DNA of 42,735 bases, taken from positions 1-42,735 of the forward strand of contig CAIXRH010000219.1 in assembly GCA_903921785.1 (NCBI GenBank), written 5' to 3'. The notes beneath the pieces were generated by a model. It was not told the DNA's origin, ran no database searches, and worked only from the letters and a program-made list of their open reading frames with translations. This DNA comes from an uncultured Pseudomonadota bacterium (GTDB taxonomy: Bacteria > Myxococcota_A > UBA796 > SXON01). This document shows positions 1 through 42,735 of this stretch, piece after piece. The first letter of the stretch is position 1, and each line of letters begins with the position of its first letter. The position numbers were made by a program, and so were the translations under genes.

Positions 1-906
1 CTGAGCGACGTGGTGCACAGCCAGGAAGTGCACGCCCGATTCGGCGGCGTGGTCCCCGAGATCGCGTCCCGGGCACACGCCGAACAACTGGTGCCGACCG
101 TGCGCGCCGCTCTGGCCGAAGCCAAGGTAGAACGTCCTGACCTGGTGGCTGCGACCGCGGGACCGGGGCTCATCGGGGCGGTGCTGGTGGGGCTCTCGTT
201 CGGCAAGGCGGCGGCGATGGGGTGGGGCGTGCCGTTCTTCGGGGTCAACCACCTCGAAGGGCACCTCCTGAGCGCGCTCTTGGAGGAGCGGGCGCCGGCG
301 TTCCCGTTCCTGGCGTTGGTCGTCTCCGGTGGGCACACCACCCTGTACGAAGCGAGGGCGGTGGCTGAGTATCGGGTGCTCTGCGAGACCACGGACGACG
401 CCGTGGGCGAGGCGTTCGACAAGGTCGCGCGGATGCTCGGCCTCGGGTACCCCGGAGGTCCCAAGGTGGAGGCGCTCGCCCGTGAAGGCGACCCCCGCTC
501 CGTGCCGTTTCCCCTCCCCCGCCCCGCCGGCCGTCCGATGGACCTGAGCTTCTCCGGGCTGAAGACCGCGGTGCGCACCTGGCTGGAGCGGCACCCCGAG
601 GCCCGCCCGGCCGACGTGGCGGCCTCCTTCCAGGACACGGTGGCTCGCTACCTCGTCGACCGGGTGGAGCAGGGCGTGGCCGCGACTGGGGTGCGCCGGC
701 TGGCGATTGGCGGCGGGGCGGCGGCCAACACCCGCCTGCGCGAGGCGCTGGTGTCGACGGGTCTGGACGTGTACCTGCCACCGAAGCGCCGCTGTACGGA
801 CAACGCGGCGATGATCGCCAATGTCGCGGGACTGCGAGCGCTCGCTGGGGAGCGCCCATGGCCCCCGGAGAGCCTCGCGCGCGCCCGCTGGGAGGTCGGC
901 GAATGA
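1..906 (+). CDS. tsaD: tRNA N6-adenosine threonylcarbamoyltransferase TsaD (5' end outside window)
   Basis: The frame is open from the first base, so the true start lies upstream. TsaD transfers the threonylcarbamoyl group onto A37 of ANN-decoding tRNAs, with TsaB and TsaE, in the cytoplasm. Visible family marks are the metal-binding NHLEGH (bases about 247-264), the VSGGHT phosphate loop, GEAFDKVARMLGLGYPGGP, LSFSGLKTAV and the C-terminal DNAAMIA. The roughly 300 residues shown cover most of the usual 330-360. The stop overlaps the rsmA start as ATGA, so the two genes are probably translationally coupled. Identification is firm; only the N-terminus is missing. Confidence 0.97.
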   Translation: MSDVVHSQEVHARFGGVVPEIASRAHAEQLVPTVRAALAEAKVERPDLVAATAGPGLIGAVLVGLSFGKAAAMGWGVPFFGVNHLEGHLLSALLEERAPAFPFLALVVSGGHTTLYEARAVAEYRVLCETTDDAVGEAFDKVARMLGLGYPGGPKVEALAREGDPRSVPFPLPRPAGRPMDLSFSGLKTAVRTWLERHPEARPADVAASFQDTVARYLVDRVEQGVAATGVRRLAIGGGAAANTRLREALVSTGLDVYLPPKRRCTDNAAMIANVAGLRALAGERPWPPESLARARWEVGE

Positions 907-1739
907 TCACCACTCTGCACCCCGCCATGCGCCTTCGTGAGCTCGAGACCCGAGCTCGGCGACGGTTCGGGCAGAACTTCCTGGTCTCCGACGACCTCGC
1001 GGACACCATCGTGCTCCGCGCTGGCGTACGCCCGGGCGACCGGGTGCTGGAGATTGGCCCCGGGCTCGGCGTGCTCACCGCCGCCCTGTCGCGCGCTGGC
1101 GCAACGATCGTGGCGATCGAGCTCGATCGGGACCTCGCCGCGGCCCTCCCGGAGATCGTCCCCACCGTGGAGCTCATCCAGGGAGATGCGCTGCGGGTCC
1201 CGCTCCCCGCGGTGAACCGCGTCGTGGCGAACCTCCCGTACAACGTGGCGACTCCGCTCTGCCTCCGGCTCCTCGGCCTCCGCGTGCCGATGGCGCTGAT
1301 GTTTCAGCGCGAGGTCGCTGACCGCATCGAGGCCGACTCTGGCTCCCGGATCTACGGTTCGCTGTCGGTGCAGATCCAGGCGCGGGCGCGGGTGGAGCGG
1401 CTGGTCTCCCTGCCTCCCGGCGCGTTCCACCCCGCTCCCAAGGTCCATTCGGCCGTCGTCGGCTTCCGCCCGATCGAAGCTCCCGACTTCGGCGGAGCCA
1501 CGCCCGAGGCGTTCGACCGTCTGGTCCGCCTCGGGTTCTCCGCGCGCCGGAAGACACTGACCAACGCGTTCGGCTCGCAGCTCGGCCGCGAAGCCGCCAT
1601 CTCGCTGTGCAGTGCCGCCGGGGTGGACCCCGGTGCGCGCGCCGAGCAGGTGAACCTCGCGGGGTGGCGCCGTCTCGCCGCCGCGGCAGAGGAGGCGGCG
1701 GCGCTCGCCGCGATCGTCGACACGGTCGAGGGCGACTAG
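903..1739 (+). CDS. rsmA: 16S rRNA dimethyladenosine transferase RsmA/KsgA
   Basis: This enzyme dimethylates two adjacent adenines in helix 45 of 16S rRNA using SAM. The 278-residue product has the FGQNFL entry motif (about residues 22-27), SAM motif I LEIGPGLGVLT (49-59), an acidic ribose-binding E73, D95 of motif III, and catalytic NLPYN (110-114). A start at 903 is chosen because GGAGGT at 891-896 lies six bases upstream and the ATG overlaps the tsaD stop. A start at 858 would only extend into tsaD. The gene ends in a 4-base convergent overlap with the MarR gene. Confidence 0.96.
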   Translation: MITTLHPAMRLRELETRARRRFGQNFLVSDDLADTIVLRAGVRPGDRVLEIGPGLGVLTAALSRAGATIVAIELDRDLAAALPEIVPTVELIQGDALRVPLPAVNRVVANLPYNVATPLCLRLLGLRVPMALMFQREVADRIEADSGSRIYGSLSVQIQARARVERLVSLPPGAFHPAPKVHSAVVGFRPIEAPDFGGATPEAFDRLVRLGFSARRKTLTNAFGSQLGREAAISLCSAAGVDPGARAEQVNLAGWRRLAAAAEEAAALAAIVDTVEGD

Positions 1740-2194
1740 TCCCCCTCCTCCGCTCGTCGCGCCATGCGCTGGAGGAGCGACCGGAACTGCTCCCGTTCTT
1801 CTTCAGAAAGGTCGGCGAGCAACAGCCCCTCCACCGCTTCGGCCATGCCGCCCAACCGCTCCGCCGCGGTGGTGCCCGCCTCGGTGAGGGTCACAGCGTG
1901 CCGGCGGCGGTCTGACGGATCCGCGGAGCGCAAGACGAACCCGAGGGCTTCAAGCTGGTCGAGCAGAGCGACGAGGTGGGCGCGCTCGATCGCCAAGGTG
2001 GTGGCGATCTCCACCTGCGAGAGGGAGCCGCGCGCACGGAGCAGGATGACCACGTCCGCCAGGGGGGGACGCAGCCCAAGCGCGGCGATCTGCGCTGAGA
2101 ACAGCCGCTGCGCGTGCTTCCCCGCGCGTACCAGCAGGTAGCCGACGTGAGCCGAGAGGTCGGGCGGAAGGACGTCGAGATCGGGCGTACCCAT
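1736..2194 (-). CDS. MarR-family transcriptional regulator
   Basis: A 152-residue winged-helix repressor-type protein, the usual MarR length. The DNA-binding part is visible as LSQVEIATTLAIERAHLVALLDQLE-type helix-turn-helix residues in the middle, followed by the wing ADPSDRRRHAVTLTEAG, which has the family's DxRR signature. The N- and C-terminal helices would form the dimer interface. ATG at 2194 is preferred, with GGAG about ten bases upstream; an in-frame GTG at 2215 would add seven residues and overlap the promoter. It is divergent from a SnoaL-like gene, and a palindrome lies between them, so autoregulation plus control of the neighbour is likely. The ligand is unknown. Confidence 0.9.
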   Translation of the reverse strand: MGTPDLDVLPPDLSAHVGYLLVRAGKHAQRLFSAQIAALGLRPPLADVVILLRARGSLSQVEIATTLAIERAHLVALLDQLEALGFVLRSADPSDRRRHAVTLTEAGTTAAERLGGMAEAVEGLLLADLSEEEREQFRSLLQRMARRAEEGD

Positions 2195-2215
2195 GATCCA
2201 GCCACTCCATTGCAC

Positions 2216-2245
2216 TTGACAATGATTGTGTCATGTAACTATAAT
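2216..2245 (+). promoter_or_regulatory. Consensus sigma-70 promoter for the SnoaL-like gene
   Basis: TTGACA at 2216-2221 and TATAAT at 2240-2245 are separated by 18 bases. Both hexamers match the sigma-70 consensus perfectly, which stands out in this GC-rich window. Transcription would start near 2252, just before the AAGGAG Shine-Dalgarno at 2256-2261. On the opposite strand TATAGT at 2238-2243 could be the -10 of the MarR gene, so the two promoters overlap. Confidence 0.8.
2219..2229. promoter_or_regulatory. Candidate MarR operator palindrome
   Basis: ACAATGATTGT is a perfect inverted repeat of 5-base arms around one central base. It is nested in TGACA...TGTCA (2217-2233), which is also symmetrical. 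It overlaps the -35 element of the SnoaL promoter and lies between the two divergent genes, where MarR proteins normally bind. That it is the operator is inferred from position and symmetry. Confidence 0.6.
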
Positions 2246-2267
2246 CGCGGCGGACAAGGAGTTCGTC

Positions 2268-2741
2268 ATGAGTCTGGAGCAGAACAAAGAAATCGCCCTG
2301 TCGGTGTCCCGCGCCATCCTCAACGGAAAATGGAAGGAGCTCGATGGGCTTCTCGGGGACACGTTCACCTACACCGGTGACAGCGCAGTCTATAGCCGCG
2401 ATGAGTACTTCGGCTTCATGCAGGCGCTGAAGGACGCCATGGCAGAGATGACCATGGAGTTCACCCACGTCATCGCCGAGGGCGACCTCGTGAGCATCCG
2501 CTTCGTGACCCGGGCGAAGAACGTGGGCAAGTTCATGGGCGCTCCGGCCACCGGGAAAAATGTGGTGATCACCGGCATCTTCATGCGCCGGATCGAGAAC
2601 GGGAAGGTGGTGCAGGAGTGGCAGACCACCGACCTCCTCGGGCTGATGACCCAGATGGGCTTCGTCACGCTCCTCGGGTACACGGTCGCCGCCGGCCTCC
2701 TCGGCAAGCAGTCTCCGCCGCCTGCCCGCCGCCTCACCTGA
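2268..2741 (+). CDS. SnoaL-like / NTF2-fold protein
   Basis: A 157-residue protein with the cone-shaped NTF2-fold pattern. An N-terminal helix (NKEIALSVSRAILNGKWKELDGLL) is followed by FTYTGDSAVYSRDEYFGFMQAL, then strands ending in VVQEWQTTDLLGLMTQMG, as in SnoaL/ester-cyclase-like proteins. ATG 2268 has AAGGAG six bases upstream, and the very short leader fits the strong promoter at 2216-2245. The substrate cannot be read from sequence; family members are polyketide cyclases, isomerases or non-enzymatic. Its partner is the divergent MarR gene, suggesting an inducible response to a small molecule. Confidence 0.8.
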   Translation: MSLEQNKEIALSVSRAILNGKWKELDGLLGDTFTYTGDSAVYSRDEYFGFMQALKDAMAEMTMEFTHVIAEGDLVSIRFVTRAKNVGKFMGAPATGKNVVITGIFMRRIENGKVVQEWQTTDLLGLMTQMGFVTLLGYTVAAGLLGKQSPPPARRLT

Positions 2742-2753
2742 CCGGGTCCGGCG

Positions 2754-2781
2754 CGTCGGCGACAGTTCGTCACCGCCGACG
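2754..2781 (+). terminator. Hairpin after SnoaL-like gene
   Basis: CGTCGGCG (2754-2761) and CGCCGACG (2774-2781) form an 8-bp perfect stem with a 12-base loop, followed by GTTTGG. It sits 13 bases past the stop and ahead of the next gene's -10-like hexamer. The weak T-tract keeps confidence low. Confidence 0.35.
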
Positions 2782-2814
2782 GTTTGGCGCCGGGGGCCCC
2801 GACGCGCTACGCAC

Positions 2815-2820
2815 TACCCA
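2815..2820 (+). promoter_or_regulatory. -10-like hexamer, PP2C gene
   Basis: TACCCA lies five bases before ATG 2826, with no Shine-Dalgarno in between. It is one base off the exact six-base spacing seen at ten other gene heads in this window. Confidence 0.35.
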
Positions 2821-2825
2821 GAGCC

Positions 2826-3587
2826 ATGCGCATCACCTCCTGCGGCATCACCGACGTTGGCGTAAAGCGAACGAACAATGAGGATAACTACCTCATCAAC
2901 GACGAGCTGGGGCTCTTCGTGGTGTGCGACGGGATGGGGGGGCACGCGGGCGGAGAGTTCGCGAGCGCCATCGCGGTGAACACCGTGGAGGAGGTGCTGC
3001 AAGGCGCCGCCACCACCCCCGAGCTCGACGCGGCACGCGAGGAGGGCGACGTAGAATTCGCCCGAGAGCGCTTGCGCTACGCCATCCGCCTCGCCGGCAA
3101 GCGCATCTTCGAGAAGGCCGCCGCCGTTCCCGAGTACCACGGCATGGGCACCACCTGCCTCGTGCTGCTCTTCGACCGCAACAACGCCTACATCGCGCAT
3201 GTGGGCGACAGCCGCGGCTACCTCGTGCGGGATGGACGAATCGAGCAGCTCACCGAGGATCACAGCCTCGTGAACGAGCGCATTCGCGCCGGGCTCCTCA
3301 CCCCCGACCAGGCCCGCACGCACAAGCTCAAGAACGTGATCACCCGGTCGCTCGGCTACCTCGAGGACGTCGAGGTCGACATCCAGGTGCGCGCGATCCG
3401 CCGCGGCGACAAGTTCATGCTCTGCTCCGATGGGCTCTCCAACCTCGTGGACCCCGCCGACATCGGCGAGTCCATCCGGGCGATGTCCCCGCAAGAGGCG
3501 TGTCGCAACCTCATCTCCCTGGCCTGCAACCGGGGTGGGGACGACAACATCACCGCCATCATCGCGCGGGTGGACGAGGTCGGGTGA
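2826..3587 (+). CDS. PP2C-type Ser/Thr protein phosphatase
   Basis: A 253-residue soluble metal-dependent phosphatase that reverses Hanks-type kinase phosphorylation. All motifs are present: the RTNNEDN start (residues 15-21), metal-binding DGMGGHAGG (35-43), HVGDSRGY (125-132), SDGLSN (201-206) and the terminal GGDDNIT (237-243). Length is typical of stand-alone bacterial PP2C enzymes. No kinase gene is in the window. The stop overlaps the GTG of the M23 gene, so a phosphatase and an envelope peptidase are made together, which hints at phospho-control of cell-wall growth. That link is inference from coupling only. Confidence 0.95.
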   Translation: MRITSCGITDVGVKRTNNEDNYLINDELGLFVVCDGMGGHAGGEFASAIAVNTVEEVLQGAATTPELDAAREEGDVEFARERLRYAIRLAGKRIFEKAAAVPEYHGMGTTCLVLLFDRNNAYIAHVGDSRGYLVRDGRIEQLTEDHSLVNERIRAGLLTPDQARTHKLKNVITRSLGYLEDVEVDIQVRAIRRGDKFMLCSDGLSNLVDPADIGESIRAMSPQEACRNLISLACNRGGDDNITAIIARVDEVG

Positions 3588-4531
3588 GCGAGGCGTACGG
3601 CCCGGCCGTCCCGGACCCGCCCCCGGCGCCGGAGCGCCGATACACCCTGCTTCTCGTCCCGGAGGACGGGCACGGCGCCGTGGTGGAGCACCGCTTCTCG
3701 GTCCGGCAGGCGCGGATCGCGGCTACGGCCGCCGGCGGCTTCATCGCGCTCCTGGTGCTGGCCGCGGTGGTCCAGGTCGCCACGCTCTCCCGCGTGCTCG
3801 GCCACGACGAGGTCGTCGCCGAGAATCTGGCGCTCAAGGCGGAGCTCGAGTCCACCAACAGCAAGCTCGCAGATCTCGAGCCGCTCGTGGAGCGCGTCCG
3901 CGCCTACGATGAGCAGCTCCGGGGCATGGCCGCGCGCGGCGCGCTTCCCGGCTTCGGCCCGCTCGACGAAGAGTCGATGGCCGCCCGCGATCAGTGGATT
4001 CGCGGGGTGGTCGGGGACGGGGCGGCCGGGTCGCGCACGCTCACCAGCGAGGAGCTGTTCGCCGAGCTCCAGCAGATCGACTTCGACGCGCTCGACCAGA
4101 ACCTCCAGACCCTGGAGCAGGCCAGCGAGGCGATGCCCCAGCTCTGGCCGGTGGAGGGGGTCATCACCAGCGGCTTCGGCTGGCGGCATGATCCCTTCGC
4201 CCGCACCCACTGGAAGTTCCATGGCGGCTTGGACATCGGCGCCGAATACGGGAGCCCGATCCTTGCGACTGGCGCGGGAGTGGTCACCTTCTCCGGCTGG
4301 GACTCGGGCCACGGCCAGATGGTCGAGGTCGACCACGGCGGGGGCATCGCCACCCGCTACTGCCACGCCTCCCAGCTCCTGGTGCGGCAGGGAGACGAAG
4401 TGCTCGCCGGAGAGACCGTCGCGCTGGTGGGCAGCACGGGGATGTCGACCGGACCCCACCTGCACTACGAGCTGTTCATCGACGGCGAGAAGGTGGACCC
4501 GTATCCGTACCTCCCCGCGGGTGGGCCGTAG
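3584..4531 (+). CDS. M23 family metallopeptidase, membrane-anchored
   Basis: A 315-residue envelope peptidoglycan hydrolase or regulator. A cytoplasmic Pro-rich head is followed by a membrane segment (about residues 48-68), a coiled coil (about 76-118) and a C-terminal LytM domain. The zinc ligands are intact: HGGLD gives H213 and D217, and HLHYE supplies H292 and H294, so it is predicted active. The GTG start overlaps the PP2C stop as GTGA; longer in-frame extension upstream is only the antiparallel shadow of PP2C. The architecture matches enzymes trimming cross-links during growth or division. Confidence 0.93.
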   Translation: MSEAYGPAVPDPPPAPERRYTLLLVPEDGHGAVVEHRFSVRQARIAATAAGGFIALLVLAAVVQVATLSRVLGHDEVVAENLALKAELESTNSKLADLEPLVERVRAYDEQLRGMAARGALPGFGPLDEESMAARDQWIRGVVGDGAAGSRTLTSEELFAELQQIDFDALDQNLQTLEQASEAMPQLWPVEGVITSGFGWRHDPFARTHWKFHGGLDIGAEYGSPILATGAGVVTFSGWDSGHGQMVEVDHGGGIATRYCHASQLLVRQGDEVLAGETVALVGSTGMSTGPHLHYELFIDGEKVDPYPYLPAGGP

Positions 4532-4538
4532 CCCACCC
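4519..4538. terminator. Bidirectional hairpin between M23 gene and pilY1
   Basis: GGGTGGGC (4519-4526) and GCCCACCC (4531-4538) pair perfectly over 8 bp with a CGTA loop. The M23 stop codon (4529-4531) sits in the loop and stem edge. It lies seven bases from the pilY1 stop on the other strand, so it could serve both convergent units. There is no U-tract. Confidence 0.55.
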
Positions 4539-4544
4539 CGCCGA

Positions 4545-7500
4545 CTAGTACATCTCCATCCAGCCGACCATCGCGGTGCCACCGAAGGGATCGCTGACGG
4601 CGTCCATGGTGCGGAGGTCCGTGCCGGCGGCATAGTAGAGCTTGCCGTTGGCGCCCACGGCCACGTTGGACACGAAGCCGGTCGTGGCCACCGAGTCGTC
4701 GTCCGCGGTGGTGGCCGCGCCGTCGCCGTTGGTGTCGAGGCCCGGGCCGCAGTCGGTGTAGTCGAGGCCGTAGATCCGCCCGGTCCCTTCCACGCACACG
4801 TCGGTGTCGGGGGTGTAGGTGCTGAAGTAGACCACGCCGCCGTACACCAGCGGATCGCTCGTGAGGCGCTCACCAGCATCAAGTTGGTAGAAGCCGCCTT
4901 CTTCGGTGCCGCAAGTGAGCGCCTTGGCCGTTGAGCACGCGCCGGGGTCGGTGTCGAGCATCATGAAGAACACGCCACGCGTGCTGTCCGTGTTGCTCTG
5001 GAACGGCGAACCGCTGCCCCAGTACACGCCCAGGCTCCCGTCCTTCATCCAGGCCGTGGTGAGGGCGTAGTAGATCTCCGGACGGCTGCCATAGGCGATC
5101 GCGCTGGAGCCGGTGGTGGTGCCGGTGTCCGTCGTCGTGGTAGGCTCGGCGCCCACCTCGGGATCGTAGAACTGGCACCAGGTGAGATCGTCCGGATCGC
5201 TCTGGTTGATCAACGCCTTGTAGATGAAGGACTGCCCCGGGCTCTCCGAAGGGGTGACCCCCACGGCGGGGTCGTAGGCCGCGGTGACCGGGAAGTAGGC
5301 CACATCCGCGTCGCCGTCGGAGTCCACGTCGACCACGGTCGGCGGGGCCGAGATGTAGGTGTACTCAAGCTTCCCGTCGGAGTCGAGATCGAGGGTGGAC
5401 GCGTGCCCGGCGTAGTCGGGGTGCTCGCTGCCGATGTTGTCGCCCGCCACGGAGTATTGCGGCGTGGCGGTATTGAAGGCGGAGTCCCCGATGGCCCACA
5501 CGTAGAGATCGGCTTCCACCGTCTGGTAGTAGTTGGTCGACGTCGTGGAGAAGTCCGGCGCTCGCCCGCCGCCCCACATCGCCACCCACCGATCGGTCGG
5601 CTGGCTCGGGTTCGAGTAGTCGTAGACGTTGAAGATCGCCGGGCGGCTGGTGGTGTACCCCATCGCCGTGTAGTCGGTCGTGTTGGTCTGCTCCCAGAGG
5701 AACTGGGGGGTGTCGGTGTAGGTGATGTCGAGCGCGAGGGTACGGGAACCGCCGAAGCTCTGTTGCACCACCACCACGCGGCGCCATTCGCAGTCGTCGA
5801 GATCGACCCCGCAGTCCTTCACGCCGTCACCGTCGGCGTCCACCCACACGTCTTCCACGACGGGCGTCCCGTCGAAGAGGTAGGTGCGGCCGTAGAGCAT
5901 GCTGTCGACCAGGCCGTTGGCCCACTCGTTGCCGCGGCTGCGGAGGATCAGCGTGTCCGGCACCCAGGCCCAGAGCTCCTCGCCCTCTTCGTCGTCCGTC
6001 GGGGTGTTCTCGTCGTCGGTCAGCGCGAACGCGTGCAAGAGGCCGTCGTTGGCGGCGATGAGCACGATGTCGGGCATCTCCTCGGCCTCGATGAGGTCGA
6101 GGAAGGTGCGGTAGGAGGTGCTGTTGGAGAACACGTCGTTGCGGCGGGTGACCACCGTGGGCGCCGAATACGGCGAGTCCTGCAGCTTCCACCGACCGTG
6201 TTCGAGATCGAGGTAGCGGAACTTGGTGGTGGCGACGCCGCGGGTGAAGTCCACCATCGCCTGCACGTCGTCGGAGTTGACGGTGTTGTTGCGGTCCAGG
6301 TCGTATTGGGGGGAGACCAGCGCGCCGGTGCCATCCACCGAATCATCCAGGATCATGCTCACCAACGACTGGCTGCCCGCCACATCCACCATCTGCTCGT
6401 CGAAGCTCAGGCGGCGCTGCGCCGCGTCGCCCGTCATGTAGGCGGCGAAGGTCGAGTCGTAGAAGAAGATGTCCCGCTCCATGAAGCCGTCCATGTCGTC
6501 GTTGTTGAGCTCGGCGTGGTTCGCCACGCGTGAGTACAACAACCAGCCGCCATCCCAGACTGCTCCAAGGTAGTCGTCGTAAGGTGTTCCGCTGTAGTAG
6601 AGGATCTCGCCGTAGGTGGACGAGGTCGGGTCGTCGTCGATCTGGTAGGCGAGGACGTGGCCTTCGGCGAGCGGGTTGTCGCCGGTGAGCTCGTAGTAGC
6701 TGTAGAGGAGATAGCTTCCGTTTCCAGCGATGACCGGGTTCGAGCGGGCGTATACCCCGGACATCACGTCGGACATCACCGAGAGCACGCTCGACACCGC
6801 CTCGTCCTTGGTGGCGGCGTTGGTGTACATGCCGTCGCCGTCGGTGTTGTCCGCGGCGCTCTGGAAAAGCGCGTCGGCGATCGCGTCGTCGGCGCTGCTC
6901 GTGTCGAGGCCCATGGCCACGGTGGACACGATCTCACGCTGGGTGTCCGTCAGGGTGGAGTGGTCGTGGTTGTATACGTGGGTGACCACGTTGTCGTAGC
7001 GACAGGCAAAGTCCGACGCCGAGGCAGTGACCAGCCCAGTACTGTCACACATCACGTCGGCGATTGGAGAGGCCGTCGCCGCGGAGAAGCTGGGGTCCTC
7101 GTCGTCCACCGGACGGCCCGTGGTCAGCACGATGACGTACACTTCGGAGCAGTAGTAGGCGAACGGGGTCTCGCTCCAGTCGCCGTCGAAGCCGTCACCG
7201 TCGGTGTCGGTCCAGTCTTCGACCGTGCTCTGCTCAAGGTAGTCGGTGCTGATCGAGTCGACCGTCTCCGCGAGGTTGCGGGTGCTCCCGGTCGAGGCGC
7301 TCAGGCTCGCGAGGGCGGTGCTGATCTGGGCGAAGGTGCTCCCGACCGGCGCGACCGGGTAGTAGTTGGAGTCCGAGGCCGAGTCGGCGGTGGCCACCAC
7401 TCCGAACTTCACCTCGTCGTAGTGCCGGGTGACCTGCTTCACGATGTCCACTGCGTCGTCGAAGCAGGACGTGGTGCTGCCCGAGAAGCACGGCGCGCTC

Positions 7501-7652
7501 ATGTCGGTGGAACGATCGACGACGAAGAGGATCGCCGGCGGCACCGCCTGCTTGCTGGAGAGCGCCTCGGAGACCGTTGCGGAGGCCCCCGCGTGCGCCA
7601 ACGAGGGCAGGGTGAGCAGCGCGGCCGCGAGCAGGAAGGAGCGCGTGGTCAT
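4545..7652 (-). CDS. pilY1: PilY1-like type IV pilus tip adhesin
   Basis: A 1035-residue secreted protein that in other bacteria caps the pilus with the minor pilins and supports adhesion or surface sensing. A signal peptide (residues 1-21, ending AHA) is followed by a von Willebrand A-like domain beginning ILFVVDRSTDMS; the metal site reads DxSxD rather than DxSxS. A beta-propeller makes up the C-terminal half. Several Asp-rich calcium-type loops are present: DTDGDGFDGD, DADGDGVKD, a dockerin-like DLDRNNTVNSDD, DLDSDGKLEY and DVDSDGDAD. It is last in the minor-pilin operon, four bases after pilX. Family and context agree; ligand specificity is unknown. Confidence 0.88.
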   Translation of the reverse strand: MTTRSFLLAAALLTLPSLAHAGASATVSEALSSKQAVPPAILFVVDRSTDMSAPCFSGSTTSCFDDAVDIVKQVTRHYDEVKFGVVATADSASDSNYYPVAPVGSTFAQISTALASLSASTGSTRNLAETVDSISTDYLEQSTVEDWTDTDGDGFDGDWSETPFAYYCSEVYVIVLTTGRPVDDEDPSFSAATASPIADVMCDSTGLVTASASDFACRYDNVVTHVYNHDHSTLTDTQREIVSTVAMGLDTSSADDAIADALFQSAADNTDGDGMYTNAATKDEAVSSVLSVMSDVMSGVYARSNPVIAGNGSYLLYSYYELTGDNPLAEGHVLAYQIDDDPTSSTYGEILYYSGTPYDDYLGAVWDGGWLLYSRVANHAELNNDDMDGFMERDIFFYDSTFAAYMTGDAAQRRLSFDEQMVDVAGSQSLVSMILDDSVDGTGALVSPQYDLDRNNTVNSDDVQAMVDFTRGVATTKFRYLDLEHGRWKLQDSPYSAPTVVTRRNDVFSNSTSYRTFLDLIEAEEMPDIVLIAANDGLLHAFALTDDENTPTDDEEGEELWAWVPDTLILRSRGNEWANGLVDSMLYGRTYLFDGTPVVEDVWVDADGDGVKDCGVDLDDCEWRRVVVVQQSFGGSRTLALDITYTDTPQFLWEQTNTTDYTAMGYTTSRPAIFNVYDYSNPSQPTDRWVAMWGGGRAPDFSTTSTNYYQTVEADLYVWAIGDSAFNTATPQYSVAGDNIGSEHPDYAGHASTLDLDSDGKLEYTYISAPPTVVDVDSDGDADVAYFPVTAAYDPAVGVTPSESPGQSFIYKALINQSDPDDLTWCQFYDPEVGAEPTTTTDTGTTTGSSAIAYGSRPEIYYALTTAWMKDGSLGVYWGSGSPFQSNTDSTRGVFFMMLDTDPGACSTAKALTCGTEEGGFYQLDAGERLTSDPLVYGGVVYFSTYTPDTDVCVEGTGRIYGLDYTDCGPGLDTNGDGAATTADDDSVATTGFVSNVAVGANGKLYYAAGTDLRTMDAVSDPFGGTAMVGWMEMY

Positions 7653-7656
7653 GAGT

Positions 7657-8184
7657 TCACCGGATCTTGCACGAGCCGGGCATCACCTTGCGGAGCATGG
7701 TGGTGACGCGCGCCTCAGAGGGGTTGACCTGCTCACCGCCGGAGCTGGCGGACTCGAACCAGGAGTGAGACTCCATCGCCCAATAATCCGCCCGGAAGCC
7801 GGTGTTGCCCTCTTCGGTGCTGTACCCCGGCGGGGGCTTGCCACACTTCGAGAAGCTGGCGGTGACGTCGTAGTTGCCGAGCGGGAGCGCGGTCGTGTCG
7901 CCCTCGTACCAGGTCTGCGCTTCGGTCTCGGCGACAAAGACCTGCGGCGCGCCGGTGTCCCACCCTTCGTTGGCGGGGATGTCGTACATCAGCTGCATCC
8001 GCGCGTGCTCCCCTCCGGCGTCCGCCGCCATGGTGACTGCGGCGTGCCGACGGGTATAGGCAGCGACCCGCTGATCCACCCCGGCGATGCTCAGCGATGT
8101 GGCGCCGATGATCGTGATGATCGCGATGAGGATCAACGCGACCAACATCGCATAGCCGCGCTGGTTCTGGTGGTTCAGAGCCAC
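7657..8184 (-). CDS. pilX: PilX-like minor pilin
   Basis: A 175-residue minor pilin. The N-terminus QRGYAMLVALILIAIITI has a positively charged leader, Gly before the expected cleavage point and a long hydrophobic helix, but no Glu at +5. This is normal for PilX/GspK-type tip pilins. GTG start; the first ten bases overlap the end of pilW. It sits in the fimU-pilV-pilW-pilX-pilY1 order known from Pseudomonas, where PilX helps initiate fibre assembly. Sequence beyond the helix is divergent, so the name rests on N-terminus and position. Confidence 0.82.
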   Translation of the reverse strand: MALNHQNQRGYAMLVALILIAIITIIGATSLSIAGVDQRVAAYTRRHAAVTMAADAGGEHARMQLMYDIPANEGWDTGAPQVFVAETEAQTWYEGDTTALPLGNYDVTASFSKCGKPPPGYSTEEGNTGFRADYWAMESHSWFESASSGGEQVNPSEARVTTMLRKVMPGSCKIR

Positions 8185-9242
8185 GAGAGCACTCGCATGT
8201 TGCGCACGGACACCTCGGTGGAGTTCACCTGGCGGTAGTAGTGGTCCGGCGTGGCCGAAGGCGAATTGTTGCCGACGGCCAGCGGAGCACCGGGGTAGAT
8301 CCGGTTGGGGTCTGACCGCGACGAGCGAACCACCAGGGTGAACCGGATCATGTACAGATCGTCGGGGTCGTTGCGGGTGTTGGAGTCGGAATAGCTGTCG
8401 ACCGAATTGACCCAGCCCGAGCTGTCGGTGGACGAGCAGTCTGATCCGTAGAAGCAGTACTGGATCTGCATGTCCTCGACGTCATCAACCACCGGGACGT
8501 CGTCTTCGTCGGGGGACTCGAAGTCGAGGTCCATCATCAGGACGGGGTGCTCTGCCGAGCCTGCGCCCACACCGTCGGTGTCATCGGCGTCGATGTAGAA
8601 GGTGATGATGTCGCCGCGGGAGCACTGCATCGCCGTCGGCATGTTCTCGCCGAGCGGGCAGTTGTCCAGGTAGTCGGCGTAGTTGGTGGTGCCGTCGTTG
8701 ACCGTGGCCTGACCGGTGGAGGCGTCGCCGTCGGACTGGAGCACCCACATGAGCGACGTCTTGTGAGTGGGGTTCGACAGGTCGCTGCACAGGAGCATCT
8801 CGTTCGCCGAGAGCTCGCCGATGCGGTCGGTGTACCCGGGGCGCTCGAGGTCGAACATGATCGAGGTGTCGTTGCACTTCCGGAGGGAGTCCGGGTCGGT
8901 GATCATGATCAGGTTCGGGTCCTGCGACACGATCGTGATCGCGTCGGAGCCGTTCGGCCCGGTGCCGTCGTAGGAGATGACCGCGGGGAGGATCGTGTTG
9001 TCCCCGCCGCCGGTGCCGAGCGCGCCGCTGACCCAGCCCACGGTCCCGAGCCCGGCGGTGCGGCCGGTGCGAGAGAGGATGTCGAGCCCCAGACGTACGT
9101 TCTGGTGCATCTCCATCTGGAGGTCCTGGTACACGAACTGCTTGAGCTGCACCGTGAACAACGAGTACAGCGCCCCGACGACGAACGTGCCGATCGCCAG
9201 CGCGATGAGCAGCTCCAAGAGGGTGAAGGCTCGGCGCAGCAT
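8175..9242 (-). CDS. pilW: PilW-like minor pilin
   Basis: A 355-residue class III signal-peptide protein, the largest minor pilin here as expected for PilW. It starts MLRRAFTLLELLIALAIG: Ala5 precedes the cleavage site, Phe6 is +1 and Glu10 is the required +5 acid. Ala in place of the usual Gly at -1 is unusual. The ATG overlaps the pilV stop by one base (TGATG), so translation is coupled. The body is rich in Asp and Ser, including DTDGVGAG and DDVPVVDD. Longer in-frame sequence upstream is antisense to nothing but overlaps pilV and is not used. Confidence 0.85.
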   Translation of the reverse strand: MLRRAFTLLELLIALAIGTFVVGALYSLFTVQLKQFVYQDLQMEMHQNVRLGLDILSRTGRTAGLGTVGWVSGALGTGGGDNTILPAVISYDGTGPNGSDAITIVSQDPNLIMITDPDSLRKCNDTSIMFDLERPGYTDRIGELSANEMLLCSDLSNPTHKTSLMWVLQSDGDASTGQATVNDGTTNYADYLDNCPLGENMPTAMQCSRGDIITFYIDADDTDGVGAGSAEHPVLMMDLDFESPDEDDVPVVDDVEDMQIQYCFYGSDCSSTDSSGWVNSVDSYSDSNTRNDPDDLYMIRFTLVVRSSRSDPNRIYPGAPLAVGNNSPSATPDHYYRQVNSTEVSVRNMRVLSWL

Positions 9243-9727
9243 CAGGAGTCCCGGAAGCGGAACGAGGAGATCGTCGTGCCGTGCTTGGTGTCGAACGCGG
9301 CGTCTTCGTAGGTGCAGCGCACTCGGACGCGCGACCAGGTGCCGTCGGTGTCCATGTCCTCGATGTCCCACGACAGGGAGTACAGCGGAGGCCCGAGGGA
9401 GTCGGTGGTCTCGAAGGCGGCGTTCACCGGGTCCGGGAGCGGCCAGGTAAGCGGGTCCCAGGCGTTGGAGCCCATCCACGCGTCGTCCTTCGCGCCCGCG
9501 GTCATGTCGGTGGGGCGGTTGGTGCTCGTCCAGTCCATCGCGAGCAGGCGCTCCATCTGGGACTGGGCAAGGTAGGTGCAATCGGTGAGCCGGCGCGCGT
9601 TCATGTTGGAGCGCACGGCTTGGCTATGGAAGCCGAACATCACGATGAGCGCCGCACCGAGGATGGCGGAGGCGACCATCACCTCGACGAGGGTGAAGCC
9701 GGCGCGGGTGCGGCGCAGCGTGCTCAT
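9242..9727 (-). CDS. pilV: PilV-like minor pilin
   Basis: A 161-residue prepilin with a canonical type III signal: RRTRAG then FTLVEVMVASAILG, cleaved after Gly10, Phe11 at +1 and Glu15 at +5. The C-terminus carries WSRVRVRCTYED. The start ATG overlaps the upstream fimU-like stop as ATGA and its stop overlaps pilW. Size, motif and place in the operon match PilV, which with FimU, PilW and PilX forms the tip complex joined by PilY1. Confidence 0.85.
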   Translation of the reverse strand: MSTLRRTRAGFTLVEVMVASAILGAALIVMFGFHSQAVRSNMNARRLTDCTYLAQSQMERLLAMDWTSTNRPTDMTAGAKDDAWMGSNAWDPLTWPLPDPVNAAFETTDSLGPPLYSLSWDIEDMDTDGTWSRVRVRCTYEDAAFDTKHGTTISSFRFRDS

Positions 9728-10404
9728 CGAGGGCTGGTCTCCATGCGTACGAGGCCGCTCCGCGCCACCCGCAAGGTGACCTCCTCGGTGGCGCCCTTGC
9801 CGAGCGCCCGCTTGTTCACGATCTTCAACACGATCTCGCCGTCCACATAGTCGCCGGCGCCGTTGCCGAGCCAGCCGCGCGGGGTGAAGCGGATCGCGTC
9901 GTCCTCCAGGGTGCCCCAGGTGGCGAGGCTCACGAACCGGGCTTCGTTGCGCCCATCCGGCTCGAGGCTGCGCTCGCCCTCGCTGGAGTCGACCACGCCG
10001 CCGACGTCGATCGGCAGGGTGTCCCACTCGGTGCTGCCCGAGGACCGGTTGCCCATCTGGAGCTCCCAGGCGCCGTGCTGGGCATCGTCCGGGTCCATCG
10101 CCGTGTCGGCCTCTACGAAGTGCACCCGCGCCTCTCGATTCGTGTCGATGGCGAGGGAGCGGAGGGTGGCGAGATCGGACTGCAACATGCGGGCGACGTC
10201 GAGCATCCGGTAGGTGGTGAAGCGGTCTTGGAAGACCCCCCAACCGATCCCCGCGAGGACAGCCACCACGGCGACCGCGATGGCCAGCTCCACGAGGGAG
10301 TGGGCGCGGCGATTATCTGCAAAAAACGTGCCTGCTGGGAACTGCGCGTTCATCCGATCCACGGCGTTGCGATCAGGGAATTGTTTTCCCAGGTGGGCAC
10401 TCAC
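9724..10404 (-). CDS. fimU: FimU/GspH-like prepilin
   Basis: A 226-residue pseudopilin. The hydrophobic helix follows NRRA34|HSLVELAIAVAVVAVLAGIGW, with Glu39 at +5, but Ala instead of Gly at -1 and His instead of Phe at +1. A GTG at 10404 is favoured because GGAGGT lies five bases upstream and the codon overlaps the preceding stop (GTGA), giving a long 34-residue leader. An internal ATG at 10353 would give a 17-residue leader. The position at the head of the pilin genes and the length match FimU. Both start options keep the same mature protein. Confidence 0.8.
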   Translation of the reverse strand: MSAHLGKQFPDRNAVDRMNAQFPAGTFFADNRRAHSLVELAIAVAVVAVLAGIGWGVFQDRFTTYRMLDVARMLQSDLATLRSLAIDTNREARVHFVEADTAMDPDDAQHGAWELQMGNRSSGSTEWDTLPIDVGGVVDSSEGERSLEPDGRNEARFVSLATWGTLEDDAIRFTPRGWLGNGAGDYVDGEIVLKIVNKRALGKGATEEVTLRVARSGLVRMETSPR

Positions 10405-11186
10405 TTCCCACCTCCCGGGGCGCAGATGTCTTCCAACCAGCCCCGGCGGCGCCGCACCAGCTTGCGGGTGTCGAGCGTGGTGTCGTGGAGCGCGCCGTCC
10501 GCCTCGGCCTCGTCGAGCACGTGGTCGGCGCCGTCGAGCCAGGCGCGCACGGGCGCGGCCGTGGTCCCACAGTTCGAGGCGTCCACCCTGTCCTCCACGT
10601 TGTCGAGCACCGCGCTCACCCAGGTGAGCCGTGCGGCCGTCAAGCTCCGCGCCGAGTCGGCCGCCGCCACCGCCGCGGCGGCCTGCTCCAGCGCCTCCTC
10701 GGCCCGGTCGAGCTTGAGCAGGGCCACGGCGCGGGTCTGCAGGAGCTCCGGGCGACCCGGATTCTTCGCGAGCGCGGCGTCGATGCGGCTGAGCGCCGCC
10801 TCTGGCTTCTCCTCCGCCAACTCCACCAGCGCCAGGGACTGGTTGACCGAAGGATCGTCCGGCGCGCGCTTGAGCGCCTCCTCCAACTGCTTGCGCGCTT
10901 CAGGCAGGTTCCCGGCAGCAGCGAAGAGGCTGCCAAGTCCGCGGTACCCCGATGGCAGCTCGGGGTGGGTGCGCACGAGGCGCTCAAATGCGTCGCGAGC
11001 GGGGCCGTCCTCGTCGGCCTGGTGAAACGTCCAGCCCAGGCCGTAGAGCGCCTCGGCGTCCTCCGGATCTGCATCGAGCGCGGCACGGAATTCGCGTTCT
11101 GCGGCCAGCAGGTCGTCGCGGGCGAGCGCCTGCTCACCACGCTCGGTGGCGGAGGTGCAGGCGAAGAGCAGGGCGAGGACGCTCAC
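10401..11186 (-). CDS. TPR-repeat lipoprotein of the pilin operon
   Basis: A 261-residue protein. A very short hydrophobic head (VSVLALLFAC) ends in a LFAC lipobox at Cys10, then about four to five tetratricopeptide repeats fill the middle, such as AEREFRAALDADPEDAEALYGLGWTFHQA and ARKQLEEALKRAPDDPSVNQSLALVELA. The last 60 residues carry two Cys (SNCGTT and EDICAPG). The GTG overlaps the activator stop as GTGA. Position suggests a PilF-like role, the lipoprotein that helps place the pilus secretin, but PilF is usually encoded elsewhere. The lipid signal lacks a basic N-region, so anchoring is less certain. Confidence 0.75.
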   Translation of the reverse strand: MSVLALLFACTSATERGEQALARDDLLAAEREFRAALDADPEDAEALYGLGWTFHQADEDGPARDAFERLVRTHPELPSGYRGLGSLFAAAGNLPEARKQLEEALKRAPDDPSVNQSLALVELAEEKPEAALSRIDAALAKNPGRPELLQTRAVALLKLDRAEEALEQAAAAVAAADSARSLTAARLTWVSAVLDNVEDRVDASNCGTTAAPVRAWLDGADHVLDEAEADGALHDTTLDTRKLVRRRRGWLEDICAPGGGK

Positions 11187-12541
11187 GTCGACTCCAGACC
11201 GTAGTCGCGGATCTTGTAGAGCAGCGCCTTGTAAGAAATCTCCAACGCGCGGGCCGCGGCCGCCTTGTTCCCCTCGCAACGGCGGAGCGCCTCCCGGATG
11301 AGCGTCCGCTCGAGCTCGGCGGTTCGGTCGGGGATGGAGAGGGAGTCCTTGGACACGACCGCGTGCGTCGCGGAGCGCACCTCGGGGGGCAGCGCATCGA
11401 CGTCGAGCACCTCGGCGTCGCTGAGCAGGAGCGCACGTTCGAGGGCGTTCTCCAGCTGACGCACGTTGCCCGGCCAGGGGTGGGCGATGAGCGCTCGCAG
11501 CGCAGCCTCCGACAACCGTGGGCGGGGTAGGCGCATGCGCGCAGCGAGCGCGTCCAGCAGGTGTTCGGCGAGCAGCGGAACGTCATCGGCGCGCTCGCGC
11601 AGCGGGGGAATCTGCAGGTGTACGACCGCGACCCGGTAGTAGAGGTCCTCGCGGAAACGCGGAGGCACGAGCGAAGCCGCGGTGGCCGCTACGATACGTA
11701 CATCCACCTTACTGTCGGCCGTAGCCCCCAGACGGCGCACCGTGCCTTCCTGGAGCGTACGGAGCAGCTTGGACTGGAGCGCGAGCGGAAGGTCGCCGAT
11801 CTCATCAAGGAACAACGTTCCTTTGTCCGCCTGCTCGAAGAGCCCCGCGTGGTCGCGCACCGCGCCGGTGAACGCGCCCCGCCGGTAGCCGAAGAGCTCG
11901 CTCTCCAGGAGCGCCTCGGGGATCGCCGCACAGTTCACGGCCACCCAGGGCCCATCTCGGCGAGGCGACAGCTGGTGCAGTGCCCGCGCCAAAAGCTCCT
12001 TGCCCGTGCCGCTCTCCCCGGTGAGCAGCACGCTGGACTCGTGGTTCGCGGCGCGCGCCAGCACTCGCAGCACCTCGCCGATCGCCGGAGACCGCCCGAC
12101 AAACCCCTCGACGGGCTCCCCCGATCGTTCCGCCAGACGGGCGTTCTCCACCGCAAGGCGGCCCCGCTCGGCCACCAGCTGCTCCCGCTCCTGGAGCTTT
12201 CGCAGCGTGAGGACGATCTCATCGGCCTTGAACGGCTTGGAGACGTAGTCGTACGCGCCGCGGCGCATCGCCTCCAACGCCGTGTCCACCGTGCCGTAGG
12301 CGGACATCATCACCACCGGGGGGGCGCCCTCGGGACGCGCGTCCAGGAACGCGAGGCCGTCCAGGTCGGGCATGCGGATGTCGCAGAGCACGATGTCGGC
12401 CTCGCTGAGCCGCCCGAGGGCCTCGCGACCGTTCTTCGCCGTGACCACGGCGTAGCCCGCGCGCCCGAGGATGAGCTCCAGCAGATGCCGGAGGTTCTCC
12501 TCGTCGTCGACCACCAGCACCCGAAGTCGCGGTTCTCCCAC
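11183..12541 (-). CDS. NtrC-family sigma-54 response regulator
   Basis: A 452-residue activator in three parts. The receiver (residues 5-120) has D12/D13, phosphoacceptor D54 in LCDIRMPDLDG, and K102. The AAA+ core has Walker A GESGTGKE (175-182), the sigma-54-contacting GAFTGA loop (222-227) and Walker B LFLDEIGD. The C-terminal Fis-type helix-turn-helix contains EGNKAAAARALEIS. It heads the pilin operon, as PilR does for pilin genes, but no PilS-type kinase adjoins it. The GTG start is supported by TATCCT exactly six bases upstream. Sigma-54 promoters within the operon were not recognised. Confidence 0.93.
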   Translation of the reverse strand: MGEPRLRVLVVDDEENLRHLLELILGRAGYAVVTAKNGREALGRLSEADIVLCDIRMPDLDGLAFLDARPEGAPPVVMMSAYGTVDTALEAMRRGAYDYVSKPFKADEIVLTLRKLQEREQLVAERGRLAVENARLAERSGEPVEGFVGRSPAIGEVLRVLARAANHESSVLLTGESGTGKELLARALHQLSPRRDGPWVAVNCAAIPEALLESELFGYRRGAFTGAVRDHAGLFEQADKGTLFLDEIGDLPLALQSKLLRTLQEGTVRRLGATADSKVDVRIVAATAASLVPPRFREDLYYRVAVVHLQIPPLRERADDVPLLAEHLLDALAARMRLPRPRLSEAALRALIAHPWPGNVRQLENALERALLLSDAEVLDVDALPPEVRSATHAVVSKDSLSIPDRTAELERTLIREALRRCEGNKAAAARALEISYKALLYKIRDYGLEST

Positions 12542-12547
12542 GCCGAG

Positions 12548-12553
12548 AGGATA
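12548..12553 (-). promoter_or_regulatory. -10-like hexamer, sigma-54 regulator operon
   Basis: TATCCT on the minus strand, then six bases (CTCGGC) and the GTG start. This predicts a leaderless transcript beginning at the start codon. It overlaps the plus-strand TACCCT of the divergent glycosyltransferase by two bases. Confidence 0.5.
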
Positions 12554-12557
12554 CCCT
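12552..12557 (+). promoter_or_regulatory. -10-like hexamer, glycosyltransferase operon
   Basis: TACCCT lies 19 bases before ATG 12577, and GAGGAGGGGG (12567-12576) provides a Shine-Dalgarno site. This unit therefore looks leadered. The hexamer shares its TA with the opposing -10 (12548-12553). Confidence 0.45.
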
Positions 12558-12576
12558 AGGCGGCGCGAGGAGGGGG

Positions 12577-13815
12577 ATGCGAAGGCTCGTCCAGGTCGTA
12601 CACGGCTTCCCGCCTCGCGAGAACGCGGGGACCGAACGGGTCGCCGCCGCGGAGGCGATCGCGCTCCGCCGGCGCGGTTGGTTCGTCCACACCCTCGCCG
12701 CCACGCGCGAGCCTGGCGCGCCGATGTACGCGGAGCGGGAGGAGACCGGCGTCAGCCGCCTGGTCAACAACGCGCCCTACGCCGGGGTGCGCACAGGAGG
12801 GAACGACCGCGCCGCGCGCGCCTGGCTGGAGCGTCGCCTCGCCGACCTCCGCCCCGACCTCGTGCACGTCCACCACCTCGCCTACCTCGACGGGGCCTTC
12901 GCCGCCTCCGTCCCGATCGTGTGGACACTCCACGACGCCTGGGGCTGGTGCGCGGCGGGCGGGCAGCTCTTCCGGGACGGCGCCGCGTGCCGCGGTCCGG
13001 GCGAGGCCTGTGCGTCATGCGCCACCGCCTGGGCCAAGGACGGCCCGGCGGTCGCGGCGGCGCTCGCCACGGCGGGGCGGTTGGCGCCGCTGGTGGCGCC
13101 AACGACGCTGCATCGGGCGTGGCAACGGCTACCCGGGCGGGTGCGCGCGGCGGTGACCCGCGGGGCGCGGCCGGTGACGCCCGCGCAGATCGACACGCGC
13201 ACTGCCACGTATCGCGCCTTCGCCGCCCGATGTTCTGCCGTCGTCGCGCCGTCAGCCTGGTTGGCGGCCGAGGCGGAGCGGCAGGGCCTCGGGCGGGTGC
13301 AGGTGGTGCCCAACGGGGTGGACGGGCGGGCCAGCGCGCTCGGCGGCGGCCCATTCCTCTTCCTCGGGACGATCGCCGCCCACAAAGGCCCGGACCTCGT
13401 CGTGGCGGCGCACCGTCGCTCGGGAGTGGGCATCCCGCTCCGCGTGGTGGGTCCGGATGGGCCGGACGCCGCCTTCTCAAGTTCTATCGCCCATGAGCCC
13501 GCCGTGGGCGATCCAGGCCCCCTGCTCCGGGAAGCGCGCGCGCTGGTGCTCGGCTCCCGTTGGCCGGAGAACGCGCCCCTCGTCGTCTTGGAGGCACGCG
13601 CCCGGGGATGCCCCGTGATCGCCCCGGCCATCGGCGGTCTGCCGGAGCTGGTGAAGCCCGGCGTAGACGGCTGGCTCTACCCGCCTGGGGACGAAGCCGC
13701 GCTCGCCCGGTGCTTCGCGGTCGCCGCCACCAGCGCGCCGCTGCCGGTGCGCCCCCCACCGACGCTTGACGAACACGTCGACGCGCTCCTCGGTGTATAC
13801 GATCGCTGCCGATGA
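12577..13815 (+). CDS. GT4-family glycosyltransferase
   Basis: A 412-residue GT-B retaining glycosyltransferase acting on a nucleotide sugar. The N-terminal half has the VVHGFPPRENAGTE glycine-rich start and LVHVHH, then LHDAWGWC followed by a Cys cluster (GGQLF..C.GPGEAC..C). The C-terminal half has PSAWLA, VVPNGVD, FLGTIAAHKGPDL and the nucleotide-binding ENAPLVVLE (E-x7-E). The same Cys cluster occurs in the third gene of this operon and may bind a metal. Sugar and acceptor are unknown. Head of a three-gene operon. Confidence 0.92.
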   Translation: MRRLVQVVHGFPPRENAGTERVAAAEAIALRRRGWFVHTLAATREPGAPMYAEREETGVSRLVNNAPYAGVRTGGNDRAARAWLERRLADLRPDLVHVHHLAYLDGAFAASVPIVWTLHDAWGWCAAGGQLFRDGAACRGPGEACASCATAWAKDGPAVAAALATAGRLAPLVAPTTLHRAWQRLPGRVRAAVTRGARPVTPAQIDTRTATYRAFAARCSAVVAPSAWLAAEAERQGLGRVQVVPNGVDGRASALGGGPFLFLGTIAAHKGPDLVVAAHRRSGVGIPLRVVGPDGPDAAFSSSIAHEPAVGDPGPLLREARALVLGSRWPENAPLVVLEARARGCPVIAPAIGGLPELVKPGVDGWLYPPGDEAALARCFAVAATSAPLPVRPPPTLDEHVDALLGVYDRCR

Positions 13816-13834
13816 ACTCCGGAGCCCCTACGCC

Positions 13835-14272
13835 ATGAGCCAGACCGTCGATGGACTCGCCGCCCGTGTGGACGGCTTCCTGCTCGGCCTTGGGGTGGAC
13901 ACCGACGTCACCCAGGACGGGTTCTGGTCGCTCCGCTTCGGATCCACCGTCGTGGCGATCTCCGTATTCGAGCACGAAGGCCGTCCGTACGTGCGCATCG
14001 CTTCGATCCTGCTGGTCGGAGCGGGCACCTCGCTGGATCTGGTGACCCGCCTGCTTCGCCTCAACAGCGAGGTGATCTTCGGGTCCTTCCAGCTCTTCGA
14101 CGATCAGACCGTCGCCTTCACCCACACGCTCCTGGGCGACCACCTCGAGTTCGACGTGTTCGATGCGGCCCTGCGCTATGTGGCCCGCGTGGGAGACGAC
14201 CACGACGAAGAGCTCCAGGCGCTCGCGGGCGGGAAGCGGGCGGAAGACCTGCTCGAAGCCCCGTCGCGCTGA
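13835..14272 (+). CDS. YbjN-like (sensory-transduction/chaperone-fold) protein
   Basis: A 145-residue protein with the YbjN pattern: WSLRFGSTVVAISVFEHEGRPYVRIASILLVGA, then LVTRLLRLNSEVIFGSFQLFDDQTVAFTHTLLGDHL and a helical tail. These proteins share the type III secretion chaperone-like fold, and their roles are mostly unproven. The start at 13835 is chosen because the upstream extension overlaps the glycosyltransferase and CGGAG is nearby. The stop overlaps the next gene by one base (TGATG). Lying between two glycosyltransferases, it may assist or tether them, which is inference. It has no signal peptide, so it should be cytoplasmic. Confidence 0.7.
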   Translation: MSQTVDGLAARVDGFLLGLGVDTDVTQDGFWSLRFGSTVVAISVFEHEGRPYVRIASILLVGAGTSLDLVTRLLRLNSEVIFGSFQLFDDQTVAFTHTLLGDHLEFDVFDAALRYVARVGDDHDEELQALAGGKRAEDLLEAPSR

Positions 14273-15399
14273 TGCGGGTGCTCCAGGTCTCCCACGCCTG
14301 GGCGGGCGGCGGGAGCGCGCTGTACGCGGCGGCGCTGGGGGACGAGCTGCGGCGACAAGGCGTGCGCGCGGACCGGTTCGGACCGGCGGACGTGCCTGGG
14401 AGGCGCGCGCGGGGCTTCGGGGGCAGCTTCGCGGACCCGGCGGTGGAGGCGGCGTTCACGGAGCGCGTCAGCGGGGTGGACGTGGTGCACGTCCACCACC
14501 TCTCCGGGCTCTCCCTGGGCGTCCCGGCGCTGGCGGCCGCGGCGGGCGCGCGGGTGTTCGTCACCCTGCACGACTACTGGTTCTCCTGTGCACGCGGCCA
14601 GCTGATCGACGCGCAGGGGCAACGCTGTGTCGGCCCCACCCCATCCCGATGTGCGGCCTGCCTCGCCCCGCATCTGTGGGCGCCGGTCCCCTCAACGGTG
14701 GCCCGCAGACTTCCGCCGCGGGAAGCGCCGATCCGAGACCGCGAAGCGGCCTGGGCGGGGGTGAAGCGAGCGACCACGGCGTTCTTCGCCCCGAGTGGTT
14801 GGGTGGCACGGCGACTGGGCGTCGAAGCCGAGGTGGTCCCGCTGCCGCTCCTCCGGCCCGTGCCGGCGGCCCCGATCGCACCGCCCGGACCGCTGCGGGT
14901 CTTGTTCCTCGGCGCATGGATTCCCCCGAAGGGTCCACACCTGCTCCTCGACGCCTTCTCCAGCTTGCCGGCGGGAGCTGCCACGCTTCGTATGGTCGGT
15001 CCTTCGCCCCCCTTCAACGGATCGACGACGTGGGCCACCGCGCTGCGGTCTCGCGCGATGGCGACACCGGGTGTGAGCGTCGGCGGGGAGGTTTCGCACG
15101 CGGCGGTGATCGCGGAGCTCCACGAAGCGGACCTGCTCGTCCTGCCAAGCACCTGGGAGGAGAACGCCCCTTTGGTCCTTGGAGAAGCGCTGGCGGCGGG
15201 CTTGCGGGTGCTCGCGAGCGACGTCGGCGGGGTGCGCGAGGTGGCGCCGGAGGCAAGGCTCGTAGAAGCCGGGGAAGTCGCGCCCCTCCGCGCGGCGCTG
15301 GTCGACGAGGTGCGTCGCGGGCGCGGGCGAAACGTACCGGTGGTGAGGCAGAGCCTGGCGGAGCACGTGGCGACGCTCCGGAGCCGATACCGCGAGTGA
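14272..15399 (+). CDS. GT4-family glycosyltransferase
   Basis: A 375-residue retaining glycosyltransferase related to the one at 12577. It shares DVVHVHHLSG, LHDYWFSCARGQL with the Cys set C..GP...C..C, APSGWVARRLG, LFLGAWIPPKGPHLLLDAF, and ENAPLVLGE (E-x7-E) near the C-terminus. It is translationally coupled to the YbjN-like gene. Two related enzymes in one operon suggest successive sugar additions to one surface glycan. Specificity cannot be inferred. Confidence 0.92.
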   Translation: MRVLQVSHAWAGGGSALYAAALGDELRRQGVRADRFGPADVPGRRARGFGGSFADPAVEAAFTERVSGVDVVHVHHLSGLSLGVPALAAAAGARVFVTLHDYWFSCARGQLIDAQGQRCVGPTPSRCAACLAPHLWAPVPSTVARRLPPREAPIRDREAAWAGVKRATTAFFAPSGWVARRLGVEAEVVPLPLLRPVPAAPIAPPGPLRVLFLGAWIPPKGPHLLLDAFSSLPAGAATLRMVGPSPPFNGSTTWATALRSRAMATPGVSVGGEVSHAAVIAELHEADLLVLPSTWEENAPLVLGEALAAGLRVLASDVGGVREVAPEARLVEAGEVAPLRAALVDEVRRGRGRNVPVVRQSLAEHVATLRSRYRE

Positions 15400-15554
15400 G
15401 CGGGTGGGCGGGTGACGGATCGGCGCCCACCGACCTCCATCCAGTTCGAGACGTGGTTTTGGGCGACATACGTCGTCGTTCCCCATACACGGCCCCAGTC
15501 GCAACGATCGTCATCGCACCCGGACACGCCGCGCCGCCGACGAGGATTCTCGGT

Positions 15555-15560
15555 TACCCT
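15555..15560 (+). promoter_or_regulatory. -10-like hexamer, Cys-rich/TPR gene
   Basis: TACCCT is followed by six bases (TCCTCC) and GTG 15567. No Shine-Dalgarno is possible in this spacing, so a leaderless transcript is predicted. Confidence 0.5.
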
Positions 15561-15566
15561 TCCTCC

Positions 15567-16853
15567 GTGCTCGCCCTCCTGGTGACCCTCGCGTTCGCGG
15601 ACGACGCCACCTGCACCGCCTGCTGCAAGGCCGGCGGGCTGGAGAGCTGCCCTACCAAGCTACAGATCCGCACCGAGAAGTCGGGGACCGACGCCGTCGG
15701 GCTCGACTGGGAGCTCCAGGGCGCCTGGATCCTCTCCTGCGACGGCACCGGGCGCTTCGACCCCACGTTCACCACCTCCGCCGACCACGAGCCGGAGTAC
15801 GGCGAGGTCCTCGGCAGCGGCGCCAATCCGCTCGCCGTGCACTGCTTCGTCGAGGCGTGCGCCCTACCGGCTGGGGTGTGCCTCGGCCCCGCCAACCTCA
15901 ACGGGGACGTCCACCTCATCGGCTGCGACGACGCCCTCCCGGTGGACCAGAAGGAGCTCGCTCACGCCCCCGCCCGTGAGCCCGGCGCCGAGGCCATGGT
16001 GGTGGTGATCGACGGGCGGCCGATCGTCGCGGAGCGCACCGAAGGCGGGCCGGTCGTCATGGCGGCGCCAGCATCGCCGGCGGCGCCGGCGCCCGCGGTG
16101 GCGGCCCCGGCGTCCATCGGAGGCGCAGGCGCGAACCCCGCGTGGGGAGCCGCGCCGAGCGCCTCGTCGAGCCCCTCGTCGAGCCCCTCGCCGAGCGCCG
16201 CCGCGACAGCGTGGACGGGCTCGCCCTCCGGGTATTCCCCGCCGCCCGCCTGGGAACCGGCCCCAGGATCGCAGGCGTCCACCGTGCCCAGTTACTCCCC
16301 CGCGCCCGCGTACCCGGCCCCTGCCGCACCCACGACGCCGGCGTACGGAACGCCCGCGCCCGCGTACGGTTCGCCGCCATTCGCCTCCGGCGCTCCCGCC
16401 CCTGCGTACGGCGCGCCCCTCGCGGCCGCGCCTGAGGCACCGCCCGTCCTCGAGCTCCCGCCCGACCCGCCGGACCCCTGCGCCGATGCGATGGACGCGG
16501 TGCGCGGCGAATCCCGCAAGCGGGTGGGCAGCGGCGACGACTTCCGCATCGCCGGAAAGCCCGCCGAAGCGCTCCGCGACTACCGTGCCGCGCTGACGAT
16601 GGACAAGTGCAACGGCTATGCGTGGATGTCCATCGCGCAGATCGCCACCGACCAGGGCCGCACCGACCTGAGCGTTCGGGCCCTCCGCAACACCACCCGC
16701 CTCCTCCCCGCCCACCCCGGCGGCTGGATGATGCTCGGGAAAGCCTATGAGTCCATCGGCCAGCGTACCCTCGCTGCGGACGCCTACCGCAAGGCCACCG
16801 AGCTGGCCCCCGGCAACGCGGAGGCGGTCGAGGGCTACATGCGCACCCGCTGA
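15567..16853 (+). CDS. Secreted Cys-rich protein with Pro/Ala repeats and TPR tail
   Basis: A 428-residue protein not matched to a named family. A short signal peptide (LALLVTLAFA, cut before DD) leads to a compact domain with nine Cys between residues 16 and 120, probably disulfide-bonded. Residues about 165-300 are low complexity with tandem PAYG(T/S)P-type repeats, as in a flexible linker. Residues 325-428 hold two to three tetratricopeptide-like helices (AGKPAEALRDYRAAL, LAADAYRKATELAPG). GTG start chosen from the signal peptide and the upstream TACCCT. The frame stays open far upstream, but that stretch is shadow coding inside the glycosyltransferase. Likely a periplasmic scaffold; function unknown. 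Confidence 0.75.
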   Translation: MLALLVTLAFADDATCTACCKAGGLESCPTKLQIRTEKSGTDAVGLDWELQGAWILSCDGTGRFDPTFTTSADHEPEYGEVLGSGANPLAVHCFVEACALPAGVCLGPANLNGDVHLIGCDDALPVDQKELAHAPAREPGAEAMVVVIDGRPIVAERTEGGPVVMAAPASPAAPAPAVAAPASIGGAGANPAWGAAPSASSSPSSSPSPSAAATAWTGSPSGYSPPPAWEPAPGSQASTVPSYSPAPAYPAPAAPTTPAYGTPAPAYGSPPFASGAPAPAYGAPLAAAPEAPPVLELPPDPPDPCADAMDAVRGESRKRVGSGDDFRIAGKPAEALRDYRAALTMDKCNGYAWMSIAQIATDQGRTDLSVRALRNTTRLLPAHPGGWMMLGKAYESIGQRTLAADAYRKATELAPGNAEAVEGYMRTR

Positions 16854-16876
16854 TCGAGTCCTTTGGGGACTTGATC
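16852..16876 (+). terminator. Hairpin over the stop of the Cys-rich/TPR gene
   Basis: GATCGAGTCC (16852-16861) pairs with GGACTTGATC (16867-16876), ten pairs with one G-U, around a TTTGG loop. The left arm begins inside the TGA stop. No U-tract follows. Confidence 0.55.
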
Positions 16877-16939
16877 CCGCGCACCGGATGCGTACGACGC
16901 GGCAGGCGCGCAAGCGCACATTGAGGGCGGAGGTCCTCG

Positions 16940-17662
16940 ATGCTCCTGCTCCTCGCCGCCGCCGCCTTCGCCACCGCCGCGCTCAGCGCCACCTTCGGGA
17001 TGCTCGGCGGGCTCGTGCTCATGGGCGCGTTCACCGCCGTCCTGCCCGTCCCCGAGGCGATGGTGCTCCACGGGCTCACGCAGCTCGTTGCGCACGTCTC
17101 CCGCGTCGCCACCCACCGCCGAAGCCTGAGGGTCGGCGGCCTCGCCGCCTACGGGAGCGGCGCGCTTGTCGCCACCGGGATCGCCGCGATGGTGGCGTTC
17201 ACGCCCGGCCAGGCCGCGATCTACCTCGGTCTGGGCGCAGTCCCGTTCATCGCGAGGCTGGTTCCCCCTTCGCGCTGGCTCGACGCCTCCACGCCCGCCG
17301 GCGCCGCCGTGGCCGGCCTCGTCGTGGTCGGCATCCAGTCGGTCTTCGGGGTGGCGGGGCCGCTCCTCGACCTGTTCTTCCTCACCAGCGACCTCGACCG
17401 CCATGGCATCGTCGCCACCAAGTCCGCCACGCAGTTGATCTCGCAGGTGCTCAAGGTGGCGCGGTTCGCCCCGCTGGTGGTCTGGTCGCCGCGCCTCGGC
17501 CTCACCGTCGCCGTGTGTACGCTCGCAGCGGCGCTCGGCACCCAGGTCGGCACGCGCTTGCTGGAGCGTTTCTCCGAGGCCGGCTTCCGCCGGGCCACCC
17601 GCACCCTGGTCCTCGTGGTCGGCGGCGTGTACCTCGGCCTCGGCGCGGCAGCGTTGGCGTGA
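16940..17662 (+). CDS. TauE/SafE-family membrane transporter
   Basis: A 240-residue, very hydrophobic protein with about seven membrane segments, the usual TauE/SafE size and layout. It starts MLLLLAAAAFATAALSATFGMLGG (glycine-rich first repeat), has LTQLVAHVSR in the first half and GVAGPLLDLFFL...KSATQLISQVLK in the second, an internal duplication typical of the family. Members export sulfite, sulfoacetate or other small anions; the substrate here is unknown. ATG 16940 has GGAGGT six bases upstream. It ends four bases from the convergent SGNH gene. Confidence 0.8.
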   Translation: MLLLLAAAAFATAALSATFGMLGGLVLMGAFTAVLPVPEAMVLHGLTQLVAHVSRVATHRRSLRVGGLAAYGSGALVATGIAAMVAFTPGQAAIYLGLGAVPFIARLVPPSRWLDASTPAGAAVAGLVVVGIQSVFGVAGPLLDLFFLTSDLDRHGIVATKSATQLISQVLKVARFAPLVVWSPRLGLTVAVCTLAAALGTQVGTRLLERFSEAGFRRATRTLVLVVGGVYLGLGAAALA

Positions 17663-17696
17663 GCCTCAGGGCCCGAAGGGAGGCGGCGCAGGCTCA
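17660..17696. terminator. Shared hairpin spanning two convergent stop codons
   Basis: TGAGCCT (17660-17666) and AGGCTCA (17690-17696) pair perfectly over 7 bp with a 23-base loop. The left arm contains the transporter stop (17660-17662) and touches the opposing gene's stop (17666-17668). Confidence 0.45.
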
Positions 17697-20080
17697 GAGA
17701 GATCCGCGGACGTGACCAGCAAGTAGCCGGACGGGAGCCTCAACCTCAGCTCGGCGCTCGCGGCCGCAGGGCTCACCCGGGTGGGGAGGAGCATCGGTGG
17801 CGGCGGGTAATGCGCGAGGTCTACCGTCGTGGCGTAGACCTCGGCACCGTCGACGGACAGGCTCACCTCCAGGGCGCCCGAAGCGGGGACGGCGGCGCCG
17901 CCGAGCTCAAGGGAGTCCGCACCGGCGACGAGTCGCTGCAACGGCTCGGCGTCCACCGAGAACGTGAGCTCGTCCCCCGGGTAGAGCCAGCGGGCCGCGC
18001 CGCTGCCACAGGCCCGGTCGGGGTCCAGCGCGACCGCATAGGTGTGCGCCGCCGTGGCGTCGAACTCCGCGGGGAAGTTGACCCGGAGCTGCCCGCCAGC
18101 GTGCCCAAGTCGAGGCTTGCCGGGCGCCGTGCGCCCACCCACGAGGCGGGCGCCATCCAGGATCAGCTGCATCGGCGAACAGCCCGTGCCTGCCGACTTG
18201 TAGGTCTGGTCGTGGGAGGGCACCGCGAACCCCGAGACGTCGAACAGCCAGAGTCCGGGCTCTCTCCCGGCCACGGGGGCAGCGACATCCCCGGAGAGGG
18301 ACGGCGGCTCCGCGGCGGCCTCGACCTCTCCCGCCAGCAGCGAGACCTGACCCCGGCGGGCCGGCTTGCCGATGAGGTACACCGGCGCGTCGGCAGGCCC
18401 CGTCACCACCCGCTGTAGCAGCACGTACGGTCCGTCCGAGGGGGAGGCCACCGTGAACGTCCACGCGTCCTCGCCCGCCGGCCCCACGACATTGCCGGCG
18501 TAGCCCGAACCGAACGGGTCGAGCGCCACCGCCGCGCCTTCGCCAAGCCGAACGGTCGGCGCGGCCACGCCGCGCACCGGCGCAGCGACCTCCACCCGAA
18601 CCTCACGCTTTCCGGCGCCTGCCCCGGCCGGATCGGGCACGGTGACCGTGAGCTCCGTGCCCGGGTACACCCACCAGACTTCCTGGAATTCTCCACCGCG
18701 AGCCGGCGCCGCGGCGGTGAGGGCCGCGCGGTACTGGTGGCGCTCGGCCGACTCCGGCCCCGGACCCGTGGGCGAGAACTTGAAGCGTCCGCCCACGAAG
18801 CCCGACGCGCCGACGCAGGTGTCGACGACGTTTCCGAGGGCGTGGGTCTGGAGCTCCGTGGCGTCCTCGAGCACCACCAACGGCGAGACCTGCCCGAGGC
18901 CCGCGGCCGCCAGGGCGTGGTCCGCCAGCTCGGGGAGCCCCGTAAACGGCGCGATGTAGCCGCAACCCCGGCTGGTCCGGTACGGCGAGAGCGTGGCGAG
19001 CTGCGGCGGCGTCCCCGCCCGGGTGCCGGTGAGGACCCGCTTGGGCGGTTGGGGCGCCGCGGGCGTCATCCGCCCGGTCCCGACGCCCACGGCGGCGACG
19101 GCCTCCAAGAACTGCGGGGTGAACCGGCCGCGGCCCGCCGTGGAGAGGTGGACCCCGTCGCCGTACGCGCTCGCGGTGAGGTCGGCGTCCCGCAGGTCGA
19201 GGTACCCGTCGCCGAGGTGGGCGAGGAGCCGGATCACCTCGGGCTCGAGCTCGGGCGGCACCGAGTCCACCGAGACCTTGGAGGCCGCGAGCGGCGCACG
19301 CACGAAGAGCACCTGGGCCCCGTGGCTGTGGGCCAGGGTGAGCAGATCCGGGATGAGCGTGTCCATCACCCCGTCCCCGGCCGTGGCGTCGCTGAGCTCC
19401 TGCTCGACCACCGGGCCGACATGGCGGGTGGCCTCCTTTTGGTTCTCACTTGAGAACAGGCTGGCGAACGCCGGCTCTGCGTACGCGGCGCCCCGCTCGC
19501 CGACGCCCCCCGCCCCTGCCGGCGCGAGGAACAGCCCGACCGCGAGGTCCCGGGTGCCATCCAGCAGCGAACGATGCCACTCCCCGCGGCGAGCGAGCGC
19601 GAGCTGCATGCGCGGGTCGGCCATGCCCTTGCCGTAGACCTTCTGGTCGAGCGCGGGAATGGCACCGGTTGCCACCTCCGCGAGCCGGGCGCGCTGGGCA
19701 TCACTGGGCAGCTGGGTCTGCGCCATCATCTGCAGGGTGGCGTAGACGATGACCAGCTTCGGCTCGTACCCCGCCGCGTACACCCGATCGTGGAGCACGG
19801 CGTACCAAACGGGCATCCCGGTCCCCTTCACGCCCAGCGGCACCACGCCTGCCCCCTCGGGGTACAGGCGACCGATCGCCTCCGGGTCGAGGTCGGTGCC
19901 CACCTTGGAGTTGCCGAGGAGGACCACGTCCACGTTCTCCACCGCCTTCAGCCGCCCGTCGAGCACCCGGGCCGGGAGAGGCAGCGGCGCCTCCGTCACG
20001 GCCTCAGCGGGCCAGAACAACGCCGCGCCAAGGGCCGCGAACAGCACCACGGGGCCCAGAATCGCGAGGAGCCGGGTCAT
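17666..20080 (-). CDS. Membrane-anchored SGNH-type protein with repeated C-terminal modules
   Basis: An 804-residue envelope protein. A signal anchor (residues 3-23) is followed by an SGNH/AlgX-like fold (about 35-335) with nucleophile block LLGNSKVGTDLD (S58) and DGVHLSTAGR giving D308 and H311, so a Ser-His-Asp triad is possible. The rest is extracytoplasmic with repeated modules marked by WVYPGTELTVTV and, nearer the end, RWLYPGDELTFSV after LDPDRACG. The ATG overlaps the upstream paralogue's stop (ATGA) and has GGAGGGG ahead. Relatives acetylate or deacetylate polysaccharides; no acyltransferase partner is in the window. Confidence 0.72.
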   Translation of the reverse strand: MTRLLAILGPVVLFAALGAALFWPAEAVTEAPLPLPARVLDGRLKAVENVDVVLLGNSKVGTDLDPEAIGRLYPEGAGVVPLGVKGTGMPVWYAVLHDRVYAAGYEPKLVIVYATLQMMAQTQLPSDAQRARLAEVATGAIPALDQKVYGKGMADPRMQLALARRGEWHRSLLDGTRDLAVGLFLAPAGAGGVGERGAAYAEPAFASLFSSENQKEATRHVGPVVEQELSDATAGDGVMDTLIPDLLTLAHSHGAQVLFVRAPLAASKVSVDSVPPELEPEVIRLLAHLGDGYLDLRDADLTASAYGDGVHLSTAGRGRFTPQFLEAVAAVGVGTGRMTPAAPQPPKRVLTGTRAGTPPQLATLSPYRTSRGCGYIAPFTGLPELADHALAAAGLGQVSPLVVLEDATELQTHALGNVVDTCVGASGFVGGRFKFSPTGPGPESAERHQYRAALTAAAPARGGEFQEVWWVYPGTELTVTVPDPAGAGAGKREVRVEVAAPVRGVAAPTVRLGEGAAVALDPFGSGYAGNVVGPAGEDAWTFTVASPSDGPYVLLQRVVTGPADAPVYLIGKPARRGQVSLLAGEVEAAAEPPSLSGDVAAPVAGREPGLWLFDVSGFAVPSHDQTYKSAGTGCSPMQLILDGARLVGGRTAPGKPRLGHAGGQLRVNFPAEFDATAAHTYAVALDPDRACGSGAARWLYPGDELTFSVDAEPLQRLVAGADSLELGGAAVPASGALEVSLSVDGAEVYATTVDLAHYPPPPMLLPTRVSPAAASAELRLRLPSGYLLVTSADLSEPAPPPFGP

Positions 20081-22152
20081 CCCCTCCCCGCCACCAGCGA
20101 CGCGCGCCCGAGGAGCACCCACGGCGCACTGGCCGGGACCGTGACGCGTACCGTGACCGCGCCCGATGGCGCCCGGGACAGCGGCAGGCGCGGCGGGTCC
20201 GTGCGCAGGTCCTCCAGCGACACGGACTCGTCCAGCAGCTCGCCCTTGCCGTCGCGGACGACCACATGGAGCGTGGCGCCCCCGGCCGCGCCGAGGACGC
20301 CCCCGGCGAGCTCGATCGCCCAGCCGCTCCCGCCGCCCTCCACCGTGGTGTGCCAGGTCTGTTCATCCCCTGGGTAGAGCCAGCGACCGTGGCTCCGCGC
20401 CGGGCAGCCGCGGTCCGGGTCGAGGTGCACGGGCACCTCGGTGAGCGTGAGGGCGGCGCAGTCGACGCTGTCCACCACGAGCGAGGTCCCACGCAGGCTG
20501 CTCCGGAGCTTCTCGTCGGTCCGAAGCGGGCTGCACGCGCCAACGCCGCTCGCATCGAAGGCGTCGTCGGCCTCGGGCACGTGCAGCGCGCTCGCATCGG
20601 CCGTACGTTCGCTAGGGAATCTCCCGGCGCGCCCCTTCAGCGGGAGGGTCGGGAGCGCGGGGGGCAGCGCGGCGTCGATCGGCGCGCCGATGAGATCGAG
20701 GGCGCGCGGCGCCACCGGCGGCGTGTCCCCCGCGGAGCGAACCAAAAACCAGCCCTTCTCCCCCACGAGGTCCACGCCACCGCCGGGTCCGGCCGGGGCA
20801 TCGAACGCGACGGAGCCCGCAGAGAAGACCACCGGGCTTCCCGCGACCATCAGCGAACCGGCCATGGGCGCCCAGCCCGTGACGGTGACGCTCCCGCCCA
20901 ACCCGTCCATGTGGAGTGTTGCGCCCGGCGCCACCCACCACCCGGCCAGGCCGGCGTCGCCGCGCACCGCGGCGTCCGCCGACGCGACGAGCTTGAGCCC
21001 CTTCTGCTTCGCGGATGGCACCGCAGCGACGAGCGTAGCGCCCTCGGCGCGCCAGCGGGCGTCGCACTCCACGGACGATCCCGCCGCGCGCGCCACGAGA
21101 GGCTTCGCCCAAAGCGCAGGCATCAGCGGAGACGCGCCCGCGAAGCCGGCGGCGCGGAGCGCCTCCGGACCGAGCGGAGCGAGCTCAGCCGGCAGGGTGG
21201 CGCGGGCTTCGCACTCGCCGGCGGCGGTGAACGGGAGCGTGGGGGGGGGAGTGGGCGGGGTCGTCCAGTGGGGGGCAGGGGGCGGGGCGGCGAACGCCGG
21301 CGCGGGCAGCGGAGCGCCGCCGAGCCAGTCGCCGAGCCCGCTGAGTGTTCGCGCCAGGACGTCCGTCGTGGCGCGGCGCCCCGCTTCGTTCATGTGCACG
21401 CCGTCCCCGAAGTACCGCTCGTCGCCCAGCGCGCCGCGGAGGTCGATCCAACCGCCCCCGGCCGCGGCGACGAGCCCGCGCGCCGCAGCCTCATCCGCCG
21501 GGGAGACCTCGTCCTCCAGCGCGCCGGAGAGGCCGACCGGTTGGCGCACGAACAAGACCCGGGCACCGTTCGCCGTCGCCTCCGCGACGATCTGGGCCAG
21601 GAAGGACTCGCGCACAGGCAGCGGCTCGACCGGCTTCGCGAGCTCCGGCGCCTTCGTACGGTCCGGGTCACAGACGTTGCCGCCAGCCTGGAGGTACTTC
21701 TCCCGCAGATCGTCGGGGAGGGCGCCGCCAAAGAGGCGGAGGAGGCTGGGGGGGCTCGTGCCCTGAACCTGCTGCGCGAGCTGCGACCGGGCGGCGGCGT
21801 TGGGAAGCGCGGTCACAAGCGCGGCTTGAAGCGGCGCATAAACCAGGACTCCCCTCGGTTTCACCCCGGTGCCGTAGACCCGCTCGTGCAGCACCGCATA
21901 CCAGACTGGCGCCGGGGTGCCGGGCAAGCCCATCGCCACGTAGTGCGGTGCGGGTTGGGGGAGGGCCGCCTGAAGGCGGGCGAAGTCGAGGTCGGTCCTG
22001 ACCTTGCTGTTGCCGAGCACGACCACGTCTACCGGCGGAACGAGCCGCGATTCCAGCTCTCGCGCCAAGGGCGTGGGCACGGCACCCCACGCGAGGGGCG
22101 CCGTGGCGAAGGTGGACAACGCCAGGAGCTGGAGCCCACGAGATCGGGTCAT
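20077..22152 (-). CDS. SGNH-type envelope protein, paralogue of its downstream neighbour
   Basis: A 691-residue protein built like the 17666 gene. A signal sequence ends about residue 24 (LAWGA), then an SGNH-like domain has VVLGNSKVRTDLD (S49) and DGVHMNEAGRR (D250, H253). The C-terminal region carries one full module with HLDPDRGC...GRWLYPGDEQTW. Both proteins share VWYAVLHxRVY and the same order of blocks, so they arose by tandem duplication. ATG 22152 has a GA-rich Shine-Dalgarno; longer in-frame extension to 22341 has no support. A 17-codon open frame with a leaderless-type promoter overlaps this start. Confidence 0.72.
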   Translation of the reverse strand: MTRSRGLQLLALSTFATAPLAWGAVPTPLARELESRLVPPVDVVVLGNSKVRTDLDFARLQAALPQPAPHYVAMGLPGTPAPVWYAVLHERVYGTGVKPRGVLVYAPLQAALVTALPNAAARSQLAQQVQGTSPPSLLRLFGGALPDDLREKYLQAGGNVCDPDRTKAPELAKPVEPLPVRESFLAQIVAEATANGARVLFVRQPVGLSGALEDEVSPADEAAARGLVAAAGGGWIDLRGALGDERYFGDGVHMNEAGRRATTDVLARTLSGLGDWLGGAPLPAPAFAAPPPAPHWTTPPTPPPTLPFTAAGECEARATLPAELAPLGPEALRAAGFAGASPLMPALWAKPLVARAAGSSVECDARWRAEGATLVAAVPSAKQKGLKLVASADAAVRGDAGLAGWWVAPGATLHMDGLGGSVTVTGWAPMAGSLMVAGSPVVFSAGSVAFDAPAGPGGGVDLVGEKGWFLVRSAGDTPPVAPRALDLIGAPIDAALPPALPTLPLKGRAGRFPSERTADASALHVPEADDAFDASGVGACSPLRTDEKLRSSLRGTSLVVDSVDCAALTLTEVPVHLDPDRGCPARSHGRWLYPGDEQTWHTTVEGGGSGWAIELAGGVLGAAGGATLHVVVRDGKGELLDESVSLEDLRTDPPRLPLSRAPSGAVTVRVTVPASAPWVLLGRASLVAGRG

Positions 22153-22202
22153 CGGCCCCCCTCGCCCGCCCTCGACCCGCGCCGCCAACCCTGATCCTGC
22201 AT
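22149..22202 (-). CDS. Candidate 17-codon upstream leader ORF
   Basis: ATG at 22202 is preceded by TACCTT exactly six bases upstream. The frame encodes MQDQGWRRGSRAGEGGR and its TGA overlaps the ATG of the SGNH gene (ATGA). If the transcript starts at this ATG, ribosomes would load on the small frame and re-initiate on the large gene, whose Shine-Dalgarno lies inside it. The alternative is that the small frame is not translated and serves only as a 50-base leader. Confidence 0.35.
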   Translation of the reverse strand: MQDQGWRRGSRAGEGGR

Positions 22203-22208
22203 CCCCCA

Positions 22209-22214
22209 AAGGTA
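22209..22214 (-). promoter_or_regulatory. -10-like hexamer, SGNH operon
   Basis: TACCTT on the minus strand, six bases before the ATG of the 17-codon frame and 56 bases before the SGNH start. It matches the hexamer shared by many gene heads in this window. Confidence 0.45.
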
Positions 22215-22314
22215 GCACGCGCTCCATCCGTCCTCGCGGGTCCGCATCGCGGGTTTTCGGTGCAGCGCACCGTCCCCTGACAACGCCCCCGATCCAGTCC
22301 CCGCGCCGCCTTGC

Positions 22315-22320
22315 TACACT
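22315..22320 (+). promoter_or_regulatory. -10-like hexamer, 261-residue gene
   Basis: TACACT lies 19 bases before ATG 22340. GCGGAG between them can act as a Shine-Dalgarno site, so this gene looks leadered. No -35 match was seen at 16-18 bases. Confidence 0.4.
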
Positions 22321-22339
22321 CCCGGGCGGAGCGGGCCCC

Positions 22340-23125
22340 ATGACCAGGCAGATCGGCGACGGCTACCACCTGAAGTTCACCATCGGGAAGGCGCTCTGGA
22401 ACGACCTGTTCGGCGCCGGCCTCCCATTCGAGGTCGGAAAAGGAACGTTCGACCTTATCAAGCAGGTGCGCATGGGCGTGAAGCAGCTCGGCGTGAGGGA
22501 CCGTGTTCGCGGCCTCCTGGAGGACCGCCAGGTGCAGCTGCCGGCCGTCGTGGTGCGTGGAAAGGACGCCGCGGTGAAGGTCTGGGAGGACCGGCGCGAG
22601 GGCGTCTGGAAGATCGTGGAGGAGATGGTGCGCGTCGAAGGCGACTGGAAGGTCGAGGTCGACCGTGAAGGAAGCGACTTCCACTACGGGAACCAGAAGT
22701 TCGGCGTGGAGGCGCACGTCAAGGCGGTGGCCTCCGGCAAGGTCTACCTGCTCCGCGAGAACATCGAGTTCCCGTTCGTGCTGGAGAAGCGCATCGGCGC
22801 CGAAGCCGCGCTCGGCGACATCCACTACGACAAGGAGCGCCGCACCCTCATCGGCCACCTCGAAGACGTGGAGATCGATCTCGGGGACGCCTTCATCCTC
22901 CAGATGCTCAGCCGTGGCGTCGAGCGCCTGCTCAAGGAGCAGGTGGAGAAGGTGAACCCGGTACCGATCCTCCGCAAGGACCAGCTCGAAGAGATGGTCG
23001 CCCCGGCGGGGGGCCCCCTGAAGGTCAAGATGGGCGTGGAGGACGTTGCGCTCGACATCTCGGAGGACGAGATGACGTTGAAGGTGCGCTTCGGGTTCCA
23101 GCAGCTCCAGCTCACCGCACGGTAG
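22340..23125 (+). CDS. Unrecognised 261-residue protein
   Basis: I do not recognise this protein. It is charged and alternating in pattern with many Val/Lys/Glu strands (KVEVDREGSDFHYGNQKF, VEAHVKAVASGKVYLLREN), no signal peptide and no membrane segment. The C-terminal 60 residues include LLKEQVEKVNPVPILRKDQLEEMV and another strand-rich stretch. The pattern suggests a beta-rich, possibly lipid- or membrane-surface-associated soluble protein. Codon use resembles its neighbours, so it is not recent acquisition. It is transcribed alone and converges on the signal-peptidase-like gene. Confidence 0.75.
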   Translation: MTRQIGDGYHLKFTIGKALWNDLFGAGLPFEVGKGTFDLIKQVRMGVKQLGVRDRVRGLLEDRQVQLPAVVVRGKDAAVKVWEDRREGVWKIVEEMVRVEGDWKVEVDREGSDFHYGNQKFGVEAHVKAVASGKVYLLRENIEFPFVLEKRIGAEAALGDIHYDKERRTLIGHLEDVEIDLGDAFILQMLSRGVERLLKEQVEKVNPVPILRKDQLEEMVAPAGGPLKVKMGVEDVALDISEDEMTLKVRFGFQQLQLTAR

Positions 23126-23130
23126 CCGCC

Positions 23131-23155
23131 CCGGCGAGCCCCCTCAGCTCGCCGG
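23131..23155. terminator. Bidirectional hairpin, convergent pair
   Basis: CCGGCGAGC (23131-23139) and GCTCGCCGG (23147-23155) form a perfect 9-bp stem with a 7-base loop. The loop contains the stop codon of the minus-strand signal-peptidase-like gene (23144-23146). It lies five bases past the plus-strand stop. No U-tract. Confidence 0.6.
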
Positions 23156-23734
23156 CCCCAGCTTCGACTGCGGCACCACCGCCCGCTCGCCTCGCCCACC
23201 GAAAATGCCCCGCCAAGGCGTGCTCGGCAGGCCGACCCTCGCCACGACCACGCCCCGGATCGCGTCCAGCGGTACGGGGCCCCACCAGCGACTGTCGAGG
23301 GCGTCGTCCCGGGCATCGGCGCCGAGGAACGCGGACTCGTCGGGGACGCCGACCTCGTCCCGCCGGGCCCGGGTGGTCGACTCGGCGCGGAGCACGAGGT
23401 GTTCTCCTTCGAGCTCCACCGGACGTCCCTGGTATTCCCCCATGTCGAGAAGCTTCACTTTCGGTCGGTTTGAGGTTCGGAATACCCGACCATCGTAGCG
23501 CACGGCCCCGCCGATCGCCTCCACCCGCCGCAGCGTCCAGCGGCTCGGGTCGAGCGGGTCGCTCACCACCACGACGTCCCCTTCGCGCGGCGTCGCCGGC
23601 ACCACGACGACGAGATCGCCTGGGAGGAGGCTCGGCGCCATCTCGGCGTCCGCGACGCGGGCCACACGCGAGGACGCCCCGAGGAGGAGCAGCCCCACCA
23701 TGGCGAGGCCCACGAGGAGCGGTCGACGGCTCAC
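23144..23734 (-). CDS. Signal peptidase I-like protein lacking the Ser/Lys dyad
   Basis: A 196-residue S26-family protein. An N-terminal membrane segment (about residues 6-20) is followed by box B DAEMAPSLLPGDLVVV, where the usual Ser before Met is Glu31. Box D reads TLRRVEAIGG, where the general-base Lys is Arg69. Box E keeps DSRWWG (147-152) but not GDN. The fold should be that of LepB while peptidase activity is doubtful. GTG at 23734 overlaps the FG-GAP stop (GTGA), so the two are made together. It could be a chaperone or regulator of that lipoprotein, or a decayed LepB paralogue. Confidence 0.8.
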   Translation of the reverse strand: MSRRPLLVGLAMVGLLLLGASSRVARVADAEMAPSLLPGDLVVVVPATPREGDVVVVSDPLDPSRWTLRRVEAIGGAVRYDGRVFRTSNRPKVKLLDMGEYQGRPVELEGEHLVLRAESTTRARRDEVGVPDESAFLGADARDDALDSRWWGPVPLDAIRGVVVARVGLPSTPWRGIFGGRGERAVVPQSKLGPAS

Positions 23735-25638
23735 TCGCAGAACGGCTTCTTCACGACGGCTTCGTTGTCGATCTCGGTGCACTCGCTCACGGAGCCGGTC
23801 CCGGTCCCGTCGTCGTCCACCTGCACGACGAGGCGGTCGGCCAGCTCGAGGTCCGCCGCCTTCACCGAGAAGACCACGGCCTCCGAGGTCATCTCCTTGG
23901 GCGTGGCCGTGGTGGTGACCGCGGTGTCCAAGAGCACCTTCGTACCGCTGACCTCGGCGTAGATCGCCAGCGAGAGCCCCGCCGGGATGTCCTTCCCCCC
24001 CGAGTTGCGCGCGCGCGCCGTCACGTTGTACCAGCCCCGGTCGCAGTCGTCGGCGCAGGTCTCGACCACCTCGACCTCGAGCTCCGCGTCGAGCGCCTCG
24101 CCGGGGGCCACCGCCGTCGCAGAGTGGAAGCTGTTGTAGGTGGAGAAGTTCTGTGTCGGGTTCTGGGGGATCGTCAGATCGTCATTGACGTTGGTGATGA
24201 TGTAGGGGTGCTGATTCCACACCCGCCGCGCCGGCCCCCAGCTGTTGGCCGCGTCCCGGTAGACCGACATGCCTGAGGTGTACTGGTCGTGGGTGACCAC
24301 GATGTCGGCGTGACCGTCGGCGTCTACGTCCGCGATGACCGGGTAGTCGTACATCGTGTCGCTGGCGTGCTTGTCCGTCTTGAACTTCACGGCGCCATCC
24401 GGCCCGTTGAAGGCGTACATCGCCACCTCATCAATGTAGATGACCTCCAGGGCGCCGTCGCCCTCGAAGTCGAACATCGAAGCGCCGGTGGCCCCGGTGA
24501 GGTCCTCGATCGGACGGCTCCACAGCACCGAACCATCCTCCCCGTTGTACGCCCACAGCCGGTTCGCGCGGGCCTCGATGATCTCCGGGAGCCCGTCTCC
24601 GTCGATGTCGCCGACCGCGGGGATCGACATGATGCCGTCGGTGTCGCCGCCACCACCGGGGACCTCGACCGTCCAGATGTTCGACCCGTCGGTGTCGATC
24701 GCTTCGAGGGTACCGTAGGTGGCCCTCAGGAATTCCCCCTCCGGATCGCTATCGAGGTTGGCGATGGCCGTGGCCCCGTCCTGCCCGCCACGGATGGACA
24801 TCACCTCGTGCCCCTCGACGTCGTATACGGCGTTGCCGACCACCACATCCTCATTGCCATCCAGATCGATGTCCGAGACCGATGGCGACGACCCCTCGCC
24901 GTACATCGGACCGACCCCCCCGAAGTAGTCATCGCTGCCTCGCCCGGACCGGCCCACGCCGCGCTCGGTGAGGTCGTCGTTGAGGATCACGCGCCCAGCC
25001 ACCACCTCCACAGCGCCGTCATGATCGAGATCGCTGAGGATGAGACTGGTCGCATGGTCGAACTCGGCGTCGGTGTACTGCTCCGACTCGGCCATCAGGT
25101 TCCCGTCGAGGTCGTACTTGACCACGCTGAACTTTCCGTCGCCGAAAAGGTTGTCTTCATAGAGCTTCACCGCGAAGATCTCGGCCTTGCCATCCCGATC
25201 CACGTCCCCGAGGACGGGCCCGGAGCCGTAGGCGATCTGGGCGCCGCTGGTCTCCCAGACCTCGCCGCTCCCGTCGCCCTCGTACACGGCCAGCTCGCCC
25301 TTGCTCGAGAACAGCCACCCCCAGGTGACCACGATCTCCGGCATCCCGTCTCCGTCAAGGTCGCCCACGGCGGGCAGGGAGCAGGCGTGCGTGCCCTTGA
25401 CCTCCCAGGCCACCACCGGATCGAAGCCGACGCTCCCGCCGAACGCGCAGGTATCCGACGCCGCGACGGCCTCCGGCGGCCACTCGTCGGGAGAGCAGGC
25501 GCCGAGGTCCTCGGTGGTGGGGTCGTAGGCGGTGTCGGTTCCCGGATCGGAGATCCCTTCGGGATCATCCACATGCTTGAGGTTCCAGTCGGAACATCCG
25601 AGGAGCAGTCCCGGGAGGAGCAGGGCGAGTCGGCGCAT
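23731..25638 (-). CDS. FG-GAP/VCBS beta-propeller lipoprotein
   Basis: A 635-residue surface or periplasmic lipoprotein. The signal MRRLALLLPGLLLGC has a LLGC lipobox at Cys15, then a Asp/Thr-rich spacer. Several FG-GAP/VCBS blades follow, each with a calcium-type loop: GDLDGDGMPEIVV, GDVDRDGKAEIF, SDLDHDGAVEVV, SDIDLDGNEDVVV, GDIDGDGLPEII and ADVDADGHADIVV. The last 130 residues look like a CARDB-type adhesion domain. ATG has TAGGGC six bases upstream. It is operonic with the degenerate signal peptidase and divergent from the hybrid histidine kinase. Confidence 0.88.
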   Translation of the reverse strand: MRRLALLLPGLLLGCSDWNLKHVDDPEGISDPGTDTAYDPTTEDLGACSPDEWPPEAVAASDTCAFGGSVGFDPVVAWEVKGTHACSLPAVGDLDGDGMPEIVVTWGWLFSSKGELAVYEGDGSGEVWETSGAQIAYGSGPVLGDVDRDGKAEIFAVKLYEDNLFGDGKFSVVKYDLDGNLMAESEQYTDAEFDHATSLILSDLDHDGAVEVVAGRVILNDDLTERGVGRSGRGSDDYFGGVGPMYGEGSSPSVSDIDLDGNEDVVVGNAVYDVEGHEVMSIRGGQDGATAIANLDSDPEGEFLRATYGTLEAIDTDGSNIWTVEVPGGGGDTDGIMSIPAVGDIDGDGLPEIIEARANRLWAYNGEDGSVLWSRPIEDLTGATGASMFDFEGDGALEVIYIDEVAMYAFNGPDGAVKFKTDKHASDTMYDYPVIADVDADGHADIVVTHDQYTSGMSVYRDAANSWGPARRVWNQHPYIITNVNDDLTIPQNPTQNFSTYNSFHSATAVAPGEALDAELEVEVVETCADDCDRGWYNVTARARNSGGKDIPAGLSLAIYAEVSGTKVLLDTAVTTTATPKEMTSEAVVFSVKAADLELADRLVVQVDDDGTGTGSVSECTEIDNEAVVKKPFCE

Positions 25639-25644
25639 CCCCGA

Positions 25645-25650
25645 GCCCTA
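25645..25650 (-). promoter_or_regulatory. -10-like hexamer, FG-GAP operon
   Basis: TAGGGC on the minus strand, six bases (TCGGGG) before the ATG. The TA lies where it does in the other leaderless-type heads; the last base is C rather than T, so this is a weaker case. Confidence 0.35.
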
Positions 25651-25701
25651 ATCCACTCCCCGCTTCCGCGCCCAATGGCCCCGCGGGGGTCGCAAACGCG
25701 G

Positions 25702-25707
25702 TACACT
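25702..25707 (+). promoter_or_regulatory. -10-like hexamer, hybrid histidine kinase
   Basis: TACACT followed by six bases and GTG 25714. An AGGAG happens to fall in the spacer but abuts the GTG, too close for ribosome binding, which favours leaderless use. Confidence 0.45.
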
Positions 25708-25713
25708 CAGGAG

Positions 25714-27597
25714 GTGAGCGGCGAACACGACGACAGCGAGCTGATGCGCCTCCGCGGCGAGCTGGAGTTGTTGCGGTACCGCTTCGACCTGCTGGTGGAG
25801 AACAGCAGCGAGGCGATCTACCTCAAGGATCTTCAGAGCCGGTACGTGTACGTGAACCAGGCGGCGGCCTCGATGATGTACCGCCGCGCGGAGGAGCTCA
25901 TCGGCTGCACGGACGACGCGGTGTTCCCGGCGAACGTCGTTCAGGAGATCCACGCCGACGACCGCCAGGTGATGGGCACCGGCAACAGCGTGCGCATTCG
26001 AACGGCGCGGGTGCTCACCAACGGCGTCCGCCTCGAATACCTCACCGTGAAGCGCCCCTGGACGGACGAAGCGGGGCGCGTGATCGGCCTCGTCGGCACC
26101 ACCCGGAACATCACCGAGATGGTGGAAGCCCAGGCCGAGGCCGCGGCGGCCTCCGAAGGATTCCGGGCCCTCGTGGAGGCCGTCTCGGAGCTGGTCATCG
26201 TCCACCAGGACGGCTGCGTGGTCTACGCGAACCCTGGCGCGCTGGCCGTCCTCGGCCGTGCCGAGGCCGACGTGATCGGCGCCGCGCTCAGCGAGCTTGT
26301 TCGCCCACAGGATCGCGTGCTGCTCGGGCGCCGGGGAGTCGCTGCGGTCGAAGTCGGCTTCGTCCGCCCGGACGAGCGGGTGCGCCTCGTGGAGATCACC
26401 GAGGTCGGCGCGTCGTGGTGCGGGCAGCCGGCGCGGTTCACCATCGGCCGCGACGTGTCGATGAAGCGCCGGATGCAAGGCCAGCTCCAGCACGCCGATC
26501 GCCTCGCGGCGGTGGGGATGCTCGCGGCGGGCGTCGCACACGAGATCAAGAACCCGCTCACCTACCTTCTGGCCGGCCTCAGCCAACTCGGCGAGGAGGC
26601 GCCCCCCGAGAGCCGTACCCGCCTCTCCGACCTCGCCGACGCCGCGGAGCGGATCAACGCGATCGTCCAGGGCATCTCCGGCCTCTCCCGTCCCGATCCG
26701 CCGAGCCAAGGCCCGGTGGACGCCGAGCTCGCGATCGACCGCGCCCTGCTGCTCGCAGGGCCCCGGCTCCGAGATCGTGCGGAGATCGTGCGGACCCGTG
26801 GCGAGATTCCCCTGGTACGAGGCTCCGAGCGCCGGCTCGTGCAGGTCTTCCTCAACCTTTTGGTGAACGCCGCGCTCGCCATGGCCGGGCTCGAGGGGCG
26901 TGGGCGGCTGGAGATCACCTCGGCGCTGGAGGCGGATGGGGTGGTTTTCCGCGTACGTGACAACGGTCCCGGCGTCCCGGAGGCGGTCTCCCGTCGGCTC
27001 TTCGAGCCGTTCGAGAGCACCCGTCACCCCGCCGAAGGCAGCGGGCTCGGGTTGTGGATCTCCGCGGGCATCGCTCGCGACTTCGGGGGCTCCCTCACGC
27101 TGGAGAACCCGGGGGCGGCGGGGGCATGCTTCCGCCTCGCGCTACGCTCCGCCGACGAGGCCACGGAGTCAGCGCGCTCGGTCGCCGCGCGAGCCTCTCG
27201 CCCTCCTGCAACGCTCACCCCGGGGGTACGTCCCCGGCTCCTGGTGGTGGACGACGAGCGGCTCATCACCGACCTTCTCAGCGAGGGCCTCGCCTCGGCG
27301 TTCGAGGTGGAGGTGCGGCCCGGCGTCGCGGAGGCGGTGGAGCGGCTGGGCCAGGAGCCGAAGCTCGACCTGATCCTGTGCGACCTCATCATGCCCAGCG
27401 GGGGCGGGCCCCGAGTGTACGAAGCGCTGCAGGCGCTCCCGGAGCCCCGTCCGGTCCTCCGCTTCATGAGCGGCGGCGCGGCCACTCCCGAGTTGCGCGG
27501 ATTCCTGGCGGAGCAAGGCCTCGTTCCCATCGAGAAGCCGTTCCGCATCGCGGCGCTCCGCCGCCGGCTCTTGGACGCGGCGGCGGGAACGGACTGA
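25714..27597 (+). CDS. PAS-PAS histidine kinase with C-terminal receiver
   Basis: A 627-residue cytoplasmic hybrid sensor kinase. Two PAS domains occupy about residues 22-135 and 147-248. The HisKA domain has AAGVAHEIKNP with H276, and the ATPase domain has the N-box (N381, N385), DNGPG and GSGLGL. A receiver starts at 508 with D513/D514, acceptor D557 and K608. No membrane segment and no DNA-binding output, so the receiver probably relays or tunes the kinase. GTG 25714 is chosen because TACACT lies six bases upstream; ATG 25675 or 25744 are alternatives. Divergent from the FG-GAP lipoprotein, a possible target. Confidence 0.9.
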   Translation: MSGEHDDSELMRLRGELELLRYRFDLLVENSSEAIYLKDLQSRYVYVNQAAASMMYRRAEELIGCTDDAVFPANVVQEIHADDRQVMGTGNSVRIRTARVLTNGVRLEYLTVKRPWTDEAGRVIGLVGTTRNITEMVEAQAEAAAASEGFRALVEAVSELVIVHQDGCVVYANPGALAVLGRAEADVIGAALSELVRPQDRVLLGRRGVAAVEVGFVRPDERVRLVEITEVGASWCGQPARFTIGRDVSMKRRMQGQLQHADRLAAVGMLAAGVAHEIKNPLTYLLAGLSQLGEEAPPESRTRLSDLADAAERINAIVQGISGLSRPDPPSQGPVDAELAIDRALLLAGPRLRDRAEIVRTRGEIPLVRGSERRLVQVFLNLLVNAALAMAGLEGRGRLEITSALEADGVVFRVRDNGPGVPEAVSRRLFEPFESTRHPAEGSGLGLWISAGIARDFGGSLTLENPGAAGACFRLALRSADEATESARSVAARASRPPATLTPGVRPRLLVVDDERLITDLLSEGLASAFEVEVRPGVAEAVERLGQEPKLDLILCDLIMPSGGGPRVYEALQALPEPRPVLRFMSGGAATPELRGFLAEQGLVPIEKPFRIAALRRRLLDAAAGTD

Positions 27598-27624
27598 GGC
27601 AGGGACCCGCGCCCGCAGACGAGC

Positions 27625-28893
27625 CTACGGCTCCAGCCCCAGCCCCGCCGCGAGCCCGATCCTCCCCTTGGCGAAGGCCTCCGCCTTGGCTCCGTCCAAC
27701 GTCGCCGCGCGGCTGCCGGCGGCATCCTGGGCGATGGCCTCGATGGGCGCGAGCTCGAGGTCGTAGCGGAGCTTGTAGCGACCCGCCACGAGGAGGATGG
27801 CGCCGAGGTCGTGGTTGAGGTCGGCGGACGGGTGGAAGACCACATGGAGCTCGGCGGCGTCCGGATCGTCGCCCTTGCGGCCCGTCCAGCGGGTGACCGG
27901 CGCGCGCACATCCACCACGTCCAGGTTCAGCTTCTGGAGCTCGACGAGCACCGCGTCCCCGAGGTCGGGCGGACGGCGTACTGGCCGGGGCTCTCCCAGC
28001 ACACCCGCTCGCAGCTCCTTCTCCAGCACCTTGAACGGGTCCGGGGCGGCGGCGGTGCTCACCTTCGCGCCGACAGAGACCACCTGAGGTGTGCCCGAGT
28101 GGCTCATCGCCTGGACCGCCCACAGTCCGCCCAGCACCAGCACGCCGCCGGTGATGAGCGCCGCGAGGCGGCCGGGACGCACCAGCGGCGTCGACTCCGG
28201 CGTCGGCGCCCGCAACCCCGTCGTGCGCGGCGGACGCGCCGGGAAGTCGATGATCTGGCCCAGGTCCGGCGGCAGCGAGCGGGGAGGGTCGGAGCGGGGC
28301 AGCGGCGGGAGGCTCCGAGACGCGTCGGCGGAGGTCGGGATCCGGGGCGGGGAGCGCTCTGGGGCGACGGAGTAGGCGGCGGGGGCGGCCGGCGCCGGCG
28401 CGACCGGCGGCGACGGTACGGGTACGACGGACGCGGTCCTCGCCGCCCCCACGACGCGCGTGTCCGGGGGAGGTCGGGGGCTCGCCATCGGGAGCACCGC
28501 CGCGGGCGCACCCGCCGGCTCCCCAGGGTCGTCGAGCGGGGTGAGCGCGTCAACCGGAAGGAGGTCGGGCCGGGGCACCGCGATGATCGCCCGAGGCATC
28601 GGCGTGAGCGCCGCCACCGGAAGCTCGGCGGGCTCCTCCTCGACCGGCGCGCTGCGGGCGGTGCGGAGCGCCTCGGCCGCGGTCTCGTCCACCTCGTTCC
28701 AGGCGGCCCAGGGGTCCGCCACCGGCGCAGCTTCGGCGATCGGCCTCCACTCCTGGCCATCCCACCGCGACGAGCCCGGAGGGAGCTGGCCGGTACGGAG
28801 CAGCGCCTGAAGCTCCGCCTCGCCTGCCACCTCGCGCTCCACGCCGCCCGAGCGGACTCGGATCCCCGCCATCGGCTCAACGTGCGCGGTCAT
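27625..28893 (-). CDS. GYF-like, single-pass membrane protein
   Basis: A 422-residue protein. Residues about 10-55 (GEAELQALLRTGQLPPGSSRWDGQEWRPIAEA) resemble a GYF_2-type module. A long Pro/Ala/Asp-rich cytoplasmic linker (60-240) leads to one membrane helix (about 243-263) and a 155-residue outer domain with VVDVRAPVTRW, ELHVVFHPSADLNHDLGAIL and KLRYDLELAPI. The outer domain is not recognised. The start at 28893 is uncertain; ATG 28872 or 28920 would also keep the module. It faces away from the desaturase gene. Confidence 0.7.
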   Translation of the reverse strand: MTAHVEPMAGIRVRSGGVEREVAGEAELQALLRTGQLPPGSSRWDGQEWRPIAEAAPVADPWAAWNEVDETAAEALRTARSAPVEEEPAELPVAALTPMPRAIIAVPRPDLLPVDALTPLDDPGEPAGAPAAVLPMASPRPPPDTRVVGAARTASVVPVPSPPVAPAPAAPAAYSVAPERSPPRIPTSADASRSLPPLPRSDPPRSLPPDLGQIIDFPARPPRTTGLRAPTPESTPLVRPGRLAALITGGVLVLGGLWAVQAMSHSGTPQVVSVGAKVSTAAAPDPFKVLEKELRAGVLGEPRPVRRPPDLGDAVLVELQKLNLDVVDVRAPVTRWTGRKGDDPDAAELHVVFHPSADLNHDLGAILLVAGRYKLRYDLELAPIEAIAQDAAGSRAATLDGAKAEAFAKGRIGLAAGLGLEP

Positions 28894-29002
28894 GGGGCCG
28901 GCGTCAACTCCCGGTGCCATCCCATTGACGGGAAGCAAACGGCTGCCCCCTTGCCCCCGGACGGAGATTCTTGTAAACGGCAGCCGAACTAGGAGAGAAG
29001 CC

Positions 29003-30016
29003 ATGCGCACCGGTCCCGAGCTCGTCCGCGCCTCGAACGAGTACGCGAAGGAAGACCGTGCGCTCACCTGGCGCCTCCTCATCGTGGCGCTCGTGCTGTG
29101 GTTCGCCGCGATCGGTGTCGCTTCCGTGGCGCCGCTCTGGGCCGCGATCCCCGCCACCGTGCTCGCCGGGCTGATGGTGGTGCGGGTGTTCATCTTCTAC
29201 CATGACTACCTGCACACCGCGATCCTGGTCGGATCGCCGCTCGGCGCGTTCATCATGCGCATGTTCGGCTACTACGTACTCGCCGGGGTGAGCGTGTGGC
29301 GGGAGACCCACGACTACCACCACCGGCACACCGCGAAGATGGTCGGCGCCGCGATCGGCTCCTACCCCACCGTCACCATCGCGATGTGGCAAGCCATGAC
29401 CCCCGGCCAGCGCTTCGCCTACAAGTTCGTGCGGAACCCGGTGACCATGCTCTTCGGCACGATCTTCATGTTCGTGATCGGGATGTGCATCTCCCCGTTC
29501 CGTCGGCAGCCGAAGCAGCACCTTGACGGGCTGCTCTCCCTCGTCTTCCAGTGGTCGCTGGTAGGGGGAACCTGGTACTTCTTCGGATGGCAGCCGGCGA
29601 TCCTCGGCTTCTGGCTCCCCTGCGCCATCGCGCACGCGGCGGGCTCGTACCTCTTCTATGCCCAACACAATTTCCCGGGCATGGAGCTGCGCGGTCGTCG
29701 GGACTGGGAGTACACGTTCGCGGCCCTGCACAGCTCCTCGATGTTCGACATGAACCCGGTGATGCACTGGTTCACCGGCAACATCGGCTTCCACCACGTT
29801 CACCACCTCAACCACCGCATCCCGTTCTACCGGCTGCCGGAGGCGATGGCGGGCATGCCCGAGCTGCAGAATCCGCACCGCACCACCTGGCTCCCCAAGG
29901 ACATCGCGGCGTGCCTCCACGGTCATGTGTGGGACCCGAAGGAAGGGCGGATGCTCACCTACGCGGAGGCGGAGTCCCGGCCGCCGATCGTGGAGGAGCC
30001 GCTGGTCGCGAGGTAG
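29003..30016 (+). CDS. Membrane fatty-acid desaturase
   Basis: A 337-residue diiron membrane enzyme that puts a double bond into acyl chains. All three His boxes are present: HDYLH (67-71), HDYHH (103-107) and HHVHH (264-268), with hydrophobic pairs between. ATG 29003 has AGGAGA five to ten bases upstream. Likely role is membrane fluidity. The electron donor is not encoded beside it, although DUF362 ferredoxin and nitroreductase genes are nearby. The acyl substrate and position of the double bond are not readable. Confidence 0.93.
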   Translation: MRTGPELVRASNEYAKEDRALTWRLLIVALVLWFAAIGVASVAPLWAAIPATVLAGLMVVRVFIFYHDYLHTAILVGSPLGAFIMRMFGYYVLAGVSVWRETHDYHHRHTAKMVGAAIGSYPTVTIAMWQAMTPGQRFAYKFVRNPVTMLFGTIFMFVIGMCISPFRRQPKQHLDGLLSLVFQWSLVGGTWYFFGWQPAILGFWLPCAIAHAAGSYLFYAQHNFPGMELRGRRDWEYTFAALHSSSMFDMNPVMHWFTGNIGFHHVHHLNHRIPFYRLPEAMAGMPELQNPHRTTWLPKDIAACLHGHVWDPKEGRMLTYAEAESRPPIVEEPLVAR

Positions 30017-30086
30017 CGGCCGCGGTTGGCGCTCCACCGCACCAATGCGTCCCCCCTGGGGGCCTTGGCCCCGTCCGCGTCGGGCC

Positions 30087-30092
30087 TACCTT
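30087..30092 (+). promoter_or_regulatory. -10-like hexamer, nitroreductase
   Basis: TACCTT within GGGCCTACCTT, 22 bases before ATG 30115, with GGATG as a weak Shine-Dalgarno in between. This gene is therefore a leadered member of the set. Confidence 0.4.
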
Positions 30093-30114
30093 GGCGGCTC
30101 CCCCGGATGAAGCC

Positions 30115-30735
30115 ATGAACGTCGCCGAAGCCCTCACCGCCCGCCTCTCCATCAACAACTTCGATGCATCGGCCTCCATCGACGCCGCCGAGCTCACCGA
30201 GCTGGTGCGACTCGCGCAGGAGGCGCCGAGCAGCTTCAACATCCAGTTCACGCGGTTCGTGGCGGTCACCGACCCCGAGGTGAAGGCGAAGCTCAAGGCG
30301 GCGGCCTGGGGCCAGCCCAAGATCACCGACGCGGCCGCGGTGTTCGTGCTCGTCGGCGACCTGAAGGCCCACGAGGCCTACGCGGTGCGCACCCGCGCCG
30401 CTGCCGCCGCCGGCTTCATCCCCACCGAGCTCGCTGAGCGCCTCGTCGGCATGGCGAGCGGCTTCTACAACAACCCGGCCATGGCCCGCGAGGAGGCCGC
30501 CCGCTCCGCCGGGCTCTCGGGGATGGCGCTCATGCTCGCCGCGGAAGACCGCGGCTGGGTCACCTGCCCGATGATCGGGTTCGACGCCAAGGCCTTCGGC
30601 GAGATCCTCGGCTTGACCGAGCAGTACACCGCGCTGATGACCATCGTGGTGGGCAAGCCCGCCGTGGGCAACATGCCCCGCAAGGCACGCCTCGCCACGG
30701 CGGATGTGCTGCGGTTCAACGCGGGGAACTTCTAG
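30115..30735 (+). CDS. Nitroreductase-family flavoprotein
   Basis: A 206-residue FMN enzyme of the nitroreductase fold. Seen are EALTARLSINNF (the usual RxSx(R/N)xF flavin start), APSSFNIQFTRFVAV, WGQPKITDAAAVFVLVGD, GLSGMALMLAAEDRGWVTCPMIGFD and an NMPRKARL-type tail. Reactions in the family include quinone, nitro-compound and other NAD(P)H-dependent reductions. It is transcribed alone between the desaturase and the convergent tcdA. Confidence 0.92.
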   Translation: MNVAEALTARLSINNFDASASIDAAELTELVRLAQEAPSSFNIQFTRFVAVTDPEVKAKLKAAAWGQPKITDAAAVFVLVGDLKAHEAYAVRTRAAAAAGFIPTELAERLVGMASGFYNNPAMAREEAARSAGLSGMALMLAAEDRGWVTCPMIGFDAKAFGEILGLTEQYTALMTIVVGKPAVGNMPRKARLATADVLRFNAGNF

Positions 30736-30770
30736 GCCTCCCGCGCCGAACCCGGCGGCTGCGCGTCCCG

Positions 30771-30806
30771 CCGCCGGTGGGACCGCGGCCGCCGGTGGGG
30801 CCGCGG
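30771..30806. repeat. 18-bp tandem repeat
   Basis: CCGCCGGTGGGACCGCGG is followed directly by the same 18 bases with one A-to-G change, in the gap between nitroreductase and tcdA. Only two copies; no function seen. Confidence 0.6.
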
Positions 30807-30841
30807 CTCCTCGCGAACGCCCGGCGGCCAGCGGTGGCTTG

Positions 30842-30859
30842 AAGCGCGACCGCGCGCTT
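30842..30859. terminator. Hairpin in nitroreductase-tcdA gap
   Basis: AAGCGCG (30842-30848) and CGCGCTT (30853-30859) form a perfect 7-bp stem with an ACCG loop. It lies 61 bases beyond the tcdA stop and 106 beyond nitroreductase. No T-tract, so assignment is tentative. Confidence 0.35.
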
Positions 30860-30920
30860 GTGAACGGTGTCTCGGAGCGCCGCGGGTGGGGATGCGTAAG
30901 AAACCCCTCGCCCCCGCCAC

Positions 30921-31775
30921 CTACGCCGACTCGGGCCTCGGCGCGTGTAGCCGGGCGTTCACCCGCACTTTCTTACGACGTGGGGCGTCCACCGCGGGGG
31001 TTCGGTCGGCGGAGAGGACCGGCCGACCGAGGAGCCGGTTGACCACGGTTCCGGCAAGGGCGAGGCCGAACATCGCCGGCATCCAGCTCACGGTGCCCTG
31101 CACGACGTTGCGATGCCCGCAGGAGTGGTGTTCGTTCTCGCCGTTGGGGCAGATGCACTCGAACTCGTCGTGGACGACCGGGTCGAGCGCGTTGGGCTCC
31201 TCGTCGGTCCACACACACTCGATCCCGGACACGACGCCGCGGAGCCGGAGCTCGTTGCGCACCACCTTCGCGAGCGGATCCTTCTCCGTGCGACTGATGT
31301 CGGTCACGCGGATGCGCGTAGGGTCCATCCGCCCGCCAGCCCCCATCGCGCTCACGACGCGCTGCCCGCGCGCTTTACAGGCCTGCAACAGGGCGATCTT
31401 CGCGGTGACGTTGTCGATCGCGTCCACCACGCAGTCGTAGCCGGGGTCGAGCAGCTCCTCGGCGTTCTCGGCGGCGAAGAAGCGCTGCTCGGCCACCACG
31501 GCGGCCTTGGGGTTGATGCTCTTGCACCGCTCCGCCATCAACCCGACCTTCGACGCCCCGATCGTGCGCCGCGTGGCGTGGAGCTGCCGGTTGAGGTTGG
31601 TGAGGCAGACCTGGTCGAAGTCCACCAGCGTGAGGTGCCCGACGCCGGCGCGGCAGAGCGCCTCCGCGGCGTAGCTGCCGACGCCGCCCACGCCCACCAC
31701 CATCACCCGCGCCGCCTGCAGCCGAGCCCACCCCGCCTTGCCGACGAGCAGCTCCGTGCGCTGGAAAGGGTGCAT
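30921..31775 (-). CDS. tcdA: tRNA threonylcarbamoyladenosine dehydratase TcdA
   Basis: A 284-residue E1-like enzyme that cyclises t6A to ct6A at tRNA position 37 using ATP. It has the Rossmann VVGVGGVGSYAAEAL (26-40), NRQLHAT (62-68), VDAIDN (117-122), VSAMGAGGRMDP and the C-terminal SWMPAMFGLALAG. It acts on the product of tsaD at the window start. Unusual is a Cys-rich stretch with C187, C207, C209 and C219 (FECICPNGENEHHSCGH), which could hold a metal. It starts two bases after the lipoprotein stop and shares that operon. Confidence 0.92.
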   Translation of the reverse strand: MHPFQRTELLVGKAGWARLQAARVMVVGVGGVGSYAAEALCRAGVGHLTLVDFDQVCLTNLNRQLHATRRTIGASKVGLMAERCKSINPKAAVVAEQRFFAAENAEELLDPGYDCVVDAIDNVTAKIALLQACKARGQRVVSAMGAGGRMDPTRIRVTDISRTEKDPLAKVVRNELRLRGVVSGIECVWTDEEPNALDPVVHDEFECICPNGENEHHSCGHRNVVQGTVSWMPAMFGLALAGTVVNRLLGRPVLSADRTPAVDAPRRKKVRVNARLHAPRPESA

Positions 31776-31777
31776 GT

Positions 31778-32524
31778 CTACTGGGGATCGGCGGCCCAGG
31801 TGCCGGCGATTCGCAACGACTCGCCGGCGTCGTTGAAGGTCTTGTCGTAGGCGGCGTCGAGGTGTTGGCCGTCCTTGCCGGTGCCGGTGAACGGGGTGCG
31901 GTACTCGGTGCCGTCCACGTCGGCGACGAGCGCGCCGCTGATCGCGCCCTTGCCCTGGGTGCCATCGATCACAAAGTCCATGTCGAACTGGCCATCGAGC
32001 ACGCAGTGGCCGGTGCCCGACATCACGCCGACGTCGGTGATGTAGACGGTGACGTTGCCGGGACAGTCCCCATCGAACGTGCCGTAAGAGCCGTCGTACC
32101 ACACGTGGGCGGCCATCGTGCCCAGGTAGGTGACCGAGCCGGGGGGGACCCCGGTGTCTCCGCCGGTGTCGCCTCCGGGCTTCTCGTCCACGGTGATCTT
32201 CACCGACTCGCCGTAGTGATCGCCGTCCACCACGGCGTCGACGAGGACGGTGTAGTCCCCAGGATCGAGGCCGAAGGCTGTGGTGCTGGCGCCTTGGAAG
32301 GACTGGTCGCCCACGGTCCAGTCCACCACGCGGGCCTCCACGTCGGCCTGGCCCTGCTTCACCCCAATCTCGAGCGGGATCTTCGCGTCCCAGTCGAAGT
32401 GGGCTCCGTCCTTCGGACTGACGATGCGCAGGGTGATCGGGAGCGCGCTCGCGCTGTCCCCCGACGAGGTGCCGGACGACGTACACGCAAACAGCGGGAC
32501 GAGCAGGAGGAGGCGGGGCTGCAT
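31778..32524 (-). CDS. Lipoprotein of unknown function
   Basis: A 248-residue lipoprotein. The signal MQPRLLLLVPLFAC ends in a LFAC lipobox at Cys14. A Ser/Thr/Gly spacer leads to an Ig-like region (RIVSPKDGAHFDW...YTVLVDAVVDGDHY), then PGGDTGGDTG and a C-terminal beta-rich domain with two Cys (DGDCPGN, GHCVLDG). No family recognised beyond Ig-like strands. It precedes tcdA by two bases, an odd partner for a tRNA enzyme. ATG has TATCGG six bases upstream. Confidence 0.82.
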   Translation of the reverse strand: MQPRLLLLVPLFACTSSGTSSGDSASALPITLRIVSPKDGAHFDWDAKIPLEIGVKQGQADVEARVVDWTVGDQSFQGASTTAFGLDPGDYTVLVDAVVDGDHYGESVKITVDEKPGGDTGGDTGVPPGSVTYLGTMAAHVWYDGSYGTFDGDCPGNVTVYITDVGVMSGTGHCVLDGQFDMDFVIDGTQGKGAISGALVADVDGTEYRTPFTGTGKDGQHLDAAYDKTFNDAGESLRIAGTWAADPQ

Positions 32525-32530
32525 GGCACA

Positions 32531-32536
32531 CCGATA
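32531..32536 (-). promoter_or_regulatory. -10-like hexamer, lipoprotein-tcdA operon
   Basis: TATCGG on the minus strand inside GGGTTATCGG, followed by six bases and ATG. It has TA at the shared position but G at the last base, so it is an imperfect member of the set. Confidence 0.4.
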
Positions 32537-32599
32537 ACCCGGTGACCTCGCCCACAGGCAGCCGCCGCCGGGGTGACTATGGCTACCGCGGAGTCAACC

Positions 32600-33040
32600 A
32601 TGGGCATCATCGACCGGATCAAGCGCCGCCTCCCCCTCGTCGGCTCCCCAGCCCCGCGCCCGAGCGTGCCGCTGCCGCAGGTCCGCACCGCCGCCCGGCC
32701 GCCCGAGCCCGAGGAGCCCAAGTCTCCGCGAGGCGACAAGCCGGTCCGCGAGTACGTGGACGAGGTGGTGAAGGGCAACAAGGTGGTGGTGTTCATGAAG
32801 GGGGTCCCCGACGCCCCGAGCTGCGGGTTCTCCGCGAGCGCCGCCGGCATCCTCAAGTCCTACAACAAGCCGTTCTTCGCGTTCGACGTGCTCTCGGATG
32901 GAGATGTGCGTGAGGGCGTGAAGGAGTACAGCGGCTGGCCGACGATCCCCCAGGTGTTCGTGAACGGGGAGCTGGTGGGCGGGGCCGACATCCTCAAGCA
33001 GCTCCACGAGTCCGGCGAGTTGGCGCAGCTCCTGGCGTAG
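32600..33040 (+). CDS. grxD: Monothiol CGFS glutaredoxin
   Basis: A 146-residue protein with a class II glutaredoxin domain. The active site is C75-G-F-S78, then WPTIPQVFVNGELVGGADI, which binds glutathione and a [2Fe-2S] cluster for delivery. The first 45 residues are an extra Pro-rich basic head not found in the ordinary 105-115-residue proteins. ATG 32600 has GGAG six bases upstream; GTG 32573 is possible. Single gene. Confidence 0.92.
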   Translation: MGIIDRIKRRLPLVGSPAPRPSVPLPQVRTAARPPEPEEPKSPRGDKPVREYVDEVVKGNKVVVFMKGVPDAPSCGFSASAAGILKSYNKPFFAFDVLSDGDVREGVKEYSGWPTIPQVFVNGELVGGADILKQLHESGELAQLLA

Positions 33041-33060
33041 GCCGCTGCGCGGCCTACGCC
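33034..33060 (+). terminator. 12-bp hairpin containing the grxD stop codon
   Basis: GGCGTAGGCCGC (33034-33045) and GCGGCCTACGCC (33049-33060) pair perfectly over 12 bp with a TGC loop. The TAG stop of the glutaredoxin gene (33038-33040) is inside the left arm. No T-tract follows. Confidence 0.6.
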
Positions 33061-33090
33061 GCGGAACCGGCCCCGGGCGCCCCGGTCGGC

Positions 33091-33096
33091 TATCTT
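33091..33096 (+). promoter_or_regulatory. -10-like hexamer, PrsW-type gene
   Basis: TATCTT within GGCTATCTTGG, 23 bases before GTG 33120, with GGAG at 33111-33114 as Shine-Dalgarno. Leadered member of the set. Confidence 0.4.
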
Positions 33097-33119
33097 GGGC
33101 CTGCCCCCCTGGAGCCGGC

Positions 33120-34121
33120 GTGTTCCTGATCCTTTCTTTGCTCAGCGTCTTCGCCGCTTCGGTGCCGATGCTGACCTTCCTGATCATCGTGTGGTTCATG
33201 GACCGCCACGATCGGGAGCCGATCTGGTTGTTCCTCCTCACGTTCCTCTGGGGCGCGTGCGGCGCGGTGTGCTTCGCGTTGGTCGGAAATGAGAGCCTCA
33301 TCGCGCTGCTCGGCTTCGTCATCGGCCCGGAGAACGCGGAGACCTACGGGGCGGTGCTCGTGGCCCCGGTGGTCGAGGAGCCGATGAAGGCACTGGTGCT
33401 CTTCGCGGTGATGTTCTCGCGGCACTTCGACAACGCCACGGACGGCTTCGTGTACGGCGCCGCGGCCGGCCTCGGCTTCGGGATGACCGAGAACCTGTTC
33501 TACTTCCTCAACGTGGCCGCCGCGGGCGACATGTGGAGCTGGATGTTCACGGTGGTGATCCGCACCTTCTTCTCCGCGGTGATGCACGCGTGCGCCACGA
33601 GCTGCGTCGGCGCGATGCTCGGCTTCGCCCGCTTCCGCGGCTGGGGCTGGAAGGGCGTCGCTCCGTTCATCGGCTTCGGGGTGGCGATGAGCATCCACGC
33701 CACGTGGAACGGCATGCTCACCCTGGGGGACATCACCGAGAACAGCACCTTCATGGTCGCCAACTTCGGCCTGTTCATCGTGGAATTCCTCATCCTGGTG
33801 GGCGTCTTCCAGCTCGCCTTGTGGGAGGAGCGGGCGACCATCCGCCGCGAGCTCGCGGACGAGGTGCGCAGCAACCTGCTCCCCCTGGCGCACGCCAAGA
33901 ACGCCGGCAGTTGGTTCCGCCGCTCCTCCAAACACTGGGTTCCGGCAGGGGTTCCCCACGGGCAGTACGTCAAGGCGCTCACCACGCTCGCGCTGCGCAA
34001 ACACCAGGCCCGCAACGCCAGCAGCGGCGCCTACGGGTTCTACTCGGAAGAGGTGGTGCGGCTCCGCCGCGAGGTCTCCGCGCTGCTCGCGCTGGGGAAC
34101 AAGTCGGCGGCGAAGGCGTAG
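33120..34121 (+). CDS. PrsW-family intramembrane protease
   Basis: A 333-residue membrane protein with about eight helices and the PrsW core: VVEEPMKAL (E86, E87, K90), GFGMTENLFYF (E124, N125), RTFFSAVMHA (H156) and SIHATWNGM (H193, N197). In Bacillus, PrsW cleaves an anti-sigma factor; other members have unknown targets. A 90-residue soluble basic tail (from about 245) extends past the membrane core. The GTG has GGAG five bases upstream. No anti-sigma gene adjoins it, so the substrate is unknown. Confidence 0.9.
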   Translation: MFLILSLLSVFAASVPMLTFLIIVWFMDRHDREPIWLFLLTFLWGACGAVCFALVGNESLIALLGFVIGPENAETYGAVLVAPVVEEPMKALVLFAVMFSRHFDNATDGFVYGAAAGLGFGMTENLFYFLNVAAAGDMWSWMFTVVIRTFFSAVMHACATSCVGAMLGFARFRGWGWKGVAPFIGFGVAMSIHATWNGMLTLGDITENSTFMVANFGLFIVEFLILVGVFQLALWEERATIRRELADEVRSNLLPLAHAKNAGSWFRRSSKHWVPAGVPHGQYVKALTTLALRKHQARNASSGAYGFYSEEVVRLRREVSALLALGNKSAAKA

Positions 34122-34131
34122 GCGGCGCTCC

Positions 34132-34162
34132 GACGGGCCGCGCGGACGCGGGCCGGCCCGTC
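34132..34162. terminator. Bidirectional hairpin, PrsW gene and DUF5522 gene
   Basis: GACGGGCCG (34132-34140) and CGGCCCGTC (34154-34162) form a perfect 9-bp stem with a 13-base loop. The right arm reaches into the stop codon of the minus-strand small gene (34161-34163). It lies ten bases past the PrsW stop. Confidence 0.55.
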
Positions 34163-34364
34163 AGCTCCGCGGCCGCCCCGCCCGCCGCCGCTCCGCCTCA
34201 TCGTACGGGCAGTGGCGGCAGCCGTTGCCGCAGCAGAAGCCGCGGCTGCGGAGCCCGGTCGCCGTCATCACGAAGAGCCCGGAGAACGGGTCGACGTAGC
34301 CGGGCTGGCCCCGGGTGTCGGCGGCGGCGTGGGCGGCGACCTGAAGCGGGTGGAGCGGGAGCAC
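34161..34364 (-). CDS. Small Cys-rich DUF5522-like protein
   Basis: A 67-residue protein whose core GLFVMTATGLRSRGFCCGNGC then RHCPYDEAERR matches the DUF5522 signature, with four Cys in CCxxxCxxC spacing that could bind zinc. The GTG start lies eight bases after the stop of the upstream gene. These proteins are short and of unknown function; some occur next to other metabolic genes. Too small and conserved to be chance. Confidence 0.75.
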   Translation of the reverse strand: MLPLHPLQVAAHAAADTRGQPGYVDPFSGLFVMTATGLRSRGFCCGNGCRHCPYDEAERRRAGRPRS

Positions 34365-34372
34365 CGGACCCG

Positions 34373-35065
34373 CTATCCGACCCGAACGAGCGCGCTCAGC
34401 GCGTGGGGCAGCGGCAGCGGCGCGGCGGTGAAGCGGATCACGCCCCGGTCGGTCTCCAGCGTGGATGGGCACGAGCCGGACTCGAGGATGTGGAGCGCCG
34501 CGATCCGCAGCAGGCGCGCGTCGCCGTCCGTCCAGAGCTCGGGGGCGCCGGGGGTGTCGGAGAGGCCGAGGGTGCAGCGCCGGGGACGGGCCCCGTCGGT
34601 GAAGCGCAGGCGAAGGCGCGCGAGCTCGAGGGGCGCCTCGGGCGGAAACAGGGCCGTGACCCGATCGGCAGGGCCGAGCGCTAGGTCGAGCGCCGCGCGG
34701 CGGGTGAGGTCCACCAGCTCGCGGTCGGCGGCGGGGTCGGGCCAGGGGCCACACCAGCCCAGCGCGGCGAGGGCGAAGATGGCGCGGGCCTGCTGCACGC
34801 GCGGGGCGGCGTCGGGACGATTCCCCAGCCGATACCCAACCTGTCCCGCAGGGGGGGTGCCGGTGAGCATCCGGTCCAGGTCGGCCGGCTCCGTGGTGAT
34901 CCACGCGTCCACCGCCTCGTCGGCATAGGGCATCACCCGGGTGGTGGAGACGAAGAGCCGCTCGCCGGCCTCGAGCCCGAAGGCCGCGCCCGTGAGCCAC
35001 GCCCCGCCGAACGGCGACCGCCGGAGGCGATCCAGGAGCGGGAGGGCGACGCGGGCGGCGAGCAC
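34373..35065 (-). CDS. Unrecognised 230-residue protein
   Basis: I do not recognise this protein. It is rich in Ala, Leu, Arg and Asp, has no signal peptide, and contains [44 protein letters not shown] and a hydrophobic end. It is the first gene of a pair with the DUF5522-like gene. GTG 35065 has TACCCT five bases upstream, close to the leaderless spacing. Its divergent neighbour dut starts 44 bases away. Confidence 0.7.
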
Positions 35066-35070
35066 ACCTC

Positions 35071-35076
35071 AGGGTA
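35071..35076 (-). promoter_or_regulatory. -10-like hexamer, 230-residue gene
   Basis: TACCCT on the minus strand, five bases before GTG 35065. One base closer than the ten exact cases. Confidence 0.35.
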
Positions 35077-35108
35077 TCCGGTCGGGGCGGTGCGTTATGA
35101 GGTCGACC

Positions 35109-35561
35109 ATGGAAGTGATCTCCCTGGTCGTCCTCCCCCACGGCGAAGGGCTGCCGCTGCCCGCACGAGCCACGGCGGGCGCCGCGGGGTTCGACCTGCG
35201 GGCCGCAGTCACCGAGCCGATCACCATCGCCCCCGGCAAGCGCGCGTTGGTGCCGACGGGCGTAGCCCTGGCCATCCCGGAAGGCTGGGAGGGGCAGGTG
35301 CGGCCGCGCTCGGGCCTCGCCCTGGAGCACGGGATCACCCTGATCAACAGCCCCGGCACGATCGACAGCGACTATCGCGGGGAGATCAAGGTGCCGCTCA
35401 TCAACCACGGGGAGGCGCCGTTCGTGGTGCAGCGCGGCGAGCGGATCGCGCAGATCCTCTTCCAACAGCTCCCGTGGGTCGAGGTGGCGCGGGTCGCGCG
35501 GCTGCCCGAGGCCCGCGGCGCGCGCGGAACGGGCGGGTTCGGGAGCACCGGGCGAGGGTAG
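35109..35561 (+). CDS. dut: dUTP diphosphatase
   Basis: A 150-residue trimeric dUTPase that makes dUMP and keeps uracil out of DNA. All five motifs are seen: AGFDLRA (26-32), RPRSGLAL (65-72), [17 protein letters not shown] (83-99) holding the catalytic Asp, RIAQILFQ (112-119) and the C-terminal [10 protein letters not shown] (139-148) that closes over the active site. ATG 35109 has GAGGT five bases upstream and gives the standard length; ATG 35097 is four codons earlier. Confidence 0.96.
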
Positions 35562-35628
35562 GCGGCGGCGCCCGTAGGCCGCGGCGCGCAGGACCCGGCC
35601 CGTAGCTCCCCCCAAGGGCCGCAGGAGC

Positions 35629-35964
35629 TTAGCTGAGCGGCGGCTCCGACAGCGCCACCGCGAACCCCAGCTTCCGGCTGAACAGCTCCGAGAGCACGGC
35701 CGCGAGCGGCTGCCCGGAGTCCCGCTCCAACCACGCCGACTCACCGATGCGGAAGTGCCAGGCGCGGGAGAACGCGGAGAGCCACAGCTCGCGCACCGGC
35801 ACCTGCTGGCTGAGCACGAAGACGCCGCCCGCTTCGAACTCCACCGAGAGCACGCCCTCGGTGAGCTTCCAGTCGAACGCGTCGGTGTCGACGGTGTCGA
35901 CCTGGCGGCCGAGGTCACGGAGCGCGGCGGCGACCACCTGACGGAACTTGGGCTCGTCGATCAT
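35629..35964 (-). CDS. cyaY: Bacterial frataxin CyaY
   Basis: A 111-residue iron-binding protein acting in Fe-S cluster assembly. The frataxin pattern is clear: an acidic N-terminal helix (MIDEPKFRQVVAAALRDL, D23, D26, D28), strand GVLSVEFEAGGVFVL, the hallmark SQQVPVRELWLSA (Q..P...WL), then HFRIGESAW and the closing helix LAAVLSELFSRK. Length matches CyaY (about 106). TACCTC lies six bases before the ATG. No isc or suf genes adjoin it. Confidence 0.88.
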   Translation of the reverse strand: MIDEPKFRQVVAAALRDLGRQVDTVDTDAFDWKLTEGVLSVEFEAGGVFVLSQQVPVRELWLSAFSRAWHFRIGESAWLERDSGQPLAAVLSELFSRKLGFAVALSEPPLS

Positions 35965-35970
35965 GGCGCA

Positions 35971-35976
35971 GAGGTA
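35971..35976 (-). promoter_or_regulatory. -10-like hexamer, cyaY
   Basis: TACCTC on the minus strand (within GGTTACCTC), then six bases (TGCGCC) and ATG. No Shine-Dalgarno. Confidence 0.45.
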
Positions 35977-36226
35977 ACCACGATCGGGGCGGGGGCTCGG
36001 TGGGCGCGATCACGCTCCCGCGGAAGCGGCGCCGTGGGGACCGTCGGCGTCACCGACGCGGCGACGACGTGAGGTGGCCCGGCGGACGCGGGCTGTCGCC
36101 GGCCCCCCTCCAGGCTCGCGGCGGCGCCGCTCGCGCGCGGCTCCCGGCCGGCCACCTTCCGCAACGCCGCGAAAGCGCTCGTCGCCCACGCTGTTCTCCG
36201 GCCCCCCAAGGCAGCGCGTCGACCGC

Positions 36227-37486
36227 TCAGATCGTCTCGATCACCGCCTTGTACCGATCGACCTGCCGCTGCATCGCCCGCGCCTCACCGGTGAGGGTGA
36301 GCGCGCCCTTCGGGCACGCCCACCAGCAATACAAACACTGGATGCACGAAGGCGCTTCAAGGACGACCCCGATCTGCTCCACCTTGAGGCCGGTGGGGCA
36401 GAAGTCCTCGCAGCGGCGGCAGTCCCCGCAGGTCGTGGCGTCGCGCCCCGAGAGCTGGAGGGTGTCGTCGTCGAGCGAGTACACGTCCTGGATGATCTTC
36501 GCCTTGTAGGCCAGCTCCGCAACCATCGGCTGCGAGACCACCGGCCGCACCGCCAGCTTGAGCCACGTCAGGCTCGGCGACTCCGAGAGCACCGCGAGCC
36601 GACTGCGCGGCGGCGGCGGCTGGATCGAGACCAGCGTGGGGACCTCGGCTTCTACGCGCGCCGCCAGGGTGTCGTCGAGCACGCCGTCGTGGCGCGCGTG
36701 GGCGAGGTACGGCACCGAGGCCACCGGCACGCCCACCAGCCGCGCCATCACCAGGTCGTTGAGGAAGGCATCGTCCGCCGCGGCGAGGAAGCCGAGGCGC
36801 ACCGGATCGCCGTCGCCCGGGCCGTTGCCCTCCATGCCCACGAGGCCGTCCACCAGCACCAGATCGGGCTGCACCACCTCGGAGAGCAGGAAGATGTTCC
36901 GGCCGAGATCGCGGTGCATGTGCCGCTTGTCCTGCCCGACACAGATGCCGACCCAGTTCTTCATCGCGCAGCTCAGCCCGGCCTCGGCGTGGGTCTTCAC
37001 CTTGGGTACGGAGATGAGGAAGTCCGCATCGAGCACGGTCTTCGCCACCAGCGGCTCGGCGCCGGCGTGGAGCGGGATGCGGCGGCCTTCGTCGCGGTTG
37101 AGGTCCACCCAGCGGGCACCGTGGCGTGCCGCCAGCTTGTCCACCCGGAGGCGCTTGAACGAGGAGATGTTCCGGCGCTCCACGCCGACGTTGCTCCCGT
37201 CGGCCACGGTAAGGTCGGTGTAGCCGCGGCGGCGGAGGCCGGCGAGCAGCGCCTCGAGCACCCGGAGGTCGGCGCAGTTGCCGCTGAGGGCGACAAGATC
37301 GTTGTTGAGGTTCGGCTTCACGACGATGCGGGCGGACCGATCCGCGGGCAACCTCGCCTCCCACGCGACGAGGAGCGCCTCCACCTCGGTGGCGACCTCC
37401 GCCGTGGTCCATGCCGGGCGCACGATCACCCGCCCGCGGGCGGCGGTGAACTCCAAAGGCAGGCGGGCGGAGGGGCCGGCGGTCAC
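36227..37486 (-). CDS. DUF362 protein with C-terminal 2[4Fe-4S] ferredoxin
   Basis: A 419-residue protein. Residues 1-320 are a DUF362 domain with VVKPNLNN (55-62), SVPKVKTHAEAG (159-170), SCAMKNWVGI and LVDGLVGMEGNGP. The tail has two full 4Fe-4S sites, CGDCRRCEDFCP (C353, 356, 359, 363) and CIQCLYCWWACP (C381, 384, 387, 391). Probably an electron-transfer or sensing iron-sulfur protein; the reaction of DUF362 is unproven. GTG 37486 has TATGCT six bases upstream, and the start is 34 bases from the divergent truB. Confidence 0.88.
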   Translation of the reverse strand: MTAGPSARLPLEFTAARGRVIVRPAWTTAEVATEVEALLVAWEARLPADRSARIVVKPNLNNDLVALSGNCADLRVLEALLAGLRRRGYTDLTVADGSNVGVERRNISSFKRLRVDKLAARHGARWVDLNRDEGRRIPLHAGAEPLVAKTVLDADFLISVPKVKTHAEAGLSCAMKNWVGICVGQDKRHMHRDLGRNIFLLSEVVQPDLVLVDGLVGMEGNGPGDGDPVRLGFLAAADDAFLNDLVMARLVGVPVASVPYLAHARHDGVLDDTLAARVEAEVPTLVSIQPPPPRSRLAVLSESPSLTWLKLAVRPVVSQPMVAELAYKAKIIQDVYSLDDDTLQLSGRDATTCGDCRRCEDFCPTGLKVEQIGVVLEAPSCIQCLYCWWACPKGALTLTGEARAMQRQVDRYKAVIETI

Positions 37487-37492
37487 CCCCGA

Positions 37493-37498
37493 AGCATA
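37493..37498 (-). promoter_or_regulatory. -10-like hexamer, DUF362 gene
   Basis: TATGCT on the minus strand (GGCTATGCT), six bases before GTG 37486. It matches TAnnnT and lies in the 34-base gap with truB, whose own hexamer is ten bases away on the other strand. Confidence 0.5.
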
Positions 37499-37508
37499 GC
37501 CGGCCGGC

Positions 37509-37514
37509 TACCTT
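37509..37514 (+). promoter_or_regulatory. -10-like hexamer, truB
   Basis: TACCTT (GGCTACCTT) followed by CCCGGC and ATG 37521. There is no room for a Shine-Dalgarno site, so a leaderless mRNA is predicted. Confidence 0.55.
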
Positions 37515-37520
37515 CCCGGC

Positions 37521-38405
37521 ATGGAGCGTCCCGCCCCGCTCGCGCCCGGTGTCCACCTCGTGCACAAGCCCGTGGGGCCGTCGAGCCACGCCGTGGTCGA
37601 GGGCCTGCGCTCGGGCAAGGCGCGGATGTGCCATGGCGGCGCCCTCGACCCGTTCGCCGAGGGGCTGCTCCTCGTCCTCGTCGGCGAGGCCACGCGCCTC
37701 TTCCCGTACCTGCACGGGGTCCCCAAGCGGTACGTCGCGGAGGTGGCCTGGGGCGCCGAGACCGACAACGGCGACCCCGCCGGAGAGGTCGTCGCCCACG
37801 GGGACACCGCCGACCTCACCCCCGCCGCGCTCGACGCGGCGCTGGCGCCGTTCCGCGGCTGGCACGAGCAGGTCCCGCCCGTGACCAGCAACAAGCGGGT
37901 GGAGGGCGAGCGTGCGTGGGTCCGGGCGGCGCGGGGCGAGGCGGTAGCGCTCCCCCCGAGCCGGGTGCTGCTCTCGGCGGGGCGGTGGCTCCGTCACGAC
38001 CTGCCGCGACGGAGCGCCCTGGAGATCGACGTCGCCGGCGGGTTCTACGTCCGCGCCCTCGCCCGCGAGCTCGGCCGGGCCACCGGCGCCCGCGCCCACC
38101 TCACGGCGCTCCACCGCACCGCCATCGGCCCGTGGGGCGACCCCGGGCCCGGCGCAACGCGCCGCATCCAGGGAGAAGCGGTGCTCCCGTGGTGCCCGGT
38201 CCGCCGACTGACGGTCGCGGAGCGGGCCGAACTGGCCGTCGGCGCAACGTTTCCCCGCGGGGACCTCCGGGCGCCGAGCTTCGTCCTGCCGCCCGAGTAC
38301 CCGACGCCGCCGGTGGTGCTCGCGGCGGAGGGGCGGATGGTGGGGCTCGCGGAGGCCCGCGACGGCGCTCTCGGGGTGACGCTCGTGATCGCGCGCGGGC
38401 TGTGA
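37521..38405 (+). CDS. truB: tRNA pseudouridine-55 synthase TruB
   Basis: A 294-residue enzyme that converts U55 of tRNA to pseudouridine. The conserved HKPVGPSSH start (15-23), catalytic D43 in HGGALDPFAEGLLLVLVGEATR, KRYVAEVAWGAETDNGDPAG and the FYVRALARELG RNA-contact strand are present. The usual GGTLDP reads GGALDP. ATG 37521 agrees with TACCTT six bases upstream. In many genomes truB lies in the rpsO/rbfA operon, but here it is alone. Confidence 0.95.
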   Translation: MERPAPLAPGVHLVHKPVGPSSHAVVEGLRSGKARMCHGGALDPFAEGLLLVLVGEATRLFPYLHGVPKRYVAEVAWGAETDNGDPAGEVVAHGDTADLTPAALDAALAPFRGWHEQVPPVTSNKRVEGERAWVRAARGEAVALPPSRVLLSAGRWLRHDLPRRSALEIDVAGGFYVRALARELGRATGARAHLTALHRTAIGPWGDPGPGATRRIQGEAVLPWCPVRRLTVAERAELAVGATFPRGDLRAPSFVLPPEYPTPPVVLAAEGRMVGLAEARDGALGVTLVIARGL

Positions 38406-38517
38406 GCGCGGCCCCTCCGCCCACCCCGCCATTCTCACCGCCGGCCGCTCCTCGACCGCCGACGATCCCGCCGGGCAGGCCGATGTCGGGCCACGGCCCT
38501 TCAACCTTGTCTCTGAC

Positions 38518-39579
38518 CTACTCCGCCCCCCATGCGAGCACGCCGCCGCCGGGCTGGTACGGCCCGAACCGCGCCGCGCCCGAACCATCTGCGGAGACCA
38601 CGTAGAGCGCGTCGCTGCACGCGCGGTCCAGTCGGTCGCCCCAACAAGGGCCGTCTTGATCGGCGAGGACGGCGAGATGCGCGGAGTCGGGGGCCCAGGC
38701 GAGGGCGCGGGGGCCACCGTGCGCGCTGTACGGATCGACGGGAGCGCCCGTCGGGAACGTCACCCGCGCGAGCTCGCCGGGGGTGTCGCCCACATAGAGC
38801 GTTCCCGGCTCACCGGCGCCGCCGATGACCGCGGCGAGGTGGTGCCCGTCGGGCGCCATGGCCATCTCCGTGATCCCCCCGAGCGTCGCACCTTGCCGGT
38901 CGAAGCACCAGAGCCGCTCGGGCGCCCCGCCGTCGAGCGGGAGCCGCCACGCGCAGTCGACCACCGGCCCGCCGGCGTCCCCCGCCCGGCTCACCACCAC
39001 CGCGTCGGGCGCCCACGCGACGACGGGGGAGATGACAAACTCAAGGTCCGGGGCCAGCTCCGGCTTGCCGGGCGTGCGGACACGAAGGCGATAGTGGAGG
39101 TTGGTGATGTCGAGCAGGGCGGCCGTGAAGCCCACGGACCCGTCGCCGAGCAGCGCGGCGGTCCAGGTGGCGGTGTCCACGCGGGGTTCGGGGTTGGGCG
39201 CGGGCGTGTCGGTCGGGACGCCGGCCGCGTCGAAGCGCCGGACCAGGCGGGTCGTGCTGGTTTCGACGAGCACCGCCGCGGCGCCGCGAGCCGCCGTCAC
39301 CGCCACCACATCCTCATCGACGCCTGGCGCCGCCGCGCCCACCCGCGTCCGGGCGCCGTCGGTGAGGTCAATCCGGTAGAGCCCCTCTGCGGGCACGTCG
39401 GGCGGCGCCCAGCCGTCGCGAGGCACGACGTCGAGGAGGGCGCCGCGGAGCCCCGGGGGCGGGAGGGCATCCGGGGGGCGCCCGACCTCTCCGGGAGCGC
39501 CCGGTGCCTGGAGCCCGCCCGGGAGGGCGCAGCAGCCGACCGCGGCGAAGGAGAACGGGATCGACCAGCGCGCGTGCAT
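38518..39579 (-). CDS. Beta-propeller-like lipoprotein
   Basis: A 353-residue secreted protein. The N-terminus MHARWSIPFSFAAVGCC offers a AVGC lipobox at Cys16. Repeated strands with WAPD-type turns (AWAPDAVVVSRA, MAMAPDGHHLAAV, AWAPDSAHLAVLA) are as in TolB/WD40-like propellers. A Pro-rich linker (about 20-60) precedes it. Function unknown; relatives often sit near other surface proteins. TACTGG lies six bases before the ATG. Confidence 0.78.
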   Translation of the reverse strand: MHARWSIPFSFAAVGCCALPGGLQAPGAPGEVGRPPDALPPPGLRGALLDVVPRDGWAPPDVPAEGLYRIDLTDGARTRVGAAAPGVDEDVVAVTAARGAAAVLVETSTTRLVRRFDAAGVPTDTPAPNPEPRVDTATWTAALLGDGSVGFTAALLDITNLHYRLRVRTPGKPELAPDLEFVISPVVAWAPDAVVVSRAGDAGGPVVDCAWRLPLDGGAPERLWCFDRQGATLGGITEMAMAPDGHHLAAVIGGAGEPGTLYVGDTPGELARVTFPTGAPVDPYSAHGGPRALAWAPDSAHLAVLADQDGPCWGDRLDRACSDALYVVSADGSGAARFGPYQPGGGVLAWGAE

Positions 39580-39585
39580 GGCGAC

Positions 39586-39591
39586 CCAGTA
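39586..39591 (-). promoter_or_regulatory. -10-like hexamer, beta-propeller lipoprotein
   Basis: TACTGG on the minus strand (GGCTACTGG), six bases before ATG. Last base G makes it a weaker match. Confidence 0.35.
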
Positions 39592-39646
39592 GCCTGCTCA
39601 GCGGCGCCGTTCCCGCCGTCGGGATAGCCGCGGCGTGGAGGTACGA

Positions 39647-40288
39647 ATGCTCGCTCTGTTCCTGATGCTCAACGCCTGTGTCCCCCAGGAAGAATACCAG
39701 GCTCTCCAGGAGGAGAACGCCCGGCTGCTCATGCGCGTCGAGAAGCTCGATGCGATCGTGGAGAAGGAACGCCAGCAGGTGAAGGACCTCCGCGAGGACC
39801 TCAAGCCCCTGGTCGATCGCGGGTTCCTCTCCATCGACGTCACCGATGGTCGGGTCACCCTCAGCCTCAAGAGCGACGTGCTCTTCGCCAAGGGCAGCGA
39901 CACCCTCTCGGCCGACGGTCGGGAAGCGGTGCAGACCCTCGCCCGCGCCCTCTCCCGCCGCACCCCGGATCGGGACTTCCAGGTGGAAGGGCACACCGAC
40001 AGCGACCCGATCAACACCCCCCAGTTCCCCAGCAACTGGTACCTCGGCGCCTCCCGCGGCATCGTGGTCACCGACGCGATGATCGCCGCCGGCTTCCCGC
40101 GCAACCACATCTCGGCCGCCAGCTACGCCGACACCAAGCCGGTCGAGAGCAACAGCAGCGCCAGCGGCCAGGCCCGCAATCGCCGCATCGAGGTCGTCCT
40201 GGTGCCCGATGTCTCCGACATCTACAAGCGCCTCGAAGGCAACGGCGGCGGCGGCAAGAAGGGCAAGCACAAGAAGAAGGACAGCTGA
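39647..40288 (+). CDS. OmpA/MotB-type peptidoglycan-binding lipoprotein
   Basis: A 213-residue outer-membrane or periplasmic protein. The signal MLALFLMLNAC has a LNAC lipobox at Cys11. A coiled coil (about 15-55) precedes an OmpA-like domain with SDVLFAKGSDTLS, VEGHTDSDPI (peptidoglycan contact), LGASRGIVVTDAMIAAG and GQARNRRIEVVL. A Lys/Gly-rich tail (GGGGKKGKHKKKD) ends it. ATG 39647 has GGAGGT four bases upstream. Pal-like envelope tethering is the likely role. Confidence 0.9.
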   Translation: MLALFLMLNACVPQEEYQALQEENARLLMRVEKLDAIVEKERQQVKDLREDLKPLVDRGFLSIDVTDGRVTLSLKSDVLFAKGSDTLSADGREAVQTLARALSRRTPDRDFQVEGHTDSDPINTPQFPSNWYLGASRGIVVTDAMIAAGFPRNHISAASYADTKPVESNSSASGQARNRRIEVVLVPDVSDIYKRLEGNGGGGKKGKHKKKDS

Positions 40289-40362
40289 TCCCGGGAAAGT
40301 AGCCGCGCCCCGCCGATGCGGGCGCTACGCTAACGCTCGGGCCCGGATCGGCTCACTTTTCT

Positions 40363-40432
40363 GCCGGTTGTAGTTCGGCTTCGGTCGGCGGCGGGTTGGT
40401 AACCCGCCTCCTCGGTCAGCCGTACAACCGGC
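40363..40432. repeat. Nested long hairpin 1 (OmpA-feoB gap)
   Basis: Outer arms GCCGGTTGTA (40363-40372) and TACAACCGGC (40423-40432) are perfect over 10 bp. Inner arms CGGCT (40376-40380) and AGCCG (40418-40422) continue the stem after a three-base bulge. A separate 8-bp hairpin GGCGGGTT/AACCCGCC with a GGT loop (40390-40408) sits at the top. This is far more structure than a terminator needs; it could be a small RNA, a mobile repeat or part of a double terminator. Confidence 0.65.
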
Positions 40433-40442
40433 GACGCGGGGT

Positions 40443-40516
40443 GGGCCAGCCCGGCTTGCGGTGAACGATTTCAGCCACTTGGGCGACGCGTGTTTGCGCA
40501 GCGCCCGGGCTGGCCC
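40443..40516. repeat. Long inverted repeat 2 (OmpA-feoB gap)
   Basis: GGGCCAGCCCGG (40443-40454) and CCGGGCTGGCCC (40505-40516) are a perfect 12-bp inverted repeat with a 50-base spacer. It starts ten bases after hairpin 1 and ends 20 bases from the feoB stop on the minus strand, so it may also be the feoB terminator. Confidence 0.6.
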
Positions 40517-40535
40517 CCCGAGCCGGAAGGCGCGG

Positions 40536-42674
40536 CTACCGGAACCCGAACAGGTGACCAACCCCCTGGACCGCCGCGCTGGCGCTCCAGGCGAGCGTGG
40601 TCATATACACGAACAAAAGTGCCGGCCAACGCCAGCTGTGCGACTCGCGTCGAACCACGGCGAGCGTGCTGAGGCACTGCGCCGACAGCGCGAAGAAGAC
40701 CATCAGCGAGAGGCCGGTCAGCGGCGTCCAGAGCGGCGTTCCGTCGTCGCGGGTCTCGGCCTGCATGGTGCTGCGCAGGCCGGCGCTGGTCTCGTCGGCG
40801 TCCTCCCCGATGCCGTACATCACGCCCATCGTGGAGACGAAGACCTCGCGCGCGGCGAAGGCGCCCACGAGGCCGACGCCGATCTTCCAGTCGAAGCCGA
40901 GCGGCTCGATGATCGGGGTGATCGCCCGGCCGAGCTGGCCGCCAGCGCTGTGCGCGAGCTGGTCGGCCCGCGCGACCTCCATCGTTCGCTCCGGGGTTCC
41001 CGGGGGTGGCTCATACCGAGGGAAATAGAGCAGCCCCCAGAGCACCAGCGTGGCGGCGAGGATCGTGGTGCCGGCCTCAGTGAGGAACGACTTCGCCCGC
41101 ATCCACATCTGCCGCACCACGGTGGCGAGGCGGGGCATGCGGTAGGGCGGGAGCTCGAGGAGCAGCGGAATGTTCGGGCCCCGGAGGAGGGTGCGCCCGA
41201 GCACGCCGGCGGCGAGCAGCGCCATCCCCGTGGAGAACAGGTACATCGCCACCATCGCCGCCACCCGCGAGGGGATGCCCAGGATCGAGGCGCCAGGCGG
41301 GAAGACCACCGCCACAACCAGCGTGTAGACGGGCAGCCGCGCCGAACACGACATCAGCGGCACCACCATCATGGTGAGGAGTCGGTCGCGGCGGCGTTCG
41401 AGCGTACGGGTGGCCATGATGGCCGGCACCGCGCAGGCGTAGCCCGAGAGCATCGGCACGAAGGCCTTGCCGTGCAGGCCGATGCTGCGCATCAGCCGAT
41501 CCACCAGGAAGGCGACCCGCGACATGTAGCCGCTGTCTTCGAGGAAGCCGATGAGGAAGAACAACAGGAGGATCTGCGGCAGGAAGACGATGACGCTGCC
41601 GACGCCGTTGATCACCCCCTGCACCAGCAGATCGTTGAGCACGCCGGGCGGCAAGGCGCCTTCGACGGTGCTCCCCAGCCAGCTGAAGCCCGCTTCGACC
41701 AGCCGGACCAGCGGGTCGCTCCACGTGAAGAGCGCCTGGAACAACAGGGTCATCACCCCGAGGAAGATGAGCCCGCCCGAGACCGGGTGGAGCAGGAACC
41801 GATCGAAGCGCTCGCTGGTGCTCGGTCCGGCCTTGGCCGGCGCGACCCCGAAGTCGAAGGCCTCGACCCAGTGGTACCGCGTAGAGACAATCTCCAGGTC
41901 GGGGTCGCGCCCGGCCGCAGTGGCGCGGGCGCGGATGGCCGCCACCTGGGTGCGGACGGCGGGCGGCACGTCGAGGAGCTCGTCGCCTTCTTCCACCGAG
42001 AGCAGCGACCAGAGCGCGAGCGCCCTCCCCTCCCCCGGGGTTGCGGCCGCAGCATAGGGAACCAACGCGTCGAGGTCGGCCTCCAGCTCGGGGGAATACG
42101 CGAGGTCGATGTCGGGGCGCGGGAGATCGTCGAGCGCCACACCGACAGTGGTCGCCAGCCGCTCCAGCCCCTCCCCGGTGTGCGCGCTCACCGCCACGAC
42201 CGGCACCCCGAACGCCTCGGCGAGGCGCGCCGGATCGGGGGCGATCCCCTGCTTCCGCGCCACGTCGATCAGGTTCAGCGCGATGACGAACGGGAGGTTC
42301 GCCTCCGCGAGCTGCACCGCCAGGTAGAGGTTTCGGACGAGCTGGGTCGCGTCCACCACCAGCAGCACCAGGTCGGGCCGCGGGGCGCCGTCGAGCCCGA
42401 AGACCGCCCGCACGGCCACCTGCTCCTCCGCCGACCGCGCCGCGAACGAGTACGTGCCGGGGATGTCGACCATGTCGACGACCCGACCGGGGAGGCGCCA
42501 TCGCCCCTCCTCGCGCTCCACCGTGACCCCCGGGTAGTTCCCGACCCGGGCGCTCTTTCCGGTGAGCCGGTTGAACAGGCTCGTCTTCCCGGTGTTGGGG
42601 TTTCCGGCGATGGCGATCCGCGGGGTGCGCCCGCCGAAGGCGGCGGCGCTCCCCGGATCGGCGCCAGCGGCCAT
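40536..42674 (-). CDS. feoB: Ferrous iron transporter FeoB
   Basis: A 712-residue Fe2+ permease. The cytosolic G domain has AGNPNTGKTSLFN (G1, 23-35), VGNYPGVTVE (G2), DIPGTYSF (G3, 70-77) and NLID (G4, 134-137, the NxxD form usual in FeoB). The membrane part has two Gate regions, including LLFFLIGFLEDSGYMSRVAFLVDRLM and SCSARLPVYTLV. Length is normal. The ATG overlaps the feoA stop (TGATG). Acts with FeoA to take up iron under low oxygen. Confidence 0.96.
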   Translation of the reverse strand: MAAGADPGSAAAFGGRTPRIAIAGNPNTGKTSLFNRLTGKSARVGNYPGVTVEREEGRWRLPGRVVDMVDIPGTYSFAARSAEEQVAVRAVFGLDGAPRPDLVLLVVDATQLVRNLYLAVQLAEANLPFVIALNLIDVARKQGIAPDPARLAEAFGVPVVAVSAHTGEGLERLATTVGVALDDLPRPDIDLAYSPELEADLDALVPYAAAATPGEGRALALWSLLSVEEGDELLDVPPAVRTQVAAIRARATAAGRDPDLEIVSTRYHWVEAFDFGVAPAKAGPSTSERFDRFLLHPVSGGLIFLGVMTLLFQALFTWSDPLVRLVEAGFSWLGSTVEGALPPGVLNDLLVQGVINGVGSVIVFLPQILLLFFLIGFLEDSGYMSRVAFLVDRLMRSIGLHGKAFVPMLSGYACAVPAIMATRTLERRRDRLLTMMVVPLMSCSARLPVYTLVVAVVFPPGASILGIPSRVAAMVAMYLFSTGMALLAAGVLGRTLLRGPNIPLLLELPPYRMPRLATVVRQMWMRAKSFLTEAGTTILAATLVLWGLLYFPRYEPPPGTPERTMEVARADQLAHSAGGQLGRAITPIIEPLGFDWKIGVGLVGAFAAREVFVSTMGVMYGIGEDADETSAGLRSTMQAETRDDGTPLWTPLTGLSLMVFFALSAQCLSTLAVVRRESHSWRWPALLFVYMTTLAWSASAAVQGVGHLFGFR

Positions 42675-42735
42675 CAGCCGACCAGCGGCCGCGCGGCGGA
42701 GCCGACGAAGATGCGCTCGGCCTCGGCTCGCCGGA
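42674..42735 (-). CDS. feoA: FeoA C-terminus (runs out of window)
   Basis: The last 20 codons read RRAEAERIFVGSAARPLVG and stop, a good match to the end of the FeoA SH3-like domain (...RxxEAxxIxV). The stop overlaps the feoB start by one base. The gene begins beyond the window. Identification rests on this short tail and the feoB partner. Confidence 0.75.
   Translation of the reverse strand, partial: RRAEAERIFVGSAARPLVG

What the first reader, a model, noticed from the sequence alone, without database searches (positions are those of the whole stretch)
23144..23734. Signal peptidase homologue that has lost both catalytic residues
Box B reads EMAPS where the nucleophile Ser should precede Met (Glu31), and the box D Lys is Arg69, yet box E DSRWWG, the membrane anchor and the overall length remain. 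Losing both residues while keeping an intact frame suggests a retained non-peptidase role. It is coupled by GTGA to an FG-GAP lipoprotein, so it may bind or guide that protein rather than cut it.
Basis: partly seen in the sequence, partly recalled or inferred. Interest (0 to 1): 0.6.

Follow-up and report, generated by a model that had tools for sequence, protein, structure and literature searches.

The report
Conserved dead signal peptidase, function unproven
A bacterium (probably a freshwater myxobacterial relative) and nearly forty related species keep, beside a normal signal peptidase, a second copy that has lost its cutting machinery, most likely so that it can bind exported peptides or proteins without cutting them.

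Summary
Window 23144-23734 (-) encodes a 196-aa, membrane-anchored signal peptidase I homologue with Glu31 at the LepB Ser90 position and Arg69 at the Lys145 position. Two more active-site residues are lost: Gly272 is Ala139 and Ser278 is Ala145. The oxyanion Ser88 is Asp29.

It is not a decaying gene. I found orthologues in 39 genomes from five families of one order (22 of 22 in the window's family). None has the Ser-Lys dyad. Arg69 and Ala139 are invariant, and Ser278 is never Ser. The Ser90 position drifts (Glu 22, Asp 6, Ala 5, Gly 4, Ser 1), so Glu is not a new catalytic residue. Close pairs give dN/dS of about 0.1-0.2. The genome also has an intact LepB. AlphaFold gives a confident signal peptidase fold (pLDDT 90) whose PDB matches include E. 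coli LepB and the dead streptococcal homologue SipA. The hydrophobic cleft floor is kept.

The FG-GAP partner idea is weak: the lipoprotein is adjacent in 17 of 22 family genomes but in no other family, and the two genes are separable.

Best reading: a membrane-tethered pseudopeptidase that binds a peptide without cutting it, as SipA is proposed to do. The dead enzyme is well supported; its ligand is unknown.

The parts
23144..23734 (-). CDS of the inactive signal peptidase I homologue (S26 fold), 196 aa, GTG start, stop included
   Evidence: Pfam PF10502 E 5.7e-15; AlphaFold pLDDT 90.1 and Foldseek to LepB/SipA
23672..23725 (-). N-terminal membrane-anchor helix, residues 4-21, after an Arg-Arg pair (predicted cytoplasmic side)
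   Evidence: helix 4-21 in the model; topology inferred from the positive-inside rule
23642..23650 (-). Degenerate box B: Asp29 (LepB Ser88, oxyanion hole), Ala30, Glu31 (LepB Ser90, nucleophile)
   Evidence: alignment to LepB; position 31 in orthologues: E22 D6 A5 G4 S1
23525..23530 (-). Degenerate box D: Arg69 (LepB Lys145, general base) and Arg70 (LepB Arg146)
   Evidence: alignment to LepB; Arg at both positions in 39 of 39 orthologues
23270..23326 (-). Box E, residues 137-155 (LGADARDDALDSRWWGPVP): structural Asp140, Arg142, Asp147, Ser148, Arg149, Gly152 kept; Gly272 is Ala139 and Ser278 is Ala145
23731..25638 (-). Upstream gene: FG-GAP repeat lipoprotein (LLLGC lipobox), translationally coupled by GTGA; a neighbour, not shown to be a partner
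   Evidence: PF13517 5.2e-26; adjacency in 17 of 22 family genomes; separable
22358..23125 (+). Convergent downstream gene, conserved protein without a Pfam family; positional landmark (usually next to ndk-sucD-sucC in relatives), not part of the system

Best explanation
It is a membrane-anchored pseudo-signal-peptidase, vertically inherited in one order and kept beside a working LepB. Shown: homology to S26, loss of the nucleophile, the general base, Ser278 and the Gly272 that gives the base room, purifying selection, a retained signal peptidase fold, a retained hydrophobic cleft floor, and an intact LepB in the same genome. Inferred: the domain sits in the periplasm, still binds an extended peptide in the old substrate cleft, and releases it uncut. 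It would then act as a tether, chaperone or adaptor for one or more exported proteins, with invariant Arg69-Arg70 and, in most members, an acidic loop (D-x-E or D-D-E) forming the head of the pocket in place of the catalytic site. Confidence is about 0.95 for 'conserved non-peptidase' and about 0.5 for 'peptide-binding tether'. The number given here is for the whole statement.
For: S26 membership and alignment to LepB. Orthologues in 39 genomes with no Ser-Lys dyad. One clade, support 100/98, even with the catalytic columns removed. dN/dS of 0.11-0.19 in the closest pairs. Own-genome LepB with IPSGSM, YVKRL and GDNRDNSADSR; two S26 genes, one strong and one of this family, in most genomes of the window's family. 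Model pLDDT 90.1, best PDB matches LepB, with SipA also significant. Hydrophobic cleft floor kept: Ile86 to V/I, Met91 to M in 38 of 38, Ile101 to V/I/L in 39 of 39, Ile144 mainly to L. SipA shows that a dead S26 protein with a kept cleft can be essential for a non-proteolytic task (PMC4049620).
Against: No ligand or partner was identified. Cleft residues Phe84, Asp142, Tyr143 and Val132 have changed (to A or R, W/T/R, T/V/I and mostly A), so binding of an Ala-X-Ala peptide is not assured. In SipA a cleft-blocking mutation did not abolish function (PMC4049620), so a kept cleft does not prove that peptide binding is the function. One orthologue (L071) has Ser at position 31, though still with Arg69 and Ala145.
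Confidence: 0.55

Rival explanations
1. Regulator of the real signal peptidase: the dead copy associates with LepB or the Sec translocon, or competes for signal peptides, and so tunes cleavage of a subset of precursors.
For: An intact LepB is present in the same genome, and most family genomes have exactly one strong S26 gene plus this one; same fold and anchor.
Against: The gene is not next to lepB in the loci read. No bacterial precedent was found in the papers searched.
Confidence: 0.2
2. Dedicated chaperone of the coupled FG-GAP lipoprotein.
For: Overlapping GTGA junction, and adjacency in 17 of 22 genomes of the window's family.
Against: No such adjacency in the other families. FG-GAP orthologues sit elsewhere in G001, G014, G015 and G019, none above 40% identity was listed in G017, and family f3 has FG-GAP orthologues without the pseudopeptidase. 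Lipoproteins use signal peptidase II.
Confidence: 0.12
3. An active hydrolase with a changed mechanism, using Glu31/Arg69 or another nucleophile.
For: Polar residues remain at the old site; Arg69 is invariant.
Against: Position 31 is Ala or Gly in 9 orthologues. No other Ser, Thr, Cys, His or Lys is invariant except structural Ser148. Ser278 and Gly272 are lost.
Confidence: 0.03
4. A decaying gene copy in the window's genome.
For: Loss of catalytic residues.
Against: 39 genomes carry the intact frame with the same losses; dN/dS of 0.11-0.19 in close pairs.
Confidence: 0.02

Closest known systems
Streptococcus pyogenes SipA/LepA (PDB 4n31, 4k8w)
   Same: S26 fold, membrane-anchored, acid at Ser90 (Asp48), Lys145, Gly272 and Ser278 all lost, peptide cleft kept, non-proteolytic (PMC4049620)
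   Different: SipA has Gly, not Arg, at Lys145, lies in a sortase pilus cluster of a Gram-positive and serves pilus polymerisation. No pilus genes lie here, and Arg69 is invariant.
Staphylococcus aureus SpsA
   Same: Inactive S26 paralogue beside an active enzyme; lacks two conserved catalytic residues; dispensable (PMC12445088)
   Different: Not compared by sequence here; located next to spsB (from memory), whereas this gene lies far from lepB.
Type I signal peptidase LepB (E. coli 1b12, 1kn9; this genome G000 C116)
   Same: Fold, membrane anchor, box E scaffold
   Different: Nucleophile, general base, Ser278 and Gly272 all replaced; about 20% identity in structural alignment
Nickel superoxide dismutase maturation protease (TIGR02754)
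   Same: Weak profile match, 30 bits
   Different: Far below the cut-off of 63.25 bits; that family is a protease

Membership tests
Peptidase S26 fold family (PF10502) | Profile score above the curated cut-off | tested here: met
   56.1 bits against 22.9
Peptidase S26 fold family (PF10502) | Signal peptidase fold | tested here: met
   pLDDT 90.1; Foldseek E 6.1e-08 to LepB, TM-score 0.65-0.70 to SipA by target length
Active type I signal peptidase | Ser nucleophile in box B | tested here: not met
   Glu31; Ser in 1 of 38 scorable orthologues
Active type I signal peptidase | Lys general base in box D | tested here: not met
   Arg69; Lys in 0 of 39 orthologues
Active type I signal peptidase | Ser278 and Gly272 in box E | tested here: not met
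   Ser278 position is A34 P3 G2; Gly272 position is Ala in 39 of 39
Active type I signal peptidase | Cleaves signal peptides | not testable with these tools
   needs a biochemical assay
SipA-type non-catalytic signal peptidase homologue | S26 fold without the Ser-Lys dyad, hydrophobic cleft floor kept | tested here: met
   SipA features from PMC4049620
SipA-type non-catalytic signal peptidase homologue | Encoded with sortase and pilin genes | tested here: not met
   neighbours are FG-GAP lipoprotein, an uncharacterised gene, ndk, sucD, sucC, histidine kinase
Nickel superoxide dismutase maturation protease (TIGR02754) | Profile score above the curated cut-off | tested here: not met
   30.2 bits against 63.25

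The most novel reading that the evidence does not exclude
This family is one branch of a large, old, phylum-wide set of non-catalytic signal peptidases that read or hold exported peptides in the periplasm of these bacteria. The invariant Arg pair has turned the dead active site into a specific recognition pocket, for example for an acidic side chain or a free carboxylate. That would be a peptide-receptor role for the signal peptidase fold.
Probability: 0.15. Interest if true: 0.75.

Novelty: new variant of a known kind. Interest (0 to 1): 0.48.

Why it matters
Dead signal peptidases with a proven role are known to me only from Gram-positives (SipA; SpsA is a dispensable example). A strictly conserved one in Gram-negative-type bacteria, unlinked to pili and coexisting with an intact LepB, would show that the fold has been reused more widely as a non-cutting binder. 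There is also a practical point: the protein passes the NCBIfam cut-off for the equivalog 'signal peptidase I' (49.1 against 47 bits), so automatic annotation is likely to call it an active enzyme.

Tried and rejected
Alternative Ser/Lys dyad: rejected, no other conserved pair. Decay: rejected. Functional link to the convergent neighbour 22358-23125: not supported, since that gene and often its ndk-sucCD neighbourhood are present in family f3, which lacks the pseudopeptidase. FG-GAP as obligatory partner: not supported. A phylum-wide single origin of non-catalytic S26 proteins: the best tree groups them, but support is only 61/25, so it is not claimed. Gene context of the more distant dead homologues gave only housekeeping neighbours such as proB, thiE/thiG and an FHA protein, named by eye from the sequences. 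Literature searches found no report of such proteins in Myxococcota within the held library.

Full report
What is there. The minus-strand ORF 23144-23734 starts with GTG at 23734 and encodes 196 residues; its start overlaps the stop of the FG-GAP lipoprotein gene as GTGA. It matches Pfam Peptidase_S26 at 5.7e-15 and NCBIfam TIGR02227 just above cut-off. The phmmer alignment to E. coli LepB, extended by eye with the LepB sequence, aligns PSGSMMPTLLIGD with ADAEMAPSLLPGD, YIKRAVGL with TLRRVEAI, and GDNRDNSADSRYWGFVP with ADARDDALDSRWWGPVP. Gly272 to Ala139, Ser278 to Ala145 and Ser88 to Asp29 are lost as well. In LepB, Ser278 stabilises Lys145, and any side chain at Gly272 would clash with it (PMC4049620), so the whole catalytic centre is dismantled.

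Orthologues. P0001 and then a profile found the protein in 39 genomes: all 22 of the window's family and members of four other families of the same order. It was not found in family f3, in the other families of the class, or at comparable score in 379 genomes drawn from the phylum. Scores fall from 195-243 bits for full-length members (137 for a fragment) to at most 92 bits for everything else. In the alignment, Arg69, Arg70 and Ala139 are 39 of 39; the Ser278 position is Ala, Pro or Gly in all; position 31 is Glu 22, Asp 6, Ala 5, Gly 4, Ser 1, and one fragment lacks it. Structural box E residues Asp140, Arg142, Asp147, Ser148, Arg149 and Gly152 are invariant, as are Trp174-Arg175 near the C-terminus. 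The clade has 100/98 support with the catalytic columns left out. Close pairs have dN/dS of 0.11-0.19. This is a maintained protein.

Other S26 proteins. The window's genome has a canonical LepB on contig C116 with the full set of catalytic residues, and a third S26 protein on C125 that has Gly, His and Ala at the three positions. In most genomes of the family, PF10502 finds one strong LepB and this protein. The LepB copies whose motifs could be read in the order all have Ser, Lys and Ser278; three of the 30 loci gave no match with my motif pattern and were not checked further.

Structure. AlphaFold with the 38-row alignment gave pLDDT 90.1 and pTM 0.84, with a helix at 4-21 followed by a beta-rich domain. 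Foldseek puts E. coli LepB first (E 6.1e-08) and SipA among the significant matches (TM-score 0.65-0.70 by SipA length). Cleft-floor positions mapped from LepB stay hydrophobic (Ile86, Met91, Leu95, Ile101, Ile144), while Phe84, Val132, Asp142 and Tyr143 have changed (the assignment of LepB residues to pockets is from my own knowledge of LepB).

Context. The FG-GAP gene lies directly upstream in 17 of 22 family genomes, often with overlapping or touching stop and start. In G001, G014, G015 and G019 its best match lies on another contig; in G017 the listed matches are at most 40% identical; the other families do not have it next to the pseudopeptidase; and f3 has it without the pseudopeptidase. 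The more stable landmark is the convergent gene 22358-23125, followed in most relatives by ndk, sucD and sucC, but that block exists in f3 too. Context therefore does not name a partner.

Mechanism. The anatomy fits a membrane-tethered, non-cutting binder. SipA is the precedent: it has lost the same four catalytic-centre positions, keeps its cleft, shows no peptidase activity, and is essential for pilus polymerisation; its Asp48 equivalent is dispensable (PMC4049620). The drift at position 31 here agrees with that. What differs is the invariant Arg at the Lys145 position and the absence of any pilus or sortase link. The ligand remains unknown, and the periplasmic location and peptide binding are inferred, not shown.

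Wider picture. Of 45 more distant S26 proteins read (chosen mostly for high score, so a biased sample), 25 lack Ser90, Lys145 or both. The best tree joins many of them with this clade, but with support of only 61/25, so one origin is neither shown nor rejected. The bacterium is probably a member of Myxococcota, inferred from record titles of orthologue loci such as 'Myxococcales bacterium isolate Baikal-deep-G128'.

Noticed in passing
L008 (G000:C125:49701-50207): A third S26 homologue in the same genome, with a multi-helix N-terminal part and Gly, His and Ala at the Ser90, Lys145 and Ser278 positions; also probably non-catalytic.
   Followed up: partly
L130, L131, L132, L135 (same order): S26 proteins that keep Lys145 and Ser278 but have Gly or Ala in place of the nucleophile.
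   Followed up: no
L173:552-1184 (-): An S26 homologue with Gly/Arg/Ala at the catalytic positions overlaps the end of lepA (EF4), the place where lepB sits in E. coli.
   Followed up: no
L116, L118, L122, L125, L127, L147, L148, L152: A group of S26 homologues elsewhere in the phylum with Gly or Ala at Lys145 and a short insertion in box B, several near proB and an FHA/zinc-ribbon gene.
   Followed up: partly
window 22358-23125 (+): Conserved 255-aa protein with no Pfam family, present in 57 of 58 relatives, usually beside ndk and sucCD.
   Followed up: partly
window 17666-22341 (-): Two large adjacent related proteins; one has a weak GDSL/SGNH lipase match (E 0.006, below cut-off).
   Followed up: no
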